Positions 1-64,000 of a DNA stretch of 64,000 nt are shown here, one piece after another. Each line of letters begins with the position of its first letter. Position 1 is the stretch's first letter. The DNA lies in assembly GCA_029858255.1 (NCBI GenBank), contig JAOUFJ010000003.1, positions 124,001-188,000 on the forward strand, given 5' to 3'. Made by a program: the position numbers and the translations under genes. The notes below the pieces were generated by a model. It did not search any database. It was not told the origin of the DNA and saw nothing but the letters and a program-made list of their open reading frames with translations. Source of the DNA: a candidate division WOR-3 bacterium (lineage in GTDB: Bacteria; Hydrothermota; Tepidihabitantia; SM23-42).

Positions 1-206
1 TGGGGTATCGCAATACCATCACCTATACCCGTAGATTCGAGGTTTTCCCTTTTTGCCAATGCCTTTATGAATTCCTTACCGTCACTCACCAGCTTACTTT
101 TCACCATATGCGCCACCAATTCATCTATGGCAGCAAGCTTTTCTTTGGCCTTTATCTCCATCATTATTGCCTCTGGTTTGAGATACTCAGAGATTTTTAG
201 TTGCAT
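1..206 (-). CDS. PTS EIIA (fructose/nitrogen type)-like protein, partial
   Basis: This gene runs off the left edge, so only the N-terminal 68 codons are visible. The start is fixed by a strong GGAGG Shine-Dalgarno at about 213-217 (read on the minus strand), six bases before the ATG at 204-206. The visible protein matches the beginning of an EIIA type-2 domain: a 'LKPEAI' opening, a helix with 'AAIDELVAHMV', then 'KRENLESTGIGDGIAIP', the segment that directly precedes the phosphorylated histidine in this family. That histidine would be the first residue beyond the window. Such domains either accept phosphate from HPr in sugar uptake or act as regulators (PtsN); with only a fragment and a stress-protein neighbour, a regulatory role is my inference. 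It follows the Usp-like gene by 70 bases in the same direction. Confidence 0.8.
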   Translation of the reverse strand, partial: MQLKISEYLKPEAIMMEIKAKEKLAAIDELVAHMVKSKLVSDGKEFIKALAKRENLESTGIGDGIAIP

Positions 207-276
207 CAAACCTCCTCTGATTCAATTGCGTTCACCAACACTAAGTAGAGAAACGTGACGCAAAATATCCTAATCA

Positions 277-672
277 TCATAACCCAATCACCGGTATCGT
301 AGATGATACGAATATCTTCTTCGATTCATCTTTCCGCTTGATCAGCAATGCATCAATCTGATAAGTATCAACGTATCGCTTAGTTATGTCAAGCAGACTT
401 CCCTCTTCAAGATGCAATGAAGTCCACACCCCGTTTTCGACCGCCTCATCTTCCACCAGGTACAGTAATTGCCATCCATTCTCTTCGGTCTTGTCGTAAA
501 CGACCTTGACCTTTTGATGAGTTAGACTCGCCAGCCGGGATATTCTGTTGGGTTCGATTACGAATAATACGAATAATTTACCGCTCAGATTTTTACACAA
601 CTGAACAGCTGCTGATAGAATCGTCTGATCCGTATCACCAGTCAACATTAACAGAAATTTCTTGAATTCCAT
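277..672 (-). CDS. Small universal stress protein (UspA-like) domain protein
   Basis: This 131-residue protein has the alternating strand-helix layout of the UspA fold: 'KKFLLMLTGDTDQTILSAAVQL' as strand 1 and helix 1, 'GKLFVLFVIE' as strand 2, and a final 'IDALLIKR' / 'IPVIGL' pair of strands. The usual ATP-binding signature near the C-terminus, G-x2-G-x9-G-S/T, is not present; the segment between the last two strands is only 'KDESKKIFVSST'. It is therefore probably a non-nucleotide-binding member, and shorter than the usual 140-150 residues. It begins three bases after the hslU stop, so it is certainly co-transcribed with that protease subunit, which hints at a general stress role. Confidence 0.65.
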   Translation of the reverse strand: MEFKKFLLMLTGDTDQTILSAAVQLCKNLSGKLFVLFVIEPNRISRLASLTHQKVKVVYDKTEENGWQLLYLVEDEAVENGVWTSLHLEEGSLLDITKRYVDTYQIDALLIKRKDESKKIFVSSTIPVIGL

Positions 673-675
673 CTT

Positions 676-2034
676 TTATAGTATATAGCGGGAAACATCT
701 ACGTTACGGACTATCTCACCTAATTTCTCATCTACATACACCCTGGTGATCTTTGCTTTCTTGGCTGTTGCAGGCGCATTATACAGAAGGTCTTCAAGAA
801 GTTTGGTCATGACAGTATGTAGACGGCGCGCGCCAATATTCTCCGTAGTCTCATTCACCTTACTGGCGATTTGTGCAATTGTATCGATAGCATCCTCCGA
901 GAATTCCAATTCCACACCATCGCTTGCCAGCAGCGCAATATACTGCTTGATAAGTGAGTTCTCGGGTTCGACAAGAATGCGCCGGAAATCATCCTCAGAC
1001 AGCGCCGAAAGCTCAACCCGTATGGGAAATCTTCCCTGCAATTCAGGTATCAAATCGGAAGGCTTCTTATTATGAAATGCTCCTGCAGCTATGAATAGTA
1101 CATGGTTCGTCTTGATCATCCCATACTTGGTCATGACATTCGAACCCTCAACGATTGGCAGCAGATCTCGCTGTACCCCTTCCCTGGAAACATCCGGACC
1201 TGCAGTCGTGCCTCCACCAGCGATCTTGTCGATCTCGTCAACAAAGATGATCCCAGAGTTCTCGGCTCTTAGTCTGGCCTCGTTTATCACTTCATCCATA
1301 TCGATCAACTTCTCTGCTTCTTCACTCTGCAGGTACTTGATCGCCTCACTGACCGGCATTTTCCTCTTCTTTTTCCGCTTCGGCAACCTGCTACCGAACG
1401 CCTCTTCAACAGCCATCCCCAGTTCCTCGATACCGCCCTGACCGAAAATCTCTATGATCGGAGCAAATCCCTGCCGTGAAACTTCTATTTCGACGACACG
1501 CTCGTCGAGCTTACCGGCATGCAACATCGCACGCATCTTTTCCCTCGTATCAAGGGTCTTTTCGGGCACAGTGACAACCTTATTTGGGTCGGGTCGCGGC
1601 AGCGGGGGTATCAGGATATCAAGAACCCTTTCCTCGGCATAGAGTTTTGCCTTATCCTGAACCGACTCCGTCTTCTCCTGCCGCACTATGTTAACTGATA
1701 TTTCGACAAGATCGCGGACCATTGACTCAACATCACGACCCACATAGCCGACCTCCGTAAAACGCGATGCCTCGACCTTGATAAAAGGCGCGCGTGCCAG
1801 CCCGGCTAATCTGCGTGCTATCTCTGTCTTACCTACTCCGGTCGGACCTATGAGTATTATGTTGTTGGGATAAATCTCTTCTTTTATCTTCCCTTCTACT
1901 CGTTGACGCCGCCACCTATTTCTCAGGGCAATAGCCACCGCCTTTTTAGCTTCGGATTGACCGATGATGTAGTTGTCCAGTCGGGCGACTATTTCTTCGG
2001 GAGTAGGAAAGGCATCATATTTTACTGATATCAT
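676..2034 (-). CDS. hslU: ATP-dependent protease ATPase subunit HslU (ClpY)
   Basis: HslU is the AAA+ unfoldase that feeds substrates into the HslV peptidase in the cytoplasm. The 452-residue product has the family N-terminus ('[16 protein letters not shown]'), Walker A GPTGVGKT, the intermediate I-domain, Walker B '[10 protein letters not shown]', and the family C-terminus '[19 protein letters not shown]', which docks into HslV. I chose the ATG at 2034 because a GGAGGAAAGG Shine-Dalgarno lies 6-8 bases upstream. In-frame TTG at 2055 and ATG at 2052 are alternatives; the TTG lies only five bases from the -10 box, so a leaderless start seven codons longer cannot be excluded. No hslV gene accompanies it, although hslV normally sits directly upstream; here the upstream side is a divergent promoter region. 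Confidence 0.95.
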
Positions 2035-2060
2035 CGAAGCCCTTTCCTCCATCAAGGTTA

Positions 2061-2088
2061 ATTATATTGAATATCGCAAAACTGTCAA
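2061..2088 (-). promoter_or_regulatory. Sigma70-type promoter of hslU operon
   Basis: On the minus strand TTGACA (2083-2088), a 16-base spacer and TATAAT (2061-2066) form a consensus promoter. Transcription is expected to begin near 2053-2055, right at the TTG/ATG codons upstream of the Shine-Dalgarno start. Confidence 0.85.
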
Positions 2089-2121
2089 GATTGGGACAGA
2101 GAAGAAATCACGGTGCGATTG

Positions 2122-2150
2122 TTGACAAATGATGAGATTTTGCATACAAT
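2122..2150 (+). promoter_or_regulatory. Promoter of the GH13-uvrB-nadC-folC operon, leaderless type
   Basis: TTGACA (2122-2127), a 17-base spacer and TACAAT (2145-2150). The ATG of the next gene is only six bases after the -10 box, so the mRNA should begin at or next to the start codon. No Shine-Dalgarno is possible. Confidence 0.82.
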
Positions 2151-2156
2151 TTTGAC

Positions 2157-3839
2157 ATGGAACGGGGATTAAGAAAACTATTACTGTTGCTGCTTTTACT
2201 GCAAATGCTCCATGCGATCGACCCAGACGGTGTTTTTCACGACCGCAGTGACCTTTTCTATGTCAATCCACAGGCTGGCGACATCCGACTCAGGGTAACC
2301 AGAGGCGCTGTAGAAAGAGTATCTCTTCTTATAGGAGCACAATCTGTTGAGATGAATCTAGCATATCAAGACAAAGAATTTGATTATTATGCGGTTCAGT
2401 TGAATGCGTTCGGTTCGACCCTGTCGTACAAGTTCCTCCTCAGAAGCGGCAGTGATTCACTGATGCTCCCGTCCGATGGTTCAATCCGTCCATCTCCAGA
2501 CGCTTTGTTGACACCGAGTTGGGCCGCCGGAAAGATATACTATTCAATAAATGTAGATGGCTTTCACAATGGTGACCCGCGGAACGATCCCGGTGAGAAA
2601 GCCGATTGGGGTACGAAACCCACAGAATGGTCATCCTACGGTGGAGATCTGAAAGGCATCGTTCAGAGAATCGATTACATAAATTCCTTAGGGCCGGACA
2701 TCATCCTGCTTTCACCTCTGTTCACGGCAGCATCAAATCATAAACTGAATCCTCGCGACTACGCAACCATAGACCCGGCATATGGTGATACAATTGATCT
2801 CAAGAACCTCATCGATGCGATTCACGGTATCGGGAAGAAGGTTATTCTTAGTATCGTCTTCACCCATACCGGTAATGACTTCCCTGCCTTCACTGACATC
2901 GTTACGAAGGGGAGTGCGTCACGATATGCGGATTGGTATAGAATTCAAACCATGCCGTCAGCTCCGGGTGGTATCAAATACCGTTCATGGCGCGCCGACC
3001 CACGCTTCCCATTGTTGAATTTGAGAAATCGACAGCTGCAAAGTTATCTCATTGGCTTCATTGATTATTGGACACATTTCGGATGCGATGGATTCTATAT
3101 AGGCGAAACAGAGATCGACGAGGGCTTCGCGGGCAGGTTATATGCGCAGATAAAGGAAAAGCATCCCGACTTGTTGATCATATACGGTGATCCCCGCGCC
3201 GGGAGTGCGTACGTCGCGGACGGCCATTACGACCGTGGTCTTAGCCAAGTTCTGGTTGACTACTTTGTTAATGATACGATCACTACTGCCGAATTCGATA
3301 GCATCATACATCAAATGTTATTCTTCAATCCGACCCAAATTAACCGTAACAGCATCATTGGGATTGTTAGCTACACCAAACGGATCCGGGAAGTTGCTGA
3401 CAATGCGCTACTCGAACTAATGTATGCTTTTGTCTTTACGTTTTGTGGTTCCCCGCTTATCCTCTACGGCGACGAATTCGGCATGAACGAATGCGCGCCC
3501 CTTAACTGGGGCAGTTTCCCCTGGAGTGCAGACCGTCAGGATCGTCACCTCTTTGGCAAAATACAGCATTTCATCAGAATGCGCAGGGAAAATATTGAGC
3601 TGAGTAGCCGAAATTTCTTCACTCTGTATATAGACGATGTGAGCAAGGTCTATGCCTATGATCGGGGCGGATTGATCGTTGTCTTGAATTGTGGTTCTGC
3701 GCAATCATTTGTTGAACTCCCGGCATGGGATGGAACATATGTAGAGTTGCCGGGTGGCGCCAAATTGACCGCATATTCCCAAACCCTCAAGCTCTCCGTC
3801 GAGCCAATGTCTTATCGCATACTGAAGCGTGAGATTTAG
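2157..3839 (+). CDS. Secreted GH13 (alpha-amylase family) protein, catalytic residues lost
   Basis: The 560-residue product starts with a signal peptide (Leu-rich core, likely cleaved near 'LHA', residue 20), then an N-terminal beta domain like that of neopullulanase/cyclomaltodextrinase, then a GH13 barrel from about residue 125 ('[15 protein letters not shown]') and a C-terminal beta domain. The fold-defining segments are clear, including '[13 protein letters not shown]'. Yet all three catalytic positions differ from the family: the nucleophile Asp of region II is Gly316 (in 'GFYIGET'), the acid/base Glu of region III is Asp345 ('IYGDPRAG'), and the region IV Asp is Thr407 ('VSYTKR'). Region I Asp and Asn are Ser232 and Thr236, with His237 kept. 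Known family: alpha-glucan hydrolases or transferases. Inference: a non-hydrolytic pseudoenzyme, perhaps a glycan-binding protein. It is the first gene of an operon and overlaps uvrB. Confidence 0.85.
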
Positions 3840-5823
3840 ACTCTTCACGACATTTAGCCCAAAAGGTGACCAACCAGAAGCAATCAGCCAGCTGACCGAT
3901 GGCATCAACAAAAACCGAAAATATCAGACCCTGCTGGGCGTAACCGGTTCGGGCAAGACTTTCACGATAGCCAATGTGATAGAACAAATCCAGAGGCCGA
4001 CGCTGGTGATCTCTCATAACAAAACACTTGCGGCACAGCTTTATGGCGAGTTTAAATCTTTTTTCCCGGAAAATGCAGTCGAGTATTTCATATCTTATTA
4101 TGACTACTATCAGCCAGAGGCATACGTTCCAGCGAGTGATATGTATATTGAGAAAGATGCTTCAATAAATGAGGAAATCGAACGCCTCCGACTGCGGGCA
4201 ACATCGTCTCTGCTGACCAGACGTGATGTGATAATCGTTGCATCGGTATCGTGTATCTACAATATCGGTTCACCCGACGAAGTTAAAGAACTCGTGCTAA
4301 TGATCGATAAGGGAAAAAGAAAAGAAAGAGACGAAATACTGAACATATTAGTGTCAATCCAGTACCGGAGAAATGATGTCGACTTTGCACGCGGTACCTT
4401 CCGTGTCCGTGGCGATACGATCGATATTCATCCCGCAGATGAAGAATACGGAGTAAGAATACAAAGCGTGGATGAAGTCGTTGATAGAATCCAAATATTT
4501 GACCCCTTAACAGGACATGTCACGGACGATCTTGAGAATATCGTCATATTCCCTGCAAAGCATTTCATCACAACACAGCCACGGATCGAGGAAGCATTAA
4601 CAAATATCAGAACCGAACTCGAAGAGAGACTTGATAAGTTCAAGAAAGAAAACAAGCTGCTCGAGGCACAGCGCTTGCAGCAACGAACGAATTTCGATAT
4701 CGAAATGCTCCTCGAACTTGGCTATTGCCCAGGAATCGAGAATTACTCAATGCATTTATCCGGTCGTCGGCCTGGGGAGAGACCTTTTTGTTTGATCGAT
4801 TACTTCCCTGATGATTTCCTTGTCGTGATCGACGAATCGCATGTCACCATACCACAGATAAACGGAATGTACGAAGGCGATCACTCCCGCAAACTCACTC
4901 TGGTCGAACACGGGTTCAGACTGCCATCAGCACTAGAAAATCGACCGCTGAGATTCGATGAATTTGAATCTCTGATCAATCAGGCGATCTGCATATCGGC
5001 TACACCCGCAGATTGGGAAATCGCGAAGTCAGGTCATCAGGTCATCGAACAGATCGTTCGTCCAACGGGAATAATAGATCCGGTTGTCAGTGTCAAGCCA
5101 GCCAGCAATCAGGTAGATGATTTGCTGAATCAAATCAAAAAGAGAGTAGCACACAAGGAGCGTGTACTGGTGACAACTCTCACAAAAAGAATGGCTGAGG
5201 ATCTCACCGAGTATTTGCATGAACTGGGACTGCGGGTGCGATACATGCATTCTGAAATAGGCGCCCTGCAGCGCGTAGAAATATTGCGGGGCCTCAGACT
5301 GGGCGAGTTCGATATCCTCGTCGGCATAAACCTGCTCAGGGAAGGACTGGATCTGCCTGAAGTCGCACTCGTTGCGATACTTGACGCGGATCGGGAAGGT
5401 TTCCTCCGCAGCGAACGGTCATTGATACAAACCGCCGGCCGCGCGGCACGTAACGTGCGCAGCGAGGTCATTATGTATGCCGATGAAATAACCGGGTCGA
5501 TGCGAAATGCAATAAGGGAGATGGAAAGACGGCGGAGAAAACAAGTCAGATACAATGAGGAACATAACATTACACCCAGAAGTATTGTGAAAAGCCATGA
5601 TGAAATATTGAGAGCGACCTCGGTGGCTGACCGCATTAGCCAGGAAAAGCGCAGAGAGGAAGGCGGTATGGAAGAACTAGGCCGTCTCTACAAGGACATG
5701 GAAGAAGCCGCGTCGCTTCTTGAGTTCGAGCAAGCCGCAGAAATACGAGATAAAATAAAAGCGATAAAGCGTAAAATGGAGATATATGAAAAGAAAAGAC
5801 GGCAAAACAAGACAGATAGATAG
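3829..5823 (+). CDS. uvrB: UvrABC excision nuclease subunit B
   Basis: UvrB is the helicase-like damage-verification subunit of nucleotide excision repair. The 664 residues match the normal length. Visible hallmarks are Walker A GVTGSGKT, the beta-hairpin region '[11 protein letters not shown]' that probes the DNA, the '[10 protein letters not shown]' motif II region, the helicase motifs '[18 protein letters not shown]' and 'QTAGRAARN', and the C-terminal UVR domain ('[20 protein letters not shown]') that contacts UvrC. The start is a GTG at 3829, inside the end of the GH13 gene (11-base overlap), giving the typical '[11 protein letters not shown]' N-terminus; there is no good Shine-Dalgarno, so translational coupling is likely. 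nadC overlaps its 3' end. Confidence 0.97.
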
Positions 5824-6676
5824 AGAGGCAAAGCAATTTCAGACCATTGTCAAGAGAGCATTGAGAGAGGACATCGGTCGCGGTGATATCACAACGGATG
5901 CCATTATCCCGGAAACCGACCGGGCATTGGGTATCATTTTTGCCAAAGAAGAAGGAATACTATGTGGAGTCGACATCGCTCGAACCGTCTTCGAGCAGAT
6001 CGACAACACGATCGATTTCCAGAAACAGCTGAATGACGGCAGCCAGCTCTCGCCAGGAGTTACGATCGCAATCCTGATCGGCAAAGCCGCCACTTGTTTG
6101 ACCGGGGAAAGGACGGCGCTGAATTTTCTGCAGCATCTTAGTGGTATTGCCACCGTCACCAGGCAATTTGTCGACCGGGCAAAAGGTACAATCAAGATCC
6201 TTGATACAAGAAAAACAACACCCGGCCTGCGCCTCATGCAGAAATATGCAGTACGTGTTGGTGGCGGTTGGAATCATCGTTTTGGTCTATACGACATGGT
6301 TATGATCAAAGATAATCATATTCAACTCGCTGGCAGCATCAGTGAAGCAGTGAAACGTGTCCGCGGCAAAAAGAGGAAACAATTCATCGAAGTCGAAGTG
6401 CAGACGATCGAAGAACTGAGGGAAGCTATCGACTCAAATGTTGATCGAATAATGCTTGACAACATGCGTGCGGTCCAAATAACCAAAGCCGTTGATCTGA
6501 TCCGCAGATCTGCACCTGATACTGAAATCGAACTCAGCGGCGGGATCGACCTCCAGAGCATCGGCGAGATTGCCACATCCGGTGCTGATTTTGTCTCCGT
6601 TGGTGCGCTGACCCACTCGGCGAAAGCCCTGGACATTGCGCTCAAGATGAAACCCCTTGGCCCCAAGGCCATTTGA
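5786..6676 (+). CDS. nadC: Nicotinate-nucleotide pyrophosphorylase (quinolinate phosphoribosyltransferase)
   Basis: NadC converts quinolinate and PRPP to nicotinate mononucleotide in de novo NAD synthesis. The 296-residue sequence shows '[14 protein letters not shown]' at the N-terminus, '[17 protein letters not shown]' and '[10 protein letters not shown]' at the phosphoribosyl/quinolinate site, '[21 protein letters not shown]', and the C-terminal 'IELSGGI' and 'VSVGALTHS' loops. The ATG at 5786 has a TGGAGA Shine-Dalgarno at 5778-5783 and lies inside uvrB (38-base overlap), so the first about 15 basic residues may be a small extension over the family start. The folC TTG start overlaps its stop. 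Confidence 0.96.
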
Positions 6677-7944
6677 ATAAAACCTCCCAGGATTTTCTGT
6701 ATTCACTGATCGACTACGAGAAAGTAGCCGGCTATGATTATGACCTGGATGCCTACAAGGATTTTCTCACTAATTTCGGTTCGCCAGAGCGTGGGCTACA
6801 CAATGTAATCCTCATCGGTGGAACAAAAGGCAAAGGTTCAACTGCGGCCATAATGAGTGCCTCTCTGCAGAGCAGCGGATACCGGGTTGGTCTGTACACT
6901 TCACCTCACCTCAAAGATATCAACGAACGCATCAAAATCAACGGACAAAGCATCGGTAATTCTGAGTTCGACCGACAGTTACGGAGAATCATGCCCGCGG
7001 TGAAGAAGAAAAGGGGAGCAAGAAGTTTTTTTGAGGTCCTCACAACAGTGGCTTTTCTGCATTTTCTGGAAAAACGGGTTGATGTCACGGTGCTCGAAGT
7101 CGGCCTGGGTGGCCGCCTCGATGCAACGAATGCAACAAACCCACTGCTGTCGGTCATAACAAGGATAGGTTATGACCATACAAATCTGCTTGGCACAAGA
7201 CTCGGGCAGATCGCTCAAGAAAAAGCAGGTATCATACGCGAGAACGGCACATTGATCACAACGCACCAAAGACCAGCAGCAGCGAAGGTATTGATGAAAG
7301 CCGCGAGAGCCAACAAAAGCAGGATAATCTTTGCCCACGAGCAGCACAAAATAGAAGCACTGAGGCAATCTATGGACGGTACTAAGATACGTGTCAGTGG
7401 CAAATTAGGCAGTTTCGATTTGTTTCTCCCCCTGGCCGGATCACACCAAATAGAGAACGCCTCGCTCTCCCTGGCTGCATTGTACGAACTCCGAACGCTT
7501 GGACTTCAGCTGCATATCGATGCAGTACGCAGTGGCATAGGCAAAACGTCTCTTCATGGCAGATTCGAAGTCGTATCAAAGAATCCTCTGATAATTTTTG
7601 ACTGCGCTCATAACGAAGACTCATTCAGGGCGCTCGAACAGAATCTCACGGAGTTTAAGATAAAAGATTTCTACCTCGTTTTTGGGAGCAACCGTGACAA
7701 GGGCATAAAGTACTGCCTGAAGAGCATTTTTCCAAAAGCAAGAGAAGTATTTCTGGTCAAGGCAGACAATCCACGTGCTATCGAACCAGCGGCCATATCG
7801 GCGCAGGCGGGCAAATATCAAAAGAACATAACGATCGGGACTTCGGTAAAAGATGTCCTCAGCTTACTGTCTACGCGTCAAGAAAAGCCGGTAACGATTG
7901 TTATCGCTGGCTCCTTCTATCTCTGGCAAAAAAAGTGGATATAA
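6673..7944 (+). CDS. folC: Folylpolyglutamate synthase / dihydrofolate synthase
   Basis: FolC adds glutamate to folates (and in many bacteria to dihydropteroate). The 423-residue protein carries the Mur-ligase-like ATP loop GGTKGKGST (about residue 50), 'TSPHLKDINERIKING', 'EVGLGGRLDATN', 'IGYDHTNLLG', 'AQEKAGIIR' and the C-terminal 'DCAHNEDSF' segment, all family signatures. It starts with TTG overlapping the nadC stop (TTGA), so translation is probably coupled. It closes the GH13-uvrB-nadC-folC operon and converges on the SHOCT gene with a 23-base gap. No clear hairpin terminator was seen between them. Confidence 0.93.
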   Translation: MNKTSQDFLYSLIDYEKVAGYDYDLDAYKDFLTNFGSPERGLHNVILIGGTKGKGSTAAIMSASLQSSGYRVGLYTSPHLKDINERIKINGQSIGNSEFDRQLRRIMPAVKKKRGARSFFEVLTTVAFLHFLEKRVDVTVLEVGLGGRLDATNATNPLLSVITRIGYDHTNLLGTRLGQIAQEKAGIIRENGTLITTHQRPAAAKVLMKAARANKSRIIFAHEQHKIEALRQSMDGTKIRVSGKLGSFDLFLPLAGSHQIENASLSLAALYELRTLGLQLHIDAVRSGIGKTSLHGRFEVVSKNPLIIFDCAHNEDSFRALEQNLTEFKIKDFYLVFGSNRDKGIKYCLKSIFPKAREVFLVKADNPRAIEPAAISAQAGKYQKNITIGTSVKDVLSLLSTRQEKPVTIVIAGSFYLWQKKWI

Positions 7945-7967
7945 TGAAGTCCGGATTGAAGAGAATA

Positions 7968-8261
7968 TTACTCGAGTTCTTTCTTTATCTTATTGTATTC
8001 TTCCCTGGTTATTTCACCGCTGGCGTAGCGTTTCTTTAAGATCTCAAGAGACGACTCTTCGCCTCCCTTTTTCATCCATTTATCTCCGCGTGCGACGAAA
8101 TATATCACCACGCCGATCAAGACCAGTAATAGCAGCCACATAAATACACCTCCGTAACTCCACGGCATGTGATCCCATTCGTCCATCATGTGCCACCCTC
8201 TCGGATAGTAGCATGCCGATGACGCCATTAACACAAGTAAAAAGGATATCAATAATTTCAT
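7968..8261 (-). CDS. Small SHOCT-domain lipoprotein/membrane protein
   Basis: The start at 8261 is set by a GAGGAGG Shine-Dalgarno seven bases upstream. The 97-residue protein has a signal sequence ending 'LMASSACYY', a plausible lipobox with the lipidated Cys, a short Trp/His/Met-rich stretch ('GWHMMDEWDHMPW'), one transmembrane helix ('GGVFMWLLLLVLIGVVIYFVA') and a C-terminal SHOCT motif ('LEILKKRYASGEITREEYNKIKKEL'). The His/Met-rich segment next to a copper-export locus suggests a metal link, which is inference. It follows the DUF302 gene by 10 bases in one operon. Confidence 0.75.
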   Translation of the reverse strand: MKLLISFLLVLMASSACYYPRGWHMMDEWDHMPWSYGGVFMWLLLLVLIGVVIYFVARGDKWMKKGGEESSLEILKKRYASGEITREEYNKIKKELE

Positions 8262-8271
8262 AATTTCCTCC

Positions 8272-8655
8272 TCATATTTCATCGAAGGCACGCTTCAATT
8301 TCGCTTCTACCGTGTCTGCCAGATCATGCAATGCCTCGTTCTGGACTATCGCCATTGCTTCGCTCGGTTTCATTACCCCGATCCACACCTGACCGTCTTT
8401 CTCATAAACGATAACATTACACGGTAGCAGCAAACCAATATTCCATTCTGCCGAAATGGCTTCATGTGCCAGTTTGGGGTTACATGCCCCAAGTATCATA
8501 TATTTCGGGAAATCAATATTCAATTTCTCTTTGAACTTTGCCTGCGCATCGATGGTTGTTAATATCTTAAATCCCTCTTTCTTTAATTCCTTTTCAACTT
8601 TTTCAAGAGCATCATCGAATGCAAGATCCGTTGCTTTTACGAAACCATACTTCAT
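8272..8655 (-). CDS. DUF302-domain protein
   Basis: The start ATG at 8655 has a GGGAGG Shine-Dalgarno at the right distance. The 127-residue product matches the DUF302 family: 'DDALEKVEKELKKEGFKILTTIDAQAKFKEKL' in the first half, then 'YMILGACNPKLAHEAI' and 'LLLPCNVIVYEKDGQVWIGVMKP'. Family members are small alpha/beta proteins of unknown biochemical role, often found beside sulfur or metal-handling genes. Two cysteines (in 'GACNP' and 'LLPCN') are typical of the family. It heads a two-gene operon with the SHOCT lipoprotein. Confidence 0.85.
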   Translation of the reverse strand: MKYGFVKATDLAFDDALEKVEKELKKEGFKILTTIDAQAKFKEKLNIDFPKYMILGACNPKLAHEAISAEWNIGLLLPCNVIVYEKDGQVWIGVMKPSEAMAIVQNEALHDLADTVEAKLKRAFDEI

Positions 8656-8671
8656 ACTTGCCTCCCGTATT

Positions 8672-8699
8672 ATTATATACCTCACCTATGCCGCGTCAA
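8672..8699 (-). promoter_or_regulatory. Promoter of DUF302-SHOCT operon
   Basis: On the minus strand TTGACG (8694-8699), a 16-base spacer and TATAAT (8672-8677). Sixteen bases separate the -10 box from the ATG, leaving room for a short leader carrying the GGGAGG Shine-Dalgarno. Confidence 0.82.
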
Positions 8700-8734
8700 T
8701 GAATTTTCGAAGTGAAACTCCGCCAGCAATGCAC

Positions 8735-9067
8735 CTACTTTGTGCTGAGCCGACCGTCACGAATCCCGACTGTCTCATCAACTGGTGAAATAACAACGAT
8801 ACCATCACCTTTGTAGCCAGTACGCGCGTTCTTAATGATTATATCGCGTATGCTGTCCACCTGGTCATCACTGCATACAATTTCGAGTTTGACCATAGTC
8901 GTATAAGTACCCGCGTGCGCCGACGATATTTCAAGATGATGCGGGTCAATCTCATCCCCCATCACGCGGATATCTATTGCTGTCAAGCGCGGAGCACCGA
9001 TCTCTTTCAACGCATGGATGACCTTGTCAGACATGTAGGTCCGGACATAAGCTTTTATCTGCTTCAC
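8735..9067 (-). CDS. P-II family regulatory protein of a metal-efflux locus
   Basis: The 110-residue protein has the GlnB fold layout: 'KQIKAYVRTYMSDKVIHALKEIGAPRLTAIDI' (strand-helix-strand), a T-loop region shorter and unlike GlnB, then 'TMVKLEIVCSDDQVDSIRDIIIKNARTGYKGDGIVVISPVDETVGIRDG', whose 'ARTGYKGDGIVVI' corresponds to the conserved 'tGkiGDGkIfv' of P-II. The Tyr uridylylation motif is not evident. The start is GTG at 9067 behind a GGGGG stretch. P-II-like proteins adjacent to CusA/CzcA pumps form a recognised but poorly understood group; a metal- or nucleotide-sensing role is inferred. It lies 77 bases downstream of cusA; a weak TTGACA is visible in that gap without a good -10 box. 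Confidence 0.82.
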   Translation of the reverse strand: MKQIKAYVRTYMSDKVIHALKEIGAPRLTAIDIRVMGDEIDPHHLEISSAHAGTYTTMVKLEIVCSDDQVDSIRDIIIKNARTGYKGDGIVVISPVDETVGIRDGRLSTK

Positions 9068-9144
9068 ATAACCCCCTGATCTCCCGGCACGAACCCGTTG
9101 TCAACATTCCGAATACGCGCTCAATCACAACTGCGCCAACCTGG

Positions 9145-12100
9145 TCATTGCGCTACCCGTCGTTCCTTAATCCACGAATAGAGAACCGGTACCAGAATCA
9201 GATTGGCAAAAGTCGCACTCATGAGGCCACCGATTATTGGCGACGCCATGGGCTTGATCACCTCGGCACCGGCAGAAGTGAAGAACATAATAGGCATGAG
9301 AGCGAGAACCGTGGTGAGTACTGTCATCAATATTGGTCTGACGCGCAACAGACCACCCTCAATGACCATACCGCGCACCTCCTCCCTATTCAAAGGTCTT
9401 TTCCCTTCAAATATGTTCCTAAAAACCGCCATCAACACCACCGCGTTATCCGTGGCAACGCCAAAAAGCGCGATAAATCCTACCCACACGGCCGTCGAGA
9501 ACTTAAAACCCAGAAGGAAAAGAGGAATTACACCTCCGACAAGCGCAAACGGAAGTCCCAATGCTACGATAAAAACAGAAGACACATCTTTGAAAGCCAT
9601 GTAGAGTAACAGTAATATTACAGCCAGGCAAATCGGCAGAACGACCGCCAATCTGTTTCTCGCTTCGACCTCAGATTCAAACTGACCACTCCAGCTCATG
9701 TAATATCCTGGAGGAATCTCGAGATCCCCGCTGGCGATCTTGTCTTCGACCGCCCTCTGGGCATCTCGGACAAAATCAACGAGACCAACCAAGTCCTGAT
9801 CGACATTTATGAACACCCTGAAATATGGTACGGTGTTTTCTGATTGTATCATTGCCGGGCCCAGAGTTTTCCTGAAATTCACCAACAGGCCCATGGGTAC
9901 GTGAGCACCACTCGGAGTCGGTATGAGAAGGTCCGCCAGACTCTCGGGGCTGTCACGAAAATCGCGCATGTACCGCACGCGTACAGGATATCTCTCTCTC
10001 CCTTCGACTGTGTGAGTGATATTCATTCCGCCGATTGCCATTGCGATAATATCCTGGACCGTGCCCAGGTTCACGCCGTAGCGCGCGATCTGCTCACGGT
10101 TTATCTCGATCTCAAAATAAGGACGATTGCCGATCCTTTCTGCATAAACGCTTGCCGCACCCTTCACCGCAGAAACTATTGCTTCAAGTTCAGTTGCAAT
10201 CTGTTCAACAACTTTCAGATCAGGACCAAAGACCTTCATGCCAACCGGGGTCTGAATGCCGGTTGCCAGCATGTCGATCCGATTACGTATGGGCTGTGTC
10301 ATGATCGGACTCACCCCAGGTATTCTCGTCTTCGACTGGATTTCGTTGATCAACTTTTCCCGCGTCATCCCTTTGCGCCACTGGCTTTCCGGCCTGAGAT
10401 GTATTATTGTTTCGATCATCGTTATCGGTGCAGGATCGGTTGATGTTTCTGCACGGCCGAGTTTGCCTACCACCCATTCCACCTCTTCAGCAAAATCATT
10501 TTTTATTATGATATCCTGCTTGCGCATAATTTCCATAACCTGGGTAAGAGATGCCCCCGGCAACAAAACAGGCATAAATAACAAATCGCCTTCGTTCAAT
10601 GGCGGCATGAATTCCTGCTTGACGAAAAATGATGTGGCCAAACCAACGGACAGGAAGATCAGAAAAAACAGCAGAACTAAACGCTTGTGCTGAAGCGACC
10701 ATTTGATTACCGGATGGTAAAGTCTTCTAAGCGTTCTCGATACCACATTCTCGTCGGGCAATCGTAACCGGCCGCGTATCAGGTAATATGCGAGTGTCGG
10801 CAGAAGACAGACCGCGATCAATGCCGCTCCGACCATGGCAAATGTCTTGGTGTAGGCAAGAGGCCTGAAAAGCCTGCCCGCCTGCCCCGTCAGCACGAAT
10901 ACGGGGATGAAACCGATGATCGTTGTGAGGAGTGCAAAGAAAACAGGACGGCCGACTTCCTTTGCACCATCAACACATAATTCCAGACGCTCGCTCTTAC
11001 TCAATGAGCTTCGCTTTTGCCGCTCAGCGACCTTCCGGTAAATATTCTCGACCAGTACCGAACCGGCATCGACCATGACGCCGATTGCTATGGCAATGCC
11101 CCCAAGCGACATGATGTTGGCATCAATGCCAAAAACGCGCATCAGAATGAACGATATCAGAACACCGAGCGGTAAGACCGCGGAGATTATCATACCCCCA
11201 AAGAAATGAAATAGGAAAACAACGATCACGAAAATTGTGATCAGGATTTCCTGCAATAGTGCATCTCTCAGCGTATTGGTTACCCTGCCGATCAGTCCAG
11301 TGCGGTCATAAAATGCAACAATGCGCACTCCAGACGGCAACCCCACACTCAACTCCTCTATCTTGTCTTTGACACCTTTGATGACCCGTACTGGATTCTG
11401 ACCATGGCGCATGACCACGACGCCACCGGTGACCTCGGTGCCAGCTCGATCCAGAGCGCCCCTCCTGAAATCAGGGCCGATAGTCACCACACCAATATCT
11501 CGGACATAAACCGGTACGCCTTCATGCGCAGCTATCGCAATATTCTCTATGTCTTCAAGTTTCTTGATGAAACCAACACCCCTGATAATGAATTCGACTC
11601 CTCCCGTCTCAAATACCTTTGCTCCCACATCGATATTCGACCTTTTAACCGCATTTATGACTTCAAGTGCAGTGATATGGTAATGTGCTAGCCGGTAGGG
11701 GTCGATATCGATTTGATACTGCCTAACATATCCACCAACCGATGCTACTTCTGACACTCCGCTCACTGCGTTCAGGCCGTAGCGGACATACCAGTCTTGA
11801 ATACTGCGCAATTCGCCAAGGTCATAGGTAGAACTTACCAGCTCTTTGCCATCTTGAGGGCAATGACCGGGATGTGCGTATGATTCTTGCGGATGGTCAG
11901 AACAGTAATAGCCATTCTCAACAGTGTACCAGAATATCTGACCCACTGCAGTAACATCAGGGCCAAGGGAAACCTTTGCATCAGCGGGCAGGTCGGTAGT
12001 GGCGAAATTCAATCTCTCAAGCACCCTGGTCCGTGCCCAGTAGAAATCCACGCCTTCCCTGAAAATAAGATTAACCATGCCAAAACCGAATGCCGAAGAG

Positions 12101-12351
12101 GACCTGATGGTCTTAACGCCCGGAGTGCCCATCAATTTTGTGGTTAATGGATACAGAACTTGATCTTCGATATCTTTCGGGCTACGCCCAGTCCATTCCG
12201 CATAAACGATGACCTGTAGATCGCCAATATCGGGGATCGCGTCTATAGGCGTGTTACGAAATGATAATACACCCCAGATGAGGATCAGTACAAATGCACC
12301 GATGACCAGAAATCTGTTTCTCAGACAAATGTCTATTAGTCTTTCTATCAT
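9145..12351 (-). CDS. cusA: CusA-type Cu(I)/Ag(I) efflux RND pump, with metal-binding insertion
   Basis: This 1068-residue inner-membrane proton antiporter would expel monovalent copper or silver. The N-terminus 'NTPIDAIPDIGDLQVIVY', the TM4 segment 'GGIAIAIGVMVDAGSVLVENI' and the overall length match heavy-metal RND pumps. The three methionines that bind Cu(I) in E. coli CusA are conserved in context: 'LLFMPVLLPG', 'PITMIETIIHL' and 'RIDMLATGIQ'. Residues 146-172 form an insertion absent from E. coli CusA, with Cys150, His153, His160, His163 and Cys164, resembling the small heavy-metal-binding motif found in CusB-type adaptors. It follows cusB by 13 bases and is the third gene of a cusCBA operon. 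Confidence 0.96.
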   Translation of the reverse strand: MIERLIDICLRNRFLVIGAFVLILIWGVLSFRNTPIDAIPDIGDLQVIVYAEWTGRSPKDIEDQVLYPLTTKLMGTPGVKTIRSSSAFGFGMVNLIFREGVDFYWARTRVLERLNFATTDLPADAKVSLGPDVTAVGQIFWYTVENGYYCSDHPQESYAHPGHCPQDGKELVSSTYDLGELRSIQDWYVRYGLNAVSGVSEVASVGGYVRQYQIDIDPYRLAHYHITALEVINAVKRSNIDVGAKVFETGGVEFIIRGVGFIKKLEDIENIAIAAHEGVPVYVRDIGVVTIGPDFRRGALDRAGTEVTGGVVVMRHGQNPVRVIKGVKDKIEELSVGLPSGVRIVAFYDRTGLIGRVTNTLRDALLQEILITIFVIVVFLFHFFGGMIISAVLPLGVLISFILMRVFGIDANIMSLGGIAIAIGVMVDAGSVLVENIYRKVAERQKRSSLSKSERLELCVDGAKEVGRPVFFALLTTIIGFIPVFVLTGQAGRLFRPLAYTKTFAMVGAALIAVCLLPTLAYYLIRGRLRLPDENVVSRTLRRLYHPVIKWSLQHKRLVLLFFLIFLSVGLATSFFVKQEFMPPLNEGDLLFMPVLLPGASLTQVMEIMRKQDIIIKNDFAEEVEWVVGKLGRAETSTDPAPITMIETIIHLRPESQWRKGMTREKLINEIQSKTRIPGVSPIMTQPIRNRIDMLATGIQTPVGMKVFGPDLKVVEQIATELEAIVSAVKGAASVYAERIGNRPYFEIEINREQIARYGVNLGTVQDIIAMAIGGMNITHTVEGRERYPVRVRYMRDFRDSPESLADLLIPTPSGAHVPMGLLVNFRKTLGPAMIQSENTVPYFRVFINVDQDLVGLVDFVRDAQRAVEDKIASGDLEIPPGYYMSWSGQFESEVEARNRLAVVLPICLAVILLLLYMAFKDVSSVFIVALGLPFALVGGVIPLFLLGFKFSTAVWVGFIALFGVATDNAVVLMAVFRNIFEGKRPLNREEVRGMVIEGGLLRVRPILMTVLTTVLALMPIMFFTSAGAEVIKPMASPIIGGLMSATFANLILVPVLYSWIKERRVAQ

Positions 12352-12364
12352 CTACCCACGAACC

Positions 12365-13687
12365 TCAATGTTGATGACCCAGTGGTGGCCGCTCATTCTC
12401 TTCAACGCCCAGTGCACCACCATACCCGATCGCGGCCAAACCACTCAACCTGCTCTCAGAGTCAACCAGGAAATTTCCGTTGATCACAATCGTCTCATTC
12501 TCGGCCAATCCTTCGATCACTGGGTAGTAGTGAACAGGGGCATCTCCAACGTGGGCAACTGTTTTCGGTCCTAAATTTACAGCACGAGGTTGAAACTTCC
12601 CGTCGCCGAGATACGCCCACACAACCTGCCGTGTACCACTATTCAAAACGGCCTCCGCGGGTACGGCCAGCACCATTTCCGGATCGTCCGCCATATTCCC
12701 GCGGAATGGTGCATTGATCCTGGCTTCTACAAACATACCGGGGGTCAACACAGGTTCAACACGGTCCAGTCGTATTCTGATGGTTGCGGAACGCTTTCGG
12801 GAATCAAGAATTTTGCTGATTGATTCTACCCTGCCTTTCAATTCCATCCCGGGAAGCGCACTCGACACCACGACCGCCTCCTGACCTCTTCTGATCCAGG
12901 CAATATCGGACTCATATGCATCGGCGTACACCCAACTCGCTACATCCGGGAGGACTAGAGACCTGTCAATATTCCTTGTTCTTTTCAAAACCCTTATCTC
13001 ATCATCATCCATACCAAGCACTTTGAGCTTATATTCAGAACCCTGGATAAGGCGGGTAGCCCGCTCCATGGCAACTGCATCACCTTCGCCGATCATTTCA
13101 CTCATATGGAGGGCGTTTACATACTCCTCTTGAGCCGTCACCAACTCAGGATCGAAAGCCACCTTGCCGACCAGGTGTAGTTCACGGTGCAGGTGTTGTC
13201 GCTTCACCTGTGCCAAACTGATGCCTGCAAGCTCGATCGCGCGGTCGTCCAGGTGGAGCATGTTACCCGCATCACTTCGTTCATAGACCGGAATCAAAGC
13301 CATGCCGCAAATCGGACAAGCCCCCTCTTCATCAGACCTGACCTCCGGATGCATCGTGCATGTCCAGTATTGTACTTCAGAATCCGAGTGCGTTTCAACT
13401 TTCTGCATCTGTTCATGTGACATGTTCGTGATATATTTCTCTGGATTCTTAATGAATTGTTCGTCACAACCAGGGCAGCACATATAATACAACTCATCCT
13501 TGTATTTAATAACGGGCGTGGATTCATTTATCACGAACGAATCACCAGCCACTATACACAAGGCCTTTGTGCCTATCAGCTTTTTGTCCAACTCCACCTT
13601 CTGTGCTTTTTCACCAAAGGAAAGCACAAAAAAGGACGCGCCGACAAGTGCAACGAAGAGGATTACTGCTATGGTCTTTATTGACAT
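12365..13687 (-). CDS. cusB: CusB-like periplasmic adaptor with two N-terminal metal-binding modules
   Basis: Membrane-fusion protein bridging CusA and the outer-membrane channel. After an N-terminal anchor (residues 5-25) it carries a YHS/TRASH-like module ('YYMCCPGCDEQFIKNPEKY', Cys70, Cys71, Cys74), then a heavy-metal-binding module ('YWTCTMHPEVRSDEEGACP', Cys110, His113, Cys124, Cys127), and then the adaptor core ('LVGKVAFDPELVTAQEEYV', 'LVLPDVASWVYADAYESDI', 'GRVESISKILDSRKRSATIRIRL', 'AEAVLNSGTRQVVWAYLGDGKFQPRAV'). The length of 440 suits an adaptor plus the two extra modules. It lies 14 bases downstream of the TolC-like gene. Confidence 0.94.
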   Translation of the reverse strand: MSIKTIAVILFVALVGASFFVLSFGEKAQKVELDKKLIGTKALCIVAGDSFVINESTPVIKYKDELYYMCCPGCDEQFIKNPEKYITNMSHEQMQKVETHSDSEVQYWTCTMHPEVRSDEEGACPICGMALIPVYERSDAGNMLHLDDRAIELAGISLAQVKRQHLHRELHLVGKVAFDPELVTAQEEYVNALHMSEMIGEGDAVAMERATRLIQGSEYKLKVLGMDDDEIRVLKRTRNIDRSLVLPDVASWVYADAYESDIAWIRRGQEAVVVSSALPGMELKGRVESISKILDSRKRSATIRIRLDRVEPVLTPGMFVEARINAPFRGNMADDPEMVLAVPAEAVLNSGTRQVVWAYLGDGKFQPRAVNLGPKTVAHVGDAPVHYYPVIEGLAENETIVINGNFLVDSESRLSGLAAIGYGGALGVEENERPPLGHQH

Positions 13688-13701
13688 GAAACCTCCTTTT
13701 T

Positions 13702-14910
13702 CTAATTTGAGCGTCCTATCACCTGCTCCAGCTCGGCGCTAGCCATAAATAACATCGCCTGAGCCTCTTCATAATCATATTCAGCCTGGACAAGTGATCT
13801 TTCACTCTCCAGCACGATCTGAAAATCAATTCTGTTCAGTTCATATGCGGCAAATGCCGACTTCAATGCGGTCTCGGCCTGTGGCAGGACCGAGTTTTTA
13901 TAAAGATCCACGGCTCGTCGATATTTCTCAACCCGGGTTCTTGCCTCCTTCACATCCAAAAGAATTGCATTTTCGACCATCTCATAGCGTGCCCCGGCGC
14001 TGCTCACCAATGAATTTGCCTCCCGTACCATTTCTCTCTGCTTACCCAAGAACCATATGGGCACACTGAAACCTATCATGTACTTACTGTTGCGCATATT
14101 ATTATCCATTAATTCCTGAGTATATCTGAACGTCAGGTCTGGGAGATAGGTCTGCCTCGCAATAGACAGTGCCAGTTGCGCTTCCTTGCGTTTCAGATCA
14201 AATGCCTTCAACCTCGGTTGGTTTTCCCTTGCCATCTCATACAATACGGGCAACGGAAGTGTATCGACTTGTTGAACAGGCTTGGCCAGTACAGGAAGGT
14301 TATTGTCGAGGTCGCGGTTGAGCAGCGTGTTCAGATATGACTCGATAATACTGAGGTCATCATTCAATGACATCAGCTGATTCTCGGCTCTTGCCAGTTC
14401 GACCTGCGAAATCAATACCTCTGCCTGGGAAGCCTCATTTATTGAATACTTCTGCCTTGCAGCGCTATAGATCTGCTGTAAGAAAGCTATGGACTTCTCC
14501 GTGGCCGAAATCCTTCCCTTGAGTAACAGAAAAGTAGCATACGATTCTTTCACACCACTTATCAAAACCTGTTCCCTGTCCTCGTAGAGTAGAGTGGAGT
14601 AATCGAATGCGAGCCTTGCCCGATCAGAACGATTGGAAATCTTCGTGGGAAATGGCATTTGCTGAGTCACGCTGAACATCGTCATATTGTCGCTGAATTC
14701 AAAAGCTAACAGAGGATCGGGCAGGTAACGCAGCCATGAAATTCCGTATCCAGCTGCCTCAAACTCCGCGCGCATCGCCCCCAGCTCCGGGTTTTCACGC
14801 TTTACCTCTTCGATAAGGTCACTCAACGTTAACAGCGAATCAACACCTGCATTTGCCGCCTGCGGCAAATAGCAAAGCGCGACAAATGTTAGGATCAACA
14901 ATCTCTCCAT
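13702..14910 (-). CDS. cusC: TolC-family outer-membrane efflux protein (CusC role)
   Basis: The 402-residue product has a signal peptide ('ERLLILTFVALCYLPQAANA') and then the two homologous helical hairpin repeats of the TolC family ('LTLSDLIEEVKRENPELGAMRAEFEAAGYGISWLRYLPDPLLAFEF' opens the first, 'LYEMARENQPRLKAFDLKRKEAQLALSIARQTYLPDLTFRY' the second). It would form the outer-membrane exit duct of the pump. The ATG at 14910 is preferred over a TTG at 14940 because the signal peptide begins there; no strong Shine-Dalgarno is seen. It is the promoter-proximal gene of cusCBA, downstream of a long leader that contains a large inverted repeat. Confidence 0.9.
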   Translation of the reverse strand: MERLLILTFVALCYLPQAANAGVDSLLTLSDLIEEVKRENPELGAMRAEFEAAGYGISWLRYLPDPLLAFEFSDNMTMFSVTQQMPFPTKISNRSDRARLAFDYSTLLYEDREQVLISGVKESYATFLLLKGRISATEKSIAFLQQIYSAARQKYSINEASQAEVLISQVELARAENQLMSLNDDLSIIESYLNTLLNRDLDNNLPVLAKPVQQVDTLPLPVLYEMARENQPRLKAFDLKRKEAQLALSIARQTYLPDLTFRYTQELMDNNMRNSKYMIGFSVPIWFLGKQREMVREANSLVSSAGARYEMVENAILLDVKEARTRVEKYRRAVDLYKNSVLPQAETALKSAFAAYELNRIDFQIVLESERSLVQAEYDYEEAQAMLFMASAELEQVIGRSN

Positions 14911-14988
14911 AATATTATCGGACGTTTCAACTCTCTCCAAGTTACGTGATGCGATTTGAAGCCACGTTTGACCGGTGTGAAAATCGAA

Positions 14989-15044
14989 AACCGGCGCTCA
15001 CCGATAGGTCAGATTAAATTTCTCTGTTTTGGTGAGCACCGGTT
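14989..15044 (-). promoter_or_regulatory. 14-bp inverted repeat in the cus operon leader
   Basis: AACCGGCGCTCACC (14989-15002) and GGTGAGCACCGGTT (15031-15044) are inverted copies with one mismatch, which becomes a G-U pair in the minus-strand transcript. The arms are 14 bp and the loop is 28 bases. No T-run follows on either strand, so it is not a standard terminator. It sits between the candidate promoter and cusC in a roughly 180-base leader, so an RNA control element or a protein operator are both possible. The rest of the 14911-15190 stretch shows no credible gene. Confidence 0.6.
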
Positions 15045-15093
15045 GGGAGGAACCATTAAGACAACTCCTATGCTTTTATCCCCCTTTGGTCTT

Positions 15094-15121
15094 ATTATAC
15101 GGACGACGGAAACGGGTAAAA
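15094..15121 (-). promoter_or_regulatory. Candidate promoter of cusCBA
   Basis: On the minus strand a perfect TATAAT (15094-15099) is preceded by a 16-base spacer and a poor -35 (TTTTAC, 15116-15121). A weak -35 with a good -10 is common for regulated promoters. The resulting transcript would carry the inverted repeat in its 5' leader. Confidence 0.5.
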
Positions 15122-15190
15122 GTTACGCGGAAAATGAATAGATTGGTTTTGGCGGTTTTTTAACTAGAAATGCAGGACCGGTAAGGTGAT

Positions 15191-15961
15191 TCAGGACCCG
15201 ACCGGGAGCTTGAAATTGTCAGATTCTATGTGATATCTAATACAATCGAGGCAATGACGGTGCTCCATACAACTCAGGAGCGCCTTTTCGATTTCCTCGA
15301 TATTGCAGTCGCATGCGCATTCCTTCGTTCTCTCGAGCACATCCACCTGAAAGAGATTGCACTCATATATCTGGTCGATCAACCTTTCCCTGCTCTCGGG
15401 CCTCAAGTCAACAAGGTGTTCAATTGCATGATCGATCTCATGGAGCATCTCAGACAACAATGCACAATTCAGCGGTACACCGGGCTCCGCGGAAGAGGAC
15501 AATTCATGTGTACGCCTACCAGCCAAAACAACGTGCAATCTTGCCATACCCTCTGAATCGATAGTAAGCAAGTGCTGGACCTCCTCGGCAAAGCGCTTGA
15601 CCGGATAAAGAAAATGGCCAGGCAGGCTCTTCGCGCTCAATGATACCGTAGTCATCTCAAACACAAATAGAAAAAGAAAGATTGCTATTGCCCGCACCGG
15701 CAACGTCTTAAACGCGAAAAAACCCCGTAAATCCAAGCGTTTCTGACGCATTAAGGGTTTCTGCACTCTGCTCATTGCCGCCCGTACTGCCTCGACATCG
15801 GGTTCGGGCGTAGGAATCTCGTCTATTTTCACGGCAAGCTCAAGCAACGGCCTAAGTTCTTCCTCATATTGAGGATATTTACTCAAACAATCGCCAATCG
15901 TCTTCCCTTTACATATTTCGGCAATCAATTCATCCAGAACGTCTTCAATTCTCTGCTTCAT
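15191..15961 (-). CDS. DUF5667-type membrane protein, probable anti-sigma partner
   Basis: The 256-residue protein has a cytoplasmic N-terminal part ('GKTIGDCLSKYPQYEEELRPLLELAVKI', a motif common in proteins encoded beside ECF sigma factors), one transmembrane helix ('AIAIFLFLFVFEMTTVSLS') and a periplasmic DUF5667 segment starting 'AKSLPGHFLYPVKRFAEEVQ'. The C-terminal third has five cysteines ('ECACDCNIEE', 'LLSCMEHRHCLDC') that could bind metal or form disulfides. ATG 15961 is preceded by GAGGAGAGG; it overlaps the sigma gene by 17 bases, so the two are translationally coupled. Anti-sigma function is inferred from this layout, not from a recognised zinc-finger. Confidence 0.72.
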   Translation of the reverse strand: MKQRIEDVLDELIAEICKGKTIGDCLSKYPQYEEELRPLLELAVKIDEIPTPEPDVEAVRAAMSRVQKPLMRQKRLDLRGFFAFKTLPVRAIAIFLFLFVFEMTTVSLSAKSLPGHFLYPVKRFAEEVQHLLTIDSEGMARLHVVLAGRRTHELSSSAEPGVPLNCALLSEMLHEIDHAIEHLVDLRPESRERLIDQIYECNLFQVDVLERTKECACDCNIEEIEKALLSCMEHRHCLDCIRYHIESDNFKLPVGS

Positions 15962-16532
15962 AGACACCTCTCCTCATGAAATAATCACGTAAGGCCTTCA
16001 ATGCTCTGAATTGAAGCACCTTTACGGCACCAACCGATTTATGAATAATACTGGCTATCTCACGATTGTCGTGCCCTTCAATGAATTTAAGGATCACGAC
16101 CTGTCTCTGTTCTTCGGTCAAGTGCTTTAACCCCCTTTTCAACCTTTCTCTGGTCATTATCTGCTTGCTGAAATCATCCGACTTTTTCAAAGCCTGCTCC
16201 GGGATATCATTCAAGCTGATCTCAGAACGCACAGCGCGCCGACGATAGAAATCGATTAGGTGATTCCGTGCGATCTGATAGATCCAGGCATGAAAATTGC
16301 CCCGTTGTTTCTTTATCGACTGTACTATTTTCATAACAACCTCACTCGTCAAATCCTCAGCGTCTTCCGGACGATCAACTCGGTAGTAGAGGTAGGCATA
16401 AATATGGGCGTATACATACGAACATACATCGGACAAAGCCCGTTCCTCACCTCTTTTTGCCCTGCGCACAAGGTCAGCGAGTTCAGGATGACCAATATCC
16501 CTTCGTATAAATAAGGACGTATTCCTTTCCAT
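15945..16532 (-). CDS. ECF-type RNA polymerase sigma factor
   Basis: The 195-residue protein has sigma region 2 ('YLYYRVDRPEDAEDLTSEVVMKIV', 'FHAWIYQIARNHLIDFYRRR') and region 4 ('LTEEQRQVVILKFIEGHDNREIASIIHKSVGAVKVLQFRALKALRDYF'), the complete ECF architecture. It lies head-to-head with the Rrf2-isc operon. Its own promoter is a consensus vegetative one (16547-16574); transcription would begin only about 6-8 bases before the ATG and no Shine-Dalgarno is present, so translation initiation is nearly leaderless. The downstream overlapping membrane protein is the likely regulator. Confidence 0.93.
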   Translation of the reverse strand: MERNTSLFIRRDIGHPELADLVRRAKRGEERALSDVCSYVYAHIYAYLYYRVDRPEDAEDLTSEVVMKIVQSIKKQRGNFHAWIYQIARNHLIDFYRRRAVRSEISLNDIPEQALKKSDDFSKQIMTRERLKRGLKHLTEEQRQVVILKFIEGHDNREIASIIHKSVGAVKVLQFRALKALRDYFMRRGVYEAEN

Positions 16533-16546
16533 ATGGTTACAGGCAA

Positions 16547-16574
16547 ATTATAAACACGTCCGCAAAAATGTCAA
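16547..16574 (-). promoter_or_regulatory. Promoter of the ECF sigma / DUF5667 operon
   Basis: On the minus strand TTGACA (16569-16574), 16-base spacer and TATAAT (16547-16552). Both hexamers match the consensus exactly. The -10 box is 14 bases from the ATG. Confidence 0.88.
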
Positions 16575-16597
16575 TTCGTATGTTTATCTAATACATA

Positions 16598-16626
16598 TTG
16601 ACAATATCCTACTTTTTTAGTAGAAT
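16598..16626 (+). promoter_or_regulatory. Promoter of the Rrf2-isc operon, leaderless type
   Basis: TTGACA (16598-16603), a 17-base spacer and TAGAAT (16621-16626). The ATG follows after five bases, so a leaderless transcript is predicted. Confidence 0.87.
16609..16623 (+). promoter_or_regulatory. Candidate Rrf2 operator overlapping the -10 box
   Basis: CTACT-N5-AGTAG is a perfect 5-bp inverted repeat (16609-16613 and 16619-16623) filling the spacer and the first half of the -10 box of the Rrf2 gene promoter. Binding there would block RNA polymerase, so autoregulation by the Rrf2 protein is a reasonable inference. The site is short and AT-rich, so chance is possible. Confidence 0.45.
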
Positions 16627-16631
16627 ATATC

Positions 16632-17054
16632 ATGCGTCTGACCACCATGACCACATATGCGGTCCAGGCCATGCTCGATCTGGCCGAGAAGCCGACCGGC
16701 ACAGTTGTTTCATTGCGGGAAATTGCCGGGCGCCAGGGATTAAAAGTGAAATACCTTGAGCAGATATTCATGAAACTCACTCATGCCGGGCTGGTGAAGA
16801 GCAAGAAAGGCCCGGGCGGAGGTTATTCACTTCAACGTCCGGTCAACGCAATCAAGATCAGTGAAATAATGGAAGCGGTTGGTGAGTCACGGGCACCGGT
16901 GCGATGCCTGGTCCCGGACAACAACAGACATTGCTCCCGGCTTGAACACTGTGCGATCAGGCCTTACTGGAAAAGAATGAAAGAAACAATAGATCAATTC
17001 CTTGACTCTTCAACGCTCTATGATATTATTCATGAAAAAAAGAAAATGATATGA
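16632..17054 (+). CDS. iscR: Rrf2-family regulator (IscR-like, three cysteines)
   Basis: The 140-residue protein has the Rrf2 winged helix ('RLTTMTTYAVQAMLDLAEKP', 'SLREIAGRQGLKVKYLEQIFMKLTHAGLVKSKKGPGGGYSLQRP') and Cys92, Cys101 and Cys107 in the cluster-binding loop, close to the three-Cys arrangement with which IscR ligates [2Fe-2S], although the first spacing is eight residues instead of five. Known role of the group: adjusting Fe-S cluster assembly genes to Fe-S status. It is the first gene of the isc operon, has a leaderless-type promoter with an internal palindrome, and overlaps the next gene as ATGA. Confidence 0.88.
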   Translation: MRLTTMTTYAVQAMLDLAEKPTGTVVSLREIAGRQGLKVKYLEQIFMKLTHAGLVKSKKGPGGGYSLQRPVNAIKISEIMEAVGESRAPVRCLVPDNNRHCSRLEHCAIRPYWKRMKETIDQFLDSSTLYDIIHEKKKMI

Positions 17055-18118
17055 ATGATTTACCCGAGATCGGCAAGATATCTGCAGAAGCCTTCAACAA
17101 ACTGATTTTCCCTCATCTTGGCGCGGTCCGTCCCGAAGTGGCGGTTGGTCCCCAGCACGGGGTCGATGTCGGCATCGTTGAGATCGGAAACAGAGCCGTG
17201 GCAATAACTACTGACCCGGTTTTCATCGTACGCGAATACGGGTTGGAAAGGGCAGCCTGGTTCGCGATTCACATATTGGCCTCTGACGTGGTAACGTCAG
17301 GGTTGCCACCTGCATATCTGGCGATCGATCTTAACCTCCCGCTTTCCGTAACCGAAAAAGAACTGAGCACCATCTGGACGACAATCGATAAAGAATGCAA
17401 GAAGATGGGCATGGCAATTGTGTGCGGACATACCGCACGATACGATAACTGCAACTATCCAATGGTGGGCGGTGCCACGGTACTGGCAATTGGCGATGTC
17501 GATGATTATGTGACGCCCAGATTCTGCCGGGAGGGCGACCAGATCATCATAACGAAGGGACCGGCAATCGAAGCCGCAGGCATATTCGCGACCATGTTTC
17601 CTAAATATCTGACAAAGACTCTGGGTCCGGAATTCTCACAGAAAGCACAGGGTCTGTTCTACAAGATGTCGGTAGTGGATGATGCATTGACCGCTGTAAA
17701 GATCGGTGTCCGTGATGCCGGGATCTCGGCAATGCACGATGCAACTGAGTGCGGTGTTTATGGAGGGATATTCGAGATCGCTCAGGCTGCCGCGCTTGGC
17801 GCCCGCGTCAATGTCTCACGCATCCTTTTTGAAGACTGCGTCCAGGAGATATGTGACCTGTTCAAAATCGATCCCTACAAATCGATCAGTGAAGGAACCT
17901 TAATAATAACTTGCCGCGAGCATAAAGCCGATGCGCTCACCAATAGGCTCAACGAGTCCGGAATAAAAGCATCGATTGTTGGTGAATTAGTATCTGCAAA
18001 GCATGGCATCTCGGTAATTGAAGACAATAAAGAAAAAAAATTAGAGCATCCCCGGGTGGATCCTTTCTGGCGCGCATTCCATGATGCCCTACAGAATTAC
18101 GGTAAACTGGAGAGGTAA
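17051..18118 (+). CDS. AIR-synthase-related (PurM/HypE/SelD superfamily) protein
   Basis: The 355-residue protein shows the two-domain PurM-like fold: an N-terminal ATP-binding part ('HGVDVGIVEIGNRAVAITTDPVFI', 'ASDVVTSGLPPAYLAIDLNLP', 'MAIVCGHTARYD', 'MVGGATVLAIG') and a C-terminal part ('GDQIIITKGPAIEAAGIFA', 'MHDATECGVYGGIFEIAQAA', 'SISEGTLIITC'). The superfamily activates carbonyl oxygen or selenide with ATP. The short C-terminal Cys motif of true HypE is missing (it ends 'NYGKLER') and no other hydrogenase maturation gene is nearby, so a HypE name would be misleading. It lies between the Rrf2 gene (4-base overlap) and iscS (no gap), tying it to sulfur or Fe-S metabolism. Its substrate is unknown. 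Confidence 0.82.
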   Translation: MNDLPEIGKISAEAFNKLIFPHLGAVRPEVAVGPQHGVDVGIVEIGNRAVAITTDPVFIVREYGLERAAWFAIHILASDVVTSGLPPAYLAIDLNLPLSVTEKELSTIWTTIDKECKKMGMAIVCGHTARYDNCNYPMVGGATVLAIGDVDDYVTPRFCREGDQIIITKGPAIEAAGIFATMFPKYLTKTLGPEFSQKAQGLFYKMSVVDDALTAVKIGVRDAGISAMHDATECGVYGGIFEIAQAAALGARVNVSRILFEDCVQEICDLFKIDPYKSISEGTLIITCREHKADALTNRLNESGIKASIVGELVSAKHGISVIEDNKEKKLEHPRVDPFWRAFHDALQNYGKLER

Positions 18119-19303
18119 ATGAGAAATAAGGAGAGGAGGGTGTATCTCGACAACAATGCGACGACTCCCACGGATCCTCGGATCATTGAGAAGATGCTTC
18201 CTTACTTCCACGAGATATCAGCTAACCCGTCTTCGATTCACCGCGCGGGTCGTCAGGCTCGAGACGCCGTGGAAGAAGCAAGAGAAAAACTCTCACGCCT
18301 CGTGAACTGCAGAACCGAAGAAACGTATTTCACGTCAGGAGGAACCGAAGCTGACAATATGGCAATCAAAGGTACTGTTTTTGCACAAAATGAACGTAAT
18401 AAGATCATCACTTCCGAGATCGAACACCACGCGGTATTAACAACCTGCGAGTACATGACAAAATTCGGCTACGAAATCATCAAGGTGCCGGTGGACAAGC
18501 ATGGCATCGTTGATCTGGATTTCTTATCTCGCTCGGTTGATGAAAAAACACTACTTGTCTCTATCATGCACGCTAATAATGAAGTAGGAACGATCGAGCC
18601 GGTCAATGAAATAGCCCGGATCGCACACCGGCACGGTGCCATATTCCATACCGATGCAGTGCAGACAGTAGGCAAGATTCCTATCGATATCGACGACCTC
18701 GAGATCGACATGTTATCTCTATCCGGCCATAAATTCTATGGTCCCAAGGGAATCGGAGCTCTTATCGTCCGTAGGGGCACAAGGTTCGATCCGCTGCATC
18801 ATGGCGGCCATCACGAGAGAAACAAACGCGCCGGCACCGAGAACGTGCCAGGCATTGTCGGGCTTGGAAAAGCTTGCGAAATAGCTGTAACAGAAATAAC
18901 CGGTGAAGAAAAAAGACTCCAAGTACTAAGGGATAATCTATGGGCCGGTATCACTAAAGATATCAAGGAAGTCCTACTGAACGGTCACCCCGAAAAAAGA
19001 CTGGCCGGCACACTTAATCTCAGCGTCAGGTATATTGAAGGCGAGTCGATGTTGCTCAACCTCGACATGCAGGGCATTTGTGCCTCAAGCGGATCAGCCT
19101 GCACTTCGGGCAGCCTCGAAGCATCACACGTGCTACTCGCAATGGGTGTGCCGCACGACCTGGCTCACGGTTCTCTGCGTTTCTCAATGGGGCGATTCAA
19201 TAGGGACGAAGACATTGATTACGTGATCAAGGTATTCCCGGAGATCGTCAGAAAACTGAGGGCGATCTCTCCGCTTTACAAGAACAACCTTAGCAAGCAT
19301 TAG
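18119..19303 (+). CDS. iscS: Cysteine desulfurase (IscS/NifS)
   Basis: PLP enzyme that strips sulfur from cysteine and hands the persulfide to the scaffold. The 394-residue sequence has 'VYLDNNATTPTDPRI', 'TSGGTEADNMAIKG', 'SEIEHHAVL', 'MHANNEVGTIEPV', the PLP lysine in 'LSLSGHKFYGPKGIG', and the mobile catalytic-cysteine loop 'CASSGSACTSGSLEASHVL'. The short loop is typical of NifS/IscS group I enzymes. It begins directly after the AIR-synthase-like stop with GGAGAGG upstream, and iscU follows after 12 bases. Confidence 0.96.
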   Translation: MRNKERRVYLDNNATTPTDPRIIEKMLPYFHEISANPSSIHRAGRQARDAVEEAREKLSRLVNCRTEETYFTSGGTEADNMAIKGTVFAQNERNKIITSEIEHHAVLTTCEYMTKFGYEIIKVPVDKHGIVDLDFLSRSVDEKTLLVSIMHANNEVGTIEPVNEIARIAHRHGAIFHTDAVQTVGKIPIDIDDLEIDMLSLSGHKFYGPKGIGALIVRRGTRFDPLHHGGHHERNKRAGTENVPGIVGLGKACEIAVTEITGEEKRLQVLRDNLWAGITKDIKEVLLNGHPEKRLAGTLNLSVRYIEGESMLLNLDMQGICASSGSACTSGSLEASHVLLAMGVPHDLAHGSLRFSMGRFNRDEDIDYVIKVFPEIVRKLRAISPLYKNNLSKH

Positions 19304-19315
19304 CTGGGAGCACAT

Positions 19316-19756
19316 ATGCAATATTCACAAAAAGTCATGGACCACTTCATGAATCCACGCAATGTGGGTGAAATAGAAGACGCCGATGGTGTCGGTACGT
19401 GCGGCAATCCGGTATGCGGTGACCTCATGACATTCTATATCAAGATTCACCCGCAAACTGATGATCTTGATAAGGCACGGATATCTGAAATACGCTTCAA
19501 AACTTTTGGTTGCGGTGCAGCGATCGCGGTCGCTTCAATGGCGAGCGAAATGGCAAAAGGCAAGTCACTCTCAGAAGTCGCTGCGATGTCACGCGATGAT
19601 GTCGCGAACATGCTTGATGGATTACCGCCAATCAAGATGCACTGTTCAAACATTGGAGTCCAGGCAATTCAGGAAGCAGTGAAGGATTACCTGCAGCAAA
19701 TAGGCAGGGACGATCTTGCGCGCAGGATTAAGGGCTGCCCTAAGAAAGAACACTGA
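19316..19756 (+). CDS. iscU: Iron-sulfur cluster scaffold IscU/NifU N-terminal type
   Basis: The 146-residue scaffold has the three cluster cysteines in context: 'GNPVCGDLMTFYIKI', 'RFKTFGCGAAIAVASMASEMAKGKS' and 'PPIKMHCSNIGVQAIQEAVKDY'. The Asp after the first cysteine (CGD) is the conserved one that affects cluster release. It assembles [2Fe-2S]/[4Fe-4S] clusters with sulfur from IscS. A GGGAG Shine-Dalgarno precedes the ATG. Last gene of the isc operon; the 138 bases to the next gene hold no recognisable element. Confidence 0.96.
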   Translation: MQYSQKVMDHFMNPRNVGEIEDADGVGTCGNPVCGDLMTFYIKIHPQTDDLDKARISEIRFKTFGCGAAIAVASMASEMAKGKSLSEVAAMSRDDVANMLDGLPPIKMHCSNIGVQAIQEAVKDYLQQIGRDDLARRIKGCPKKEH

Positions 19757-19894
19757 CCTGCCCGTGCTCTTGAACAAAGTGGAATCCACAAATCTGCCCC
19801 GTGTGCATCATCATCTAAAGATGCTCCTCATCTGTTCAAGCTGGTTATACCCTGCTGTCTATCACCGGCAACAGTTAGGTCCCCTGGTATTGGT

Positions 19895-20440
19895 ATGAAG
19901 ACGCGCGGCGAGATCACCCATCTCATCGAAAAGGCGCTCGACCGCGATGAAGAAGCTTGTACAAGGATTCTCAATCTATACAAAGGAAGGATCTTCAGCT
20001 ACGTGTTTCGCATGGTCCGCAATTATCACGACGCCGAGGATATAACTTTTGAAACGTTTATCAAATGTTTCAATGCTCTGGCATCTTTCGATACGTCCAA
20101 GCCTTTTACCACCTGGCTTTTCACAATCGCCCATAATCTTACCATGGACCATTTCAGGAAGCATAAAATAGAATTGGAGTATTGTGATGAGTTTCACCCA
20201 AGCAGTGACGATCTACCCAGAGAATATGAAAAAAAGCGAAAGATCGAACAGATCGATCAAGCACTCAGCCAGCTCCCGCCGCTCGACCGTGAATTGATCA
20301 TCCTCTTTCACAAAGAAGAGAATACATACCAGGAAATCAGCGAGATCATGAAGATACCTGTAACGACGATCAAGACCAGGCTGCATCGGGCACGAAAGAA
20401 ACTGCACGGGCTCGTCCACAAGAAACCAGAAAAACAGTGA
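19895..20440 (+). CDS. ECF-type RNA polymerase sigma factor (second)
   Basis: The 181-residue protein has region 2 ('YVFRMVRNYHDAEDITFETFIKCFNAL', 'PFTTWLFTIAHNLTMDHFRKHK') and region 4 ('LSQLPPLDRELIILFHKEENTYQEISEIMKIPVTTIKTRLHRARKKL'), like SigE/RpoE-class ECF factors. It is followed by a zinc-finger anti-sigma gene 30 bases on and by a bactofilin-like membrane protein, a typical envelope-stress arrangement. No good promoter was readable upstream, consistent with autoregulation by its own unknown motif or distal transcription from the isc operon. Confidence 0.93.
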   Translation: MKTRGEITHLIEKALDRDEEACTRILNLYKGRIFSYVFRMVRNYHDAEDITFETFIKCFNALASFDTSKPFTTWLFTIAHNLTMDHFRKHKIELEYCDEFHPSSDDLPREYEKKRKIEQIDQALSQLPPLDRELIILFHKEENTYQEISEIMKIPVTTIKTRLHRARKKLHGLVHKKPEKQ

Positions 20441-20470
20441 AACTTAACACCCTTTTTTACGTATTACCTA

Positions 20471-20995
20471 GTGATGAGACATAAAGAGATAGAAAGACTA
20501 ATCCAACAGAGACTGGACCGTGAACTGAACCCGGATGAAAGCGCCCGTCTGGATAAGCACCTGGCACGTTGTTCTGAATGCGCAGTGTTCTTCCAGGAAA
20601 TGTCACAGACAGCAAGTCTTGTGCAACAGATTGATGAGATGCACCCGCAAGTTGGTTTCAATGCACGGATACTTGCCCGACTCGGAGCGAAAAGACGATT
20701 TGCCTGGTCAAAAGCAGGCATTGCTTTTGCCGGGAGCTGGGTAGCAGCATTGGTATTCTTCATCTACTCCTCGCTACCAGCGCAGATCCTGGGGCGGTTA
20801 ACGACCTCGTTCCCGTCGATCGTCAGACTATCGGAAAAGGTCGAGCTGGTAATAACTTCGCTGAGCCAGGTTTTGACACCGGTATTTAAGAACGCATTGA
20901 GCAGTGCGAACCCGGCCATCGGATTGGTCTTCAGTATTCTGTTCGTATATTTCTTGGGCAAAGCCTTACAAAAGGAGGTAAAATGCAGGGCTTAA
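20471..20995 (+). CDS. Zinc-finger anti-sigma factor, membrane anchored
   Basis: The 174-residue protein has the anti-sigma zinc-finger domain at its N-terminus ('IERLIQQRLDRELNPDESARLDKHLARCSECAVFF', with the H-x3-C-x2-C motif), a linker, a transmembrane helix ('GIAFAGSWVAALVFFIYSSL'), an extracytoplasmic segment and a second hydrophobic stretch ('AIGLVFSILFVYFLGKAL'). It would hold the preceding ECF factor inactive at the inner membrane. The start can be GTG 20471 or ATG 20474; neither has a clear Shine-Dalgarno. It overlaps the next gene by 13 bases. Confidence 0.86.
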   Translation: MMRHKEIERLIQQRLDRELNPDESARLDKHLARCSECAVFFQEMSQTASLVQQIDEMHPQVGFNARILARLGAKRRFAWSKAGIAFAGSWVAALVFFIYSSLPAQILGRLTTSFPSIVRLSEKVELVITSLSQVLTPVFKNALSSANPAIGLVFSILFVYFLGKALQKEVKCRA

Positions 20996-22332
20996 CAACA
21001 ATATTGCTAATAGTTACCGCAGCCGTCGGCCAATCCTTGACCGCTAACGCTGATTACATCGGCGCATTAGCGCCAGTCGAGGTGACGGCAACGCGCTACG
21101 CAAATGAAGACATGGCCTGGAGCGGCTTAATGCCCGCGGTAGAGGTCACGGCGTCCAGGTACGATAAAGAAGATGTCGCCTGGTCGGGTATGATACCGGA
21201 CGTTATGTCACTCATAAAAGCATACTGCTGTGAGAACGAGAGCGAATATGGTCATCCAGATGTTGAAGCTGCTCATGCAGCGATACTGGTCAAACAGGTC
21301 GATATTCCCGATTTCGAAATGAATATTGAGGTTGCCGACCTGAAGATCTTCGGCGCAATTCCCGGTGCGATCACATTCAGCGGCGATTACCACCTGGTGG
21401 CTGGCGATACTATCGACGAGGACGTAACCGTGACCGGTGGCAATGCCAGGATCGACGGTGTCATCATCGGAGAGCTGGCCGTAATGGGTGGAACCGTTGA
21501 TGTCAATGGAATGATTGATGGTGAAGTCGCAGTACTCGGAGGCAATCTTGACATCACAGGGTTAATCGATGGGGATGCTGCCGTGTTCGGCGGCAATATC
21601 AAGAACCGCGGGATCATCGATGGAGAACTACATGTTGTTGGAGGCACTGTTTACCTCGATTCAGGATCTGTGGTCACTGGCGATATCAGTATGGTTGGTG
21701 GTACGGTTGAACGTGATGAGAATGCAGTAGTAGAGGGAGACATCGAATCGGTCGAGATCAAAGCTCTGGAAAAAGTCCTGCCCCGCATTAGCCAGGCGTT
21801 CAGACTTCCGCGTATGTTACCGGGCAGAAGCGTATTTCCGAGTGCAATATTCCTTGGTATGCTGCTCGTTCTCTATCTATTCAATCTACTGGTGGCGGTG
21901 ATCTTCCCCAATGCCATAGAAAAAATCGAGGCGAAGATCGAACAGAGCATTTGGGCAGCGATCGGCCTGGGACTCGCGATACAGTTGCTGTTCGTACCGC
22001 TTATCGTGCTCTTTGCCATCTCGATAATCGGCATACCGCTTATCATATTGCTCCCCCTGGCAGTTTGTCTGGCAACGCTATTCGGTCTCTCGGCACTCTC
22101 GCTCGCCGCTGGTGAGCGTGTATGCAAGGGATTCAAATGGAACGTCGAGAGCCTGCTCGGCAGGCTCAGTCTTGGCTGGCTGGCGATCATGCTCATTCCC
22201 ATCATCCTCATTCTCATCGGACCACCCGCCTTCGCGATCGGCTTCGTGATCATCTACATCACGATGACCATAGGTCTGGGCGGCGTGATATACACATTGA
22301 TCAGGCGAACACCCAAAGAAGCAAAGAAATAA
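20983..22332 (+). CDS. Bactofilin-like beta-helix protein with membrane helices
   Basis: This 449-residue protein has a signal peptide (cleavage likely after 'LTANA'), a duplicated 20-residue motif (residues 31-71), a polymer-forming, bactofilin-like beta-helix of short Gly-Gly repeats ('GELAVMGGTVDVNGMIDGEV', 'AVLGGNLDITGLIDGDA', 'AVFGGNIKNRGIIDGEL', 'HVVGGTVYLDSGSVVTGDI') and about four transmembrane helices in the last 170 residues. Similar polymer-forming domain plus membrane-helix proteins are common in bacteria, function unknown. An excellent AAAGGAGG Shine-Dalgarno at 20971-20978 sets the start. It is the output end of an ECF/anti-sigma operon, so an envelope-integrity role is inferred. 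Confidence 0.8.
   Translation: MQGLTTILLIVTAAVGQSLTANADYIGALAPVEVTATRYANEDMAWSGLMPAVEVTASRYDKEDVAWSGMIPDVMSLIKAYCCENESEYGHPDVEAAHAAILVKQVDIPDFEMNIEVADLKIFGAIPGAITFSGDYHLVAGDTIDEDVTVTGGNARIDGVIIGELAVMGGTVDVNGMIDGEVAVLGGNLDITGLIDGDAAVFGGNIKNRGIIDGELHVVGGTVYLDSGSVVTGDISMVGGTVERDENAVVEGDIESVEIKALEKVLPRISQAFRLPRMLPGRSVFPSAIFLGMLLVLYLFNLLVAVIFPNAIEKIEAKIEQSIWAAIGLGLAIQLLFVPLIVLFAISIIGIPLIILLPLAVCLATLFGLSALSLAAGERVCKGFKWNVESLLGRLSLGWLAIMLIPIILILIGPPAFAIGFVIIYITMTIGLGGVIYTLIRRTPKEAKK
21073..21195 (+). repeat. Tandem repeat encoding a duplicated 20-residue 'VEVTA' motif
   Basis: Residues 31-50 (PVEVTATRYANEDMAWSGLM) and 52-71 (AVEVTASRYDKEDVAWSGMI) are near-identical copies separated by one proline. 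The DNA copies have diverged at third positions, so the duplication is old and kept by selection on the protein. The motif 'VEVTATR' resembles the stretch at the mature N-terminus of many TonB-dependent receptors. Confidence 0.85.
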
Positions 22333-22348
22333 GAATGTAACAATTCAT

Positions 22349-22380
22349 AAGGCCGGTCTTTCCAGTGACCGGCCTTTTCT
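22349..22380 (+). terminator. Rho-independent terminator of the ECF-bactofilin operon
   Basis: AAGGCCGGTC (22349-22358), an 8-base loop and GACCGGCCTT (22367-22376) form a perfect 10-bp GC-rich stem followed by a T-rich tail (TTCT). It ends the operon 17 bases after the bactofilin-like stop. Confidence 0.9.
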
Positions 22381-22399
22381 ATTCAGGAAAGTGTGCATG

Positions 22400-22427
22400 T
22401 TGAATTGTCCTTTTTCCCGAGTATAAT
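22400..22427 (+). promoter_or_regulatory. Promoter of the greA-like gene, leaderless type
   Basis: TTGAAT (22400-22405), 16-base spacer, TATAAT (22422-22427). The ATG begins five bases later at 22433, so the mRNA start and the start codon should coincide. Confidence 0.82.
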
Positions 22428-22432
22428 AGAGG

Positions 22433-24499
22433 ATGACAAGAATTGATGATGCATTAAGGCTTGTTGCCAGCCGCAAATTCCACGAACTCGAAGACCTGTG
22501 GACCGACATGATAACGGATGCGAGCATTGAAATTGATGATTATCTGTCCATCGGCGACGCGGTTCAAAATGCTGGCGATTCTTCCAGGGCGGGCCTTCTG
22601 CTGGAGCTGCTCAGCGATTATCATGAATCGAAGAAGGAATACGAGACGGTAATCAGAATACAGAAACGTATGTTACGCTATGACCGAGAGAGCCTCCAAA
22701 TACGAAACAAACTCATGGCTCTCTATAGAAAGCAATACAAAGACTCTCTCCACCTTGAGGACTATCTGGAGCTCTCGGGTTTGAGCAGCAGCGAGCCAAT
22801 AATGAAGGCGATACAAAAATTTGAGGATTATATGCGCTATGACATAGGCAGGTACTTCTTCTTCGAACGCTACGGAATAGGAAAGGTCGTTGCTGTCAAA
22901 CCAGAGAAAAAGGAAATAGTGGTGGATTTTGAACTGAAGAAGAAACATTTCCTGACCATCGATATAGCAAAAGGTCTGCTTACGCCAATTACGCAAACCC
23001 ACTTCCTCCATGTGAAACATGAAGACATCGATAAGTTGAGATCGATGGCGGTGGAACAGCCGGCTGAGGTCGTATTAATGATCCTGCGCAGTTTCTCTGA
23101 ACCCATGCCGGCATTAAGGATAAAAGGCTATTTGGAAGGCATAGTCGACAAAACGCACATAAACAAGTTCTGGGAAAGGGTACGGAAAACCCTCGAGAGA
23201 CACGATAACATAAGAGTCACGGGCAAAACCTCGAAGACATATTCCTTCGTTGATTCGGTTGTCGACAAGGAAAACCAGGCGATCGAAGCATTTCATAATG
23301 CAAAGCTCAGGGACAAGTACGGAATCGCAGAGGAATATGCACACAAAATGCCCGGGGTCTTTGAACAGCTCATACCGCACCTTGTCCAGCTCGGCAGACT
23401 CGTTCAAAAAGATCATCCGGGCATTGCCCTTGATATCCTGATGCTGTTCGATGAAAAGAAGGCAGATGCCCAATTGAGTTATTCAATCGAAGACCTGTTC
23501 GAAGCGAACGCACCTGAAGACATCCTCAAAGAAACGACCAACCCCCAAAACGGTGCCAGATTCATCTCATATATCAAAGAAAAAGATCCGAACAGATGGC
23601 CTGATATCGCATCTGGCATTCTGTTTGCCATCAACGATTTCAAAATAATGGACGCAGTGAGCGAGCACATGCGCGATACGCCCGACAAGCTCGAAGATAT
23701 TTATCGCAGGATACTGGCCATGCCAAAAGACTACCCCAGGCAATTTCACTGGATGCTCAAGAAGATCGAGAGCGGCGCCTTGAATGACTATTTCAGGCCT
23801 AATCTTATTCCTAAATTCATAGACAGCCTCTCTTATGTTCAGGGAGTCAAAGCAACAGTAAAGAAGATCTTGACCTTAAAGAGCTTTGACGAAGTTATCG
23901 CGCGCACTGAGCTTAACGATGCGCGACGAATCCAAGAATCGGTCAAGAGTAGCACGGTATTGAGCGAGCATGAGAAATCAGGTTACCTGAGAATTCTCGA
24001 ACACTATTTTCCGGTTATGGTGGAAGTGAAAACCGACATCATCTACTCCACAGAGGCTGCGTTGATCCGTAAGAAAAAGGAACTCGAACATATCCTCACT
24101 ATTGAAATCCCGGCAAATAAGAAAGAAATCAGCCGCGCCCGTGAATTCGGTGACCTCAGCGAAAACTTCGAATACAAAGCAGCAAAAGAAAAGCAGGACC
24201 AGCTCTATGCAAAGGTGAAGAACATAGAATCGGAACTAATGAATGTGCGTGTGATCGACCCCGCAAACATCGCCACCGATGCCGTTGGTGTCGGCACCGA
24301 AGTGAAACTCCAGAACACGGAAGATGAATCGACGGTCGTATACACAATAATGGGGAGGTGGGATACTGACCTTTCAAACAATATCATATCCAATGAAGCA
24401 CCGCTCGCCCGGACGGTGCTGGGCAGGAAAATCAATGATATAGTAAACATCAAAGACATAGCATATCGCATCGTGGAAATCACACCCGCAATCCAGTGA
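22433..24499 (+). CDS. greA: Long GreA-family transcript cleavage factor with N-terminal helical and CarD-like regions
   Basis: The C-terminal about 160 residues are a GreA/GreB factor: the coiled coil with the acidic tip 'ISRAREFGDLSENFEYKAAKEKQDQLYAKVKNIESELMNVRVID', whose Asp and Glu in 'GDLSEN' promote RNA cleavage by stalled polymerase, and the C-terminal FKBP-like domain ('GVGTEVKLQNTEDESTVVYTIMG', 'EAPLARTVLGRKINDIVNI'). The preceding about 530 residues are unusual: a TPR-like helical part, a small beta domain near residues 135-180 ('DIGRYFFFERYGIGKVVAV') reminiscent of CarD/TRCF RNA-polymerase-interaction domains, and more helical repeats. Ordinary GreA is about 160 residues; chlamydiae and some spirochaetes have comparable long forms. 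At 688 residues it is a real fusion with no frame break. It has its own leaderless-type promoter. Confidence 0.88.
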   Translation: MTRIDDALRLVASRKFHELEDLWTDMITDASIEIDDYLSIGDAVQNAGDSSRAGLLLELLSDYHESKKEYETVIRIQKRMLRYDRESLQIRNKLMALYRKQYKDSLHLEDYLELSGLSSSEPIMKAIQKFEDYMRYDIGRYFFFERYGIGKVVAVKPEKKEIVVDFELKKKHFLTIDIAKGLLTPITQTHFLHVKHEDIDKLRSMAVEQPAEVVLMILRSFSEPMPALRIKGYLEGIVDKTHINKFWERVRKTLERHDNIRVTGKTSKTYSFVDSVVDKENQAIEAFHNAKLRDKYGIAEEYAHKMPGVFEQLIPHLVQLGRLVQKDHPGIALDILMLFDEKKADAQLSYSIEDLFEANAPEDILKETTNPQNGARFISYIKEKDPNRWPDIASGILFAINDFKIMDAVSEHMRDTPDKLEDIYRRILAMPKDYPRQFHWMLKKIESGALNDYFRPNLIPKFIDSLSYVQGVKATVKKILTLKSFDEVIARTELNDARRIQESVKSSTVLSEHEKSGYLRILEHYFPVMVEVKTDIIYSTEAALIRKKKELEHILTIEIPANKKEISRAREFGDLSENFEYKAAKEKQDQLYAKVKNIESELMNVRVIDPANIATDAVGVGTEVKLQNTEDESTVVYTIMGRWDTDLSNNIISNEAPLARTVLGRKINDIVNIKDIAYRIVEITPAIQ

Positions 24500-24572
24500 G
24501 CCGGCCCGGTACTGCAAAATAGTATAAACCTTATCATATGTTAGTGCGTCCAACATAGTGAGGAGGTAAACC

Positions 24573-25076
24573 ATGAAGACCATAATTCTATTGATGACGC
24601 TCTTTATCCCACTGTCAATGCACGGGAATGAAGATACGGTTGGATATCTCGGACTTTCCACTCAGAACCTGAGTGAAGCAATGAAGATTGCATTCGATGT
24701 TGACTATGGGCTTCTCGTCGACAGGATCTACGAGGGATCACCGGCGGAAGAAGGAGGCATGAACGTTGGTGATATAATCCAGAAGATCGATGGCAATGAA
24801 ATAAGAGACTACAAAACACTCAGGAAAATCGTCCGGGAGAATCCGAGCAAGCGTGTCACCGTGTCACTGCTTCGCAAGGGCAAACAGATCTCGAAGACAG
24901 TCACGCTTGGTGCCAAAGAGAAATCAAGAATAAGCATTAACATAGATATACCGGAGATCCCCGATCTCCAGGTCATACTCGGAACGAAGGAGCTGCAGGA
25001 CAATATCGCCGAGTTGAGAGTCGAACTCGACGAATTAAAGAGAGAGTTGGAGGAGATCAAGGAACAATTGAGATAG
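24573..25076 (+). CDS. Secreted PDZ-domain protein with C-terminal coiled coil
   Basis: The 167-residue protein has a signal peptide ('MKTIILLMTLFIPLSMHG'), a PDZ domain ('GYLGLSTQNLSEAMKIAF', 'GLLVDRIYEGSPAEEGGMNVGDIIQKIDGNEIRDYKTLRKIV', 'KRVTVSLLRKGKQISKTVTL') of the HtrA/DegP type but without any protease domain, and a coiled coil of about 35 residues at the end ('LQDNIAELRVELDELKRELEEIKEQL'). It may be a periplasmic adaptor that recognises protein C-termini. A GAGGAGG Shine-Dalgarno precedes the ATG. No clear promoter was identified in the 73 bases upstream, so it may be read from the greA-like gene. Confidence 0.82.
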   Translation: MKTIILLMTLFIPLSMHGNEDTVGYLGLSTQNLSEAMKIAFDVDYGLLVDRIYEGSPAEEGGMNVGDIIQKIDGNEIRDYKTLRKIVRENPSKRVTVSLLRKGKQISKTVTLGAKEKSRISINIDIPEIPDLQVILGTKELQDNIAELRVELDELKRELEEIKEQLR

Positions 25077-25148
25077 ACTATTTCATTCAACTCTAAGAAA
25101 AAGACCTCAATCATAACTTGCCCCGGGATTTCTCATCCGACCCCACGG

Positions 25149-25176
25149 TTGACGGCAGAAGGAATGATACTATAAT
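25149..25176 (+). promoter_or_regulatory. Promoter of the DUF1648 gene, leaderless type
   Basis: TTGACG (25149-25154), 16-base spacer, TATAAT (25171-25176). The ATG starts six bases downstream at 25183 with no room for a Shine-Dalgarno. Confidence 0.85.
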
Positions 25177-25182
25177 AAGGTC

Positions 25183-26148
25183 ATGGAATTCAAAGTAGCC
25201 AAGTTTGACACGCCCGCGTTGATAACTACTTCTATCGTCACTTTCCTGCTTGCAGGGTTGGCAACACTGGTCTTTTTTCTGGCACCTCATGGCTGGGTTT
25301 TCAGTATTATCTCAGTATTGATCATTTCTCTTTCGTATCTCCTGAGCCCGATGAGATACAGTTTCAAAGGCTCTGATCTCATCATCCGAAAGGTCATCGG
25401 AAAAGAAATAAGCATCAAGCTCAGTGAAGTAGAAAGCTATGTGGTCGTTCCAAATTTTACGAAACTGCGGGTCGCGCGGACTTTTGGCAATGGTGGGTTA
25501 TTTGGATATTACGGCACTTTTTCTACTGCAGAATACGGGCCGATAGATTGCCAACTACGCAGCCTCAAGAACGTCATTATTTTAAAAACCAAAGACAAAA
25601 CCTACGCAATATCACCGGATGCAGTAGCTCAGTTCGAAGAGAAATTGACGAACGCGGTCAAAGGAGTGAAGGGCACGATCGATGTCTTGGTACCGTCAGA
25701 ACCCGGGACTATGGAGCATGCAAATCCTCTGATCTTACTTCTGCCGGTATTCCTTTTCATCCTTACTGTGGTAATGGTACTCCTTGTATATCTGCAATTA
25801 CCCGAACGCGTTGCGGTTCATTTCGATATGCACGGGAATCCTGATGGATGGGGTTCGCGGACATCCTATCTGATATCAGGAATCTTACCTGCTGCGGTCC
25901 TAGCTGCAATCAGCATACTCACTTTTTTCATTGTAAGAAGAGCAGCAAGAAAACCAAACCTTCCATATCTGCTGGTGATAATTTTCGCCGTAATTCAATT
26001 TTTTACCGCTTATATATCATTCGAAACATACTGGGTGAACAAACAAGGCAATCATATCATACCATTCCCGTACAACATGATTGTTTATTTCATCGCAATC
26101 GCGGTGCTACTTTTTGTTTATTATAGGAAAGTCAGGTCCAGTGCCTGA
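25183..26148 (+). CDS. DUF1648 membrane protein with bacterial PH-like domain
   Basis: The 321-residue protein begins with two transmembrane helices, then a PH-like beta domain ('MRYSFKGSDLIIRKVIGKEISIKLSEVESYVVV', 'GNGGLFGYYGTFSTAEYG', 'NVIILKTKDKTYAISPDAVAQFEEKL'), then a helix and the DUF1648 signature 'LPERVAVHFDMHGNPDGWGSRTSYL', followed by more membrane helices. DUF1648 proteins include SdpI-like immunity and regulatory membrane proteins; the order PH-like domain then DUF1648 is known in Bacteroidetes-type and Gram-positive genomes. Function here is unknown. It is a single gene with its own promoter and converges on the zinc-ribbon gene with a 20-base gap. Confidence 0.82.
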   Translation: MEFKVAKFDTPALITTSIVTFLLAGLATLVFFLAPHGWVFSIISVLIISLSYLLSPMRYSFKGSDLIIRKVIGKEISIKLSEVESYVVVPNFTKLRVARTFGNGGLFGYYGTFSTAEYGPIDCQLRSLKNVIILKTKDKTYAISPDAVAQFEEKLTNAVKGVKGTIDVLVPSEPGTMEHANPLILLLPVFLFILTVVMVLLVYLQLPERVAVHFDMHGNPDGWGSRTSYLISGILPAAVLAAISILTFFIVRRAARKPNLPYLLVIIFAVIQFFTAYISFETYWVNKQGNHIIPFPYNMIVYFIAIAVLLFVYYRKVRSSA

Positions 26149-26168
26149 TACGGCACCAACCGGCTTGT

Positions 26169-26759
26169 TTATTTGAATATTTTCGTGCCTTTACCAACGA
26201 TTGTATTCAGTTGCTCCTTGAAATAATCCGTACTCTCTACAATGTGTTTGGGAATCTGCTGGCAGTAATAATCCCATGATCTGCGTATCTCCGGGCCCAG
26301 GAGTTCAGCGATCGTGCCATCTTTCAAGCCCTGCTCCACCCTTGCTTTGTTGTACAGCACGAGGTCCGAGGCCAGAGCCTTGGCCAAGCGGCGGGCTCTT
26401 GCATGCCATTTCTTATCTTCTTCGCTCAGTTCTCCCTCGGAGAGATGTACTTTCCTCTCAACCGATTCTTCAACCGCCTTGCGTTCCGCCTCTGCCTTTT
26501 TAGGCAAATCCATCGATGGGGGTTTTTCGACCTCGGGGGGTGGCGGTGACCCCTCACCGGCTCCCGGCTCGACCACAGGTGCCGGAGCCGTGTATGATGT
26601 CTTCTTGGGGGGAACATCGGCAACCGGCGTTGCGACCGAAGGTCTTCGTATATATATCACTCCACCACATTTCTTGCACCGAACCTTGACGCCCGCTGAA
26701 GGTATCTTCTTTTCATCGATATTGTATTTGGTCTTGCAGTGGCTGCACTCAACAATCAT
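26169..26759 (-). CDS. MJ0042-type zinc-ribbon protein
   Basis: The first 38 residues form a zinc ribbon of the MJ0042 / 'zinc_ribbon_5' type ('VECSHCKTKYNIDEKKI', 'VKVRCKKCGGVIYI'; four Cys in two C-x2-C pairs). A Pro/Glu-rich linker follows (residues 45-90), then a charged helical C-terminal region (about residues 105-196) whose 'RARRLAKALASDLVLYNKARVEQGLKDGTIAELLGPEI' stretch recurs in zinc-ribbon proteins of Deltaproteobacteria and related groups. Function is unknown. It overlaps coaE by 11 bases and ends the fab operon. Confidence 0.75.
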   Translation of the reverse strand: MIVECSHCKTKYNIDEKKIPSAGVKVRCKKCGGVIYIRRPSVATPVADVPPKKTSYTAPAPVVEPGAGEGSPPPPEVEKPPSMDLPKKAEAERKAVEESVERKVHLSEGELSEEDKKWHARARRLAKALASDLVLYNKARVEQGLKDGTIAELLGPEIRRSWDYYCQQIPKHIVESTDYFKEQLNTIVGKGTKIFK

Positions 26760-27342
26760 CTTTTATCCGCCGGTAGATTTCCTTACACTTCTTGCGCAAT
26801 TCGGTCAATGTTCCGTTATTGCTAATGACAAAATCCGCCCTTCCAGACAATTCTTTCTCACTCTTCTGCATTGACCGTATCATGGAAAACACTTTCTCAT
26901 CAATACCCTTCGCTTTAGCGCGAGCCGACATAATATCATCACGGGCTGTCATCAACATCGTATAGTCGGTCAATGCACAAATCTCGGGCCAATCGAATAG
27001 TAGTGCTGCATCGACAATGACGATACCGGACTTAACACAAGATATCTCCTTGATAATCTTCTTTACCAGCAAAGGATGTGATAACCGATTAAGAAAATTC
27101 AGTTTCGCACGGTCAGCAAAAACCAGATCACGGAGTTTGATTTTATCGATCTTACGCCCCTTCATTATCTCTTTTCCGAATCTCCTCTGAAGCATCAGGG
27201 ATATTTCCGGCAACACCTCCCACCCTATTTTATCTGCAGAAATACAAGAAGCACCCAGATCCGCAAATACCTTTGCTGCCGTCGTCTTTCCTGTACCTAC
27301 ATTCCCGGCTAGCCCGATCACAACTCTTAGGCCAGGGCGCAT
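26749..27342 (-). CDS. coaE: Dephospho-CoA kinase
   Basis: CoaE performs the last step of coenzyme A synthesis, phosphorylating the ribose 3'-OH of dephospho-CoA. The 197-residue protein has the P-loop 'GLAGNVGTGKTTAAKVF', 'ISADKIGWEVL' (the conserved Asp of the CoA-binding motif), 'LNRLSHPLLVKKI' and the lid-type 'RAKAKGIDEKVFSMIRSMQKSEKELSGRADFVISNNG'. It follows fabF by 12 bases, fitting a lipid/CoA operon. Confidence 0.94.
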   Translation of the reverse strand: MRPGLRVVIGLAGNVGTGKTTAAKVFADLGASCISADKIGWEVLPEISLMLQRRFGKEIMKGRKIDKIKLRDLVFADRAKLNFLNRLSHPLLVKKIIKEISCVKSGIVIVDAALLFDWPEICALTDYTMLMTARDDIMSARAKAKGIDEKVFSMIRSMQKSEKELSGRADFVISNNGTLTELRKKCKEIYRRIKDDC

Positions 27343-27354
27343 AAGAGCACCCTC

Positions 27355-28590
27355 TCAAAAACGCTTGAAGCAAAGTGTTGCGTTATGTCCACCGAAACCG
27401 AGCGAATTTGACAATCCGTAATCTATCTTCACTTTCCTGGACTCGCCACGCACAATGTCCAAACCTTCACACTCGGGATCGGGATCATCGAGGTTTATCG
27501 TGGGATGCACGATCTGATCCCTGATCGAGAGGATCATAACCACAGACTCAACCGCGCCAGCGGCGCCAAGGCTATGACCAAGCATAGACTTCGTGGCGTT
27601 CAGCACCAGTGAACTGGCGTGGGCGCCGAATAAATCCTTAATAGCCCGAGCTTCGAACTTATCGTTTAACTCGGTCGACGTACCATGGGTATTTATGAAA
27701 TCAATATCTTCGTTCCGGCAATTGGCTTCCTTTATCGATCTTGCCATGGACCTGCGCGCGCCTTCTCCTTCGGGTGCCGGAGCAGTTATATGATAACCGT
27801 CACCAGTGGCACCGTAACCCAAGATCTCGCAATATATCCTCGCACCCCTTGCTTCCGCGAATGCCAGTTCTTCCAGAACCAGGGTCGCCGCGCCCTCGGC
27901 AATCACGAATCCATCGCGCGCCTTATCAAATGGTCTCGACGCTTTTTGTGGCTCGTCGTTGCGCCTTGAGAGTGCCTTCATGTTGCTGAAACCTGCGACG
28001 GCAAACGGAGTGATCGGCGACTCTGCGCCACCCGTGATCACAACGTCGGCATCGCCATATTTGACCGCACGAAAAGCTTCACCGATTGCGTGAGCACCGG
28101 AAGCACAGGCTGATACAGTAGTATAATTGGGTCCTTTCAGTCCCCAGTGAATGGAAACGTATCCGGAAGTCATATCGCTGATCATCATAGGAATGAGAAA
28201 TGGTGAAACACGACTCGGTCCTTGCTCGATGAATTTCCTGTGTTCTGCCTCCCAGGTCAAGAGCCCGCCGATGCCAGAACCGATTATCACTCCAATCCGG
28301 TCCGGATCGTACTTGCCGAAATCAATCTTCGAGTCTTCGACCGCCTCGACAGCCGACCACAGCGACAACTGAACACACCGGTCAAGCCTCCTTACAGTTT
28401 TGGGAGGAATCCGCTCGTCAGGACGAAAATCTTTAACCTCACCGGCGATCTTGACCACATGTTCAGTCGTATCAAAGGACGTGATATTATCGATACCACT
28501 GATTCCTTTGAGAAGCCTCTCCCAAGTCGTCTTGGCATCATTTCCCAATGGTGTAATCGCACCCAGCCCTGTAACAACGACCCTTCTCAT
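27355..28590 (-). CDS. fabF: 3-oxoacyl-[acyl-carrier-protein] synthase II
   Basis: FabF elongates acyl-ACP with malonyl-ACP. The 411 residues match the family length. The catalytic triad is visible: Cys in 'TTVSACASGAHAIGEAF', His in 'DFINTHGTSTELND' and His in 'ATKSMLGHSLGAAGAVESV'. The N-terminus 'RRVVVTGLGAITPLGND' and the C-terminal 'NSLGFGGHNATLCFKRF' are classic. The ATG overlaps the acpP stop by four bases, giving tight co-translation of carrier protein and condensing enzyme. Confidence 0.97.
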   Translation of the reverse strand: MRRVVVTGLGAITPLGNDAKTTWERLLKGISGIDNITSFDTTEHVVKIAGEVKDFRPDERIPPKTVRRLDRCVQLSLWSAVEAVEDSKIDFGKYDPDRIGVIIGSGIGGLLTWEAEHRKFIEQGPSRVSPFLIPMMISDMTSGYVSIHWGLKGPNYTTVSACASGAHAIGEAFRAVKYGDADVVITGGAESPITPFAVAGFSNMKALSRRNDEPQKASRPFDKARDGFVIAEGAATLVLEELAFAEARGARIYCEILGYGATGDGYHITAPAPEGEGARRSMARSIKEANCRNEDIDFINTHGTSTELNDKFEARAIKDLFGAHASSLVLNATKSMLGHSLGAAGAVESVVMILSIRDQIVHPTINLDDPDPECEGLDIVRGESRKVKIDYGLSNSLGFGGHNATLCFKRF

Positions 28591-28826
28591 TTCTGCTTAA
28601 GCTTCTCCTCTAAATAGGACACCGCCTTACCCACGTTGTCGAGCTTCTGCGCCTCTTCCTCTGATATCTGGAGACTGAATTTCTCCTCGAATGCCATGAT
28701 CAACTCAACCGTGTCAAGGGAATCCGCACCAAGATCTTCAATGAACTTGGCATCAATTGTGACTTTCTCTGGTGGTACATGTAGCTGCTCCACGATTATA
28801 TTTCTTACCTCATCAAAAAGGGCCAT
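28587..28826 (-). CDS. acpP: Acyl carrier protein
   Basis: The 79-residue acidic protein contains the phosphopantetheine site serine in 'LGADSLDTVELIMAFEEKFSLQISEEEAQKL', plus 'EQLHVPPEKVTIDAKFIEDL' before it. It carries growing acyl chains in fatty acid synthesis. A GGAGG Shine-Dalgarno precedes the ATG. It sits between fabG and fabF, the usual bacterial order. Confidence 0.97.
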   Translation of the reverse strand: MALFDEVRNIIVEQLHVPPEKVTIDAKFIEDLGADSLDTVELIMAFEEKFSLQISEEEAQKLDNVGKAVSYLEEKLKQK

Positions 28827-28883
28827 CTTATTCCTCCTTTCATTTTCTCTGATTCAAAGCACAATAGAACCGGTATTGCGCCA

Positions 28884-29618
28884 CTACCTCATGACCATTC
28901 CGCCGTCCACACATATAGTCTGGCCGGTTATGTACGAAGCCTCGTCGGAGGTCAAGAAAAAAACCAAATTCGCAACATCAGTGGGTTCTCCAAAGCGACC
29001 AAGCGGTATCAAATGTAGGTAGTTCTGCCTGATATCCTCGGGAATAACTTCGGTCATCCTTGTTTCGATGAAACCGGGTGCCACCGCGTTGACATTGATG
29101 TTGCGGCTTGAGAATTCTTTTGCACATGATTTCGTGAACGCGATTATCCCAGCTTTGCTCGCGGCATAGTTTGTCTGACCAAAGTTACCCACTAGTCCTA
29201 TCACCGAAGCGATATTTACTATCCTGCCATAACGTTGTTTCATCATGTGTTTCACCACGGCTCTCGTGACGAGAAAGGTACCCGTAAGATTGACCTGCAG
29301 AACGCGATCCCAATCGTCCTTGCTCATACGTATCAACAGCTTGTCGTTGGTTATACCCGCATTATTAATAAGGAAGTCTATTCTGCCGAAATCTCCAGAT
29401 ATTTCTTCTACGACTTCGTTTACCTGCTTTTCGTCAGCTATATCCAGTCTGTAGAATCTGGCGGACTCCCCAATCTCCGCCGCCAATTTCTCACCGTTCT
29501 CTTCATCAACATCGCAGATTACCACTTGCGTGTCTGCCTGCACGAAACGACGGACAATTGCTGCACCAATACCTGTAGCACCGCCAGTGATTAGACCAAC
29601 TCTGACATCCACAGCCAT
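28884..29618 (-). CDS. fabG: 3-oxoacyl-[acyl-carrier-protein] reductase
   Basis: FabG reduces 3-oxoacyl-ACP with NADPH. The 244-residue short-chain dehydrogenase has the nucleotide loop 'TGGATGIGAAIV', 'DFLINNAGIT', the catalytic Ser in 'NIASVIG', the YxxxK motif in 'NYAASKAGIIAFTKSCAKEF', and 'VAPGFIETRMT'. It heads the fabG-acpP-fabF-coaE operon. Its ATG is six bases from a TAGAAT -10 box, so the operon mRNA should be leaderless. Confidence 0.94.
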   Translation of the reverse strand: MAVDVRVGLITGGATGIGAAIVRRFVQADTQVVICDVDEENGEKLAAEIGESARFYRLDIADEKQVNEVVEEISGDFGRIDFLINNAGITNDKLLIRMSKDDWDRVLQVNLTGTFLVTRAVVKHMMKQRYGRIVNIASVIGLVGNFGQTNYAASKAGIIAFTKSCAKEFSSRNINVNAVAPGFIETRMTEVIPEDIRQNYLHLIPLGRFGEPTDVANLVFFLTSDEASYITGQTICVDGGMVMR

Positions 29619-29624
29619 TCTAAA

Positions 29625-29652
29625 ATTCTATTCAATTTTTACATGATGTCAA
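29625..29652 (-). promoter_or_regulatory. Promoter of the fab operon, leaderless type
   Basis: On the minus strand TTGACA (29647-29652), 16-base spacer, TAGAAT (29625-29630), then six bases to the fabG ATG at 29618. Confidence 0.86.
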
Positions 29653-29674
29653 GTCCATGGGCAGTAAAGCGTAA

Positions 29675-29704
29675 AAGAAGCCCCGCCGGTCGGCGGGGCT
29701 TCTT
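29675..29704 (-). terminator. Strong terminator of the citrate-cycle operon
   Basis: AAGAAGCCCCGCC (29675-29687), a 4-base loop and GGCGGGGCTTCTT (29692-29704) give a perfect 13-bp stem. On the minus strand it is followed by a short T-rich tail (TTTTAC), and it lies 14 bases after the isocitrate dehydrogenase stop. It insulates that operon from the fab promoter just downstream. Confidence 0.92.
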
Positions 29705-29717
29705 AGCGTTGGACGCA

Positions 29718-31031
29718 CTAAACCTGTTGATATCCTTTCCAGCGTTGTTCCAGACCGGGGTCATTCATCGTATCCAGAATGTAATTGCAGAAATCACGTC
29801 CCGTTGCCCCAGTGGAACGCCCAGTCATCACGAGCTTTTTCTCATGTTGACCACATATATCAAGCGCCATCTCGAGTTTCCTCGCATGCTCCACATATCC
29901 GCAATGATTGAGAAGCATGGAACCTGCCCGGATGACACTGCTCGGGTCTGCGTATTTCGCCCTGCCTTCCTTTACCATACGCGGAGCGCTTCCATGAATC
30001 GCCTCGAACATGGCGTAGCGCTTGCCGATATTTGCACTGCCAGCAGTACCAACACCACCCTGGAATTCAGCAGCCTCATCCGTAAGAATATCACCATAGA
30101 GGTTCGGAAGAACCATCACCTTGAACTCACGCCGTCGTTTTTCATCAACAAGTTTCGCGGTCATAATATCAATAAACCAATCATCCGACTCAATCCCGGG
30201 ATATTCCCTGGCTATTTCATAGAACGTCTTGAGAAAAAGCCCATCAGTGGTTTTGACAACATTTGCCTTCGTAACCGCGGTCACGCGATTCACCTTGTTC
30301 TTCTTGGCGTATTCGAAAGCCAGCCTGATAATACGATCACTGCCTGGTTTTGTTGTAAGCTTGAAATCGATCGCGATGTCCGGTGTTACTTCAATGCCGA
30401 AAGGTCCCAGTGCGTACACATCTTCGGTATTCTCCCGGAAGAACATCCAGTCAATACCCAGTGCAGGAACGCGCACCGGTCGCACGTTGGCAAACAAATC
30501 CAATTCCTTCCGCACTGCAACGTTAGCACTCTCGATATTCGGCCAGGGATCGCCCTTCTTCGGTGTTGTCGTCGGCCCCTTCAATGTCACGTGGCATTTC
30601 TTTATTTCGACCAGGACATCATCCGGTATCGGTTTCATGACCTCGGACCGCTTCTCAATGGTCATGCCCTCAATCACCCGGAACTCGACCTTGCCACGCG
30701 AAACTTCACCTTTGAGAATCTGCTCAAGTACCCGCTGTGCCTCGGCCGTTATGTAAGGGCCAATACCATCACCACCCAGAATTCCAATGATCAACGGATG
30801 GAGTTTTCCATATTCTATCCATTCCTGGGCTTTCTTTAGACGCCTGACTCGCTGAAGTTGGGTTTCGAGTATTCCCCCAAAATGTTGCTGGGCCCTGACG
30901 ATCACAGCCGGCGTCTTGGTCTTCTTCACTATTTTCTTCTTAGCAAGCTTCTTCATCTTCTTTGTCTTCGACACTTTTTTTGATTTCATTTTCTTAGTCT
31001 TTTTCGCCAGATTTTTTTTCATCTTTTTCAT
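29718..31031 (-). CDS. icd: Isocitrate dehydrogenase with lysine-rich N-terminal extension
   Basis: The enzyme core starts near residue 78 ('PLIIGILGGDGIGPYITAEA') and shows the isocitrate-type substrate pattern 'NIESANVAVRKELDLFANVRPVR' (Ser and Asn before the first Arg, as in isocitrate rather than isopropylmalate dehydrogenases), 'TKANVVKTTDGLF', 'MVLPNLYGDILTDEAAEFQGG' and 'FEAIHGSAP'. The cofactor loop after 'HGSAP' reads R-M rather than the K-Y of NADP or D-I of NAD enzymes, so cofactor choice is uncertain. The first 40 residues contain 22 lysines, a histone-tail-like extension not found in normal family members. It is real: AAAGGAG lies just upstream of this ATG. Last gene of the operon with aconitase-type subunits and citrate synthase. 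Confidence 0.9.
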   Translation of the reverse strand: MKKMKKNLAKKTKKMKSKKVSKTKKMKKLAKKKIVKKTKTPAVIVRAQQHFGGILETQLQRVRRLKKAQEWIEYGKLHPLIIGILGGDGIGPYITAEAQRVLEQILKGEVSRGKVEFRVIEGMTIEKRSEVMKPIPDDVLVEIKKCHVTLKGPTTTPKKGDPWPNIESANVAVRKELDLFANVRPVRVPALGIDWMFFRENTEDVYALGPFGIEVTPDIAIDFKLTTKPGSDRIIRLAFEYAKKNKVNRVTAVTKANVVKTTDGLFLKTFYEIAREYPGIESDDWFIDIMTAKLVDEKRRREFKVMVLPNLYGDILTDEAAEFQGGVGTAGSANIGKRYAMFEAIHGSAPRMVKEGRAKYADPSSVIRAGSMLLNHCGYVEHARKLEMALDICGQHEKKLVMTGRSTGATGRDFCNYILDTMNDPGLEQRWKGYQQV

Positions 31032-31047
31032 CTTTTGTCTCCTTTGA

Positions 31048-31548
31048 CTAATCTAGTTTAAAATCGCCGTGCTTCTTTATGTGCGACAGAAGTCCTCCAT
31101 CATTCAGAATATTCAGCATCGCCTTTGGCAACGGATGGGCAGTGAGTTCAATGTCTTTCGTTTTGTTCTTTATTATACCGGTCGCCAGGTCAACCCAGAT
31201 CTCATCACCTTGTTCGATCTTATCAGTATCGCATTCCAGGAGAGGCAGGCCAACGTTTATGGCATTACGATAGAATATCCGCGCGAAAGACTTTGCCAGT
31301 ACTGCCGATACACCTGCAAGCTTTATGATTGTCGGTGCATGCTCTCGTGAACTACCCAGCCCGAAATTACCACCGGCCACGACGAAATCACCCTCTGTCA
31401 TCTTCGAGGCAAATTCCTTATCAGCATCTTCGAGCACATGTTTGGCAAGCTCTGGTAGATTAGATCGCAAGTGGAAGTACCGTCCAGGACAGATCAGATC
31501 GGTTGAGATACTGTCGCCAAATTTCCATGCCTTTCCCTTAAGAATCAT
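31048..31548 (-). CDS. Aconitase/isopropylmalate-isomerase-type small subunit
   Basis: The 166-residue swivelling subunit of the LeuD/HacB family has 'KAWKFGDSISTDLICPGRYF', 'GDFVVAGGNFGLGSSREHAPTIIKLAGVSAVLAKSFARIFYRNAINVGLPLLECD', the family core. The loop that decides the substrate in this family reads Y-F-H-L-R here rather than the Y-L-V type of isopropylmalate isomerases; an Arg in this loop is associated with tricarboxylate substrates in archaeal homoaconitase. With citrate synthase upstream and isocitrate dehydrogenase 16 bases downstream, citrate/isocitrate is the likely substrate (inference). ATG 31548 has AGGAGG six bases upstream; a GTG lies just before it. Confidence 0.85.
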   Translation of the reverse strand: MILKGKAWKFGDSISTDLICPGRYFHLRSNLPELAKHVLEDADKEFASKMTEGDFVVAGGNFGLGSSREHAPTIIKLAGVSAVLAKSFARIFYRNAINVGLPLLECDTDKIEQGDEIWVDLATGIIKNKTKDIELTAHPLPKAMLNILNDGGLLSHIKKHGDFKLD

Positions 31549-31572
31549 CACTAACCTCCTGGTCGATACGAA

Positions 31573-32853
31573 TTAACCCTTTGACACCGCTTCTTTGACC
31601 CAACTCGTTGTTACCGACTTTGGCCTTTCAATGGCCTCACCAAGAGCTCGGCTAACGATGAGCTGTGAGCACATTCCCATGGCCCTCGATACTCCAAACA
31701 AAACCGTGTAGTACTCAAACTCGGTCAGGCCGAAATGGTACAACAGACAGCCCGAGGCCGCGTCGACATTCGGCCAGGGGTCTTTTGCCTTACCATGTTC
31801 CTTCAACACAAGGGGGATCACGTTGAAGACCTTATCAACGATCTGGAAATAAGGATCATCAGCGCAGACCCGCGCGCCGAATTCTCGGAATGCATCAAAA
31901 CGCGGATCAGTTATCCTGAGCACCGCATGACCGTACCCCGGGATGACCTGCCCGGAATTCAACGTGTCCCAGGCAAACTGCTTGAGTTGATCGTCAGTCG
32001 GCACGCCACCGAACTTCTCCTTGACCATTATCACCCAGCGTAAACATTCTTGATTTGCCAAACCATGCAACGGTCCGGCCAGACCGTTCAGGCCCGCTGA
32101 CACGGCGTAATAGGGATCCGAAAGCGCCGAACCAACGCAGTGGCACGTGTGGGCACTCACATTCCCGCCTTCATGATCAGAATGCAGGACCATATAGAGC
32201 CGCATGAGATCTGCGAATGATCCGGTCGAATCCTTTATGCCAAGCATATGCGCGTAGTTTGCCGCCCAATCAAGCTTTGGATCGGGTTCGATCCTCGAAC
32301 CCTTGTCAAATTTCATGCGATAAATACCAGCAGCAAGATTTGGAAGTTTGCCAAGAAGATTCATGCAATCCTCAAGTGTAGCATCCCAGTAATCTTCTTT
32401 TTTCATCCCAGCAGTATACTGCTTTCTGAAAACCGACTCCTTCTCCATCGCGAGAATGCCCAGGCTGAACATCACCATGGGGTGAGAATCCCTGGGTAGT
32501 GCTTCGAGTGTTTTCCAGACGTAGTCGGGTACTTGACACCGGCTGCTCAGCTCATTCTTCAGGGATTCCAGAGCCTCTGCATCCGGCATCTCACCCGTTA
32601 CCAAGAGGTAAAAAACGGCCTCGGGCAATTGATCCTTCAATTCAGCAACAGGTCGACCGCGAATGATGAGTCCTTTATCCGGAGGTACTACCGAGGTATC
32701 ACACACTAAGGCTTTGACGCCCCGCATGCCACCATATAATTGTGACACCTTAACCTCTGATATGACTTTGTCAGCATTCTGTTTGACAAAACCCTTGATA
32801 TCTTCCCGCAGCGCAGGAATCATTTTTGTAAGTTTTTCTTTTAGTTTGCCCAT
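31573..32853 (-). CDS. Citrate synthase, eukaryotic/mitochondrial type
   Basis: The 426-residue enzyme condenses oxaloacetate and acetyl-CoA. Its catalytic residues lie in 'LHSDHEGGNVSAHT' (first His), 'VIPGYGHAVLR' (second His) and 'PNVDAASGCLLYHFGL' (Asp). The overall pattern ('VSQLYGGMRGVKALVCDTSVVPPDKGLIIRG', 'EAVFYLLVTGEMPD') is that of the mitochondrial type I enzymes, also found in Geobacter and other anaerobic bacteria, not of the NADH-controlled hexameric type. AAGGAGG precedes the ATG. It is flanked by the two aconitase-type subunits. Confidence 0.94.
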   Translation of the reverse strand: MGKLKEKLTKMIPALREDIKGFVKQNADKVISEVKVSQLYGGMRGVKALVCDTSVVPPDKGLIIRGRPVAELKDQLPEAVFYLLVTGEMPDAEALESLKNELSSRCQVPDYVWKTLEALPRDSHPMVMFSLGILAMEKESVFRKQYTAGMKKEDYWDATLEDCMNLLGKLPNLAAGIYRMKFDKGSRIEPDPKLDWAANYAHMLGIKDSTGSFADLMRLYMVLHSDHEGGNVSAHTCHCVGSALSDPYYAVSAGLNGLAGPLHGLANQECLRWVIMVKEKFGGVPTDDQLKQFAWDTLNSGQVIPGYGHAVLRITDPRFDAFREFGARVCADDPYFQIVDKVFNVIPLVLKEHGKAKDPWPNVDAASGCLLYHFGLTEFEYYTVLFGVSRAMGMCSQLIVSRALGEAIERPKSVTTSWVKEAVSKG

Positions 32854-32894
32854 CTCGTTTCCTCCTTACTCCTCATAAATTAGGATAGATGAAA

Positions 32895-34199
32895 TTATCT
32901 TTTCTTTCGCCGCCTTAGAGGTTTTTGTGTTTTCTCGCGACGAACTTTCAAAAAAAATTCTCTTGGATCGCTGATCTGACCCTTGATGGCCGAACAAGCA
33001 GCAGTGGCAGGTGAGGCCAGGTAAACCATACCTTCAGGATTGCCCATGCGCCCGCGGAAATTTCTGTTGGCGGTTGAGAGACAAACCTCTCCATCACCAA
33101 GAACGCCTTGATGAACGCCGACACAAGGACCGCACCCCGGCCCCATTATAATAGCGCCCGCACGGACAAATGTATCTAACAATCCCAACTTCACAGCAGC
33201 CAGATATACATCACGGGAAGCCGGGACGACAACCAATCGCGTGCGGTCCGCACGTTTCCTGCCTTTGAGTATTCTGGCGGCAATCTTCAAATCCTCCATG
33301 CGACCGTTAGTACAAGTGCCGAGGAAGACTTGGTCGACCTTGATTCCACGCGCTTCTCGTACACTCTTTGTGTTGTCCACAGTGTGGGGAAATGCAACCT
33401 GGGGTGATAGTTTCCGCGCATCGATATTGATAACGCGCTCGTATACAGCATCCCTGTCGGGCACCAATGGTCGCCAATCCTTCAAGCGTCCACGCACCTT
33501 GAGGTACTGTTTCGTCTTCTCATCCGAAGCAATCAGACCGGTCTTTGCCCCTGCCTCGACAGCCATATTGGACAGGACAAAGCGCGACTCCATCGACATT
33601 TTTCTGATCGCTGGTCCGCCAAACTCCAGGGCCTTGTAGGTGGCACCATCTGCACCGAGCAGGCCGATCAGATAGAGAATGAGATCCTTTGAATAAACGC
33701 CCGGCGGAAAATCGCCGGTTACTTCAACCCGGAATGTTTCAGGAACCTTGAACCATGTTTTTCCCATTGCCATTCCGATCGCCACGTCGGTCGACCCCAT
33801 GCCAGTGGCAAAGGCACCCAGTGCTCCTGAGGTGCAGGTATGTGAATCGCCTCCGATCACGACATCACCAGGTTTTGCGTAAGACTCGACCAACCGCTGG
33901 TGGATCACACCTTCGCCTACCTCGGAAAGGACCGCCCCAGACTTGCGGCTGAATTCGCGAAGGAGCATATGGTCATTCGACAGCTCCTTGCGTGGGGAGG
34001 GTGCAGCATGGTCGAGAAAGAATATTGACTTCGGTGCCCGGACTCTATCCAAACCCATCTTCTGAAGCTGACGTACACCCAACGGCCCGGTGCCATCCTG
34101 AAAGGCAGCCACATCGACACGGGCGATTACTATGTCGCCGGAATGTGCATCCTGGCCACTCTTCTCGGATAGAATCTTTTCCGCCAAGGTCTTACCCAT
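32895..34199 (-). CDS. Aconitase/isopropylmalate-isomerase-type large subunit
   Basis: The roughly 434-residue protein has 'AEKILSEKSGQDAHSGDIVIARVDVAAFQDGTGPL', 'GGDSHTCTSGALGAFATGMGSTDVAIGMA', and the [4Fe-4S] cysteines in 'FLGTCTNGRMEDL' and 'IMGPGCGPCVGVHQG'. It belongs to the LeuC/HacA family, whose members act on isopropylmalate, homoaconitate or citrate. The operon context points to citrate hydration (inference). The C-terminus ends with a very basic tail ('KPLRRRKKR'), echoing the lysine-rich head of the isocitrate dehydrogenase in the same operon. ATG 34199 has a better Shine-Dalgarno spacing than the ATG at 34202. First gene of the operon. Confidence 0.88.
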   Translation of the reverse strand: MGKTLAEKILSEKSGQDAHSGDIVIARVDVAAFQDGTGPLGVRQLQKMGLDRVRAPKSIFFLDHAAPSPRKELSNDHMLLREFSRKSGAVLSEVGEGVIHQRLVESYAKPGDVVIGGDSHTCTSGALGAFATGMGSTDVAIGMAMGKTWFKVPETFRVEVTGDFPPGVYSKDLILYLIGLLGADGATYKALEFGGPAIRKMSMESRFVLSNMAVEAGAKTGLIASDEKTKQYLKVRGRLKDWRPLVPDRDAVYERVINIDARKLSPQVAFPHTVDNTKSVREARGIKVDQVFLGTCTNGRMEDLKIAARILKGRKRADRTRLVVVPASRDVYLAAVKLGLLDTFVRAGAIIMGPGCGPCVGVHQGVLGDGEVCLSTANRNFRGRMGNPEGMVYLASPATAACSAIKGQISDPREFFLKVRREKTQKPLRRRKKR

Positions 34200-34284
34200 C
34201 ATGCCTCCATTCTATGATTGAACGTGGACTCTATATTCGTTAAAGACAACTAAGGTCTATCGCATGTATGCACAACAGCTCACT

Positions 34285-34312
34285 ATTATACAGAATTTTT
34301 CGCCGCAGTCAA
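34285..34312 (-). promoter_or_regulatory. Promoter of the citrate-cycle operon
   Basis: On the minus strand TTGACT (34307-34312), 16-base spacer, TATAAT (34285-34290). The leader to the first gene is about 80 bases and carries a GGAGG Shine-Dalgarno near its end. Confidence 0.82.
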
Positions 34313-34382
34313 GATACCGACTCTGCCCTATCGCTCCGGATATTTGAAGAGATGATGGTGAGAAAAAACTCTGTGCGCGCCG

Positions 34383-34664
34383 TCAATATCTGATTTCAAA
34401 AGAAGCGAACTCACCCGTCGGCTTCGCCCAGTTGACTTCAGCGTGCTCGACACGCGAGAATGAAGGACCCTTCTGACACCAGTGCACAAAATCATCCATC
34501 TTGTCGGGTGGGCCTTCGGCAAGTATCTCCACCCTCCCATCGGGCAAGTTCTTCACCCAACCGGTGAGTACCAGAGATTGCGCAACCCTTCTCGTATCCG
34601 CACGGAAGAAAACACCTTGTACAATGCCCTGTACGATGATATGCACGCGCACTGATTTATTCAT
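34383..34664 (-). CDS. acyP: Acylphosphatase
   Basis: The 93-residue enzyme hydrolyses carboxyl-phosphate bonds of acylphosphates. The catalytic Arg lies in 'GIVQGVFFRADTRRVAQSL' and the catalytic Asn in 'GWVKNLPDGRVEILAEG', both family signatures; the end 'FASFEIRY' is also typical. It lies 70 bases downstream of rlmN in the same direction and may share its transcript. It is unrelated to its other neighbours. Confidence 0.95.
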   Translation of the reverse strand: MNKSVRVHIIVQGIVQGVFFRADTRRVAQSLVLTGWVKNLPDGRVEILAEGPPDKMDDFVHWCQKGPSFSRVEHAEVNWAKPTGEFASFEIRY

Positions 34665-34735
34665 CGTATTTTCGGTTTCTGTGCATCAAATCAAAACACG
34701 AATAATGCAAGATTTCAGAAGATGAGAATTCATAT

Positions 34736-35764
34736 TTATCCTCGTGCGGCCAGCGAACCGCTCAATTGACCGCAGCCAGCTAGAATCGTCTGTCCCCGTG
34801 ATTTTCTGATGACCACGGTATGATGCGATTCCAGAAGACTCGAGAAAAAAGCCTCTATGTTCTCGTCCCCGGGCCTCTTGTAGGGCAACTGAGGGTGTTC
34901 GTTATATGGTATGAGGTTTATTTTCGAAGGTATATTTCTTAGCAGTCGAATCAATTTCTGTGCGTCTTGAATGCCATCATTGATATCTCTGATCATCACA
35001 TATTCAAACGTCACCATCTCTTTTTGCAGCGAGTAGATCTTGGCGAGTCTCAAGACATCCTTAAGCGGATTCTTTCGGGCGATCGGCATGAGATCCTTTC
35101 TGAGCTCTTCGTCGGCAAAATTCAGTGAGATCGCCAGCTTGACCCGGATCGAAGATTTCAATAGAGCTTCAATGCCTTCAACAATTCCAACAGTTGACAC
35201 TGTAGTATGCCTCCTGCCGATGCCAAGGCCCAAAGGTGAAGACAGGATCTCCAGCGCCCCGATAACTTCATCAAAATTGAGGAACGGCTCGCCCATTCCC
35301 ATGAAAACGACATTGGTGCATTTGTCTCCCCTGTTTTCCTGAATAACCCGTACCTGATCCGCGATCTCGTACGCATGGAGGCTCCGGTCGAAGCCGAGTA
35401 CACCAGTTGCACAGAACTTGCAGGCAAGCGGGCACCCCACCTGACAGGAGACACATATCGTACGTCTTGTGCCTTCCCGGATGAATACCGACTCAACATG
35501 GAGGCCATCTTCCAGTTCCAGTAGATACTTCTCAGCATCTACATCTTCGCGCTGTAAATCTGCGATTCTAACCCCGGCGATCGAATATATCCCATTGAAG
35601 TAATCCCGCAATTCTTTGGAAATATTGGTCATCACCGAAAAATCACCCGCGTTCTTCTGCCAGATCCACTTGAACACCTGTTCGGCACGGTATTTCTGGA
35701 GCCCCAAATCAACCAGCTTATCCCCGGCCTGAACCAATGAATATCGCTTGAAGTTCTCCTTCAT
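34736..35764 (-). CDS. rlmN: Dual-specificity RNA methyltransferase RlmN
   Basis: Radical SAM enzyme that methylates C2 of A2503 in 23S rRNA (and A37 of some tRNAs). The 342-residue protein has the radical SAM cluster motif in 'CQVGCPLACKFCATG', 'VVFMGMGEPFLNFDEV', 'LAISLNFADEELR', 'NLIPYNEH', and the C-terminal catalytic cysteine in 'GQTILAGCGQLSG'. The ATG at 35764 is chosen over an upstream in-frame codon because the -10 box TATAAT ends six bases before it, and because family N-termini begin near this point. Confidence 0.94.
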   Translation of the reverse strand: MKENFKRYSLVQAGDKLVDLGLQKYRAEQVFKWIWQKNAGDFSVMTNISKELRDYFNGIYSIAGVRIADLQREDVDAEKYLLELEDGLHVESVFIREGTRRTICVSCQVGCPLACKFCATGVLGFDRSLHAYEIADQVRVIQENRGDKCTNVVFMGMGEPFLNFDEVIGALEILSSPLGLGIGRRHTTVSTVGIVEGIEALLKSSIRVKLAISLNFADEELRKDLMPIARKNPLKDVLRLAKIYSLQKEMVTFEYVMIRDINDGIQDAQKLIRLLRNIPSKINLIPYNEHPQLPYKRPGDENIEAFFSSLLESHHTVVIRKSRGQTILAGCGQLSGSLAARG

Positions 35765-35770
35765 ACAGAG

Positions 35771-35798
35771 ATTATAGCCAATAGCGGACACGAATCAA
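35771..35798 (-). promoter_or_regulatory. Promoter of rlmN, leaderless type
   Basis: On the minus strand TTGATT (35793-35798), 16-base spacer, TATAAT (35771-35776), six bases to the ATG at 35764. Confidence 0.82.
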
Positions 35799-35819
35799 CG
35801 TATGCAATTATACAAAATC

Positions 35820-35847
35820 TTGACGTTTTGTGATATTTGTTTATAAT
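35820..35847 (+). promoter_or_regulatory. Promoter of the cyclase/AAA/HEAT operon
   Basis: TTGACG (35820-35825), 16-base spacer, TATAAT (35842-35847). The first ATG is 53 bases further on with no convincing Shine-Dalgarno, so this operon has a short untranslated leader, unlike its neighbours. Confidence 0.8.
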
Positions 35848-35900
35848 ATTTTTTGAATTTGGGTATGGCCGATCACCCGGAAAGGGACTGAACTGAGAAT

Positions 35901-38900
35901 ATGACTAAGTGTAATTACTGTAATTATTCAAACAATCCGGACTATGCACAGTTCTGCACAAATTGCGGTGTAGCGTTGAAGACTGAAGGCAGCGGGGTCG
36001 CCGAATCGGAGCGCCTCAGGCTACTGGGAGGTGAGCTCAGACTGCTTACTGTCTTCTTCGTCAATCTGACCGGCATTGAGAAACTCATCAAGAAAGATAC
36101 CTACGCAACGACAAAGCAACATGTTCAAGAGTTCTTGAGTAGCATTGAAGACATCGTCGAGGAATACAACGGGACATCGAACCGTATCATCCCCGACTTC
36201 CGGATACTCGGTATTTTCGGTGCACCACATGCACACCATGACGATGCTCTCAGGGCAACGCGGTGTGCAAGTCGCATAAGAGATTGGTGGTTGAAGACAA
36301 AGCAGGAATCGAAATTCTTCAAGGATATCGATCTGCGAATCGGACTGAATACTGGAAGGGCCTTCTTTGGTTTCGTCCTCAAGGAATCGCCTTTCCTTAC
36401 CGTTATCGGTGACACGATCAATATCGCTGCCCGTATCACCGAAATAAGCCAGCACAGCGAAATCCTCATGACCAGGCCCACCTATAACGCGGTGCTACGG
36501 CATATCGATGCAGAGCACATCGGCGAACAAACGGTCAGAGGGAAACAAACTAAAGTTGACATCTACCGCCTGAAGAAAATCAGGGCAACACCGCGTGTCT
36601 TTGAACCCCAGAGAATGCCGTTGTTTGGCCGGGAAGCGGAGTTGAATAAACTACTCGACCTCGCTCAGAAGTCGATCCGCCATGCACCGGTCTACTGCAT
36701 CCTCAACGGACAAATGGGCATTGGAAAAACAAGGCTCAAGGAAGAATTTGAAGTGCAGTTGAATAAGAGCGACAAATGCAGTTGCTTCGAAACAAACTGC
36801 TCGGTCGATGCTCAATCGCCTTATCACCCTTTCCGAACCCTTTTGAGAAATATGCTGCAGCTGCATGAACTTGATGGTCAGGATATCACAACCAAACGCC
36901 TCGACGAGATATTCGCTCAGCAGAACTTCAATCGTTCACTGGCAAAAGGCATCAAGCACTTGCTCCTTACCGATATCGGGCGGCTGCAAAGTGACGAGAT
37001 ACGCATGGTCAACGAAGAGATCTATGCATCAGTGCGCGATATCATCAAGAACGAATGCCGCAACAAACCACTTGTGCTCATTTTTGAGGAATTCGGTCAA
37101 GCCGACATCATGTCAAAAGAACTCACCATATATCTGATGACCGAATTAGAGAACGAACCTGTGATGTTTCTATTGATCAATGCTCCAAATCAACACTTTG
37201 AAGCCATGTCCGTGCAACTCGAGAAGATCGACCTGAAACCTCTGCCCAAACACGACGTCCATTCTTTGATCCGACACATCCTGGGTAAGGTTGATGACGA
37301 CCTTGCCGACTTCATCTACCGGGAAGCTGGCGGAAACCCGCTTTTCACGATCGAGGCGATCCGCAATACACGCCGTAACAAGATCATCAAGCAAACATCG
37401 GGTAAATGGTACCTTTCAAAGGAACAGACACTTGTTTTTCTGGACGATCTATATGGGCTCGTAATGTCCACGATCGATTCCCTGGCTTCCGACCCGCGGT
37501 TGATCGTCGATTACGCCTCGGTCATCGGCTACCGCTTCAGCCTCCGTATTCTGAGCGAACTACTCACCAGACCTGACCTGAAAGAACATCTCGATTATCT
37601 GATAGCAGAGGGGTACATCGTGCTGTCGTCGGACGGTGATGATCCGGTGTACATCTTCCGCCACAACCTGCTCAAAGATGCTGCTTACAACGTCCTGCCG
37701 GTGAGAAAGCGTAAGGAGATCCACAACAAAGTGGCCAATCTGCTTGAGCAAGTCTATTCTAACAATCTTTCATCTTTCTACGAGGAGGTAGCACGCCACT
37801 ATCTTGCGTGTGACCGGTACGGACGGGCCACTAAGTATTTCAAGCTCGCAGGCGACAAAGCCAAGAATCTGTACGCAATCGACCAGGCTCTTTCATTCTA
37901 CGAACAGGTGCTTGATATCAAAAAGAAATTCGGCACCGAATTACCCAAACCCGTTTACCGTGAGATAATGCTCAACTTGATAGACATATACGAGATAAAG
38001 GGCGATATCAACAAGATGGAAAAAACTGCGAGGGAGAAACTGTCCGAAGCGTTGAATGATAATGATCAGAAAAACGCCATGTTATTCGCCGAACGTCAGG
38101 CATACGGGCTCATCCTGCTCAATAGAGTTGAAGAAGCGGAAAAACTGCTCACCGCGAGCATTGAGAAGTGCGGCGACCAAATGGTGGAAATACTGCCGAT
38201 ACTCTATGCTGATCTGGGGATGTTATATGCCAACAAGTATGAGTACGATCAATGTCTGCTTAACTTCAATCTCAGTTGGCGCACCGCCCGTGCAAATAAC
38301 ATCAAAGAAGCTGAGATACTTTGCCTTCTCAATCTCTCAAAACTGCACAAGGGATTGGGTAATTACGAAAAGGCCATCGATTATCTACAACACGGCCTGG
38401 AAATTCTCGTCGACACCGAAGACATCAGAAAAAACATCGAACTTCAGTATCTGATTGCCAATATCGACTATGAAATATGGAACATCGAAAAAGCAAAAAA
38501 CGTGCTAAGCGAGTGTCTCATGACAGCGGATTCGATTGGCAGCTTCGATGCATATATCAGATCCGCGCTCGATCTGGCGCGCATCTACTCACTCAACGGT
38601 GAACCGGGGCACGTCACAAAGTACTTGAAAGATGTCGATAAAAAGATATCCTTCCTTATCCGTGAGAGCTTGCTTGCCGAGATCAATCTCAAGAAAGCGC
38701 TGGTCTATTATAATAATGGAGATTGTAAGAAGGCTAATGACTACGTGATTAACAGCCTGCGCATCGCGGAGCGGTTGAATCAACATGAAATCGAGTTTGA
38801 ATGCTTCGAATTGCTTTCGATGATCGACGAGAACCATAACATGGAAAATGCAAGGAGAGCTTTGCGCCTCGCCGAGGAGATGAAATTGCCACCCCTGATT

Positions 38901-39077
38901 GCCTCTGCACTGTACCGCATGACAATGATCTTTATGGAGAAGAACGACATCGAGCGTGCCCGGCACCATGGAAGAAAAGCGCTGCTTGTTTACGATGACA
39001 TTAAATCGAGGCTGAGCGACGCAAATCGGCAACATTTCATCAAGAAACCGGAATATACAAAATTGCTGGAGATATGA
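35901..39077 (+). CDS. Zinc ribbon - class III cyclase-like - AAA ATPase - TPR signalling protein
   Basis: Domains of this 1058-residue cytoplasmic protein: a zinc ribbon (Cys4, Cys7, Cys19, Cys22), a class III nucleotide cyclase-like domain (about 45-225), an AAA/NTPase module (about 240-500; P-loop GQMGIGKT at 270-277), and many TPR-like helices to the end. In the cyclase domain the first metal Asp is Asn55 ('TVFFVNLTG'), while the second-site Asp99 is present but with a one-residue insertion after it. The transition-state pair Asn174 and Arg178 ('IGDTINIAAR') is intact, the adenine-lysine position is Arg95 and the partner position is Thr167. So alone it should bind metal poorly, but it could supply the substrate/transition-state half of a heterodimeric site. 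It is followed one base later by a second cyclase-like gene. Confidence 0.88.
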   Translation: MTKCNYCNYSNNPDYAQFCTNCGVALKTEGSGVAESERLRLLGGELRLLTVFFVNLTGIEKLIKKDTYATTKQHVQEFLSSIEDIVEEYNGTSNRIIPDFRILGIFGAPHAHHDDALRATRCASRIRDWWLKTKQESKFFKDIDLRIGLNTGRAFFGFVLKESPFLTVIGDTINIAARITEISQHSEILMTRPTYNAVLRHIDAEHIGEQTVRGKQTKVDIYRLKKIRATPRVFEPQRMPLFGREAELNKLLDLAQKSIRHAPVYCILNGQMGIGKTRLKEEFEVQLNKSDKCSCFETNCSVDAQSPYHPFRTLLRNMLQLHELDGQDITTKRLDEIFAQQNFNRSLAKGIKHLLLTDIGRLQSDEIRMVNEEIYASVRDIIKNECRNKPLVLIFEEFGQADIMSKELTIYLMTELENEPVMFLLINAPNQHFEAMSVQLEKIDLKPLPKHDVHSLIRHILGKVDDDLADFIYREAGGNPLFTIEAIRNTRRNKIIKQTSGKWYLSKEQTLVFLDDLYGLVMSTIDSLASDPRLIVDYASVIGYRFSLRILSELLTRPDLKEHLDYLIAEGYIVLSSDGDDPVYIFRHNLLKDAAYNVLPVRKRKEIHNKVANLLEQVYSNNLSSFYEEVARHYLACDRYGRATKYFKLAGDKAKNLYAIDQALSFYEQVLDIKKKFGTELPKPVYREIMLNLIDIYEIKGDINKMEKTAREKLSEALNDNDQKNAMLFAERQAYGLILLNRVEEAEKLLTASIEKCGDQMVEILPILYADLGMLYANKYEYDQCLLNFNLSWRTARANNIKEAEILCLLNLSKLHKGLGNYEKAIDYLQHGLEILVDTEDIRKNIELQYLIANIDYEIWNIEKAKNVLSECLMTADSIGSFDAYIRSALDLARIYSLNGEPGHVTKYLKDVDKKISFLIRESLLAEINLKKALVYYNNGDCKKANDYVINSLRIAERLNQHEIEFECFELLSMIDENHNMENARRALRLAEEMKLPPLIASALYRMTMIFMEKNDIERARHHGRKALLVYDDIKSRLSDANRQHFIKKPEYTKLLEI

Positions 39078-39078
39078 T

Positions 39079-39726
39079 ATGAACTGTGACAATTGCGGCA
39101 GAGAAATCAACGAACCACTGCACTTCTGTCCGCACTGTGGTGCTGCATTGCATGAAGGGGTAACCTCTCCGTTTCAGGACCTGAAACTCACGTTTCTACG
39201 CGTTGATCTCTCTGGCTTCACTCAGATGAGCGAAGCCATGATCGCAGAGGATGTAATGGCAGTACTCAATGAGATTTTCGGGATCTTCGTACAAATCGTT
39301 GAATCGAATAAAGGAACAATATACCAGGTGATCGGTGACGAGATAGTCAGCATTTTCGGACTCGATCTCGAATCGGGATTCGCGCCCCACATGGCAATTC
39401 TGACCGCTGAGGAGATGTTCAACAGAGTATACAATTTCAACAAAAAAGGAACCCTCAAGAGTCCCATCGGGCTCAAGGTCGGTGCCGAGATCGACTCGGC
39501 CTCGATCTTTGATATGCAACAAGACCTGAGAAATGCTCTGATACTGACCAAGGGCTTCCGTAAGAGTCAGATATTGCAGAAGAATGCATCGAGCAACACG
39601 ATACTGGTCGGTGAAAATCTATATAAGGTGACCAAAGGTTTCTTTTCTTACCGTGAAGTAGGTGAATTCGTCGAAGAATCGTTCGGCGTCAAGGCGTATG
39701 AATACAAATTGAAATTGAAGGCCTAA
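39079..39726 (+). CDS. Zinc ribbon - class III cyclase-like protein (metal-binding half)
   Basis: The 215-residue protein has a zinc ribbon (Cys3, Cys6, Cys17, Cys20) and a cyclase homology domain. Both metal-binding aspartates are in place: Asp43 in 'LRVDLSGFTQMSE' and Asp87 in 'IYQVIGDEIVSIFG'. The other half of the site is degraded: the adenine lysine position is Gln83, and in the Asn/Arg segment ('QDLRNALILTKGF') Asn152 can be aligned but the transition-state Arg is Leu156. This complements the preceding protein, which keeps the Asn/Arg pair and lacks the first metal Asp. Gene spacing is 1 base upstream and a TAATG overlap downstream, so the three products are made together. Confidence 0.82.
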   Translation: MNCDNCGREINEPLHFCPHCGAALHEGVTSPFQDLKLTFLRVDLSGFTQMSEAMIAEDVMAVLNEIFGIFVQIVESNKGTIYQVIGDEIVSIFGLDLESGFAPHMAILTAEEMFNRVYNFNKKGTLKSPIGLKVGAEIDSASIFDMQQDLRNALILTKGFRKSQILQKNASSNTILVGENLYKVTKGFFSYREVGEFVEESFGVKAYEYKLKLKA

Positions 39727-41918
39727 TGGAAGAGCACGTTTTAGCATTATATAATGATTTGCTCAAACTTCTGAGGATGGGGATATACCTCGCCCGGACC
39801 TATCCGCACGGTCATCCGTCGATGAAGCACACGACGCAGCGCATTCGTGAACTCTTCGATGAAATCCGGATTGAGAAAAGAGTCGTTTCCATCGTCGTAA
39901 TCGAAAGTGTTTTGAGGATCGAAGATGCGAGATTCGATTCAACGAAAATGTCGATAGTGAAATACCTCATAGCCCGATTTCAACAGCTGGGTGTTAAAAG
40001 CATAACATTCAACACCGAGGTATCGGAGAGCGATCTCTATGAGTTCTTTACGGTGATGGCACTGCAACCATCAGACATCGAGGATTATGGCGACGTCACC
40101 GCAGTAATGCAGACACGACACATCACCGGGATCAAAGTCAATATCTACCGCGTCGGCGTTGTTTCTTCTGATCTGGAGGCGAGGGAACTCGACTGGGAGA
40201 ACTTCCTCGAATCCATAATCACTGCAGAGGTGCCCAAAACAGAAGAAGAACGTTTAAAGGAATTGGGCAATTTCCTCGGCGTGCTTGGTGTGACTGCCGA
40301 TGATACGATAGAAGCCCAATCCGACAAAATCCTTGCCGGACTCGAGAAGCTTGCCCTCATGGTTGCCGACCGCTACGGCGAAGAGAGATGGAATGAATAT
40401 TCACTGGTCTTTTCAAGACTATTAGCAATACTCTCTCCTTCGGTCAAGAAGAACATTGTCAGATATCGCAGCGAAAACGCGAAACTGGCAGAAATGTTCC
40501 GCAAACTTGTCCCGACAATGGATGATGAAGACATAGTTGACATCGTGATGACGATCGCCAAGAAAAAGGGCGGCAACACGGAACAAGAGATCGTCGACAT
40601 ACTACAGAACGTGTCCGGTAACAAACTACCCGGCATTCTGACGACGCTCGGAAACCGTGCACCCGATTATTACACGAGCGAATTTGTCGATCGGTTGATG
40701 AAACGGGTAAAAGCAGGGAAAAGTCCCGAAGCAGCAACCAAGTATGCGATCAAAAACCTTGAGATGGAGATGAAAAGCCACTTTCCATCCCTGCGTGGTG
40801 AATCTCCTGAAGAACGCGTCAGTGCCGTTGACGCCCTCGTTGAATTCGCCGACCGTCTGTTCGACGCTGGCAGTATCGAACTAGTATGTCTCATGGCAAA
40901 CCGGCTTGACGCGATGGCAGAAGCGGAATCGGACCTCAACACTTTTGCCAAGGCGATCGACGCGATGAAAATTCTCTATATCAAAGCGCGCGATAAGAAC
41001 AATACCGAAGTGATGGAATTCATCGCCAAGAAATTTGCCAAGTACCTGATGCGTAAAGATACGATATTTCTGGAGCGTAAACGCTTTGTCATAAAAGCAA
41101 TTGGTGAAACAAGAGACCCCACCTACATACCCGAATTATTGTCTTCATTGTGGGCAGCCGGCACTTATGGCGAGGCAAGGGAATCGTTGATTGCGCTGGC
41201 CGACCAATCCGCGCCACTGTTGGTGCAAACGCTCAGGGAGACCGACGACTACTCGGTCAGGATGAAAATTCTGGATATCCTTAAGCGAATGAGCGACAAA
41301 GCTATTCCTGAAACCCTAAACCTGCTTAAGGCCGAGGAGTGGTACGCGCGCCGTAATGGCATCTTCATCCTGGGCGAGCTCAAAGCAGATTCAACGGTGG
41401 ACGAGATCGGTGCGTTGATCAGAGAGGACATCGAACAGATACAGCTCGAAGTGGTGGCAAGTCTGGGCAAAATTGGCGGTTCACAGTCAAAGGAGTATCT
41501 CAAGAAAGCGCTCAACAGCAAATATCCGCAGGTCATCCTCGAAGCAATGAAATGTCTCGACGCGGATGATTTCAAAAGCAGGCTGCCTCAAGTTCTTCAA
41601 TGGCTTAAAAGGAACACAAGAATACCCAACGATATCAATGAGCACTTCCGTGTTAATGTAATCCAGGCTCTTGCTAGGAGCAAAGAAGAATCAGTAGTCA
41701 ACGCACTGATTGGCATTGTCAAAGAACGCGCATTGTTCAAAGGTAATATGCTACTTCCTACCAAGGCAGCCGCGCTCAATGCGCTTGCGAATATTGGCAC
41801 GACAAAAGCCATGCAGACACTGCAGAAAGCGGCAAATAGCCGAAATCGGTATATTGCCATTACAGCCCAAGACGTTCTCCAGCGCATGACATCCGAATCC
41901 GAGGAAGTCGAGAGCTAG
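39726..41918 (+). CDS. HEAT-repeat protein of the cyclase operon
   Basis: The 730-residue protein has no signal peptide. Its N-terminal about 170 residues start with 'LLKLLRMGIYLARTYPHGHPSMKHTTQRI', a helical segment with a Tyr-Pro-x-Gly-His-Pro motif that also opens various bacterial HEAT and HD-domain signalling proteins. The middle is helical, and HEAT-type repeats are clear from about residue 455 to the end ('IPELLSSLWAAGTYGEARESLIALADQSAPLLVQTL', 'RNGIFILGELKADSTVDEIGALI', 'LEVVASLGKIGGSQSKEYLKKAL', 'KAAALNALANIGTTKAMQTLQKAA'). HEAT proteins are scaffolds. Its ATG overlaps the cyclase stop (TAATG), so it is likely a partner or target of the cyclase pair. Biochemical role unknown. Confidence 0.82.
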   Translation: MEEHVLALYNDLLKLLRMGIYLARTYPHGHPSMKHTTQRIRELFDEIRIEKRVVSIVVIESVLRIEDARFDSTKMSIVKYLIARFQQLGVKSITFNTEVSESDLYEFFTVMALQPSDIEDYGDVTAVMQTRHITGIKVNIYRVGVVSSDLEARELDWENFLESIITAEVPKTEEERLKELGNFLGVLGVTADDTIEAQSDKILAGLEKLALMVADRYGEERWNEYSLVFSRLLAILSPSVKKNIVRYRSENAKLAEMFRKLVPTMDDEDIVDIVMTIAKKKGGNTEQEIVDILQNVSGNKLPGILTTLGNRAPDYYTSEFVDRLMKRVKAGKSPEAATKYAIKNLEMEMKSHFPSLRGESPEERVSAVDALVEFADRLFDAGSIELVCLMANRLDAMAEAESDLNTFAKAIDAMKILYIKARDKNNTEVMEFIAKKFAKYLMRKDTIFLERKRFVIKAIGETRDPTYIPELLSSLWAAGTYGEARESLIALADQSAPLLVQTLRETDDYSVRMKILDILKRMSDKAIPETLNLLKAEEWYARRNGIFILGELKADSTVDEIGALIREDIEQIQLEVVASLGKIGGSQSKEYLKKALNSKYPQVILEAMKCLDADDFKSRLPQVLQWLKRNTRIPNDINEHFRVNVIQALARSKEESVVNALIGIVKERALFKGNMLLPTKAAALNALANIGTTKAMQTLQKAANSRNRYIAITAQDVLQRMTSESEEVES

Positions 41919-41984
41919 AGAGCTAACTCACAGAAGAAAAAAGTAATACCCGGCTACCGTCAGGCACAGAACAATGAGGTCAGC

Positions 41985-42012
41985 TTGACATCGCTGTTTT
42001 TTCTGGTATAAT
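41985..42012 (+). promoter_or_regulatory. Promoter of hsp20-lon-GWxTD genes, leaderless type
   Basis: TTGACA (41985-41990), 16-base spacer, TATAAT (42007-42012), then five bases to the hsp20 ATG at 42018. It is a vegetative-type promoter, not a sigma32-like one, and no CIRCE element was seen. Confidence 0.87.
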
Positions 42013-42017
42013 CACGC

Positions 42018-42446
42018 ATGAAGCATCCCACATCCAAGAGAGATCATGCTGCGGACATCAGATTCGTTACCGACAGTAGCGCTGATTACGAAGAAAACGG
42101 GTCTTTTTCAGAACTGATCAACTGGCAGCCGTCATACAATCTCTACACCACAGATGACAGTATTATCGTGCACCTCGAACTCACCGGGGTAAGCCTTCGG
42201 GACGTCGTAATCTTCTTGCGAAGCCGATATATGCATATCGCTGGCAACAGGACAGCACCTCCGCCGATCATCGAAGAGCACTGCATATTTCATAATTTGG
42301 AGATCCCCTATGGCCGTTTCACCCGTCGGATAGACTTCCCGATGCCTGTTGAGACTCGCGGATATAAGTATGAAATGAAGAATGGCATCCTGACATTACA
42401 ATTCAAAGTCGTAGAGAAAAAAATCATTCCTGTGGAAGGAGAGTAA
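42018..42446 (+). CDS. Small heat-shock protein (Hsp20/alpha-crystallin)
   Basis: The 142-residue chaperone has the alpha-crystallin domain from about residue 40: 'WQPSYNLYTTDDSIIVHLELTGVSLRDVVIFLRSRYMHIAGNR', 'NLEIPYGRFTRRIDFPMPVE' and 'YKYEMKNGILTLQFKV'. A C-terminal I-P-V motif ('IIPVEGE') can dock into neighbouring dimers. It holds unfolding proteins in a soluble state; lon, 158 bases downstream, would degrade such clients. The intervening stretch (42447-42604) shows no gene and no clear promoter. Confidence 0.92.
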   Translation: MKHPTSKRDHAADIRFVTDSSADYEENGSFSELINWQPSYNLYTTDDSIIVHLELTGVSLRDVVIFLRSRYMHIAGNRTAPPPIIEEHCIFHNLEIPYGRFTRRIDFPMPVETRGYKYEMKNGILTLQFKVVEKKIIPVEGE

Positions 42447-42604
42447 TGGCACGCCTCAATAAGATGATAAACATTCGATGGCCTATCCTGTCCAAAGATT
42501 GTGGGACAATTCATGGAATGGTGTGTATCAAATGAAAATATCTATGAGTCTGGGGCTGCAATCCACATAGTATTCAACTGCAGGCCAGAACTTCGAGGAA
42601 TGAA

Positions 42605-44950
42605 ATGACTGACACGTTGATAAAAATACCGAATGAATTGGGGATCATTCCAATAAAGGGTGGTGTAATCTTCCCCGATCAGGTAGTGCCCCTCATCATT
42701 CACACGCAAAAACTTGCCAAGCTTATCGATGAGATCCTGACGACAAATAAATTGGCGGGTGCACTTACGCAGCGAAATCCTGATATTGAAGAGCCTGAGC
42801 CGGATGAAGTATTTGACGTGGGCTGCGTGATCCAGATCACAAAAATGCTCCGTTTCCCCGATGGTACCATCCGACTGCTCATAAAAGGTCTCAGCCGGTT
42901 CAAAGTCGCTAAGTTCACCCAAAATGAACCGTACCTTAAGGCAAAGATCGAAACCATCAGACCGGCCTACAGAAAAACAGTGGCGCTCGAGGCCATGATG
43001 CGTAATGTCATAACGATGTTCCAACATCTCGTATCCCTTGCACCCTATCTGCCTGACGAATACGCCGCAGTTGTCCTTAATATGGACAACGCAGACAGCC
43101 TCGTTGATTTTGTCAGCAGCACAATCAATTTTGACTACAACGAGAAACAGGCTCTACTTGAGATCACGGAGCCGAAAGAACGGTTCTCCAGACTCATACC
43201 GATGTTGCAGAAGGAAATAAGTATTCTTGAACTGGGCGCCAAAATACGCTCCGATGTAAAGAGTGAACTCGACAAAGGTCAGCGCGAATTCTACCTGCGT
43301 GAACAGCTGAAAGCGATTCAAAAAGAACTCGGCGAGACGGACGAGCACGCACGCGAAATCGAGGAATTGAGAACCAAGATAATCAATGCAAAAATGCCTG
43401 AGCAAACCAATATGGTGGCGTTAAAAGAACTCGACCGGCTGGCAAAGATGCCTCCTCAGGCTGCAGAATATACGGTTTCACGCACATATATCGACTGGCT
43501 GATATCGCTTCCATGGGCACTGTCCACGCAAGATAATCTGAACGTGCAGAGGGCACAGAAAATTCTCGATGAGGACCACTATGACCTGGAGAAGGTAAAA
43601 ACGAGAATACTCGAGTACCTGGCAGTGAAGAAACTAAAGCCGGATTCAAAAGGAACCATTCTCTGCTTTGTTGGCCCGCCCGGAGTGGGTAAAACATCAC
43701 TCGGAAAATCAATCGCCCGCGCCCTCGGCAGAAAGTTCACCCGTATCTCCCTGGGTGGCATTCGTGACGAGGCAGAAATAAGAGGACATAGACGAACCTA
43801 CGTTGGCGCGTTACCCGGTAGAATCATTCAGTCGATCAAGAACTGTGCCACAAATAATCCTGTTTTCATGCTTGATGAAATCGACAAAGTAGGTACCGAT
43901 TTCCGCGGCGACCCTTCCTCGGCACTGCTTGAGGTACTCGATCCCGAACAGAACAACGCTTTTTCCGACCACTATCTTGAGGTGCCATTTGATCTCTCAC
44001 AAGTGATGTTCATCGCTACCGGCAACGTTGTCGATCCGATTATCCCGGCCTTGAAGGACCGCATGGAAATAATCGAATTACCGGGCTACATCCTCGAGGA
44101 GAAAGTCGAAATCGCAAAAAAATTTCTGATGCCGCGTCAGATCCGCGAAACAGGACTGAAGCCCGTAAACATATCATTCGACGATGAGGCAATAAAACGT
44201 ATCATCAGCAATTACACAAAAGAAGCAGGAGTCCGCAACCTCGAACGCCTGATCGGGTCGATCTGCCGCAAGGCGGCAAAGCGTTTTGCCGAGGGCAAGA
44301 AAAACAAGATCAAGATCACCGCCAAGAGTCTCTCCAGATTGCTCGGACCCCAGAAGGTTATTTCTGAAGTCGCTGCCCGCGCGGGGCAGATCGGCGTCGC
44401 CACGGGCCTCGCCTGGACTCCATATGGCGGCGAGATCCTCTTCATTGAATCGATCAGGACAAGAGGGAAAAAAGGACTGATACTTACCGGATTGCTGGGC
44501 GATGTGATGAAGGAATCGTGTCAGGCAGCACTTTCTTATCTAAAGACAAAAATATCCAAATGGGATATCCCCGAGAGTGAATTCGAAAGCCACGAATTGC
44601 ATGTTCATATCCCTTCGGGAGCAATCCCAAAAGATGGTCCCTCGGCCGGGCTAGCCGTCGTAATGTCACTCGCGTCCCTGTTCAGGCATGAACCAATCGA
44701 TCCAAAAATCGCTTTTTCCGGAGAAATAACCCTTTCCGGACGGGTCCTTCCCGTCGGCGGCATCAAGGAAAAAGTCATCGCAGCGAAGCGGGCGGGAATC
44801 GAGACCATAATGTTACCCAGGGACAATCAGAATGATCTACAGGAAATCCCCCAGCACGTACGAAAGGGACTTTCTTTCTTATTTGCATCCAAGATTGATC
44901 AAGCTTTGAATCGAATTTTTCACAACAATAAACAAGGAGCGCGGAAATGA
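42605..44950 (+). CDS. lon: Lon ATP-dependent protease
   Basis: The 781-residue hexameric serine protease has the Lon N-terminal domain ('LPIKGGVIFPDQVVPLIIHTQKLAKLI'), coiled coil, AAA+ domain (Walker A GPPGVGKTS, Walker B 'PVFMLDEIDKVG') and protease domain with the catalytic Ser in 'PKDGPSAGLAVVMS' and Lys in 'GGIKEKVIAAKRAGI'. Shine-Dalgarno GAGGA lies before the ATG. Its last four bases overlap the start of a GWxTD protein gene (ATGA), an uncommon downstream partner. Confidence 0.97.
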   Translation: MTDTLIKIPNELGIIPIKGGVIFPDQVVPLIIHTQKLAKLIDEILTTNKLAGALTQRNPDIEEPEPDEVFDVGCVIQITKMLRFPDGTIRLLIKGLSRFKVAKFTQNEPYLKAKIETIRPAYRKTVALEAMMRNVITMFQHLVSLAPYLPDEYAAVVLNMDNADSLVDFVSSTINFDYNEKQALLEITEPKERFSRLIPMLQKEISILELGAKIRSDVKSELDKGQREFYLREQLKAIQKELGETDEHAREIEELRTKIINAKMPEQTNMVALKELDRLAKMPPQAAEYTVSRTYIDWLISLPWALSTQDNLNVQRAQKILDEDHYDLEKVKTRILEYLAVKKLKPDSKGTILCFVGPPGVGKTSLGKSIARALGRKFTRISLGGIRDEAEIRGHRRTYVGALPGRIIQSIKNCATNNPVFMLDEIDKVGTDFRGDPSSALLEVLDPEQNNAFSDHYLEVPFDLSQVMFIATGNVVDPIIPALKDRMEIIELPGYILEEKVEIAKKFLMPRQIRETGLKPVNISFDDEAIKRIISNYTKEAGVRNLERLIGSICRKAAKRFAEGKKNKIKITAKSLSRLLGPQKVISEVAARAGQIGVATGLAWTPYGGEILFIESIRTRGKKGLILTGLLGDVMKESCQAALSYLKTKISKWDIPESEFESHELHVHIPSGAIPKDGPSAGLAVVMSLASLFRHEPIDPKIAFSGEITLSGRVLPVGGIKEKVIAAKRAGIETIMLPRDNQNDLQEIPQHVRKGLSFLFASKIDQALNRIFHNNKQGARK

Positions 44951-45990
44951 TCTTTCTTCTTTTCTTTCAAATCGAATATCAGGCCATCAATCGCGTCCAC
45001 AGCGATTCCGTGCAGGAACTAGTGCTCTACCTGACCATACCCGCGAATAAATTGCACTATTTCGCTGCGGAGGAGGACTTCTATGCGCAATATGAGATTC
45101 AGCTCACCATTTTCGACAATACCGTCCGTCAGCTGACCGGAGATTACTGGCGTCGGCGTGCGATTCAGGACAACAAAGAAATCACGGACTCGGTGAAGAT
45201 CAGGATTCCAAAAGAGAGCGACTCCTTCATTCTTAAAATTCTGGATTTGCACGGAGGCGAGATATTCCATTCCACACAGAAGCTCATACAGGTAAAAAAC
45301 CTGGCGAACATCTACTGGTCAGTCAATAATGACACCCTGCACCTAACATTCACCGTTTTCAACCAGCAGGGAATGATCGACAGCGTTGCGGCAACTATTG
45401 CAGAGTCGAGAAAAATCATCCCCCTGAGAAGAGGCACTTACGGGGATTCGATCACTTTCGATGTCGCCGGGCTGCCGATCGACGATTATCAATTGAAGAT
45501 AGAAATGTATGCTGAGCAGGGGAAGATCGATGAATCGGTCATTCCAATTAAGGTCTCCCGTCCCTTTCACCTGGACGACGCCACCTGGTCAGCTAAGGTA
45601 GAACAATTGCGGTACATCGGGACTCCATCCGAGATCGATGTTCTCAACAGGGCCGATGTATCAGAGAGGGATAGTCTGTGGGTCAATTTCTGGAAGAATT
45701 TTGACCCCACGCCGAATACCGTATACAACGAAAGAGAGATCGAATATTACGAAAGAATCGCGTATTCCGATGAACACTTCGCAAACGGAGATCAGGGCTG
45801 GCGCAGTGACCGGGGACGGATCTTCGTGACGTACGGTCCTCCCGATGAGATGCAATCCTACCCTTACGAACTCGACTCGTTTCCCTACGAGATATGGATT
45901 TACTACAAGAACAATCTGCGATTCATCTTTGTTGACCGATATGGATTCGGTCAATATACTCTAGTAAATAGAGACGGACTACGACCATGA
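44947..45990 (+). CDS. GWxTD-domain protein 1
   Basis: The 347-residue protein has a very short hydrophobic N-terminus (MIFLLFFQ), beta-rich middle domains (about 20-205) and the C-terminal GWxTD domain: 'SLWVNFWKNFDPTP', 'REIEYYERIAYSDEHFA', and the signature at residues 284-288 as G-W-R-S-D (Ser for Thr) followed by 'RGRIFVTYGPPDE' and 'YEIWIYYKNNLRFIFVDRYGFG'. The domain is widespread in WOR-3, FCB and Acidobacteria; its function is unknown. ATGA overlap with lon and a four-base overlap with the second GWxTD gene show a single translation-coupled unit. Confidence 0.87.
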   Translation: MIFLLFFQIEYQAINRVHSDSVQELVLYLTIPANKLHYFAAEEDFYAQYEIQLTIFDNTVRQLTGDYWRRRAIQDNKEITDSVKIRIPKESDSFILKILDLHGGEIFHSTQKLIQVKNLANIYWSVNNDTLHLTFTVFNQQGMIDSVAATIAESRKIIPLRRGTYGDSITFDVAGLPIDDYQLKIEMYAEQGKIDESVIPIKVSRPFHLDDATWSAKVEQLRYIGTPSEIDVLNRADVSERDSLWVNFWKNFDPTPNTVYNEREIEYYERIAYSDEHFANGDQGWRSDRGRIFVTYGPPDEMQSYPYELDSFPYEIWIYYKNNLRFIFVDRYGFGQYTLVNRDGLRP

Positions 45991-47270
45991 TCGAACTTCT
46001 TTTCTTTCTATTATCAGCCGGAGACATTGAGTTCTTCGCTGATCCTGTTGTCTACAAAATAAGCATTGAGGTAGAGGATACTACAGCTCATGTCTTATCG
46101 ACTGAAGACATATACTACGCTGAATTCAACTGCGAAATACCTTATGGCGAGTTGTATTATCAATCTGCAGAAAACATTATTTTCGCATCCGCCATAATCC
46201 CGTTCAAGATTGCCAATCTTGACCGTCCGGATTCGCTGGTTGACACATTGTATCGGCAGTTCACGATACCTTCCTTTTCATACGCGGCCAAGGAACGGGT
46301 TTCATTTCTCGTTCAATTCGGCGCTTATCTCAACGAAGGCAGATACAGGTACAGTGTCGAGATGCTGTCCGGCGAAAAAAGTGGTATGGTCACGAACGTG
46401 CTCGAAATAACTGGGGATGACTACCACATGAGTGACATTATGCTCTCAAGTGAGATCACGGTTGATACTCTCGGTGACTACCTGAGAAAAGGTGACCTCA
46501 GAATAATACCTCGACCTTCTCACACATTCGACGATCGCTTCCAGAACCTGTGCTTTTACTATGAACTGTATGATGTTATCCCGGACACGGATACCCTGTC
46601 CGCCATATATACGATAACCGACGACAACAACAGAGAAATACGTAAAATATCGAGAACGATCGAGAAGATATTCCCGGCTCAAGCCGTCAACTGCGGGCTG
46701 AGCATACAAGGCATCGAAGCCGGCGATTACAGACTCGTTGTTACCATTCAAGATAAAGAAGCCACAACGATCGTCCAGAAGAGAGTTCCTTTCAGCATAT
46801 CCAAGATACAGCGGCAGGAAGTAAGTTATGAAGGCATGCCTTATTATGAAGAAATCGAATACTTTCTCGACTCCCGGGACTACAAAGAATTCCTCAAATT
46901 GCCAAAAGAAGGCAAAAAGGCCTTCCTGGACAGATTCTGGCGAAATCAAGACTACTACGCAATCGTAGAGAGATTCGAGTATGTCGAAGAACATTATCGT
47001 CATGGTAATACACCGGGACGTAAAACTGACCGCGGAAGAATCTATATAAAATATGGTGTGCCGGAAGATATCGAACGGCCGTTACCCATGGAGCGCCAGG
47101 AATCGAGGCCATACGAGCACTGGCAATACCCAAACGGTGAACAATTCATATTCGTAGACTTACGAGGCGCAAACAACTACGTTCTGGTCTGGACAAATGC
47201 ACTCGATGAGAGCACCCAGCCGACTCTATATAAGTATCTGCCGCCCGAGCAACAGGAACTCATACACTAA
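45987..47270 (+). CDS. GWxTD-domain protein 2
   Basis: The 427-residue protein has a short signal-like N-terminus ('MIELLFFLLSAG'), beta-rich domains, and a C-terminal GWxTD-type domain with 'FLDRFWRNQDYYA', 'VEEHYRHGN', then G-R-K-T-D (344-348; Trp replaced by Arg) and 'RGRIYIKYGVPEDIE', 'YEHWQYPNGEQFIFVDLRG'. The two GWxTD proteins are paralogous only in their C-terminal domains and have different family-motif substitutions, as if specialised. It closes the lon unit; the following 120 bases contain a weak 6-bp hairpin near 47322 but no convincing terminator. Confidence 0.85.
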   Translation: MIELLFFLLSAGDIEFFADPVVYKISIEVEDTTAHVLSTEDIYYAEFNCEIPYGELYYQSAENIIFASAIIPFKIANLDRPDSLVDTLYRQFTIPSFSYAAKERVSFLVQFGAYLNEGRYRYSVEMLSGEKSGMVTNVLEITGDDYHMSDIMLSSEITVDTLGDYLRKGDLRIIPRPSHTFDDRFQNLCFYYELYDVIPDTDTLSAIYTITDDNNREIRKISRTIEKIFPAQAVNCGLSIQGIEAGDYRLVVTIQDKEATTIVQKRVPFSISKIQRQEVSYEGMPYYEEIEYFLDSRDYKEFLKLPKEGKKAFLDRFWRNQDYYAIVERFEYVEEHYRHGNTPGRKTDRGRIYIKYGVPEDIERPLPMERQESRPYEHWQYPNGEQFIFVDLRGANNYVLVWTNALDESTQPTLYKYLPPEQQELIH

Positions 47271-47390
47271 TTGGGAATAGCAGATCGCGTCGCACCGTTG
47301 GGAGAAAATGTCATACTCATGTGACACGAGCCGTGTCTTCTCTGTCCGTAGGATCCGTCACGCTACACCTGTCTAACCGGCGGCCCGGTA

Positions 47391-48227
47391 ATGATCGATT
47401 ATCATATCCATACAGCTCATTCAATAGATGCTTCAGGGACGTTGACCGAATATTGTCAGATGGCACTTCAAATCGGGCTGGAAGAAATATGCTTCACCAA
47501 TCACTGCGAGCTGGATCCACAGAGGAACGACTCATTCATAAGATTCAATGGAACATCTGAACCCTTATCCAATGCTGGTCTCATCAAACTCCAGAATGAG
47601 ATATTCGAGTCGCGCGATCGATTCATAAAAAAAGGGCTATCAGTGAAATTCGGCATCGAAGTTGGTTATGACCCGGGCATCGAAAAGAGGCTCCACGCGA
47701 TCATAGATGGACTGGAGCTCGATTTTGTCATCGGTGCGATACATTGTCTTGACCACATCTGTATCGATAGTTCACGGGAGTGTGGACGATACTTTGACGG
47801 ACATGACGCTGACCAGTATGTCACCAATTATCTGAACGCCGTTTCCAGCCTGGTGAAGAGCAACCTCTTCGATTCAATTGCACATATCGACGTCTACAAG
47901 AAATATGGGCTCAATTACTACGGTCATGACATATACAACATTCCCCGCGAAGTAACGGCGGAAATCTTCAGACTAATAAAGGAAAACGGCATTGCCATGG
48001 AAATAAATACGGCCGGCATGCGTTTCATGAATGAATTCTATCCAGCACCCGCCTTAATGAGAATGGCCCGTGAACAGGGTCTCGAAGCCATCACGTTGGG
48101 TTCTGACGGCCATAAGCCAGCTGATCTTGGAAAGGATCTGAAGCCGGCTGTCGACTACCTTAAATCATTTGGCTTCGGTACTATTTACAGCTTCGAAAAA
48201 AGAAGACCTGCAGCACTAAGCATTTAG
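47391..48227 (+). CDS. PHP-domain histidinol-phosphatase-like protein
   Basis: The 278-residue protein is a PHP metallophosphatase: 'MIDYHIHTAHSIDASGTLTEYCQMALQIGLEEICFTNHCE' gives the H-x-H motif and the second metal His, with 'KFGIEVGYDPG', 'DFVIGAIHCLDH', 'FDSIAHIDVYKKYG', 'AMEINTAGMR' and 'ITLGSDGHKPADLG' completing the trinuclear site. HisJ-type histidinol phosphatases look like this, but no other his genes are nearby, so the natural substrate is unproven. No promoter or Shine-Dalgarno was convincing; it is separate from the GWxTD genes by 120 bases. Confidence 0.85.
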   Translation: MIDYHIHTAHSIDASGTLTEYCQMALQIGLEEICFTNHCELDPQRNDSFIRFNGTSEPLSNAGLIKLQNEIFESRDRFIKKGLSVKFGIEVGYDPGIEKRLHAIIDGLELDFVIGAIHCLDHICIDSSRECGRYFDGHDADQYVTNYLNAVSSLVKSNLFDSIAHIDVYKKYGLNYYGHDIYNIPREVTAEIFRLIKENGIAMEINTAGMRFMNEFYPAPALMRMAREQGLEAITLGSDGHKPADLGKDLKPAVDYLKSFGFGTIYSFEKRRPAALSI

Positions 48228-48311
48228 ATCAGAACAATCCAATTACCTCAATATCGTACGATACTGGCTCAATTTCTATGCAGATCCCCGATTTCGAAGG
48301 CGTTAGTCATA

Positions 48312-48339
48312 TTGACTGAGGGTATTTCCTGGATATAAT
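48312..48339 (+). promoter_or_regulatory. Promoter of gyrA, leaderless type
   Basis: TTGACT (48312-48317), 16-base spacer, TATAAT (48334-48339), then six bases to the gyrA ATG at 48346. Confidence 0.85.
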
Positions 48340-48345
48340 ACTACG

Positions 48346-50766
48346 ATGGAGCAAAGAATAACCAACGTCTACATTGAAGATGAGATCAAAGCATCGTATC
48401 TCGACTATGCGATGAGCGTTATTGTCGGCCGGGCGCTGCCCGACGTCCGTGACGGGCTCAAACCGGTCCAGCGGCGCATCCTCTACGCCATGTCTGAAGC
48501 TGGCCTGCTCGCGAATCGTCCCTACAAGAAATCAGCCACGGTCATCGGTGATGTGCTGGGCAAATATCACCCGCATGGTGATATGGCGATCTATGATGCC
48601 CTCGTGCGTATGGCGCAGGATTTCTCCATGCGCTACGCACTGGTCGACGGGCAAGGCAATTTCGGCTCAATCGATGGTGACGCTCCGGCAGCATACCGCT
48701 ACACCGAGGCTAAACTCACACCCCTGGCAGAGGAAATCCTCAAGGACCTGAGCAAGGACACGGTGAACTTCACGCCCAATTTCGACGGCCGTCTCAAAGA
48801 ACCCACGGTCCTGCCTGCCAATGCGCCCAACCTGCTTTGTAACGGTGCCTCGGGCATCGCCGTCGGCATGGCGACGAATATTCCGCCTCACAATCTGGGA
48901 GAGATCGTCAAAGCGTTGATCGCGATGATCGATGATCCCAAGATCAAGGACGATGCATTGTACAAAATCGTACCGGGTCCAGACTTTCCAACCGGCGCCA
49001 TCATCATCGGACGGGCGGGCATCAAACAAGCGTACCGGACCGGCAAGGGGAAACTGATAATCAGAGGAAAAGCCAGGATCGAAGATATCAAGTCAGGTAA
49101 ACAGGCAATTGTGATTACGGAAATCCCCTATCAAGTAAACAAGAGTACTTTGCTCGAAAAGATCGCAGGTCTCGCACGTCAGAAAAAGGTCGAAGATATC
49201 TCAGACCTGCGTGACGAATCGGATAAAGACGGAATCAGGATCGTCATCGAGCTGAAACGGGATGCTAATCCCCAGATCGTCCTGAATAACCTATACAAGT
49301 ACACGAATCTGCAAGTGCCCTATGGCATACAGTTACTGGCTCTCGTTTCCGACACTCCGCATACGTTATCCTTGCGCGAAATACTCCAACATTTCCTTGA
49401 TTTCAGATACGAAGTCGTAACGCGGCGCACAAAATTCGAACTCGCCGAAGCTGAGCGAAGGGCTCATATTCTTGAAGGTTTAAAAATAGCGATCGAGAAT
49501 ATCGATGAAGTAGTGAAAATAATAAAGAAATCCCAGGATGTCCAGGTGGCTAGGCAGAAGTTGATGAAACGCTTTTCACTCAGCGAAATCCAAGCCCAGG
49601 CCATTTTAGACATGCGTCTTGCCCGGCTCACTAATCTGGAAAAGGAAACCCTTGAGAACGAATACCTTGCTCTGATAAAGGAGATCGCCCGGTTGAAGTC
49701 GATCTTGAAATCACCGAAAGGCATCTTCCAGGTCATAAAAGATGAATTGAAGAAGCTTGCCGAGCGGTATCATGATTCCAGAAGAACGATCATTGTCGAC
49801 GCCGAAGCCGAGGAGTTGACGATCGAAGATCTGATCGGCGAAGAAGACATGGTCGTCAGCCTCACCCAGCGCGGCTACATAAAGAGACAGCCGATAACGA
49901 CATACCGGAACCAGGCACGCGGTGGCCATGGCCGTAAAATACATGAGGTGCGCGGTGAGGATGTGGCCAATCAATTGCTGATTTCAAAGACGACCGATAC
50001 CCTGCTCTTCTTCTCGGACCAGGGCAAGGTCTACGCTTCAAAGGTCTATGAGATCCCGGAGTCCGGTCCCCTTTCCAAAGGTCGTGCCCTGGCCAATCTC
50101 GTTCAGCTGGCCTCTAACGAGCACATCACCGCCTGCCTGTCGATCAAGGACTTCTCCTCCAAGTCATTCATCTTCATGGCGACAAAGATGGGCAAAGTGA
50201 AGAAAACATCTTTAGAGGACTATGAGAACACAAGAAAAAAAGGTATCATCGCGATCAAACTTGCCCGCAATGATAGATTGATCGCAGCAAGATTGACATC
50301 GGGGAAGGACTCGGTGTTGCTCACGACCCGTGATGGTCTAACCCTCCGTTTCAGCGAAAAACACATTAGACCAATGGGCCGCAACGCGGGTGGGGTCAGA
50401 GGCATCCGCCTGGGTAAAGGCAATGAAGTCGTTGGGTTCAACGTTGCGTGCACCGATGAGGATATGCTGATCGTCGGCGAGCGCGGTATCGGCAAGCGGG
50501 TCAAATTCGATGCGATCGGGGAAAAAGGCCGCGGTGGAAAAGGTATGAAGGGCATGACCATTGACGCCAAGACCGGCAAGGTAGCAGGCGTCGCAAGTGT
50601 GAGCGATGCCGACGATCTGATCGTCATGACAAAAACCGGTAAGGTCATAAGGACACCGGTGAACGAAGTAAGGGTGTTAGGCCGTACGGCAAAAGGTGTG
50701 AAGATCATCGCATTGGGAAAAGAAGATTCCGTGGTGAGTATTGCCCCGATCAAAGCAAGCGTGTGA
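48346..50766 (+). CDS. gyrA: DNA gyrase subunit A
   Basis: The 806-residue subunit cuts and rejoins DNA and wraps it for negative supercoiling. The N-terminal '[19 protein letters not shown]', the quinolone-region '[24 protein letters not shown]', the catalytic Tyr119 in '[10 protein letters not shown]', and the C-terminal pinwheel repeats ('[13 protein letters not shown]', '[22 protein letters not shown]', '[13 protein letters not shown]') with a GyrA-box-like '[10 protein letters not shown]' identify GyrA rather than ParC. At the position of E. coli Ser83 it has Met80. It overlaps the dCMP deaminase gene by GTGA and has a leaderless-type promoter. Confidence 0.95.
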
Positions 50767-51230
50767 AGACCAAAAAAAATTCCAAGAGAAGAAAACCCTG
50801 GGATCAATATTTCATGTCGATCGCCGAATTAGTTGCCGAGCGGTCGACCTGCCTCCGTCGCCACGTTGGCGCGGTCATCGTAAAGGACAAACGCATCCTG
50901 GCTACGGGTTACAACGGCGCGCCAGGCGGTGTGCCCCACTGTGAAGACGTAGGATGCCTGCGCGGTAAAATGGGTGTGGCCTCGGGCGAGCGCCACGAGC
51001 TATGCCGCGGCGTCCATGCCGAACAGAATGCGCTCATCCAGGCAGCCACATTTGGAGCCAGCGTGAGCGGTGCGATAATCTATACGACTCACCAACCTTG
51101 CTTCATTTGCACCAAGATGCTCATCAATGCGAAGATCGAGAAGATATGCTACAAAAAAGAGTATCCTGACGAGCTGGCGATCGGCATGCTAAAAGAAGCC
51201 GACATCGATTTCGCGAAGATCGATAAGTAA
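50763..51230 (+). CDS. Deoxycytidylate (dCMP) deaminase family protein
   Basis: The 155-residue zinc enzyme converts dCMP to dUMP for thymidylate synthesis. It has the first zinc His and catalytic Glu in '[15 protein letters not shown]' and the zinc cysteines in '[15 protein letters not shown]', plus '[32 protein letters not shown]', the family's substrate loop. ComE-type proteins share this sequence. Translation starts at GTG, overlapping the gyrA stop (GTGA), so it is coupled to gyrase synthesis. It converges with the large minus-strand repeat gene, 81 bases away. Confidence 0.92.
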
Positions 51231-51311
51231 AAACCATCACTCCATCATACTTTAGGTAACTATCGAAAGGAACAATACAATACCTTTGTGCCACGCATGT
51301 ACGCAAATTTC

Positions 51312-54278
51312 TCAACGTAGAACCGTCATCGACTTCGTGGCAACAAAATCGCCTGCAATGAGACGATAGAAATATACGCCGCTCGGCAGTGCCCTACCGC
51401 CAACATCGTTTACATCCAAACATTTCTGATAGTAACCAAATGCAAGGTCATCATCCATTAGTACGGCAATTTCTTTACCCGTTACATCATAAATTTTGAT
51501 CTCCGCATGGCACGCGTCCGGCAGTGCAAAATTCACCGTCGTCAACCTACCGCACGGATTTGGCCGGTTCTGGTCAAGCGTAAATCCTGATGGTCGCAAG
51601 TGGTCTTGCTTATGCTCGAAAACAGATGACTGCGTGATCGTAAAATCCCCGTCGCTTTGATCACAGTTCTGCGTGCATGAAAGATGAGTGATCTTCACCC
51701 TACCTTGAGTTGTTGGCGTATTGGGTACATGCCAAACATAAGTCCCGGTGTCCGGCGCATCGGCATTGACCACGAGCCAGTTTGATCCAGCGTTGGTTGT
51801 GTATTCAATGAAAACACTGCCCCCAATGCCCGACTGAGCCCACGTGATATCATGGTCCTGGCCTATGTACCATGTTTCTCCACCACATGGTGCTGTGAGC
51901 AACAGTTGGCTGCAAATACCAAAATCATCATTGCTAAAATCAAAGAGCAAGGGATCGCTGACACTCAGTATCTTGACCCGATAGTCAACACCGGGCAGCT
52001 GACCAGCGGGGATAGCCCAGTCATAAGCACCGTCATTGGCAGTGCTGTCTGTGATCGTGACATTGAAATTACCAGCTTTGTAGAGGTCGATCTTGATATT
52101 CCCACTGATACCGATGGCCGCCCATGTTATCTCGCTTGACGTTCCTCGAATCCAACATTCACCACCGTTGGGTGCAGTGACCGTGATATCATATTCGGTA
52201 ATCGTGAAATCGGCATCACTCTCATCATAGTTCTCCGGGCACGAAACATGACTCACCCTGACTCTAGCCAGATTGCTTGGTGTGTTGGGTACGCTCCAAT
52301 CATAGATGCCGCCATCCGGCGTGCCGGTAACAACAGTGTCCCAGCTTGAACCCGCGTCCGTAGAGTACTCCAGTAGTACGTTCCCACCGATACCCGAACT
52401 TGCCCATGTGACATCATAGCTCTGACCAATATGCCAGATTTCGCCGCCGTTTGGCACGGTCAATACAAGCTGACTGCAGATGCTGAAATCGGCATCACTG
52501 AAGCCGTAGAGTCCCGGATCGCTGACACTCGATATCTTGACCGTATAGTCAATGCCTGGCAACTGGTCAACAGGGATACTCCAACTATACGAACCGTTGT
52601 TTGTTGTACTGCTAGTTATTACAGAATTAAAGGTTCCACCCTTGTAGAGCTCGATCTTGACATCACCGCCGATTCCACTGTACCAGTTGATATCGTACGA
52701 ATTTCCTCTTGTCCAGCATTCACCCCCGTTAGGAGAAACCAGGGTGAAAGGCTCGGTGCTGTAGTATATCCGGACCTCGTACAGGCTCGGGAAGTAAGCC
52801 GGGTTAGTATAGTTGAATGATATCTTGTATTGGATGTAGCGAGCATCCAGCGAGTCAGGCACGGCCTCGCCGTTGCTCAAAATACACCAATCTGACCAGG
52901 ATGGATCATGAGAAGGTGTATCACCGGTTCGCACAGCAAAGAAAATCGAAGTCCCAGGCGGCAGGCTATCATCCCATTGCACGATGCCCCAGTCAGCCGT
53001 CTCAGCAGCATCAAAAACCGACGAGACATACGGTTCACTGTATGTCCGATCGTAGACATTCCCGATTTCACGGAACATCGCGTGATGATCATAATTCGCT
53101 GACAATGTAGCATATGAAGTATAGTCCGGTCCCCAGAATATGTGGCTGTACGAAGTTGGATTGTAGTTATTGCAGAAGATATCCAGATCTCCATCCTGGT
53201 CAAGATCTGCAATAAGCCCTCCGGTAGCCGTTATCGCTACACCAATGTTGCTGGTATCATTTTCTGAATACCCCGAGGCACTTCCCCAGAATATTTCTTG
53301 TTGATGGTTTCCATAACCACCCCGGTGAAAAAGAATATCAAGATAGTTGTCGGAATTCAGATGTGCCACAGCACTTCCACCGAAGCAAGGTCCTGTATTC
53401 AAAACCTGCATATTAGCCGCTGAATAGCCTGCGGCACTTCCCCAATAGATATATTTCTGGCTACTTTCCCAAGATGTAAATATCAAATCCAGATAAGTGT
53501 CATTATCAAGGTCGGCAACCGAAGCACCATGACTGGTATTAGGGCCATTGAGCAATGTAAAGTACGAACCCATAAACCCGTTGCTGCTGCCCCAGTATAT
53601 GGTGTTGTCCTGGTAATCAGTATTGACATAGAGAATATCGAGCCAGTTATCATGGTCAAAATCAGCCACTTCAATATTGTGAACACCCCAGGCAACCGGA
53701 AGGTCAGTACGGTCTGCTGTTGAGTAACCAACTGATGAACCCCAGAACACGGTACCGTAACCATCCACAACCTGCTGTCCCGTTGCGATATCCAAATAGC
53801 CGTCTTTATTGAAGTCGGCGACGAACACACCCTGACGCGCTGTCGTAATCGTGTTCAAAGAAAACTGATTTGCCTGACTGGGACCAGCCGGGCCACCCCA
53901 GTAGATCGTGAGTCTTGGTATGCTCCGGTGTGATACGATGAAATCAGCATAGCCGTCTGCATTCAGGTCCGCAGCATCACAGTTATCCGCCCCGCTGGTC
54001 GGAAAAACTGTACTGGTCAAATAGCCACCTGCGCTTCCCCAGTGGATCTGAGCGGCCGGACCACCTGCATCGGCCGTAAATAGATCGATGTAGCCGTCGT
54101 TGTTGAGATCAAATCTCGGTACGAATTCGACAGCACCACCACCATGGTGCGAGGCAAAGAGATTACGTTCGTAGAGACCATCCTGGAAATCTTCTTGCGA
54201 GGTTTCGATCCACATTTCCTGAGAAAAACCCAGGCAGGATAAGCAAACAAAAAATACAAGAAAATATCTATACTTCAT
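51312..54278 (-). CDS. Secreted FG-GAP/VCBS repeat protein with Ig-like repeats and C-terminal sorting domain
   Basis: The 988-residue protein has a signal peptide ('RYFLVFFVCLSCLGFSQ'), then seven calcium-binding FG-GAP/VCBS blades with D-x-[ND]-x-[DN]-G-x-x-D loops ('DLNNDGYIDLF', 'DLNADGYADFI', 'DFNKDGYLDIA', 'DFDHDNWLDIL', 'DLDNDTYLDLI', 'DLDQDGDLDIF' and one degenerate), each followed by 'WGSAxGY'-like strands, forming a beta-propeller. After a linker come four Ser/Thr-rich-GPI-like (Kre9/KNH) Ig-type domains in an A-B-A-B order, and at the end a FlgD/type IX-like sorting module ('FTLDQNRPNPCGRLTTVNFALPD', 'IKIYDVTGKEIAVL', 'LPSGVYFYRLIAGDFVATKSMTVLR'). A surface adhesin or glycan binder is likely. 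A Shine-Dalgarno GGAGG lies 5 bases before the ATG. Confidence 0.9.
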   Translation of the reverse strand: MKYRYFLVFFVCLSCLGFSQEMWIETSQEDFQDGLYERNLFASHHGGGAVEFVPRFDLNNDGYIDLFTADAGGPAAQIHWGSAGGYLTSTVFPTSGADNCDAADLNADGYADFIVSHRSIPRLTIYWGGPAGPSQANQFSLNTITTARQGVFVADFNKDGYLDIATGQQVVDGYGTVFWGSSVGYSTADRTDLPVAWGVHNIEVADFDHDNWLDILYVNTDYQDNTIYWGSSNGFMGSYFTLLNGPNTSHGASVADLDNDTYLDLIFTSWESSQKYIYWGSAAGYSAANMQVLNTGPCFGGSAVAHLNSDNYLDILFHRGGYGNHQQEIFWGSASGYSENDTSNIGVAITATGGLIADLDQDGDLDIFCNNYNPTSYSHIFWGPDYTSYATLSANYDHHAMFREIGNVYDRTYSEPYVSSVFDAAETADWGIVQWDDSLPPGTSIFFAVRTGDTPSHDPSWSDWCILSNGEAVPDSLDARYIQYKISFNYTNPAYFPSLYEVRIYYSTEPFTLVSPNGGECWTRGNSYDINWYSGIGGDVKIELYKGGTFNSVITSSTTNNGSYSWSIPVDQLPGIDYTVKISSVSDPGLYGFSDADFSICSQLVLTVPNGGEIWHIGQSYDVTWASSGIGGNVLLEYSTDAGSSWDTVVTGTPDGGIYDWSVPNTPSNLARVRVSHVSCPENYDESDADFTITEYDITVTAPNGGECWIRGTSSEITWAAIGISGNIKIDLYKAGNFNVTITDSTANDGAYDWAIPAGQLPGVDYRVKILSVSDPLLFDFSNDDFGICSQLLLTAPCGGETWYIGQDHDITWAQSGIGGSVFIEYTTNAGSNWLVVNADAPDTGTYVWHVPNTPTTQGRVKITHLSCTQNCDQSDGDFTITQSSVFEHKQDHLRPSGFTLDQNRPNPCGRLTTVNFALPDACHAEIKIYDVTGKEIAVLMDDDLAFGYYQKCLDVNDVGGRALPSGVYFYRLIAGDFVATKSMTVLR
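51634..52748 (-). repeat. Four Ig-like domain repeats in A-B-A-B order
   Basis: Inside the surface protein gene, units of roughly 280 bases begin near 52748, 52470, 52190 and 51906. Units 1 and 3 share 'PNGGECW', 'IELYKGG'/'IDLYKAG', 'QLPGIDYTVKI'/'QLPGVDYRVKI' and a 'SVSDP' motif. Units 2 and 4 share 'GxSYDVTWASSGIGG'/'DITWAQSGIGG', 'YSTDAGSSW'/'YTTNAGSNW' and two cysteines near the end. The pattern shows that an A-B pair was duplicated as one block. Confidence 0.85.
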
Positions 54279-54294
54279 ATCTACCTCCAGCTAA

Positions 54295-54322
54295 ATTATA
54301 ATACCACGGGCAAACATGTCAA
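54295..54322 (-). promoter_or_regulatory. Promoter of the FG-GAP surface protein
   Basis: On the minus strand TTGACA (54317-54322), 16-base spacer, TATAAT (54295-54300). Sixteen bases to the ATG leave room for the GGAGG Shine-Dalgarno, so this is a short-leader, SD-dependent start. Confidence 0.86.
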
Positions 54323-54359
54323 GAGCAATCCACGTGCCACGCACTTTTACTACTATTCA

Positions 54360-54387
54360 TTGACAAGATAACCAATCAGTATATATT
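54360..54387 (+). promoter_or_regulatory. Promoter of the flippase-like gene, leaderless type
   Basis: TTGACA (54360-54365), 16-base spacer, TATATT (54382-54387), then six bases to a GTG start codon at 54394. Confidence 0.8.
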
Positions 54388-54393
54388 TAACAT

Positions 54394-55308
54394 GTGAAAA
54401 TCCTGCAGCGTATTCTGACAGCGGTTCTTGTCGGTGTAATATTTTTCTTCCTGGCCCGCAGCCTTATTGTAAACTGGACGCAAATTCCCTTCACAGAACT
54501 CAGGTTCAACACACTCTATATTATCATATCCTTTTTATGCCTGGTAGTATATTTCTCCCTGCTTACCCGTGGATGGTCGAGCATCGTGGCCGAGCTGGGC
54601 AGCAAGGTACCATACGGAAAAGCATTCTGGATCGTGTCGACCTCCCAGATCGCCAAGTATGTGCCCGGCGGCATATGGTATACGGTTGGCCGAGTCTACT
54701 TAGCGAGGACAGAAAAAGTTAAAGAAGAGATCGGTCTGGTGAGCGTGGTTTTCGAGACTCTGCTGCTCATGCTGACCAATCTGGTCATATTCTTGATATC
54801 GGTCAACTTCATTCGCGGCAACACGCATCTGAGCCCTTTTTTGTCAGTTGCGTTCATTGTCGTGATCCTCATCTTACTCTATCCCCCTCTGTTAAACATG
54901 CTGCTCAATCTAGGTCTTCGCATAATAAAAAAACCCGCGGTCAAACTCCAAGCCCGATATCTTAGTATCCTCAAGGTATCGATGTATTTCTTTGTGCTCT
55001 GGTTAGCGCAGATTGCCGGCTACTACTTTCTCATCAATTCCATCTATCCGATCGGAGTATCACAGCTGCCAAATCTCGCCACAGCATACACCCTGTCCTG
55101 GATAACTGGTTTCATCGTATTGTTCGCACCAGGCGGTCTCGGCGTCAGGGAAGGCATGATGACATTGCTCCTCTCATCCATCTTGCCCCTGCCCCTTGCC
55201 ATTGCCATCAGCTTCATTACCCGTGTCTGGATCACCATCTTTGAGGTATTGATATTCTTCGCAGGGTTGGTCATCCGGCGCAAAACGAAGACAAGGACGG
55301 CGCCTTGA
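54394..55308 (+). CDS. UPF0104 / lysylphosphatidylglycerol synthase TM-region family protein
   Basis: The 304-residue protein has about eight transmembrane helices and family landmarks 'LLTRGWSSIVAELG', 'ISTSQIAKYVPGGIWYTVGRVYLAR'-like segment near residue 85, 'FETLLLMLTNLVIF' and 'WITGFIVLFAPGGLGVREGMMTLLLS' near residue 245. Relatives are flippase-like proteins or lipid-linked transport proteins in envelope polymer pathways (MprF N-terminal half, AglD-like). The neighbouring YfhO-type protein suggests a role in envelope glycan or lipid decoration (inference). GTG start, no Shine-Dalgarno, leaderless-type promoter. Confidence 0.85.
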   Translation: MKILQRILTAVLVGVIFFFLARSLIVNWTQIPFTELRFNTLYIIISFLCLVVYFSLLTRGWSSIVAELGSKVPYGKAFWIVSTSQIAKYVPGGIWYTVGRVYLARTEKVKEEIGLVSVVFETLLLMLTNLVIFLISVNFIRGNTHLSPFLSVAFIVVILILLYPPLLNMLLNLGLRIIKKPAVKLQARYLSILKVSMYFFVLWLAQIAGYYFLINSIYPIGVSQLPNLATAYTLSWITGFIVLFAPGGLGVREGMMTLLLSSILPLPLAIAISFITRVWITIFEVLIFFAGLVIRRKTKTRTAP

Positions 55309-55332
55309 CTATGAACGGAAAATTCCTATACT
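55305..55332 (+). promoter_or_regulatory. Promoter of the YfhO-like gene, leaderless type
   Basis: TTGACT (55305-55310) overlaps the stop codon of the preceding gene; 16-base spacer; TATACT (55327-55332); six bases to the ATG at 55339. The two membrane-protein genes can thus be expressed separately. Confidence 0.78.
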
Positions 55333-55338
55333 TGAACA

Positions 55339-57777
55339 ATGAGTAAGAAATCAAAAGAAAAGAAAGTCCAGCAGCAGGAAACAAAACCCTTTCTTCTCGA
55401 GATACACTGGGAGAAATTCATCATCGCCCTTCTATTCATTTTACCCCTGATCTATTTTTTCTCGTTCCTCAGCGCTGACAGGATGATCGCCGGATCCGAT
55501 TACTTGATCGGCGGTTACCCCTTTGAAAAATGGATCGGCGAACAGGAAAACATGCCCTTGTGGTATCCCCATATTTTTGGAGGCGTGCCTGTACTTGGCT
55601 CACCGGTTGGCGGCCCGCTGGCGCCGCTGGCGCAACTAAGAGAAATCATACCGCCACACGTGGTCCTCGCTCTCTCGTTCATAGTATTCCTCTTCCTCGC
55701 CGGTCTGGGTATGTACCTGTATCTCAAGGCCATAGGGCTGTCGCCCTATTCTGCCGCACTGGGCGCGGTGATATACCAATTCATCGGCAACCTGGCAACG
55801 ACCCCGGCTGCCGGACATGCTGGCCGCGCCGCAAGCATCGCCATGTTCCCGCTTATGTTATTTTTCATTCACTCGGGGATGAGATCCAAACGAATTCTCT
55901 ATTTCTTGCTCGCCGCTCTGACAACTGCTTTTGCTTTTTATGAAGGGCATTTCCAGATCACCTACTACGGTCTTATATTGATATTTGCATATGTTGTCTA
56001 CTACCTGATCGCCCACCGCAAGGACTACTCTAAAAAAGATGTCATGAAGGTCCTCGGTTACGGTCTTCTAACTGTGACCATCATCTGTCTGCTCATGGCT
56101 GCCATCTGGCTGCCCGTGCTCAGCGGCCTCGGCACTGCGGCGCGCGGTGTAGAGCGGGGCTACGAGTATGCGACCTCCTGGGCAATGCCCCCATTGGAGA
56201 TCATAGACCTCTTCATCCCGACATTCTCCGGAATTCTCGACAAGTACTGGGGCATGAACAGCTTCAAGATCCACCTTGAATACTTTGGCGTCATTGCCAT
56301 AATCCTTGCTGCTTTTGCAGTCGTATTGTGGTGGAGAAAACGCTATGTTAAATTCTATGCGATCACGGCACTCGTAGCAGTTCTCATAGCGATCGGCAGC
56401 GCTACACCTTTCTTCAGAATTCCCTATGCTCTGATCCCAGGCTTCAGATTATTCCGGGCGCCGGCGCTTATCTTCTACCTTGCCGGTTTCAGCATGACCG
56501 TGCTCGGAGCGATCGCGTTTGAAAACATCTTTGTCAAAAAGAAAGATGTGAATTCTAAGAAGTTGTTCACCATCGCCGGCATCGCGGTTGCGCTCTTCGT
56601 TTTGATCGCGCTCGTCTTCTCTGTCGGCGGCGATTCGCTGGTCCGTTCGCTGCAGGATGCAATGAAAGACAGGCAGCTTTCTCTCTGGGGAACTCAGGCC
56701 GCGCGCGTGAAATTGTCAAACATTCAAAAAAACTTCCCGAGTCTGATCGGCGGCGCATGGCGCACCGCTCTGTTTGCGGCGCTGGTCGCCGGGTTCATCT
56801 ACCTCGCCGTCAAACACAAAGTAAAGGTATGGATTTTTTCGTTACTGTTCATCGTTGCCGCATTGTCTGACCAGCTGACTCTCGTATCCAAATTTCTGCC
56901 CAAGGCACCAGCGCCGGAGCAGTATTATGCTGCTGATGATGTAACGCGATTCCTCAAAGAGGATCCAACGATATTCCGCGCCTTCCCCACTCCCTGGTAT
57001 GAACATGCTTCGGATTTGTTCCTTCTATACCACAACGTCCAGAGCGCCGGGGGCTATGTCCCCAACCCGCTCAAACGGTATCAGGAATTCATCGGTGCAG
57101 GACAGAGCGTCATGTTCACGCCGACCAACTTGATCCAGTATCCTAATTTCATTGACATACTGAATATCAAGTACATCATCGCTCCGACCCTCCCCGAGGA
57201 CATTACGCAATTTGACCCACAGGTTCAGGCCCTCGTCATGCGGATCAAGGCATTCCTGTCGAGGTTTCAGCGCGCTTTCACTGGACGGCGATACACGGTA
57301 TACCAGAATCAACACGTAATACCCAGAGCGTACCTCGTTCATGATTACGAAGTATACGATGGGTCAGAGATGATGAACATCCTTAAATCGCAGAGTCACG
57401 ACCCTCGTACCACCGTACTGCTCGAGCAAGATCCCGGGCTTCCAGTACCAGGATTTTCAGAAAATGTCCTATCTGATGCAGTCGAACTGCTCCAATATAC
57501 GCCCAATGAGATAATATGCCTCGTCGAGACAGAACTCCCTGGCTTCCTGGTGATCGCTGACAACTGGCATCCGGACTGGCAGGCATTCGTGGATGGAAAA
57601 GAAAGCAAAACATATGTCGCCAACCATACTGTCAGGGCCGTTCATGTAACGGCAGGGCAACATGAAATAGTAATGAAATACCTATCAAGGGGCTTTATCC
57701 TCGGCAGGGTCGTCTCAATTATTACACTTTTCCTCACGATTGGCATCGTTGCGATCAGCATAAAATTCAAGTTCTAA
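55339..57777 (+). CDS. YfhO-family membrane protein
   Basis: The 812-residue integral membrane protein has a short basic N-terminus, about 12 transmembrane helices and a C-terminal soluble beta domain. Family landmarks are 'DRMIAGSDYLIGGYPF', 'PLWYPHIFGGVPVLGSP', 'AGLGMYLYLKAIGLSPYSAALGAVIYQF' and, near the end, 'TELPGFLVIADNWHPDWQAFVDGKESK' with 'VHVTAGQHEIVMKYLSRGF'. Gram-positive YfhO proteins add sugars to teichoic acids from lipid-linked donors with a GT-C-like fold; here the donor and acceptor are unknown. Confidence 0.88.
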   Translation: MSKKSKEKKVQQQETKPFLLEIHWEKFIIALLFILPLIYFFSFLSADRMIAGSDYLIGGYPFEKWIGEQENMPLWYPHIFGGVPVLGSPVGGPLAPLAQLREIIPPHVVLALSFIVFLFLAGLGMYLYLKAIGLSPYSAALGAVIYQFIGNLATTPAAGHAGRAASIAMFPLMLFFIHSGMRSKRILYFLLAALTTAFAFYEGHFQITYYGLILIFAYVVYYLIAHRKDYSKKDVMKVLGYGLLTVTIICLLMAAIWLPVLSGLGTAARGVERGYEYATSWAMPPLEIIDLFIPTFSGILDKYWGMNSFKIHLEYFGVIAIILAAFAVVLWWRKRYVKFYAITALVAVLIAIGSATPFFRIPYALIPGFRLFRAPALIFYLAGFSMTVLGAIAFENIFVKKKDVNSKKLFTIAGIAVALFVLIALVFSVGGDSLVRSLQDAMKDRQLSLWGTQAARVKLSNIQKNFPSLIGGAWRTALFAALVAGFIYLAVKHKVKVWIFSLLFIVAALSDQLTLVSKFLPKAPAPEQYYAADDVTRFLKEDPTIFRAFPTPWYEHASDLFLLYHNVQSAGGYVPNPLKRYQEFIGAGQSVMFTPTNLIQYPNFIDILNIKYIIAPTLPEDITQFDPQVQALVMRIKAFLSRFQRAFTGRRYTVYQNQHVIPRAYLVHDYEVYDGSEMMNILKSQSHDPRTTVLLEQDPGLPVPGFSENVLSDAVELLQYTPNEIICLVETELPGFLVIADNWHPDWQAFVDGKESKTYVANHTVRAVHVTAGQHEIVMKYLSRGFILGRVVSIITLFLTIGIVAISIKFKF

Positions 57778-57850
57778 CCCGCCCCACAGGCGCGAAGATT
57801 TCCCATACAGAGTCATATTCAGAGAGCTGTTAATTACGTGCACCAGATAC

Positions 57851-57878
57851 TTGATTTTTTTGTTCATATGTATATACT
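57851..57878 (+). promoter_or_regulatory. Promoter of the NuoEFG-NfnAB locus
   Basis: TTGATT (57851-57856), 16-base spacer, TATACT (57873-57878), and eight bases to the ATG at 57887. The leader would be one or two bases, so effectively leaderless. Confidence 0.72.
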
Positions 57879-57886
57879 AGAAGCTA

Positions 57887-58345
57887 ATGAAAAAAATCGA
57901 AAAAATCCTCACACAAAACGAATACCGAAAAGAGAGAATAATTCAGATACTCAACGACATTCAAAAGATTCACAACTATTTGCCAAAGGATGTTCTCCAG
58001 TATATCAGCCAGCGGTTACGATTGCCGCTCAGCGAAATATACAGCATTGCCACTTTCTATGCGGCTTTCAGTCTTAAACCGCGCGGCAAACATCTGGTCA
58101 CGGTCTGTATGGGTACTGCCTGTCACGTGCGCGGCGCCCCCGCAGTTCTGAACCGGCTGGAAGAAAGGTTAGGAGTAAAATCCGGCGGAACGACCGGAGA
58201 CAATCAATTCACACTGAAGACAGTAAACTGTCTTGGTGCTTGCGCCCTTGCCCCCATTGTGGTAGTCGATGAAGAATACCATGGCCAGACAACAGTGAAT
58301 AAAGTAGACAGACTCGTTACGACCTATGAGAAAGACGAAAAGTAG
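57887..58345 (+). CDS. nuoE: NuoE/HydC-like [2Fe-2S] subunit of NADH oxidoreductase
   Basis: The 152-residue thioredoxin-like ferredoxin has the two Cys pairs of the 24-kDa subunit family: 'VTVCMGTACHVRGAPAVL' (C-x4-C) and 'KTVNCLGACALAPIVVVDEEYHG' (C-x3-C), with the typical N-terminal helical region 'LTQNEYRKERIIQILNDIQKIHNYLPKDVLQYISQRLRLPLSEIYSIATFYAAF'. It passes electrons next to the FMN subunit encoded immediately downstream (20-base overlap). Related subunits are HydC/HndA of bifurcating hydrogenases and NuoE of complex I. Confidence 0.94.
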   Translation: MKKIEKILTQNEYRKERIIQILNDIQKIHNYLPKDVLQYISQRLRLPLSEIYSIATFYAAFSLKPRGKHLVTVCMGTACHVRGAPAVLNRLEERLGVKSGGTTGDNQFTLKTVNCLGACALAPIVVVDEEYHGQTTVNKVDRLVTTYEKDEK

Positions 58346-60158
58346 CCGGGAATATCGTCAGCATTTGTTGGTTTGCGCCGGCACAGGTTGCGTGGCAAAT
58401 CATTCATTCGACATCAAAGAAGGGCTCGAAAAAGAGATCATCGAGAAAGGGCTGCAGGACGAGATACAGGTCATCACCACTGGCTGCCAGGGTTTTTGCG
58501 AACGCGGTCCTATTGTCATTGTCCAGCCGGATGGAATATTTTACCAGCGTATCAAGAAAAAGGAAATTCCCCGCCTGGTCGAAGAACATCTGCTGAAAGG
58601 TCGGCCGGTGAAGGAACTGATGTACGTACCGTCGCCAGAGGAAGCTCCCGTGCCGAGGATGATGGACATCGATTTTTTCAAACACCAGCGTCTGATCGTC
58701 CTGAGAAATCGCGGGCGCCTTGACCCGGAAAATATCGAAGAGTATATCGGCTTCAATGGCTACGGGGCGCTGGAAACCGCACTCACCAAAATGACTCCTG
58801 AACAAATTATAAGAGAGGTCAAAAATTCAGGGCTGCGCGGACGCGGTGGCGCTGGTTTTCCTACCGGCAAAAAATGGGAACTCTGCCGTCAAGAAAAGGG
58901 GCGGGAAAAGTACATAATCTGTAATGGAGACGAAGGCGACCCGGGCGCTTTCATGGACCGCAGCGTTCTGGAAGCCGATCCCCATTCGGTGATCGAGGGA
59001 CTCATCATCGGTGCCAGGGCAATCGGCGCACACAAGGGTTTCGTCTACGTCCGCAGCGAGTATCCTCTTGCGGTGAAGCGCCTGAAAATAGCACTGCGCC
59101 AAGCCCGTGAATACGGTCTGTTAGGAGAAAATATCCTGGGTACCGGCTTTGACTTTGACATCGAAGTAATCCAGGGTGCGGGCGCGTTTGTGTGCGGAGA
59201 AGAAACAGCCTTGATAGCCTCGATCGAGGGCAGGGTCGGCAGGCCCCGGCAAAGGCCGCCCTATCCTTCTGAAAAAGGCCTTTGGGGAAAACCGACAAAC
59301 ATTAATAACGTAGAGACCTGGACCAATGTGCCGATGATTATTCAGCGCGGAGCAAAATGGTTCTCGTCGATCGGCACCAAAACCAGCAAAGGTACAAAGA
59401 TATTCTCGCTCGTGGGCAAAATCAACAATACCGGACTCGTCGAAGTACCCATGGGCATCACGATGCGCGAGATCATATATGACATCGGCGGCGGTATACC
59501 TCAGGGCAAAGAATTCAAGGCAGTACAAACCGGCGGTCCTTCGGGCGGATGCATTCCGAAAAATATGCTCGACCTGCCAATCGATTACGAGAGCTTGACC
59601 CGGGCTGGCTCTATGATGGGTTCGGGCGGCATGATCGTAATGGACGAAGACACCTGCATGGTCGATGTGGCGCGCTATTTCATCAATTTTACCCAGGAAG
59701 AGTCCTGCGGAAAGTGCCCACCCTGTCGCATGGGAACAAAACACATGGTCTATATTCTGGATCGGATCACACGCGGACAGGGCACGGAAAACGATATCCA
59801 GACCCTTGAGAGTATTGCGGAGAATGTTAAACTCTCTTCGCTGTGCGGACTGGGACAGACAGCACCCAATCCTGTTCTGACGACACTAAAGTACTTCAAG
59901 GACGAGTACGTAGCACATATCAAGGAGAAACGCTGCCCGGCACTTGTGTGCCAGAACCTTATTTCCTATGTCATCGATCCCGAACTGTGTGGTGGCTGCA
60001 CGGTTTGCGCAAAAAACTGCCCGAATGACGCGATCGATGGCGAACCAAAGAAAGTCTATAGAATCGATCAAGAAAAATGCACAAAGTGCGGCATCTGCAT
60101 CACCATATGTCCTCCGAAATTCAATGCGGTCAAGAAAGTATCTCCATCGCTAACATGA
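58326..60158 (+). CDS. nuoF: NuoF/HydB-like FMN and Fe-S subunit of NADH oxidoreductase
   Basis: The 610-residue flavoprotein has four parts: an N-terminal thioredoxin-like [2Fe-2S] domain ('LLVCAGTGCVANHS', 'TTGCQGFCERGPIV'), the NADH/FMN domain ('GRGGAGFPTGKKWEL', 'ICNGDEGDPGAFMDR', 'GAGAFVCGEETALIASIEG'), an SLBB segment, the [4Fe-4S] site 'EESCGKCPPCRMGTKHMV', and two C-terminal ferredoxin motifs ('CGGCTVCAKNCP', 'CTKCGICITICP'). This four-part layout, longer than complex I NuoF, is that of HydB/HndC, the flavin-bearing subunit of bifurcating hydrogenases and related enzymes. It overlaps its neighbours on both sides. Confidence 0.94.
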   Translation: MRKTKSSREYRQHLLVCAGTGCVANHSFDIKEGLEKEIIEKGLQDEIQVITTGCQGFCERGPIVIVQPDGIFYQRIKKKEIPRLVEEHLLKGRPVKELMYVPSPEEAPVPRMMDIDFFKHQRLIVLRNRGRLDPENIEEYIGFNGYGALETALTKMTPEQIIREVKNSGLRGRGGAGFPTGKKWELCRQEKGREKYIICNGDEGDPGAFMDRSVLEADPHSVIEGLIIGARAIGAHKGFVYVRSEYPLAVKRLKIALRQAREYGLLGENILGTGFDFDIEVIQGAGAFVCGEETALIASIEGRVGRPRQRPPYPSEKGLWGKPTNINNVETWTNVPMIIQRGAKWFSSIGTKTSKGTKIFSLVGKINNTGLVEVPMGITMREIIYDIGGGIPQGKEFKAVQTGGPSGGCIPKNMLDLPIDYESLTRAGSMMGSGGMIVMDEDTCMVDVARYFINFTQEESCGKCPPCRMGTKHMVYILDRITRGQGTENDIQTLESIAENVKLSSLCGLGQTAPNPVLTTLKYFKDEYVAHIKEKRCPALVCQNLISYVIDPELCGGCTVCAKNCPNDAIDGEPKKVYRIDQEKCTKCGICITICPPKFNAVKKVSPSLT

Positions 60159-62335
60159 TAACGATAACGATCAATGGCAAGCGTATAAAGGCAAAAAAGG
60201 GTGAAACCGTCCTGAGGATCGCTGAACGTGCCGGTATCAGGATCCCGACCCTGTGTTATCATAAGGACCTGACACCTTACGGAGGCTGCCGTCTCTGTAT
60301 TGTCGAGGTGAAAGGTACAAGAATACCGCTCACTGCATGCACCCTGAATGCTGAGCATGGCATGGTTATCAAGACCGACACACCGCATTTGCGCAACTTG
60401 CGCAGATTCACCCTTCAGCTGATGTTATCAGAGCACCCAAATGCGTGCCTCATTTGCGAACGCGAAGCAGATTGTGCCAATTTTCAGGAATGCATAAAAA
60501 AATCAGCGGTCACCTTTGGGTGCAAGTCCTGTCCCCAGAACGAAAACTGTGCCTTGCAGGACATGGTACGAGAGCTTGGAATAAAGGATATTCCTTTCGA
60601 CTTCCGGTATCGCGGTCTCGAATTAGAACGGCACGACCCGTTCTTTGACCGCGACTACAATTTGTGTATATTATGCGGCCGGTGCATCCGCGTGTGCGAC
60701 GAGATAAGAGGCGCTCACACCCTAGCATTCCACCACCGCGGACCTGACACCCTGGTCGGCACCGCTTTTGATCTGCCTCATCTTGAATCGGACTGTCAAT
60801 TCTGCGGTGCCTGTGTCGATTTCTGTCCAACCGGTGCGTTGAGGGGCAGATTCAGCCGATATGATAAACCGCCTGAAAAGGTAGTAAAGACTACCTGTAT
60901 GCTGTGTAGTGTTGGATGCCAGATCGATCTCAATGTTTCCGAAGAGAAAATCACCTGTTCAACCCCGCACGACAGTCAACTCTGCGCGCGGGGGCGCTTT
61001 GGCATCGCGCCGCTCGTTCACCATCCCAAACGTATCACCGTACCGCTGATGAAAAAAGGTGATGCGGTGATCGAAGTCGAATGGGCTGAAGCACTGGCTT
61101 TCGTGGCCAGTAAGCTGCATGAGTACAGAAATCATACCGGCGTTCTGCTCACACCCGAGCTGACCAGCGAAGCGATCGGTAAGGTCTATTCGCTTGCCGA
61201 CCTTGCAAAGATGAAGATTGCCGTTGAGATGGATCCAGATAACATGCCAGAGGCGTTGAATTTGACCAGAGCCAAAGGCAAGGTAGCCTTTGTTATCTTG
61301 AACACGGACCTGGTGGCTGATTACTCGGTTCTGCTCCTCGGACTTCGTAAGAGATACAAGAATAATGCAGTATTCATCGTCATCGATCCAGTTGTCGGAC
61401 GCTCGAATCGCTTTGCGGATGCGGTGCTCAACCCGGTCCAAGGAGCAGAAAATGACGTTCTCCAACTGCTCTCGGGATCCAAAAGGACAAACAGTAAAAC
61501 GGGTATCCCGGCCGCGGAAATCGAAGCGGCAAAAAGTCTGATCAGCGGCAGAAAGATTTTTGTATTATACGATCCAGCGAACGCACCATCAGCAAAGATC
61601 AAGAAACCGCTAAATGCATTGCCCCTGCACAGCAAGAGCAACATGCTGACGATAGCCGGGCTGGGATTTGACAGCACACCTGGACAAATGCTGGCGGACA
61701 AGAATATCGATTGTCTCTACGCTATCGGCAGTGCTTCAGATCTGAGCAGGAAATACAAGACGGTGATCGTTCAGGACTGCTTCCTGCCAGACTTTGAATT
61801 TGATGTGTTCCTGCCGGCCGCCACTTTTGCCGAATCAAACGGCAGCGTCCAGGACATCAGCGGCAAATCGAAAAATGTGCGCTGCGCCACCGCACCGGCG
61901 GGCAAAGCGATGCCCGACGATAAGATCATCGATGAACTGGCTCGCACCATGAACATCAGACTCAAGAAAAGACTTCAGAAGCGAACAGCAAAGAGAACGA
62001 AGAGAATCCACCCTTCCAAGGTCAGCAAAAAGTATCCGTTGACTTTGATCGCACGGCAGAACACGTATGGATATCGTAACAAAACGCTCTCAGCCGTTTT
62101 GAAGGGGTTCGATCGTTTGCGCGGGGACAGATGCATATGGTTGAACGAGAGGACCGCTGCGAAATACAGATTGAAGGAAGGAATGAACGCGACTTTGGCT
62201 GGACCTTATGGTGCACACACTGCACGCGTTAAGATCAGTTCCTCTATACCCGATGATGCTGTTTTGATCTATTATCATCAATCAACCAGAAACTTTGCTG
62301 CCGGACCAGTGAGGATAGAATGTATAAGATCTTAA
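60155..62335 (+). CDS. NuoG-like iron-sulfur protein with degenerate molybdopterin domain
   Basis: I place the start at ATG 60155 (ATGA overlap with the previous stop), not at an ATG 78 bases upstream. The 726-residue protein has an N-terminal [2Fe-2S] domain (Cys34, Cys45, Cys48, Cys62), the His-Cys3 [4Fe-4S] segment ('CLICEREADCANFQEC'), two ferredoxin clusters ('CILCGRCIRVCDE', 'CQFCGACVDFCPTGAL'), the [4Fe-4S] motif of molybdopterin oxidoreductases ('TCMLCSVGCQIDL', 'CARGRFG') and then a shortened domain of that fold without a recognisable Mo/W ligand. No hydrogenase H-cluster motifs are present. The N-terminal clusters match NuoG, HydA and FdhA; the rest suits an electron relay rather than a catalytic formate dehydrogenase. 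It overlaps nfnA by 16 bases. Confidence 0.85.
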   Translation: MITITINGKRIKAKKGETVLRIAERAGIRIPTLCYHKDLTPYGGCRLCIVEVKGTRIPLTACTLNAEHGMVIKTDTPHLRNLRRFTLQLMLSEHPNACLICEREADCANFQECIKKSAVTFGCKSCPQNENCALQDMVRELGIKDIPFDFRYRGLELERHDPFFDRDYNLCILCGRCIRVCDEIRGAHTLAFHHRGPDTLVGTAFDLPHLESDCQFCGACVDFCPTGALRGRFSRYDKPPEKVVKTTCMLCSVGCQIDLNVSEEKITCSTPHDSQLCARGRFGIAPLVHHPKRITVPLMKKGDAVIEVEWAEALAFVASKLHEYRNHTGVLLTPELTSEAIGKVYSLADLAKMKIAVEMDPDNMPEALNLTRAKGKVAFVILNTDLVADYSVLLLGLRKRYKNNAVFIVIDPVVGRSNRFADAVLNPVQGAENDVLQLLSGSKRTNSKTGIPAAEIEAAKSLISGRKIFVLYDPANAPSAKIKKPLNALPLHSKSNMLTIAGLGFDSTPGQMLADKNIDCLYAIGSASDLSRKYKTVIVQDCFLPDFEFDVFLPAATFAESNGSVQDISGKSKNVRCATAPAGKAMPDDKIIDELARTMNIRLKKRLQKRTAKRTKRIHPSKVSKKYPLTLIARQNTYGYRNKTLSAVLKGFDRLRGDRCIWLNERTAAKYRLKEGMNATLAGPYGAHTARVKISSSIPDDAVLIYYHQSTRNFAAGPVRIECIRS

Positions 62336-63144
62336 AACGGGAAAAGATAGTCCCGAACATACATCATCTTGTCATCGAATCCGATGTCATCCACACGAAC
62401 GCCCAGGCAGGTGAATTCATCGTTGTCCGCGCCGACGAACCAGGTGAACGCATTCCCCTCAATCTCGTTGACTGGAATGAAAAAAGCGTAAGCGCGGTAT
62501 TCATGGAGATCGGCACTTCGACAAGAAAACTTGCTGCTCTCAAAGCCGGCGATGAAATCGCGACTCTGGTGGGCCCTCTGGGTAAACCCACCGAAATGTT
62601 AAAGGACAAAAATATCCTTTGCGTTGGTGGATGCTACGGTATTGGTGCACTCCTGCCAGTCATACGGGCGTTCAAAAAGAACGGCAACCGTATCATCACG
62701 GCGATCGAGGCACGCAGCGAATTCCTTCTCTACTGGCAGGAAAGGCTGAAGGAATATAGCGATGATTTCTACGAGATAACACGCGACGGTACCAGAGGAT
62801 TCAAGGGTCACGTGAACGATTTCCTTGCTGGCTACCTGAAACAGAACAAGGTTGACATGGTGTACGTGCAGGGCTGCACATACCTCACTTATCTAACATC
62901 AGAAACAACGCGCCCGCTTGAAGTCAAGACCATCGTTGGTCTCAATCCCATAATGGTCGACGCGACCGGGATGTGCGGCGTCTGCCGTGTCATCGTTGCG
63001 GGCGAAACAAAATTCGGGTGCGTCGATGGACCGGAATTCGACGGACATAAGGTTGATTGGGAGAACCTTCTATCGCGCCGCAAAATTTATCTGAAAGAGG
63101 AAGTCTATTCCTTGAGTTTCTACGAGTGTGAAACCTATGGCTAG
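62320..63144 (+). CDS. nfnA: NfnA/SudB-like ferredoxin-NADP reductase subunit
   Basis: The 274-residue protein has an FAD-binding part ('AGEFIVVRADEPGERIPLNLVDW', 'EIGTSTRKLAALKAGDEIATLVGPLGKPTEM'), an NAD(P)-binding part ('ILCVGGCYGIGALLPVIRAFKKNGNRI') and a C-terminal [2Fe-2S] site, 'VDATGMCGVCRVIVAGETKFGCVDGPEFDGHKVDW', whose Asp/Cys pattern matches NfnA and SudB. In Nfn this subunit binds NADH and, with NfnB, bifurcates electrons from NADPH to NAD and ferredoxin. A GAGGA Shine-Dalgarno precedes the ATG, which lies within the 3' end of the NuoG-like gene. Confidence 0.92.
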   Translation: MYKILKREKIVPNIHHLVIESDVIHTNAQAGEFIVVRADEPGERIPLNLVDWNEKSVSAVFMEIGTSTRKLAALKAGDEIATLVGPLGKPTEMLKDKNILCVGGCYGIGALLPVIRAFKKNGNRIITAIEARSEFLLYWQERLKEYSDDFYEITRDGTRGFKGHVNDFLAGYLKQNKVDMVYVQGCTYLTYLTSETTRPLEVKTIVGLNPIMVDATGMCGVCRVIVAGETKFGCVDGPEFDGHKVDWENLLSRRKIYLKEEVYSLSFYECETYG

Positions 63145-64000
63145 TAAGATCATACCAAAGAAAACCCCGATGCGCGAACGTCCTGCCAAGGAGCGGATCA
63201 AGGGTTACAACGAGGTTCCTTACGGGTACAATGACCAGGAAGCCATTGCCGAGGCAAAGCGCTGTTTGCAGTGCAAAAAACCCACCTGTGTGCAGGGCTG
63301 TCCGGTCGAGATCGACATTCCTGGTTTTATCAAATTTATCGCCGAGGCAGATTTCGCGAATGCGATAAAACGACTGAAAGAGAAGAATGTCTTGCCTGCA
63401 GTATGCGGCCGCGTCTGCCCACAGGAGGATCAGTGCGAGAAACTATGCGTCCTGGCGAAAAAATATGAACCGGTTGCGATCGGACGTCTGGAAAGATTCG
63501 CCGCGGACCGGGAGTCAACCCAGGGTGAAACATCCATTCCGGCAATCCCACCTTCGACAGGAAAGAAAGTTGCCGTGATAGGAGCCGGGCCGGGTGGTCT
63601 GACCGTTGCCGGCGACCTTGTCATGCTCGGTCACGACATCACTATGTTCGAAGCTTTGCATAAACCCGGCGGTGTATTGGTATACGGCATTCCAGAATTC
63701 AGACTGCCGAAAGCGATCATCTACAGGGAAGTCGACTACCTCTTACAATGCGGGGTGAAACTTTACCTCGACTACGTCGTGGGCAAGACCAAAACGATAG
63801 ACCAGTTATTGCAGGAATTCGATGCCGTGTATATCGGCACAGGCGCTGGCCTTCCGTGGTTCATGAACATCCCGGGTGAAAACCTCAACGGCGTGTATTC
63901 TGCAAACGAGTACCTCACGCGGGCAAATCTAATGAAAGCATATCTCTTCCCTGAATATGACACGCCCATAATTCGCGGGAAACGCGTTGCGGTAATAGGC
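63137..64000 (+). CDS. nfnB: NfnB/glutamate synthase small-subunit-like flavoprotein, partial
   Basis: The gene is cut by the right edge after 288 codons. The start at 63137 overlaps the nfnA stop by eight bases. The visible part has the two [4Fe-4S] sites of the GltD/NfnB family ('CLQCKKPTCVQGCPVEIDIPGFI' and 'VCGRVCPQEDQCEKLCV'), the FAD loop 'VAVIGAGPGGLTVAGDLVMLGHDITMFEA', 'GGVLVYGIPEFRLPKAII' and the beginning of the second nucleotide-binding loop ('RGKRVAVIG'). In NfnAB this subunit holds the bifurcating FAD and binds NADPH. Pairing with nfnA favours Nfn/Sud over glutamate synthase. Confidence 0.92.
   Translation, partial: MASKIIPKKTPMRERPAKERIKGYNEVPYGYNDQEAIAEAKRCLQCKKPTCVQGCPVEIDIPGFIKFIAEADFANAIKRLKEKNVLPAVCGRVCPQEDQCEKLCVLAKKYEPVAIGRLERFAADRESTQGETSIPAIPPSTGKKVAVIGAGPGGLTVAGDLVMLGHDITMFEALHKPGGVLVYGIPEFRLPKAIIYREVDYLLQCGVKLYLDYVVGKTKTIDQLLQEFDAVYIGTGAGLPWFMNIPGENLNGVYSANEYLTRANLMKAYLFPEYDTPIIRGKRVAVIG

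Follow-up and report, generated by a model that had tools for sequence, protein, structure and literature searches.

A putative class III nucleotide cyclase with its active site divided between two adjacent genes of WOR-3 bacteria

Can bacteria divide one nucleotide cyclase active site between two proteins encoded by neighboring genes? In class III cyclases one subunit provides two aspartates, the other Lys, Asp or Thr, Asn and Arg, as in the C1/C2 pair of adenylyl cyclase and in soluble guanylyl cyclase, sGC (PMC3591389). Prokaryotic members typically homodimerize (PMC4886424); a review states that bacterial class III adenylyl cyclases form homodimers (PMC9552081). Heterodimers with a split site are described as a later, eukaryotic step (PMC9552081; PMC4886424). 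The literature searched, with partial coverage, yielded no bacterial two-gene heterodimeric class III cyclase. The question is raised by a window of 64,000 nucleotides from a genome of candidate division WOR-3/Stahlbacteria, in which an earlier note claimed that two adjacent cyclase-domain proteins have lost complementary catalytic residues.

The genes are tightly packed. The stop codon of the large gene (TGA, 39075-39077) is separated by one base from the ATG of the small gene at 39079, and a third gene starts, with its ATG at 39726, inside the stop codon of the latter (TAA, 39724-39726). An ORF check of the window reproduced the coordinates of both reading frames and the one-base gap reported before. 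Each protein possesses an N-terminal zinc ribbon, the four cysteines of which are invariant in the alignments. Both proteins belong to the class III superfamily by profile (PF00211, Guanylate_cyc; E 1.3e-12 for the large, 2.8e-6 for the small one). Structure predictions by AlphaFold, when compared with the PDB, indicate the class III cyclase fold (small protein, pLDDT 87, top matches CyaB and CyaC; residues 1-233 of the large protein, pLDDT 83, top matches CyaB and Cya2). Pfam detects no membrane domain in either protein of the window. The unit of small, large and HEAT-repeat protein carries no name in the family libraries searched.

Table 1. Features of the locus (positions are those of the window).
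Feature	Position	Strand	Basis
Large subunit, 1058 aa: zinc ribbon, cyclase, AAA_16, TPR	35901..39077	+	ORF, Pfam
Zinc ribbon of large subunit, Cys4, 7, 19, 22	35910..35966	+	invariant in alignment A2
Large cyclase domain, C2 type, about residues 45-228	36033..36584	+	PF00211, E 1.3e-12
Asn55, first metal-Asp position, Asp lost	36063..36065	+	alignment
Arg95, position of the base-binding Lys	36183..36185	+	alignment
Asp99, second metal-Asp position	36195..36197	+	order-wide invariance
Thr167, Asn174, Arg178, substrate and transition-state half of site	36399..36434	+	invariant in order
AAA_16 ATPase domain	36618..37169	+	PF13191, E 1.7e-16
TPR region, approximate	38199..39002	+	PF17874/PF13424 matches
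Small subunit, 215 aa: zinc ribbon and class III cyclase, C1 type	39079..39726	+	ORF, PF00211
Zinc ribbon of small subunit, Cys3, 6, 17, 20	39085..39138	+	invariant in alignments A1, A4
Asp43, first metal aspartate, kept	39205..39207	+	invariant in 25 orthologues and deep set
Gln83, in place of the Lys; Asp87, the retained second metal aspartate	39325..39339	+	alignments
Residues 157-170, T-K-G-F-R-K-S-Q-I-L-Q-K-N-A	39547..39588	+	order-specific motif replacing Asn/Arg helix
Third gene, 730 aa, HEAT-repeat protein	39726..41918	+	PF13646, E 2.4e-22

In the small protein the alignment confirms Asp43, Gln83 and Asp87 as they had been read. The assignment of the transition-state Arg position to Leu156 was wrong; a gapless alignment places it at Ile165, the Asn position at Arg161 and the Thr position at Leu154. 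All three, Thr, Asn and Arg, are thus gone from the small protein. A search of the PDB with the small-protein profile finds the C1/alpha chains of mammalian adenylyl cyclase and sGC, and it returns no match to IIC2 or sGC beta-1, in agreement with a small subunit of C1/alpha and a large one of C2/beta type. Within the window's taxonomic order the motif T-x-G-F-x-K-S-Q-x-L-Q-K-N-A is strongly conserved, with T157, G159, F160, L166, Q167, N169 and A170 invariant in alignment A1. This stretch would line the pseudo-site of a heterodimer, and a role in ligand binding is possible.

The large protein presents the complementary picture. The calls of N55, R95, T167, N174 and R178 are all correct. The first metal aspartate is indeed lost, its position being occupied by N, S, Q or G across the order and by Asp in one genome only (G012); a correction is due for the second, which is kept as D99, invariant in the order and lost in deep branches. 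Arg95 is correctly placed at the lysine position, yet it is not a conserved replacement, as R, K, Q, Y, V and E alternate there within the order; deep branches have Lys. T167, N174 and R178 are invariant throughout the order. In addition, a P replaces the G ahead of Asp99, and the hairpin contains one extra residue.

We consider it likely that the large and small proteins make up a class III cyclase, IIIb-like and of the Thr type, which is an obligate heterodimer and has a single composite site; it is the Thr of the large protein which suggests type IIIb. The small protein would act as the C1/alpha half and contribute the two metal-binding aspartates. The large cyclase domain would be the C2/beta half, with Thr, Asn and Arg, and Lys in deep branches, for holding the base and stabilizing the transition state. 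Of the two sites of such a heterodimer one should be composite and active, the other a degenerate pseudo-site, and neither homodimer would have a full site. The residue complement supports the claim, made at the outset, that only a heterodimer would possess a complete site. Activity probably depends on an encounter of the two proteins. The AAA/TPR region of the large subunit may be a STAND-like sensor which controls subunit assembly, probably by bringing the halves together or apart, and the HEAT-repeat protein would be a third, co-conserved component. This reading rests on the sequences and the fold, on the complementary pattern of kept and lost residues, on the joint presence and joint loss of the genes, and on purifying selection; from these we infer heterodimerization, catalysis, a product and a sensing step.

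How general is this division of residues? Orthologues of the small protein are present in 33 genomes, i.e., in 25 of the 27 genomes of the window's order and in eight outside of it (G027, at L079, as well as G076, G091, G092, G094, G095, G122 and G123). All named, full-length relatives of the small protein are labelled WOR-3/Stahlbacteria with one exception labelled TA06; phyla outside WOR-3 were covered by one motif scan. The two genomes of the order without a small orthologue are G002 (67% complete, with an assembly gap at the locus) and G019 (53% complete). A short match at a contig end in G109 was excluded from the counts. Both metal aspartates are kept in the small protein of every one of the 33 genomes. 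The large partner adjoins the small gene in these genomes, or the contig ends there. Within the order the spacing could be read in 24 genomes and ranges from -4 to +3 bp (in G022 the contig ends at this point), and the HEAT gene follows the pair throughout. An apparently solitary large gene and a split large gene, in the single-contig MAGs G002 and G007, respectively, were set aside as likely artefacts. The genes are broken at runs of N (G007:C1 2117096 and 2132881; G002:C1 231970), probably through scaffolding faults, and were for this reason left out of the loss counts.

Within the order, residues differ between genomes where the small protein would have Thr, Asn and Arg and where the large one would have its first Asp. 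Most lost positions vary like ordinary columns. By contrast, the two aspartates of the small protein (D43, D87) are invariant, as are T167, N174 and R178 in the large one. The large protein of G012 is an exception because it has both metal aspartates; its homodimer would lack Lys alone. It either regained or kept the aspartate of the first position.

The deep branches show a cleaner split than the window's order. All eight genomes outside the order carry the trio, arranged as large-small-HEAT or small-HEAT-large in distant branches; in G092 the small gene sits on a different contig, at its end. In G076, G091, G092, G094, G095 and G122 the large protein has kept K, T, N and R and lost both aspartates; the small protein has both aspartates and in none of them the Asn/Arg pair. 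The large gene of G123 is truncated at its start, where the contig ends; T, N and R are present in the part which can be read. G027 is intermediate, with G-W-D-T-N-K in the large and D-R-D-L-L-R in the small protein, i.e., the transition-state Arg of the large subunit is Lys and the small protein keeps an Arg. An alignment of 15 divergent small proteins (A4), which are 20-32% identical to its first row, has both aspartates among its 13 invariant columns. In the deep set of large proteins (A5) T and N are invariant and R is nearly so. Finally, in G093 (95% complete, from the genus of G094 and G095) the HEAT gene is present at the corresponding locus, and large and small genes are both absent.

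The complementary losses are thus borne out in 33 genomes of several branches, with G012 (both aspartates) and G027 (Lys for Arg) as exceptions. The genes occur together wherever this can be judged and were lost jointly in G093. Orthologues which stand alone and complete, or pairs in which the complementary residues are missing, were looked for, and the claim withstood the search. The system had been presented as one of two genes; the large/small pair is indeed conserved, but the unit is a trio with the HEAT-repeat protein. In the full tree the small proteins form a clade (100/96) and the large proteins a weak one (76/97). When catalytic columns and long branches are removed neither grouping is stable, so that the split may have had one or several origins in the phylum.

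The most serious alternative, although we regard it as rather unlikely, is a pair which dimerizes without cyclizing. Its composite site would bind nucleotide and metal and serve as a sensor or dimerization switch for the AAA/TPR protein. Such a view accommodates the drift of the Lys position in the window's order, the P for G ahead of Asp99 with the extra hairpin residue, and the Lys for Arg in G027. Yet between them the two proteins have kept all metal and transition-state positions, G027 excepted, and deep branches have also retained the Lys. Furthermore, bacterial cyclases without this Lys, Rv0386 and Rv1900c, are reportedly active, which counts against a non-cyclizing pair.

For the reading favored here, an obligate heterodimeric cyclase, the residues are distributed as follows. 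Against it stand the free Lys position of the large protein in the window's order and the residues of G027 and G012, and the invariant T, N and R of the large protein could be partly structural. The two metal aspartates come from the small protein in 33 genomes, and a large protein has both by itself in G012 only. The large protein, and not the small one alone, carries the transition-state Asn and Arg, the latter being replaced by Lys in G027. Of the base-binding pair, Thr is invariant and Lys is kept in deep branches and has drifted in the window's order. Lys and Thr together suggest ATP as substrate in deep branches, and formation of cAMP from ATP is there most likely. Within the window's order, where this Lys is not constrained, the sequence does not fix substrate specificity and the product is uncertain.

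That the two proteins are separate, degenerate pseudo-cyclases, and their complementarity a coincidence of independent decay, is quite improbable. These genomes do contain some incomplete cyclase domains which stand alone: among 41 other domains from genomes of the same taxonomic class, chosen from search hits and not at random, 31 have all six residues and 10 are incomplete. Rv1359 of Mycobacterium tuberculosis is a reported incomplete example (PMC3961136). Against decay stand the dN/dS values of 0.03-0.07 between near relatives, with dS near saturation, which rule out pseudogenes. The same complementary division is maintained in branches which are about 20-30% identical, and the genes are tightly linked and lost together. 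Because 31 of 41 other domains are complete and dN/dS is low, the complementary loss is more than chance. Least probable of all is a pairing of either or both subunits, not with each other, but with some complete cyclase present in the same cell: a further complete cyclase does exist in G000 (C11, L117), but large and small genes are strictly adjacent and lost together, and their pairwise distances correlate more tightly with each other (r 0.95) than with those of the HEAT protein (0.78 and 0.69).

The putative heterodimer has relatives in layout. Mammalian membrane-bound adenylyl cyclases likewise have a single catalytic site, with aspartates from C1 and Lys, Asp, Asn and Arg from C2, and a degenerate pseudo-site. 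However, their C1 and C2 reside in one membrane-bound chain, whereas the WOR-3 pair comprises two soluble proteins from two genes, is of the Thr type and has zinc ribbons and an AAA/TPR sensor. A cyclase of the mammalian type was rejected, as the ORFs are separate and six-helix membrane domains are absent by Pfam. The sGC alpha and beta subunits share with the pair the two genes and the distribution of key residues between subunits; homodimers of sGC catalytic domains are inactive and the mixture is active (PMC3591389). Yet sGC is eukaryotic, has H-NOX/PAS sensors and GTP-specific residues, whereas the WOR-3 pair is bacterial, uses AAA/TPR and is devoid of H-NOX. Two soluble chains and different sensors place the pair outside both groups. 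NeoR/RGC rhodopsin cyclases are obligate heterodimers as well (PMC8815786), but they are fungal membrane rhodopsins, and the cyclase domains of RGC1 and RGC2 keep all catalytic residues.

Among bacteria, the large paralogues from the same genomes, sAC-like CHD-AAA-TPR cyclases, have the same order of cyclase, AAA and TPR and often a zinc ribbon; unlike the pair, nearly all keep the six residues and need no partner. The nearest bacterial precedent in the literature found is Rv1359, a small cyclase-domain protein judged incapable as a homodimer (PMC3961136). However, it lacks both the Arg and the first aspartate, and for want of the latter it is no clean C1 half; nor is a complementary partner known for it. 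Its neighbor by locus number, Rv1358, is presumably a cyclase/ATPase/LuxR protein. Pycsar defense, in which a PycC cyclase is accompanied by a TIR or TM effector, was dismissed, since weak PycC matches arise via the cyclase domain only and the neighboring gene, kept across the whole order, encodes a HEAT protein. Bacteroidetes matches (L080-L100) were rejected as pairs: they are single proteins of greater size, with Gln in place of the Lys and with Asn and Arg kept.

Several other cyclase loci in these genomes deserve mention. In G011 (L120 768-8109) two large cyclase-AAA-TPR genes are adjacent; the first of them has Asn in place of the first aspartate and the other is complete. A further split may be arising here. 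G022 and G018 have a second small cyclase without zinc ribbon, D-R-D-N-D-L, with aspartates only (L104 1-729, L110 4277-5128), and no partner gene was identified beside it at the locus. A family of cyclases of about 205 aa has Gln for the transition-state Arg (L105, L106, L107, L109, L111); a conserved 313-aa gene precedes the one in L105 and likewise a related Ala form, that of L108.

Effectors for a cyclic nucleotide are at hand. CRP-type cNMP-binding domains, three in G000, are also present in all 12 other genomes tested, so that an effector is available in 13 of 13; other cyclases are found in these genomes as well. As to gene neighborhoods, genes of IMP/GMP synthesis recur beside the trio or its HEAT gene, e.g., G027 has purH and a guaA-like gene there, G076 has purH and G015 guaB (IMPDH), and HEAT paralogues adjoin guaA in many genomes, G000 included (L079 2612-10080; L167 3778-10000; L069 10003-11463; L160, L144, L145).

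A wider proposal is tentative, and we would put its odds somewhat short of even: a native bacterial heterodimer from two genes, conserved with a HEAT protein across several WOR-3 families, which arose independently of eukaryotic C1/C2 and sGC alpha/beta, is switched when the AAA/TPR sensor subunit assembles with the small one, and is possibly coupled to the biosynthesis of GMP/IMP. A divided active site is a layout known from animals, and the unit described here is found in uncultured bacteria. If the pair is indeed a natural two-gene heterodimer, bacteria too have evolved this way of dividing the site. It would then offer a small soluble model for the regulation of catalysis through a pseudo-site, a question of the forskolin type, and a naturally split cyclase reporter, the activity of which would read out protein assembly.
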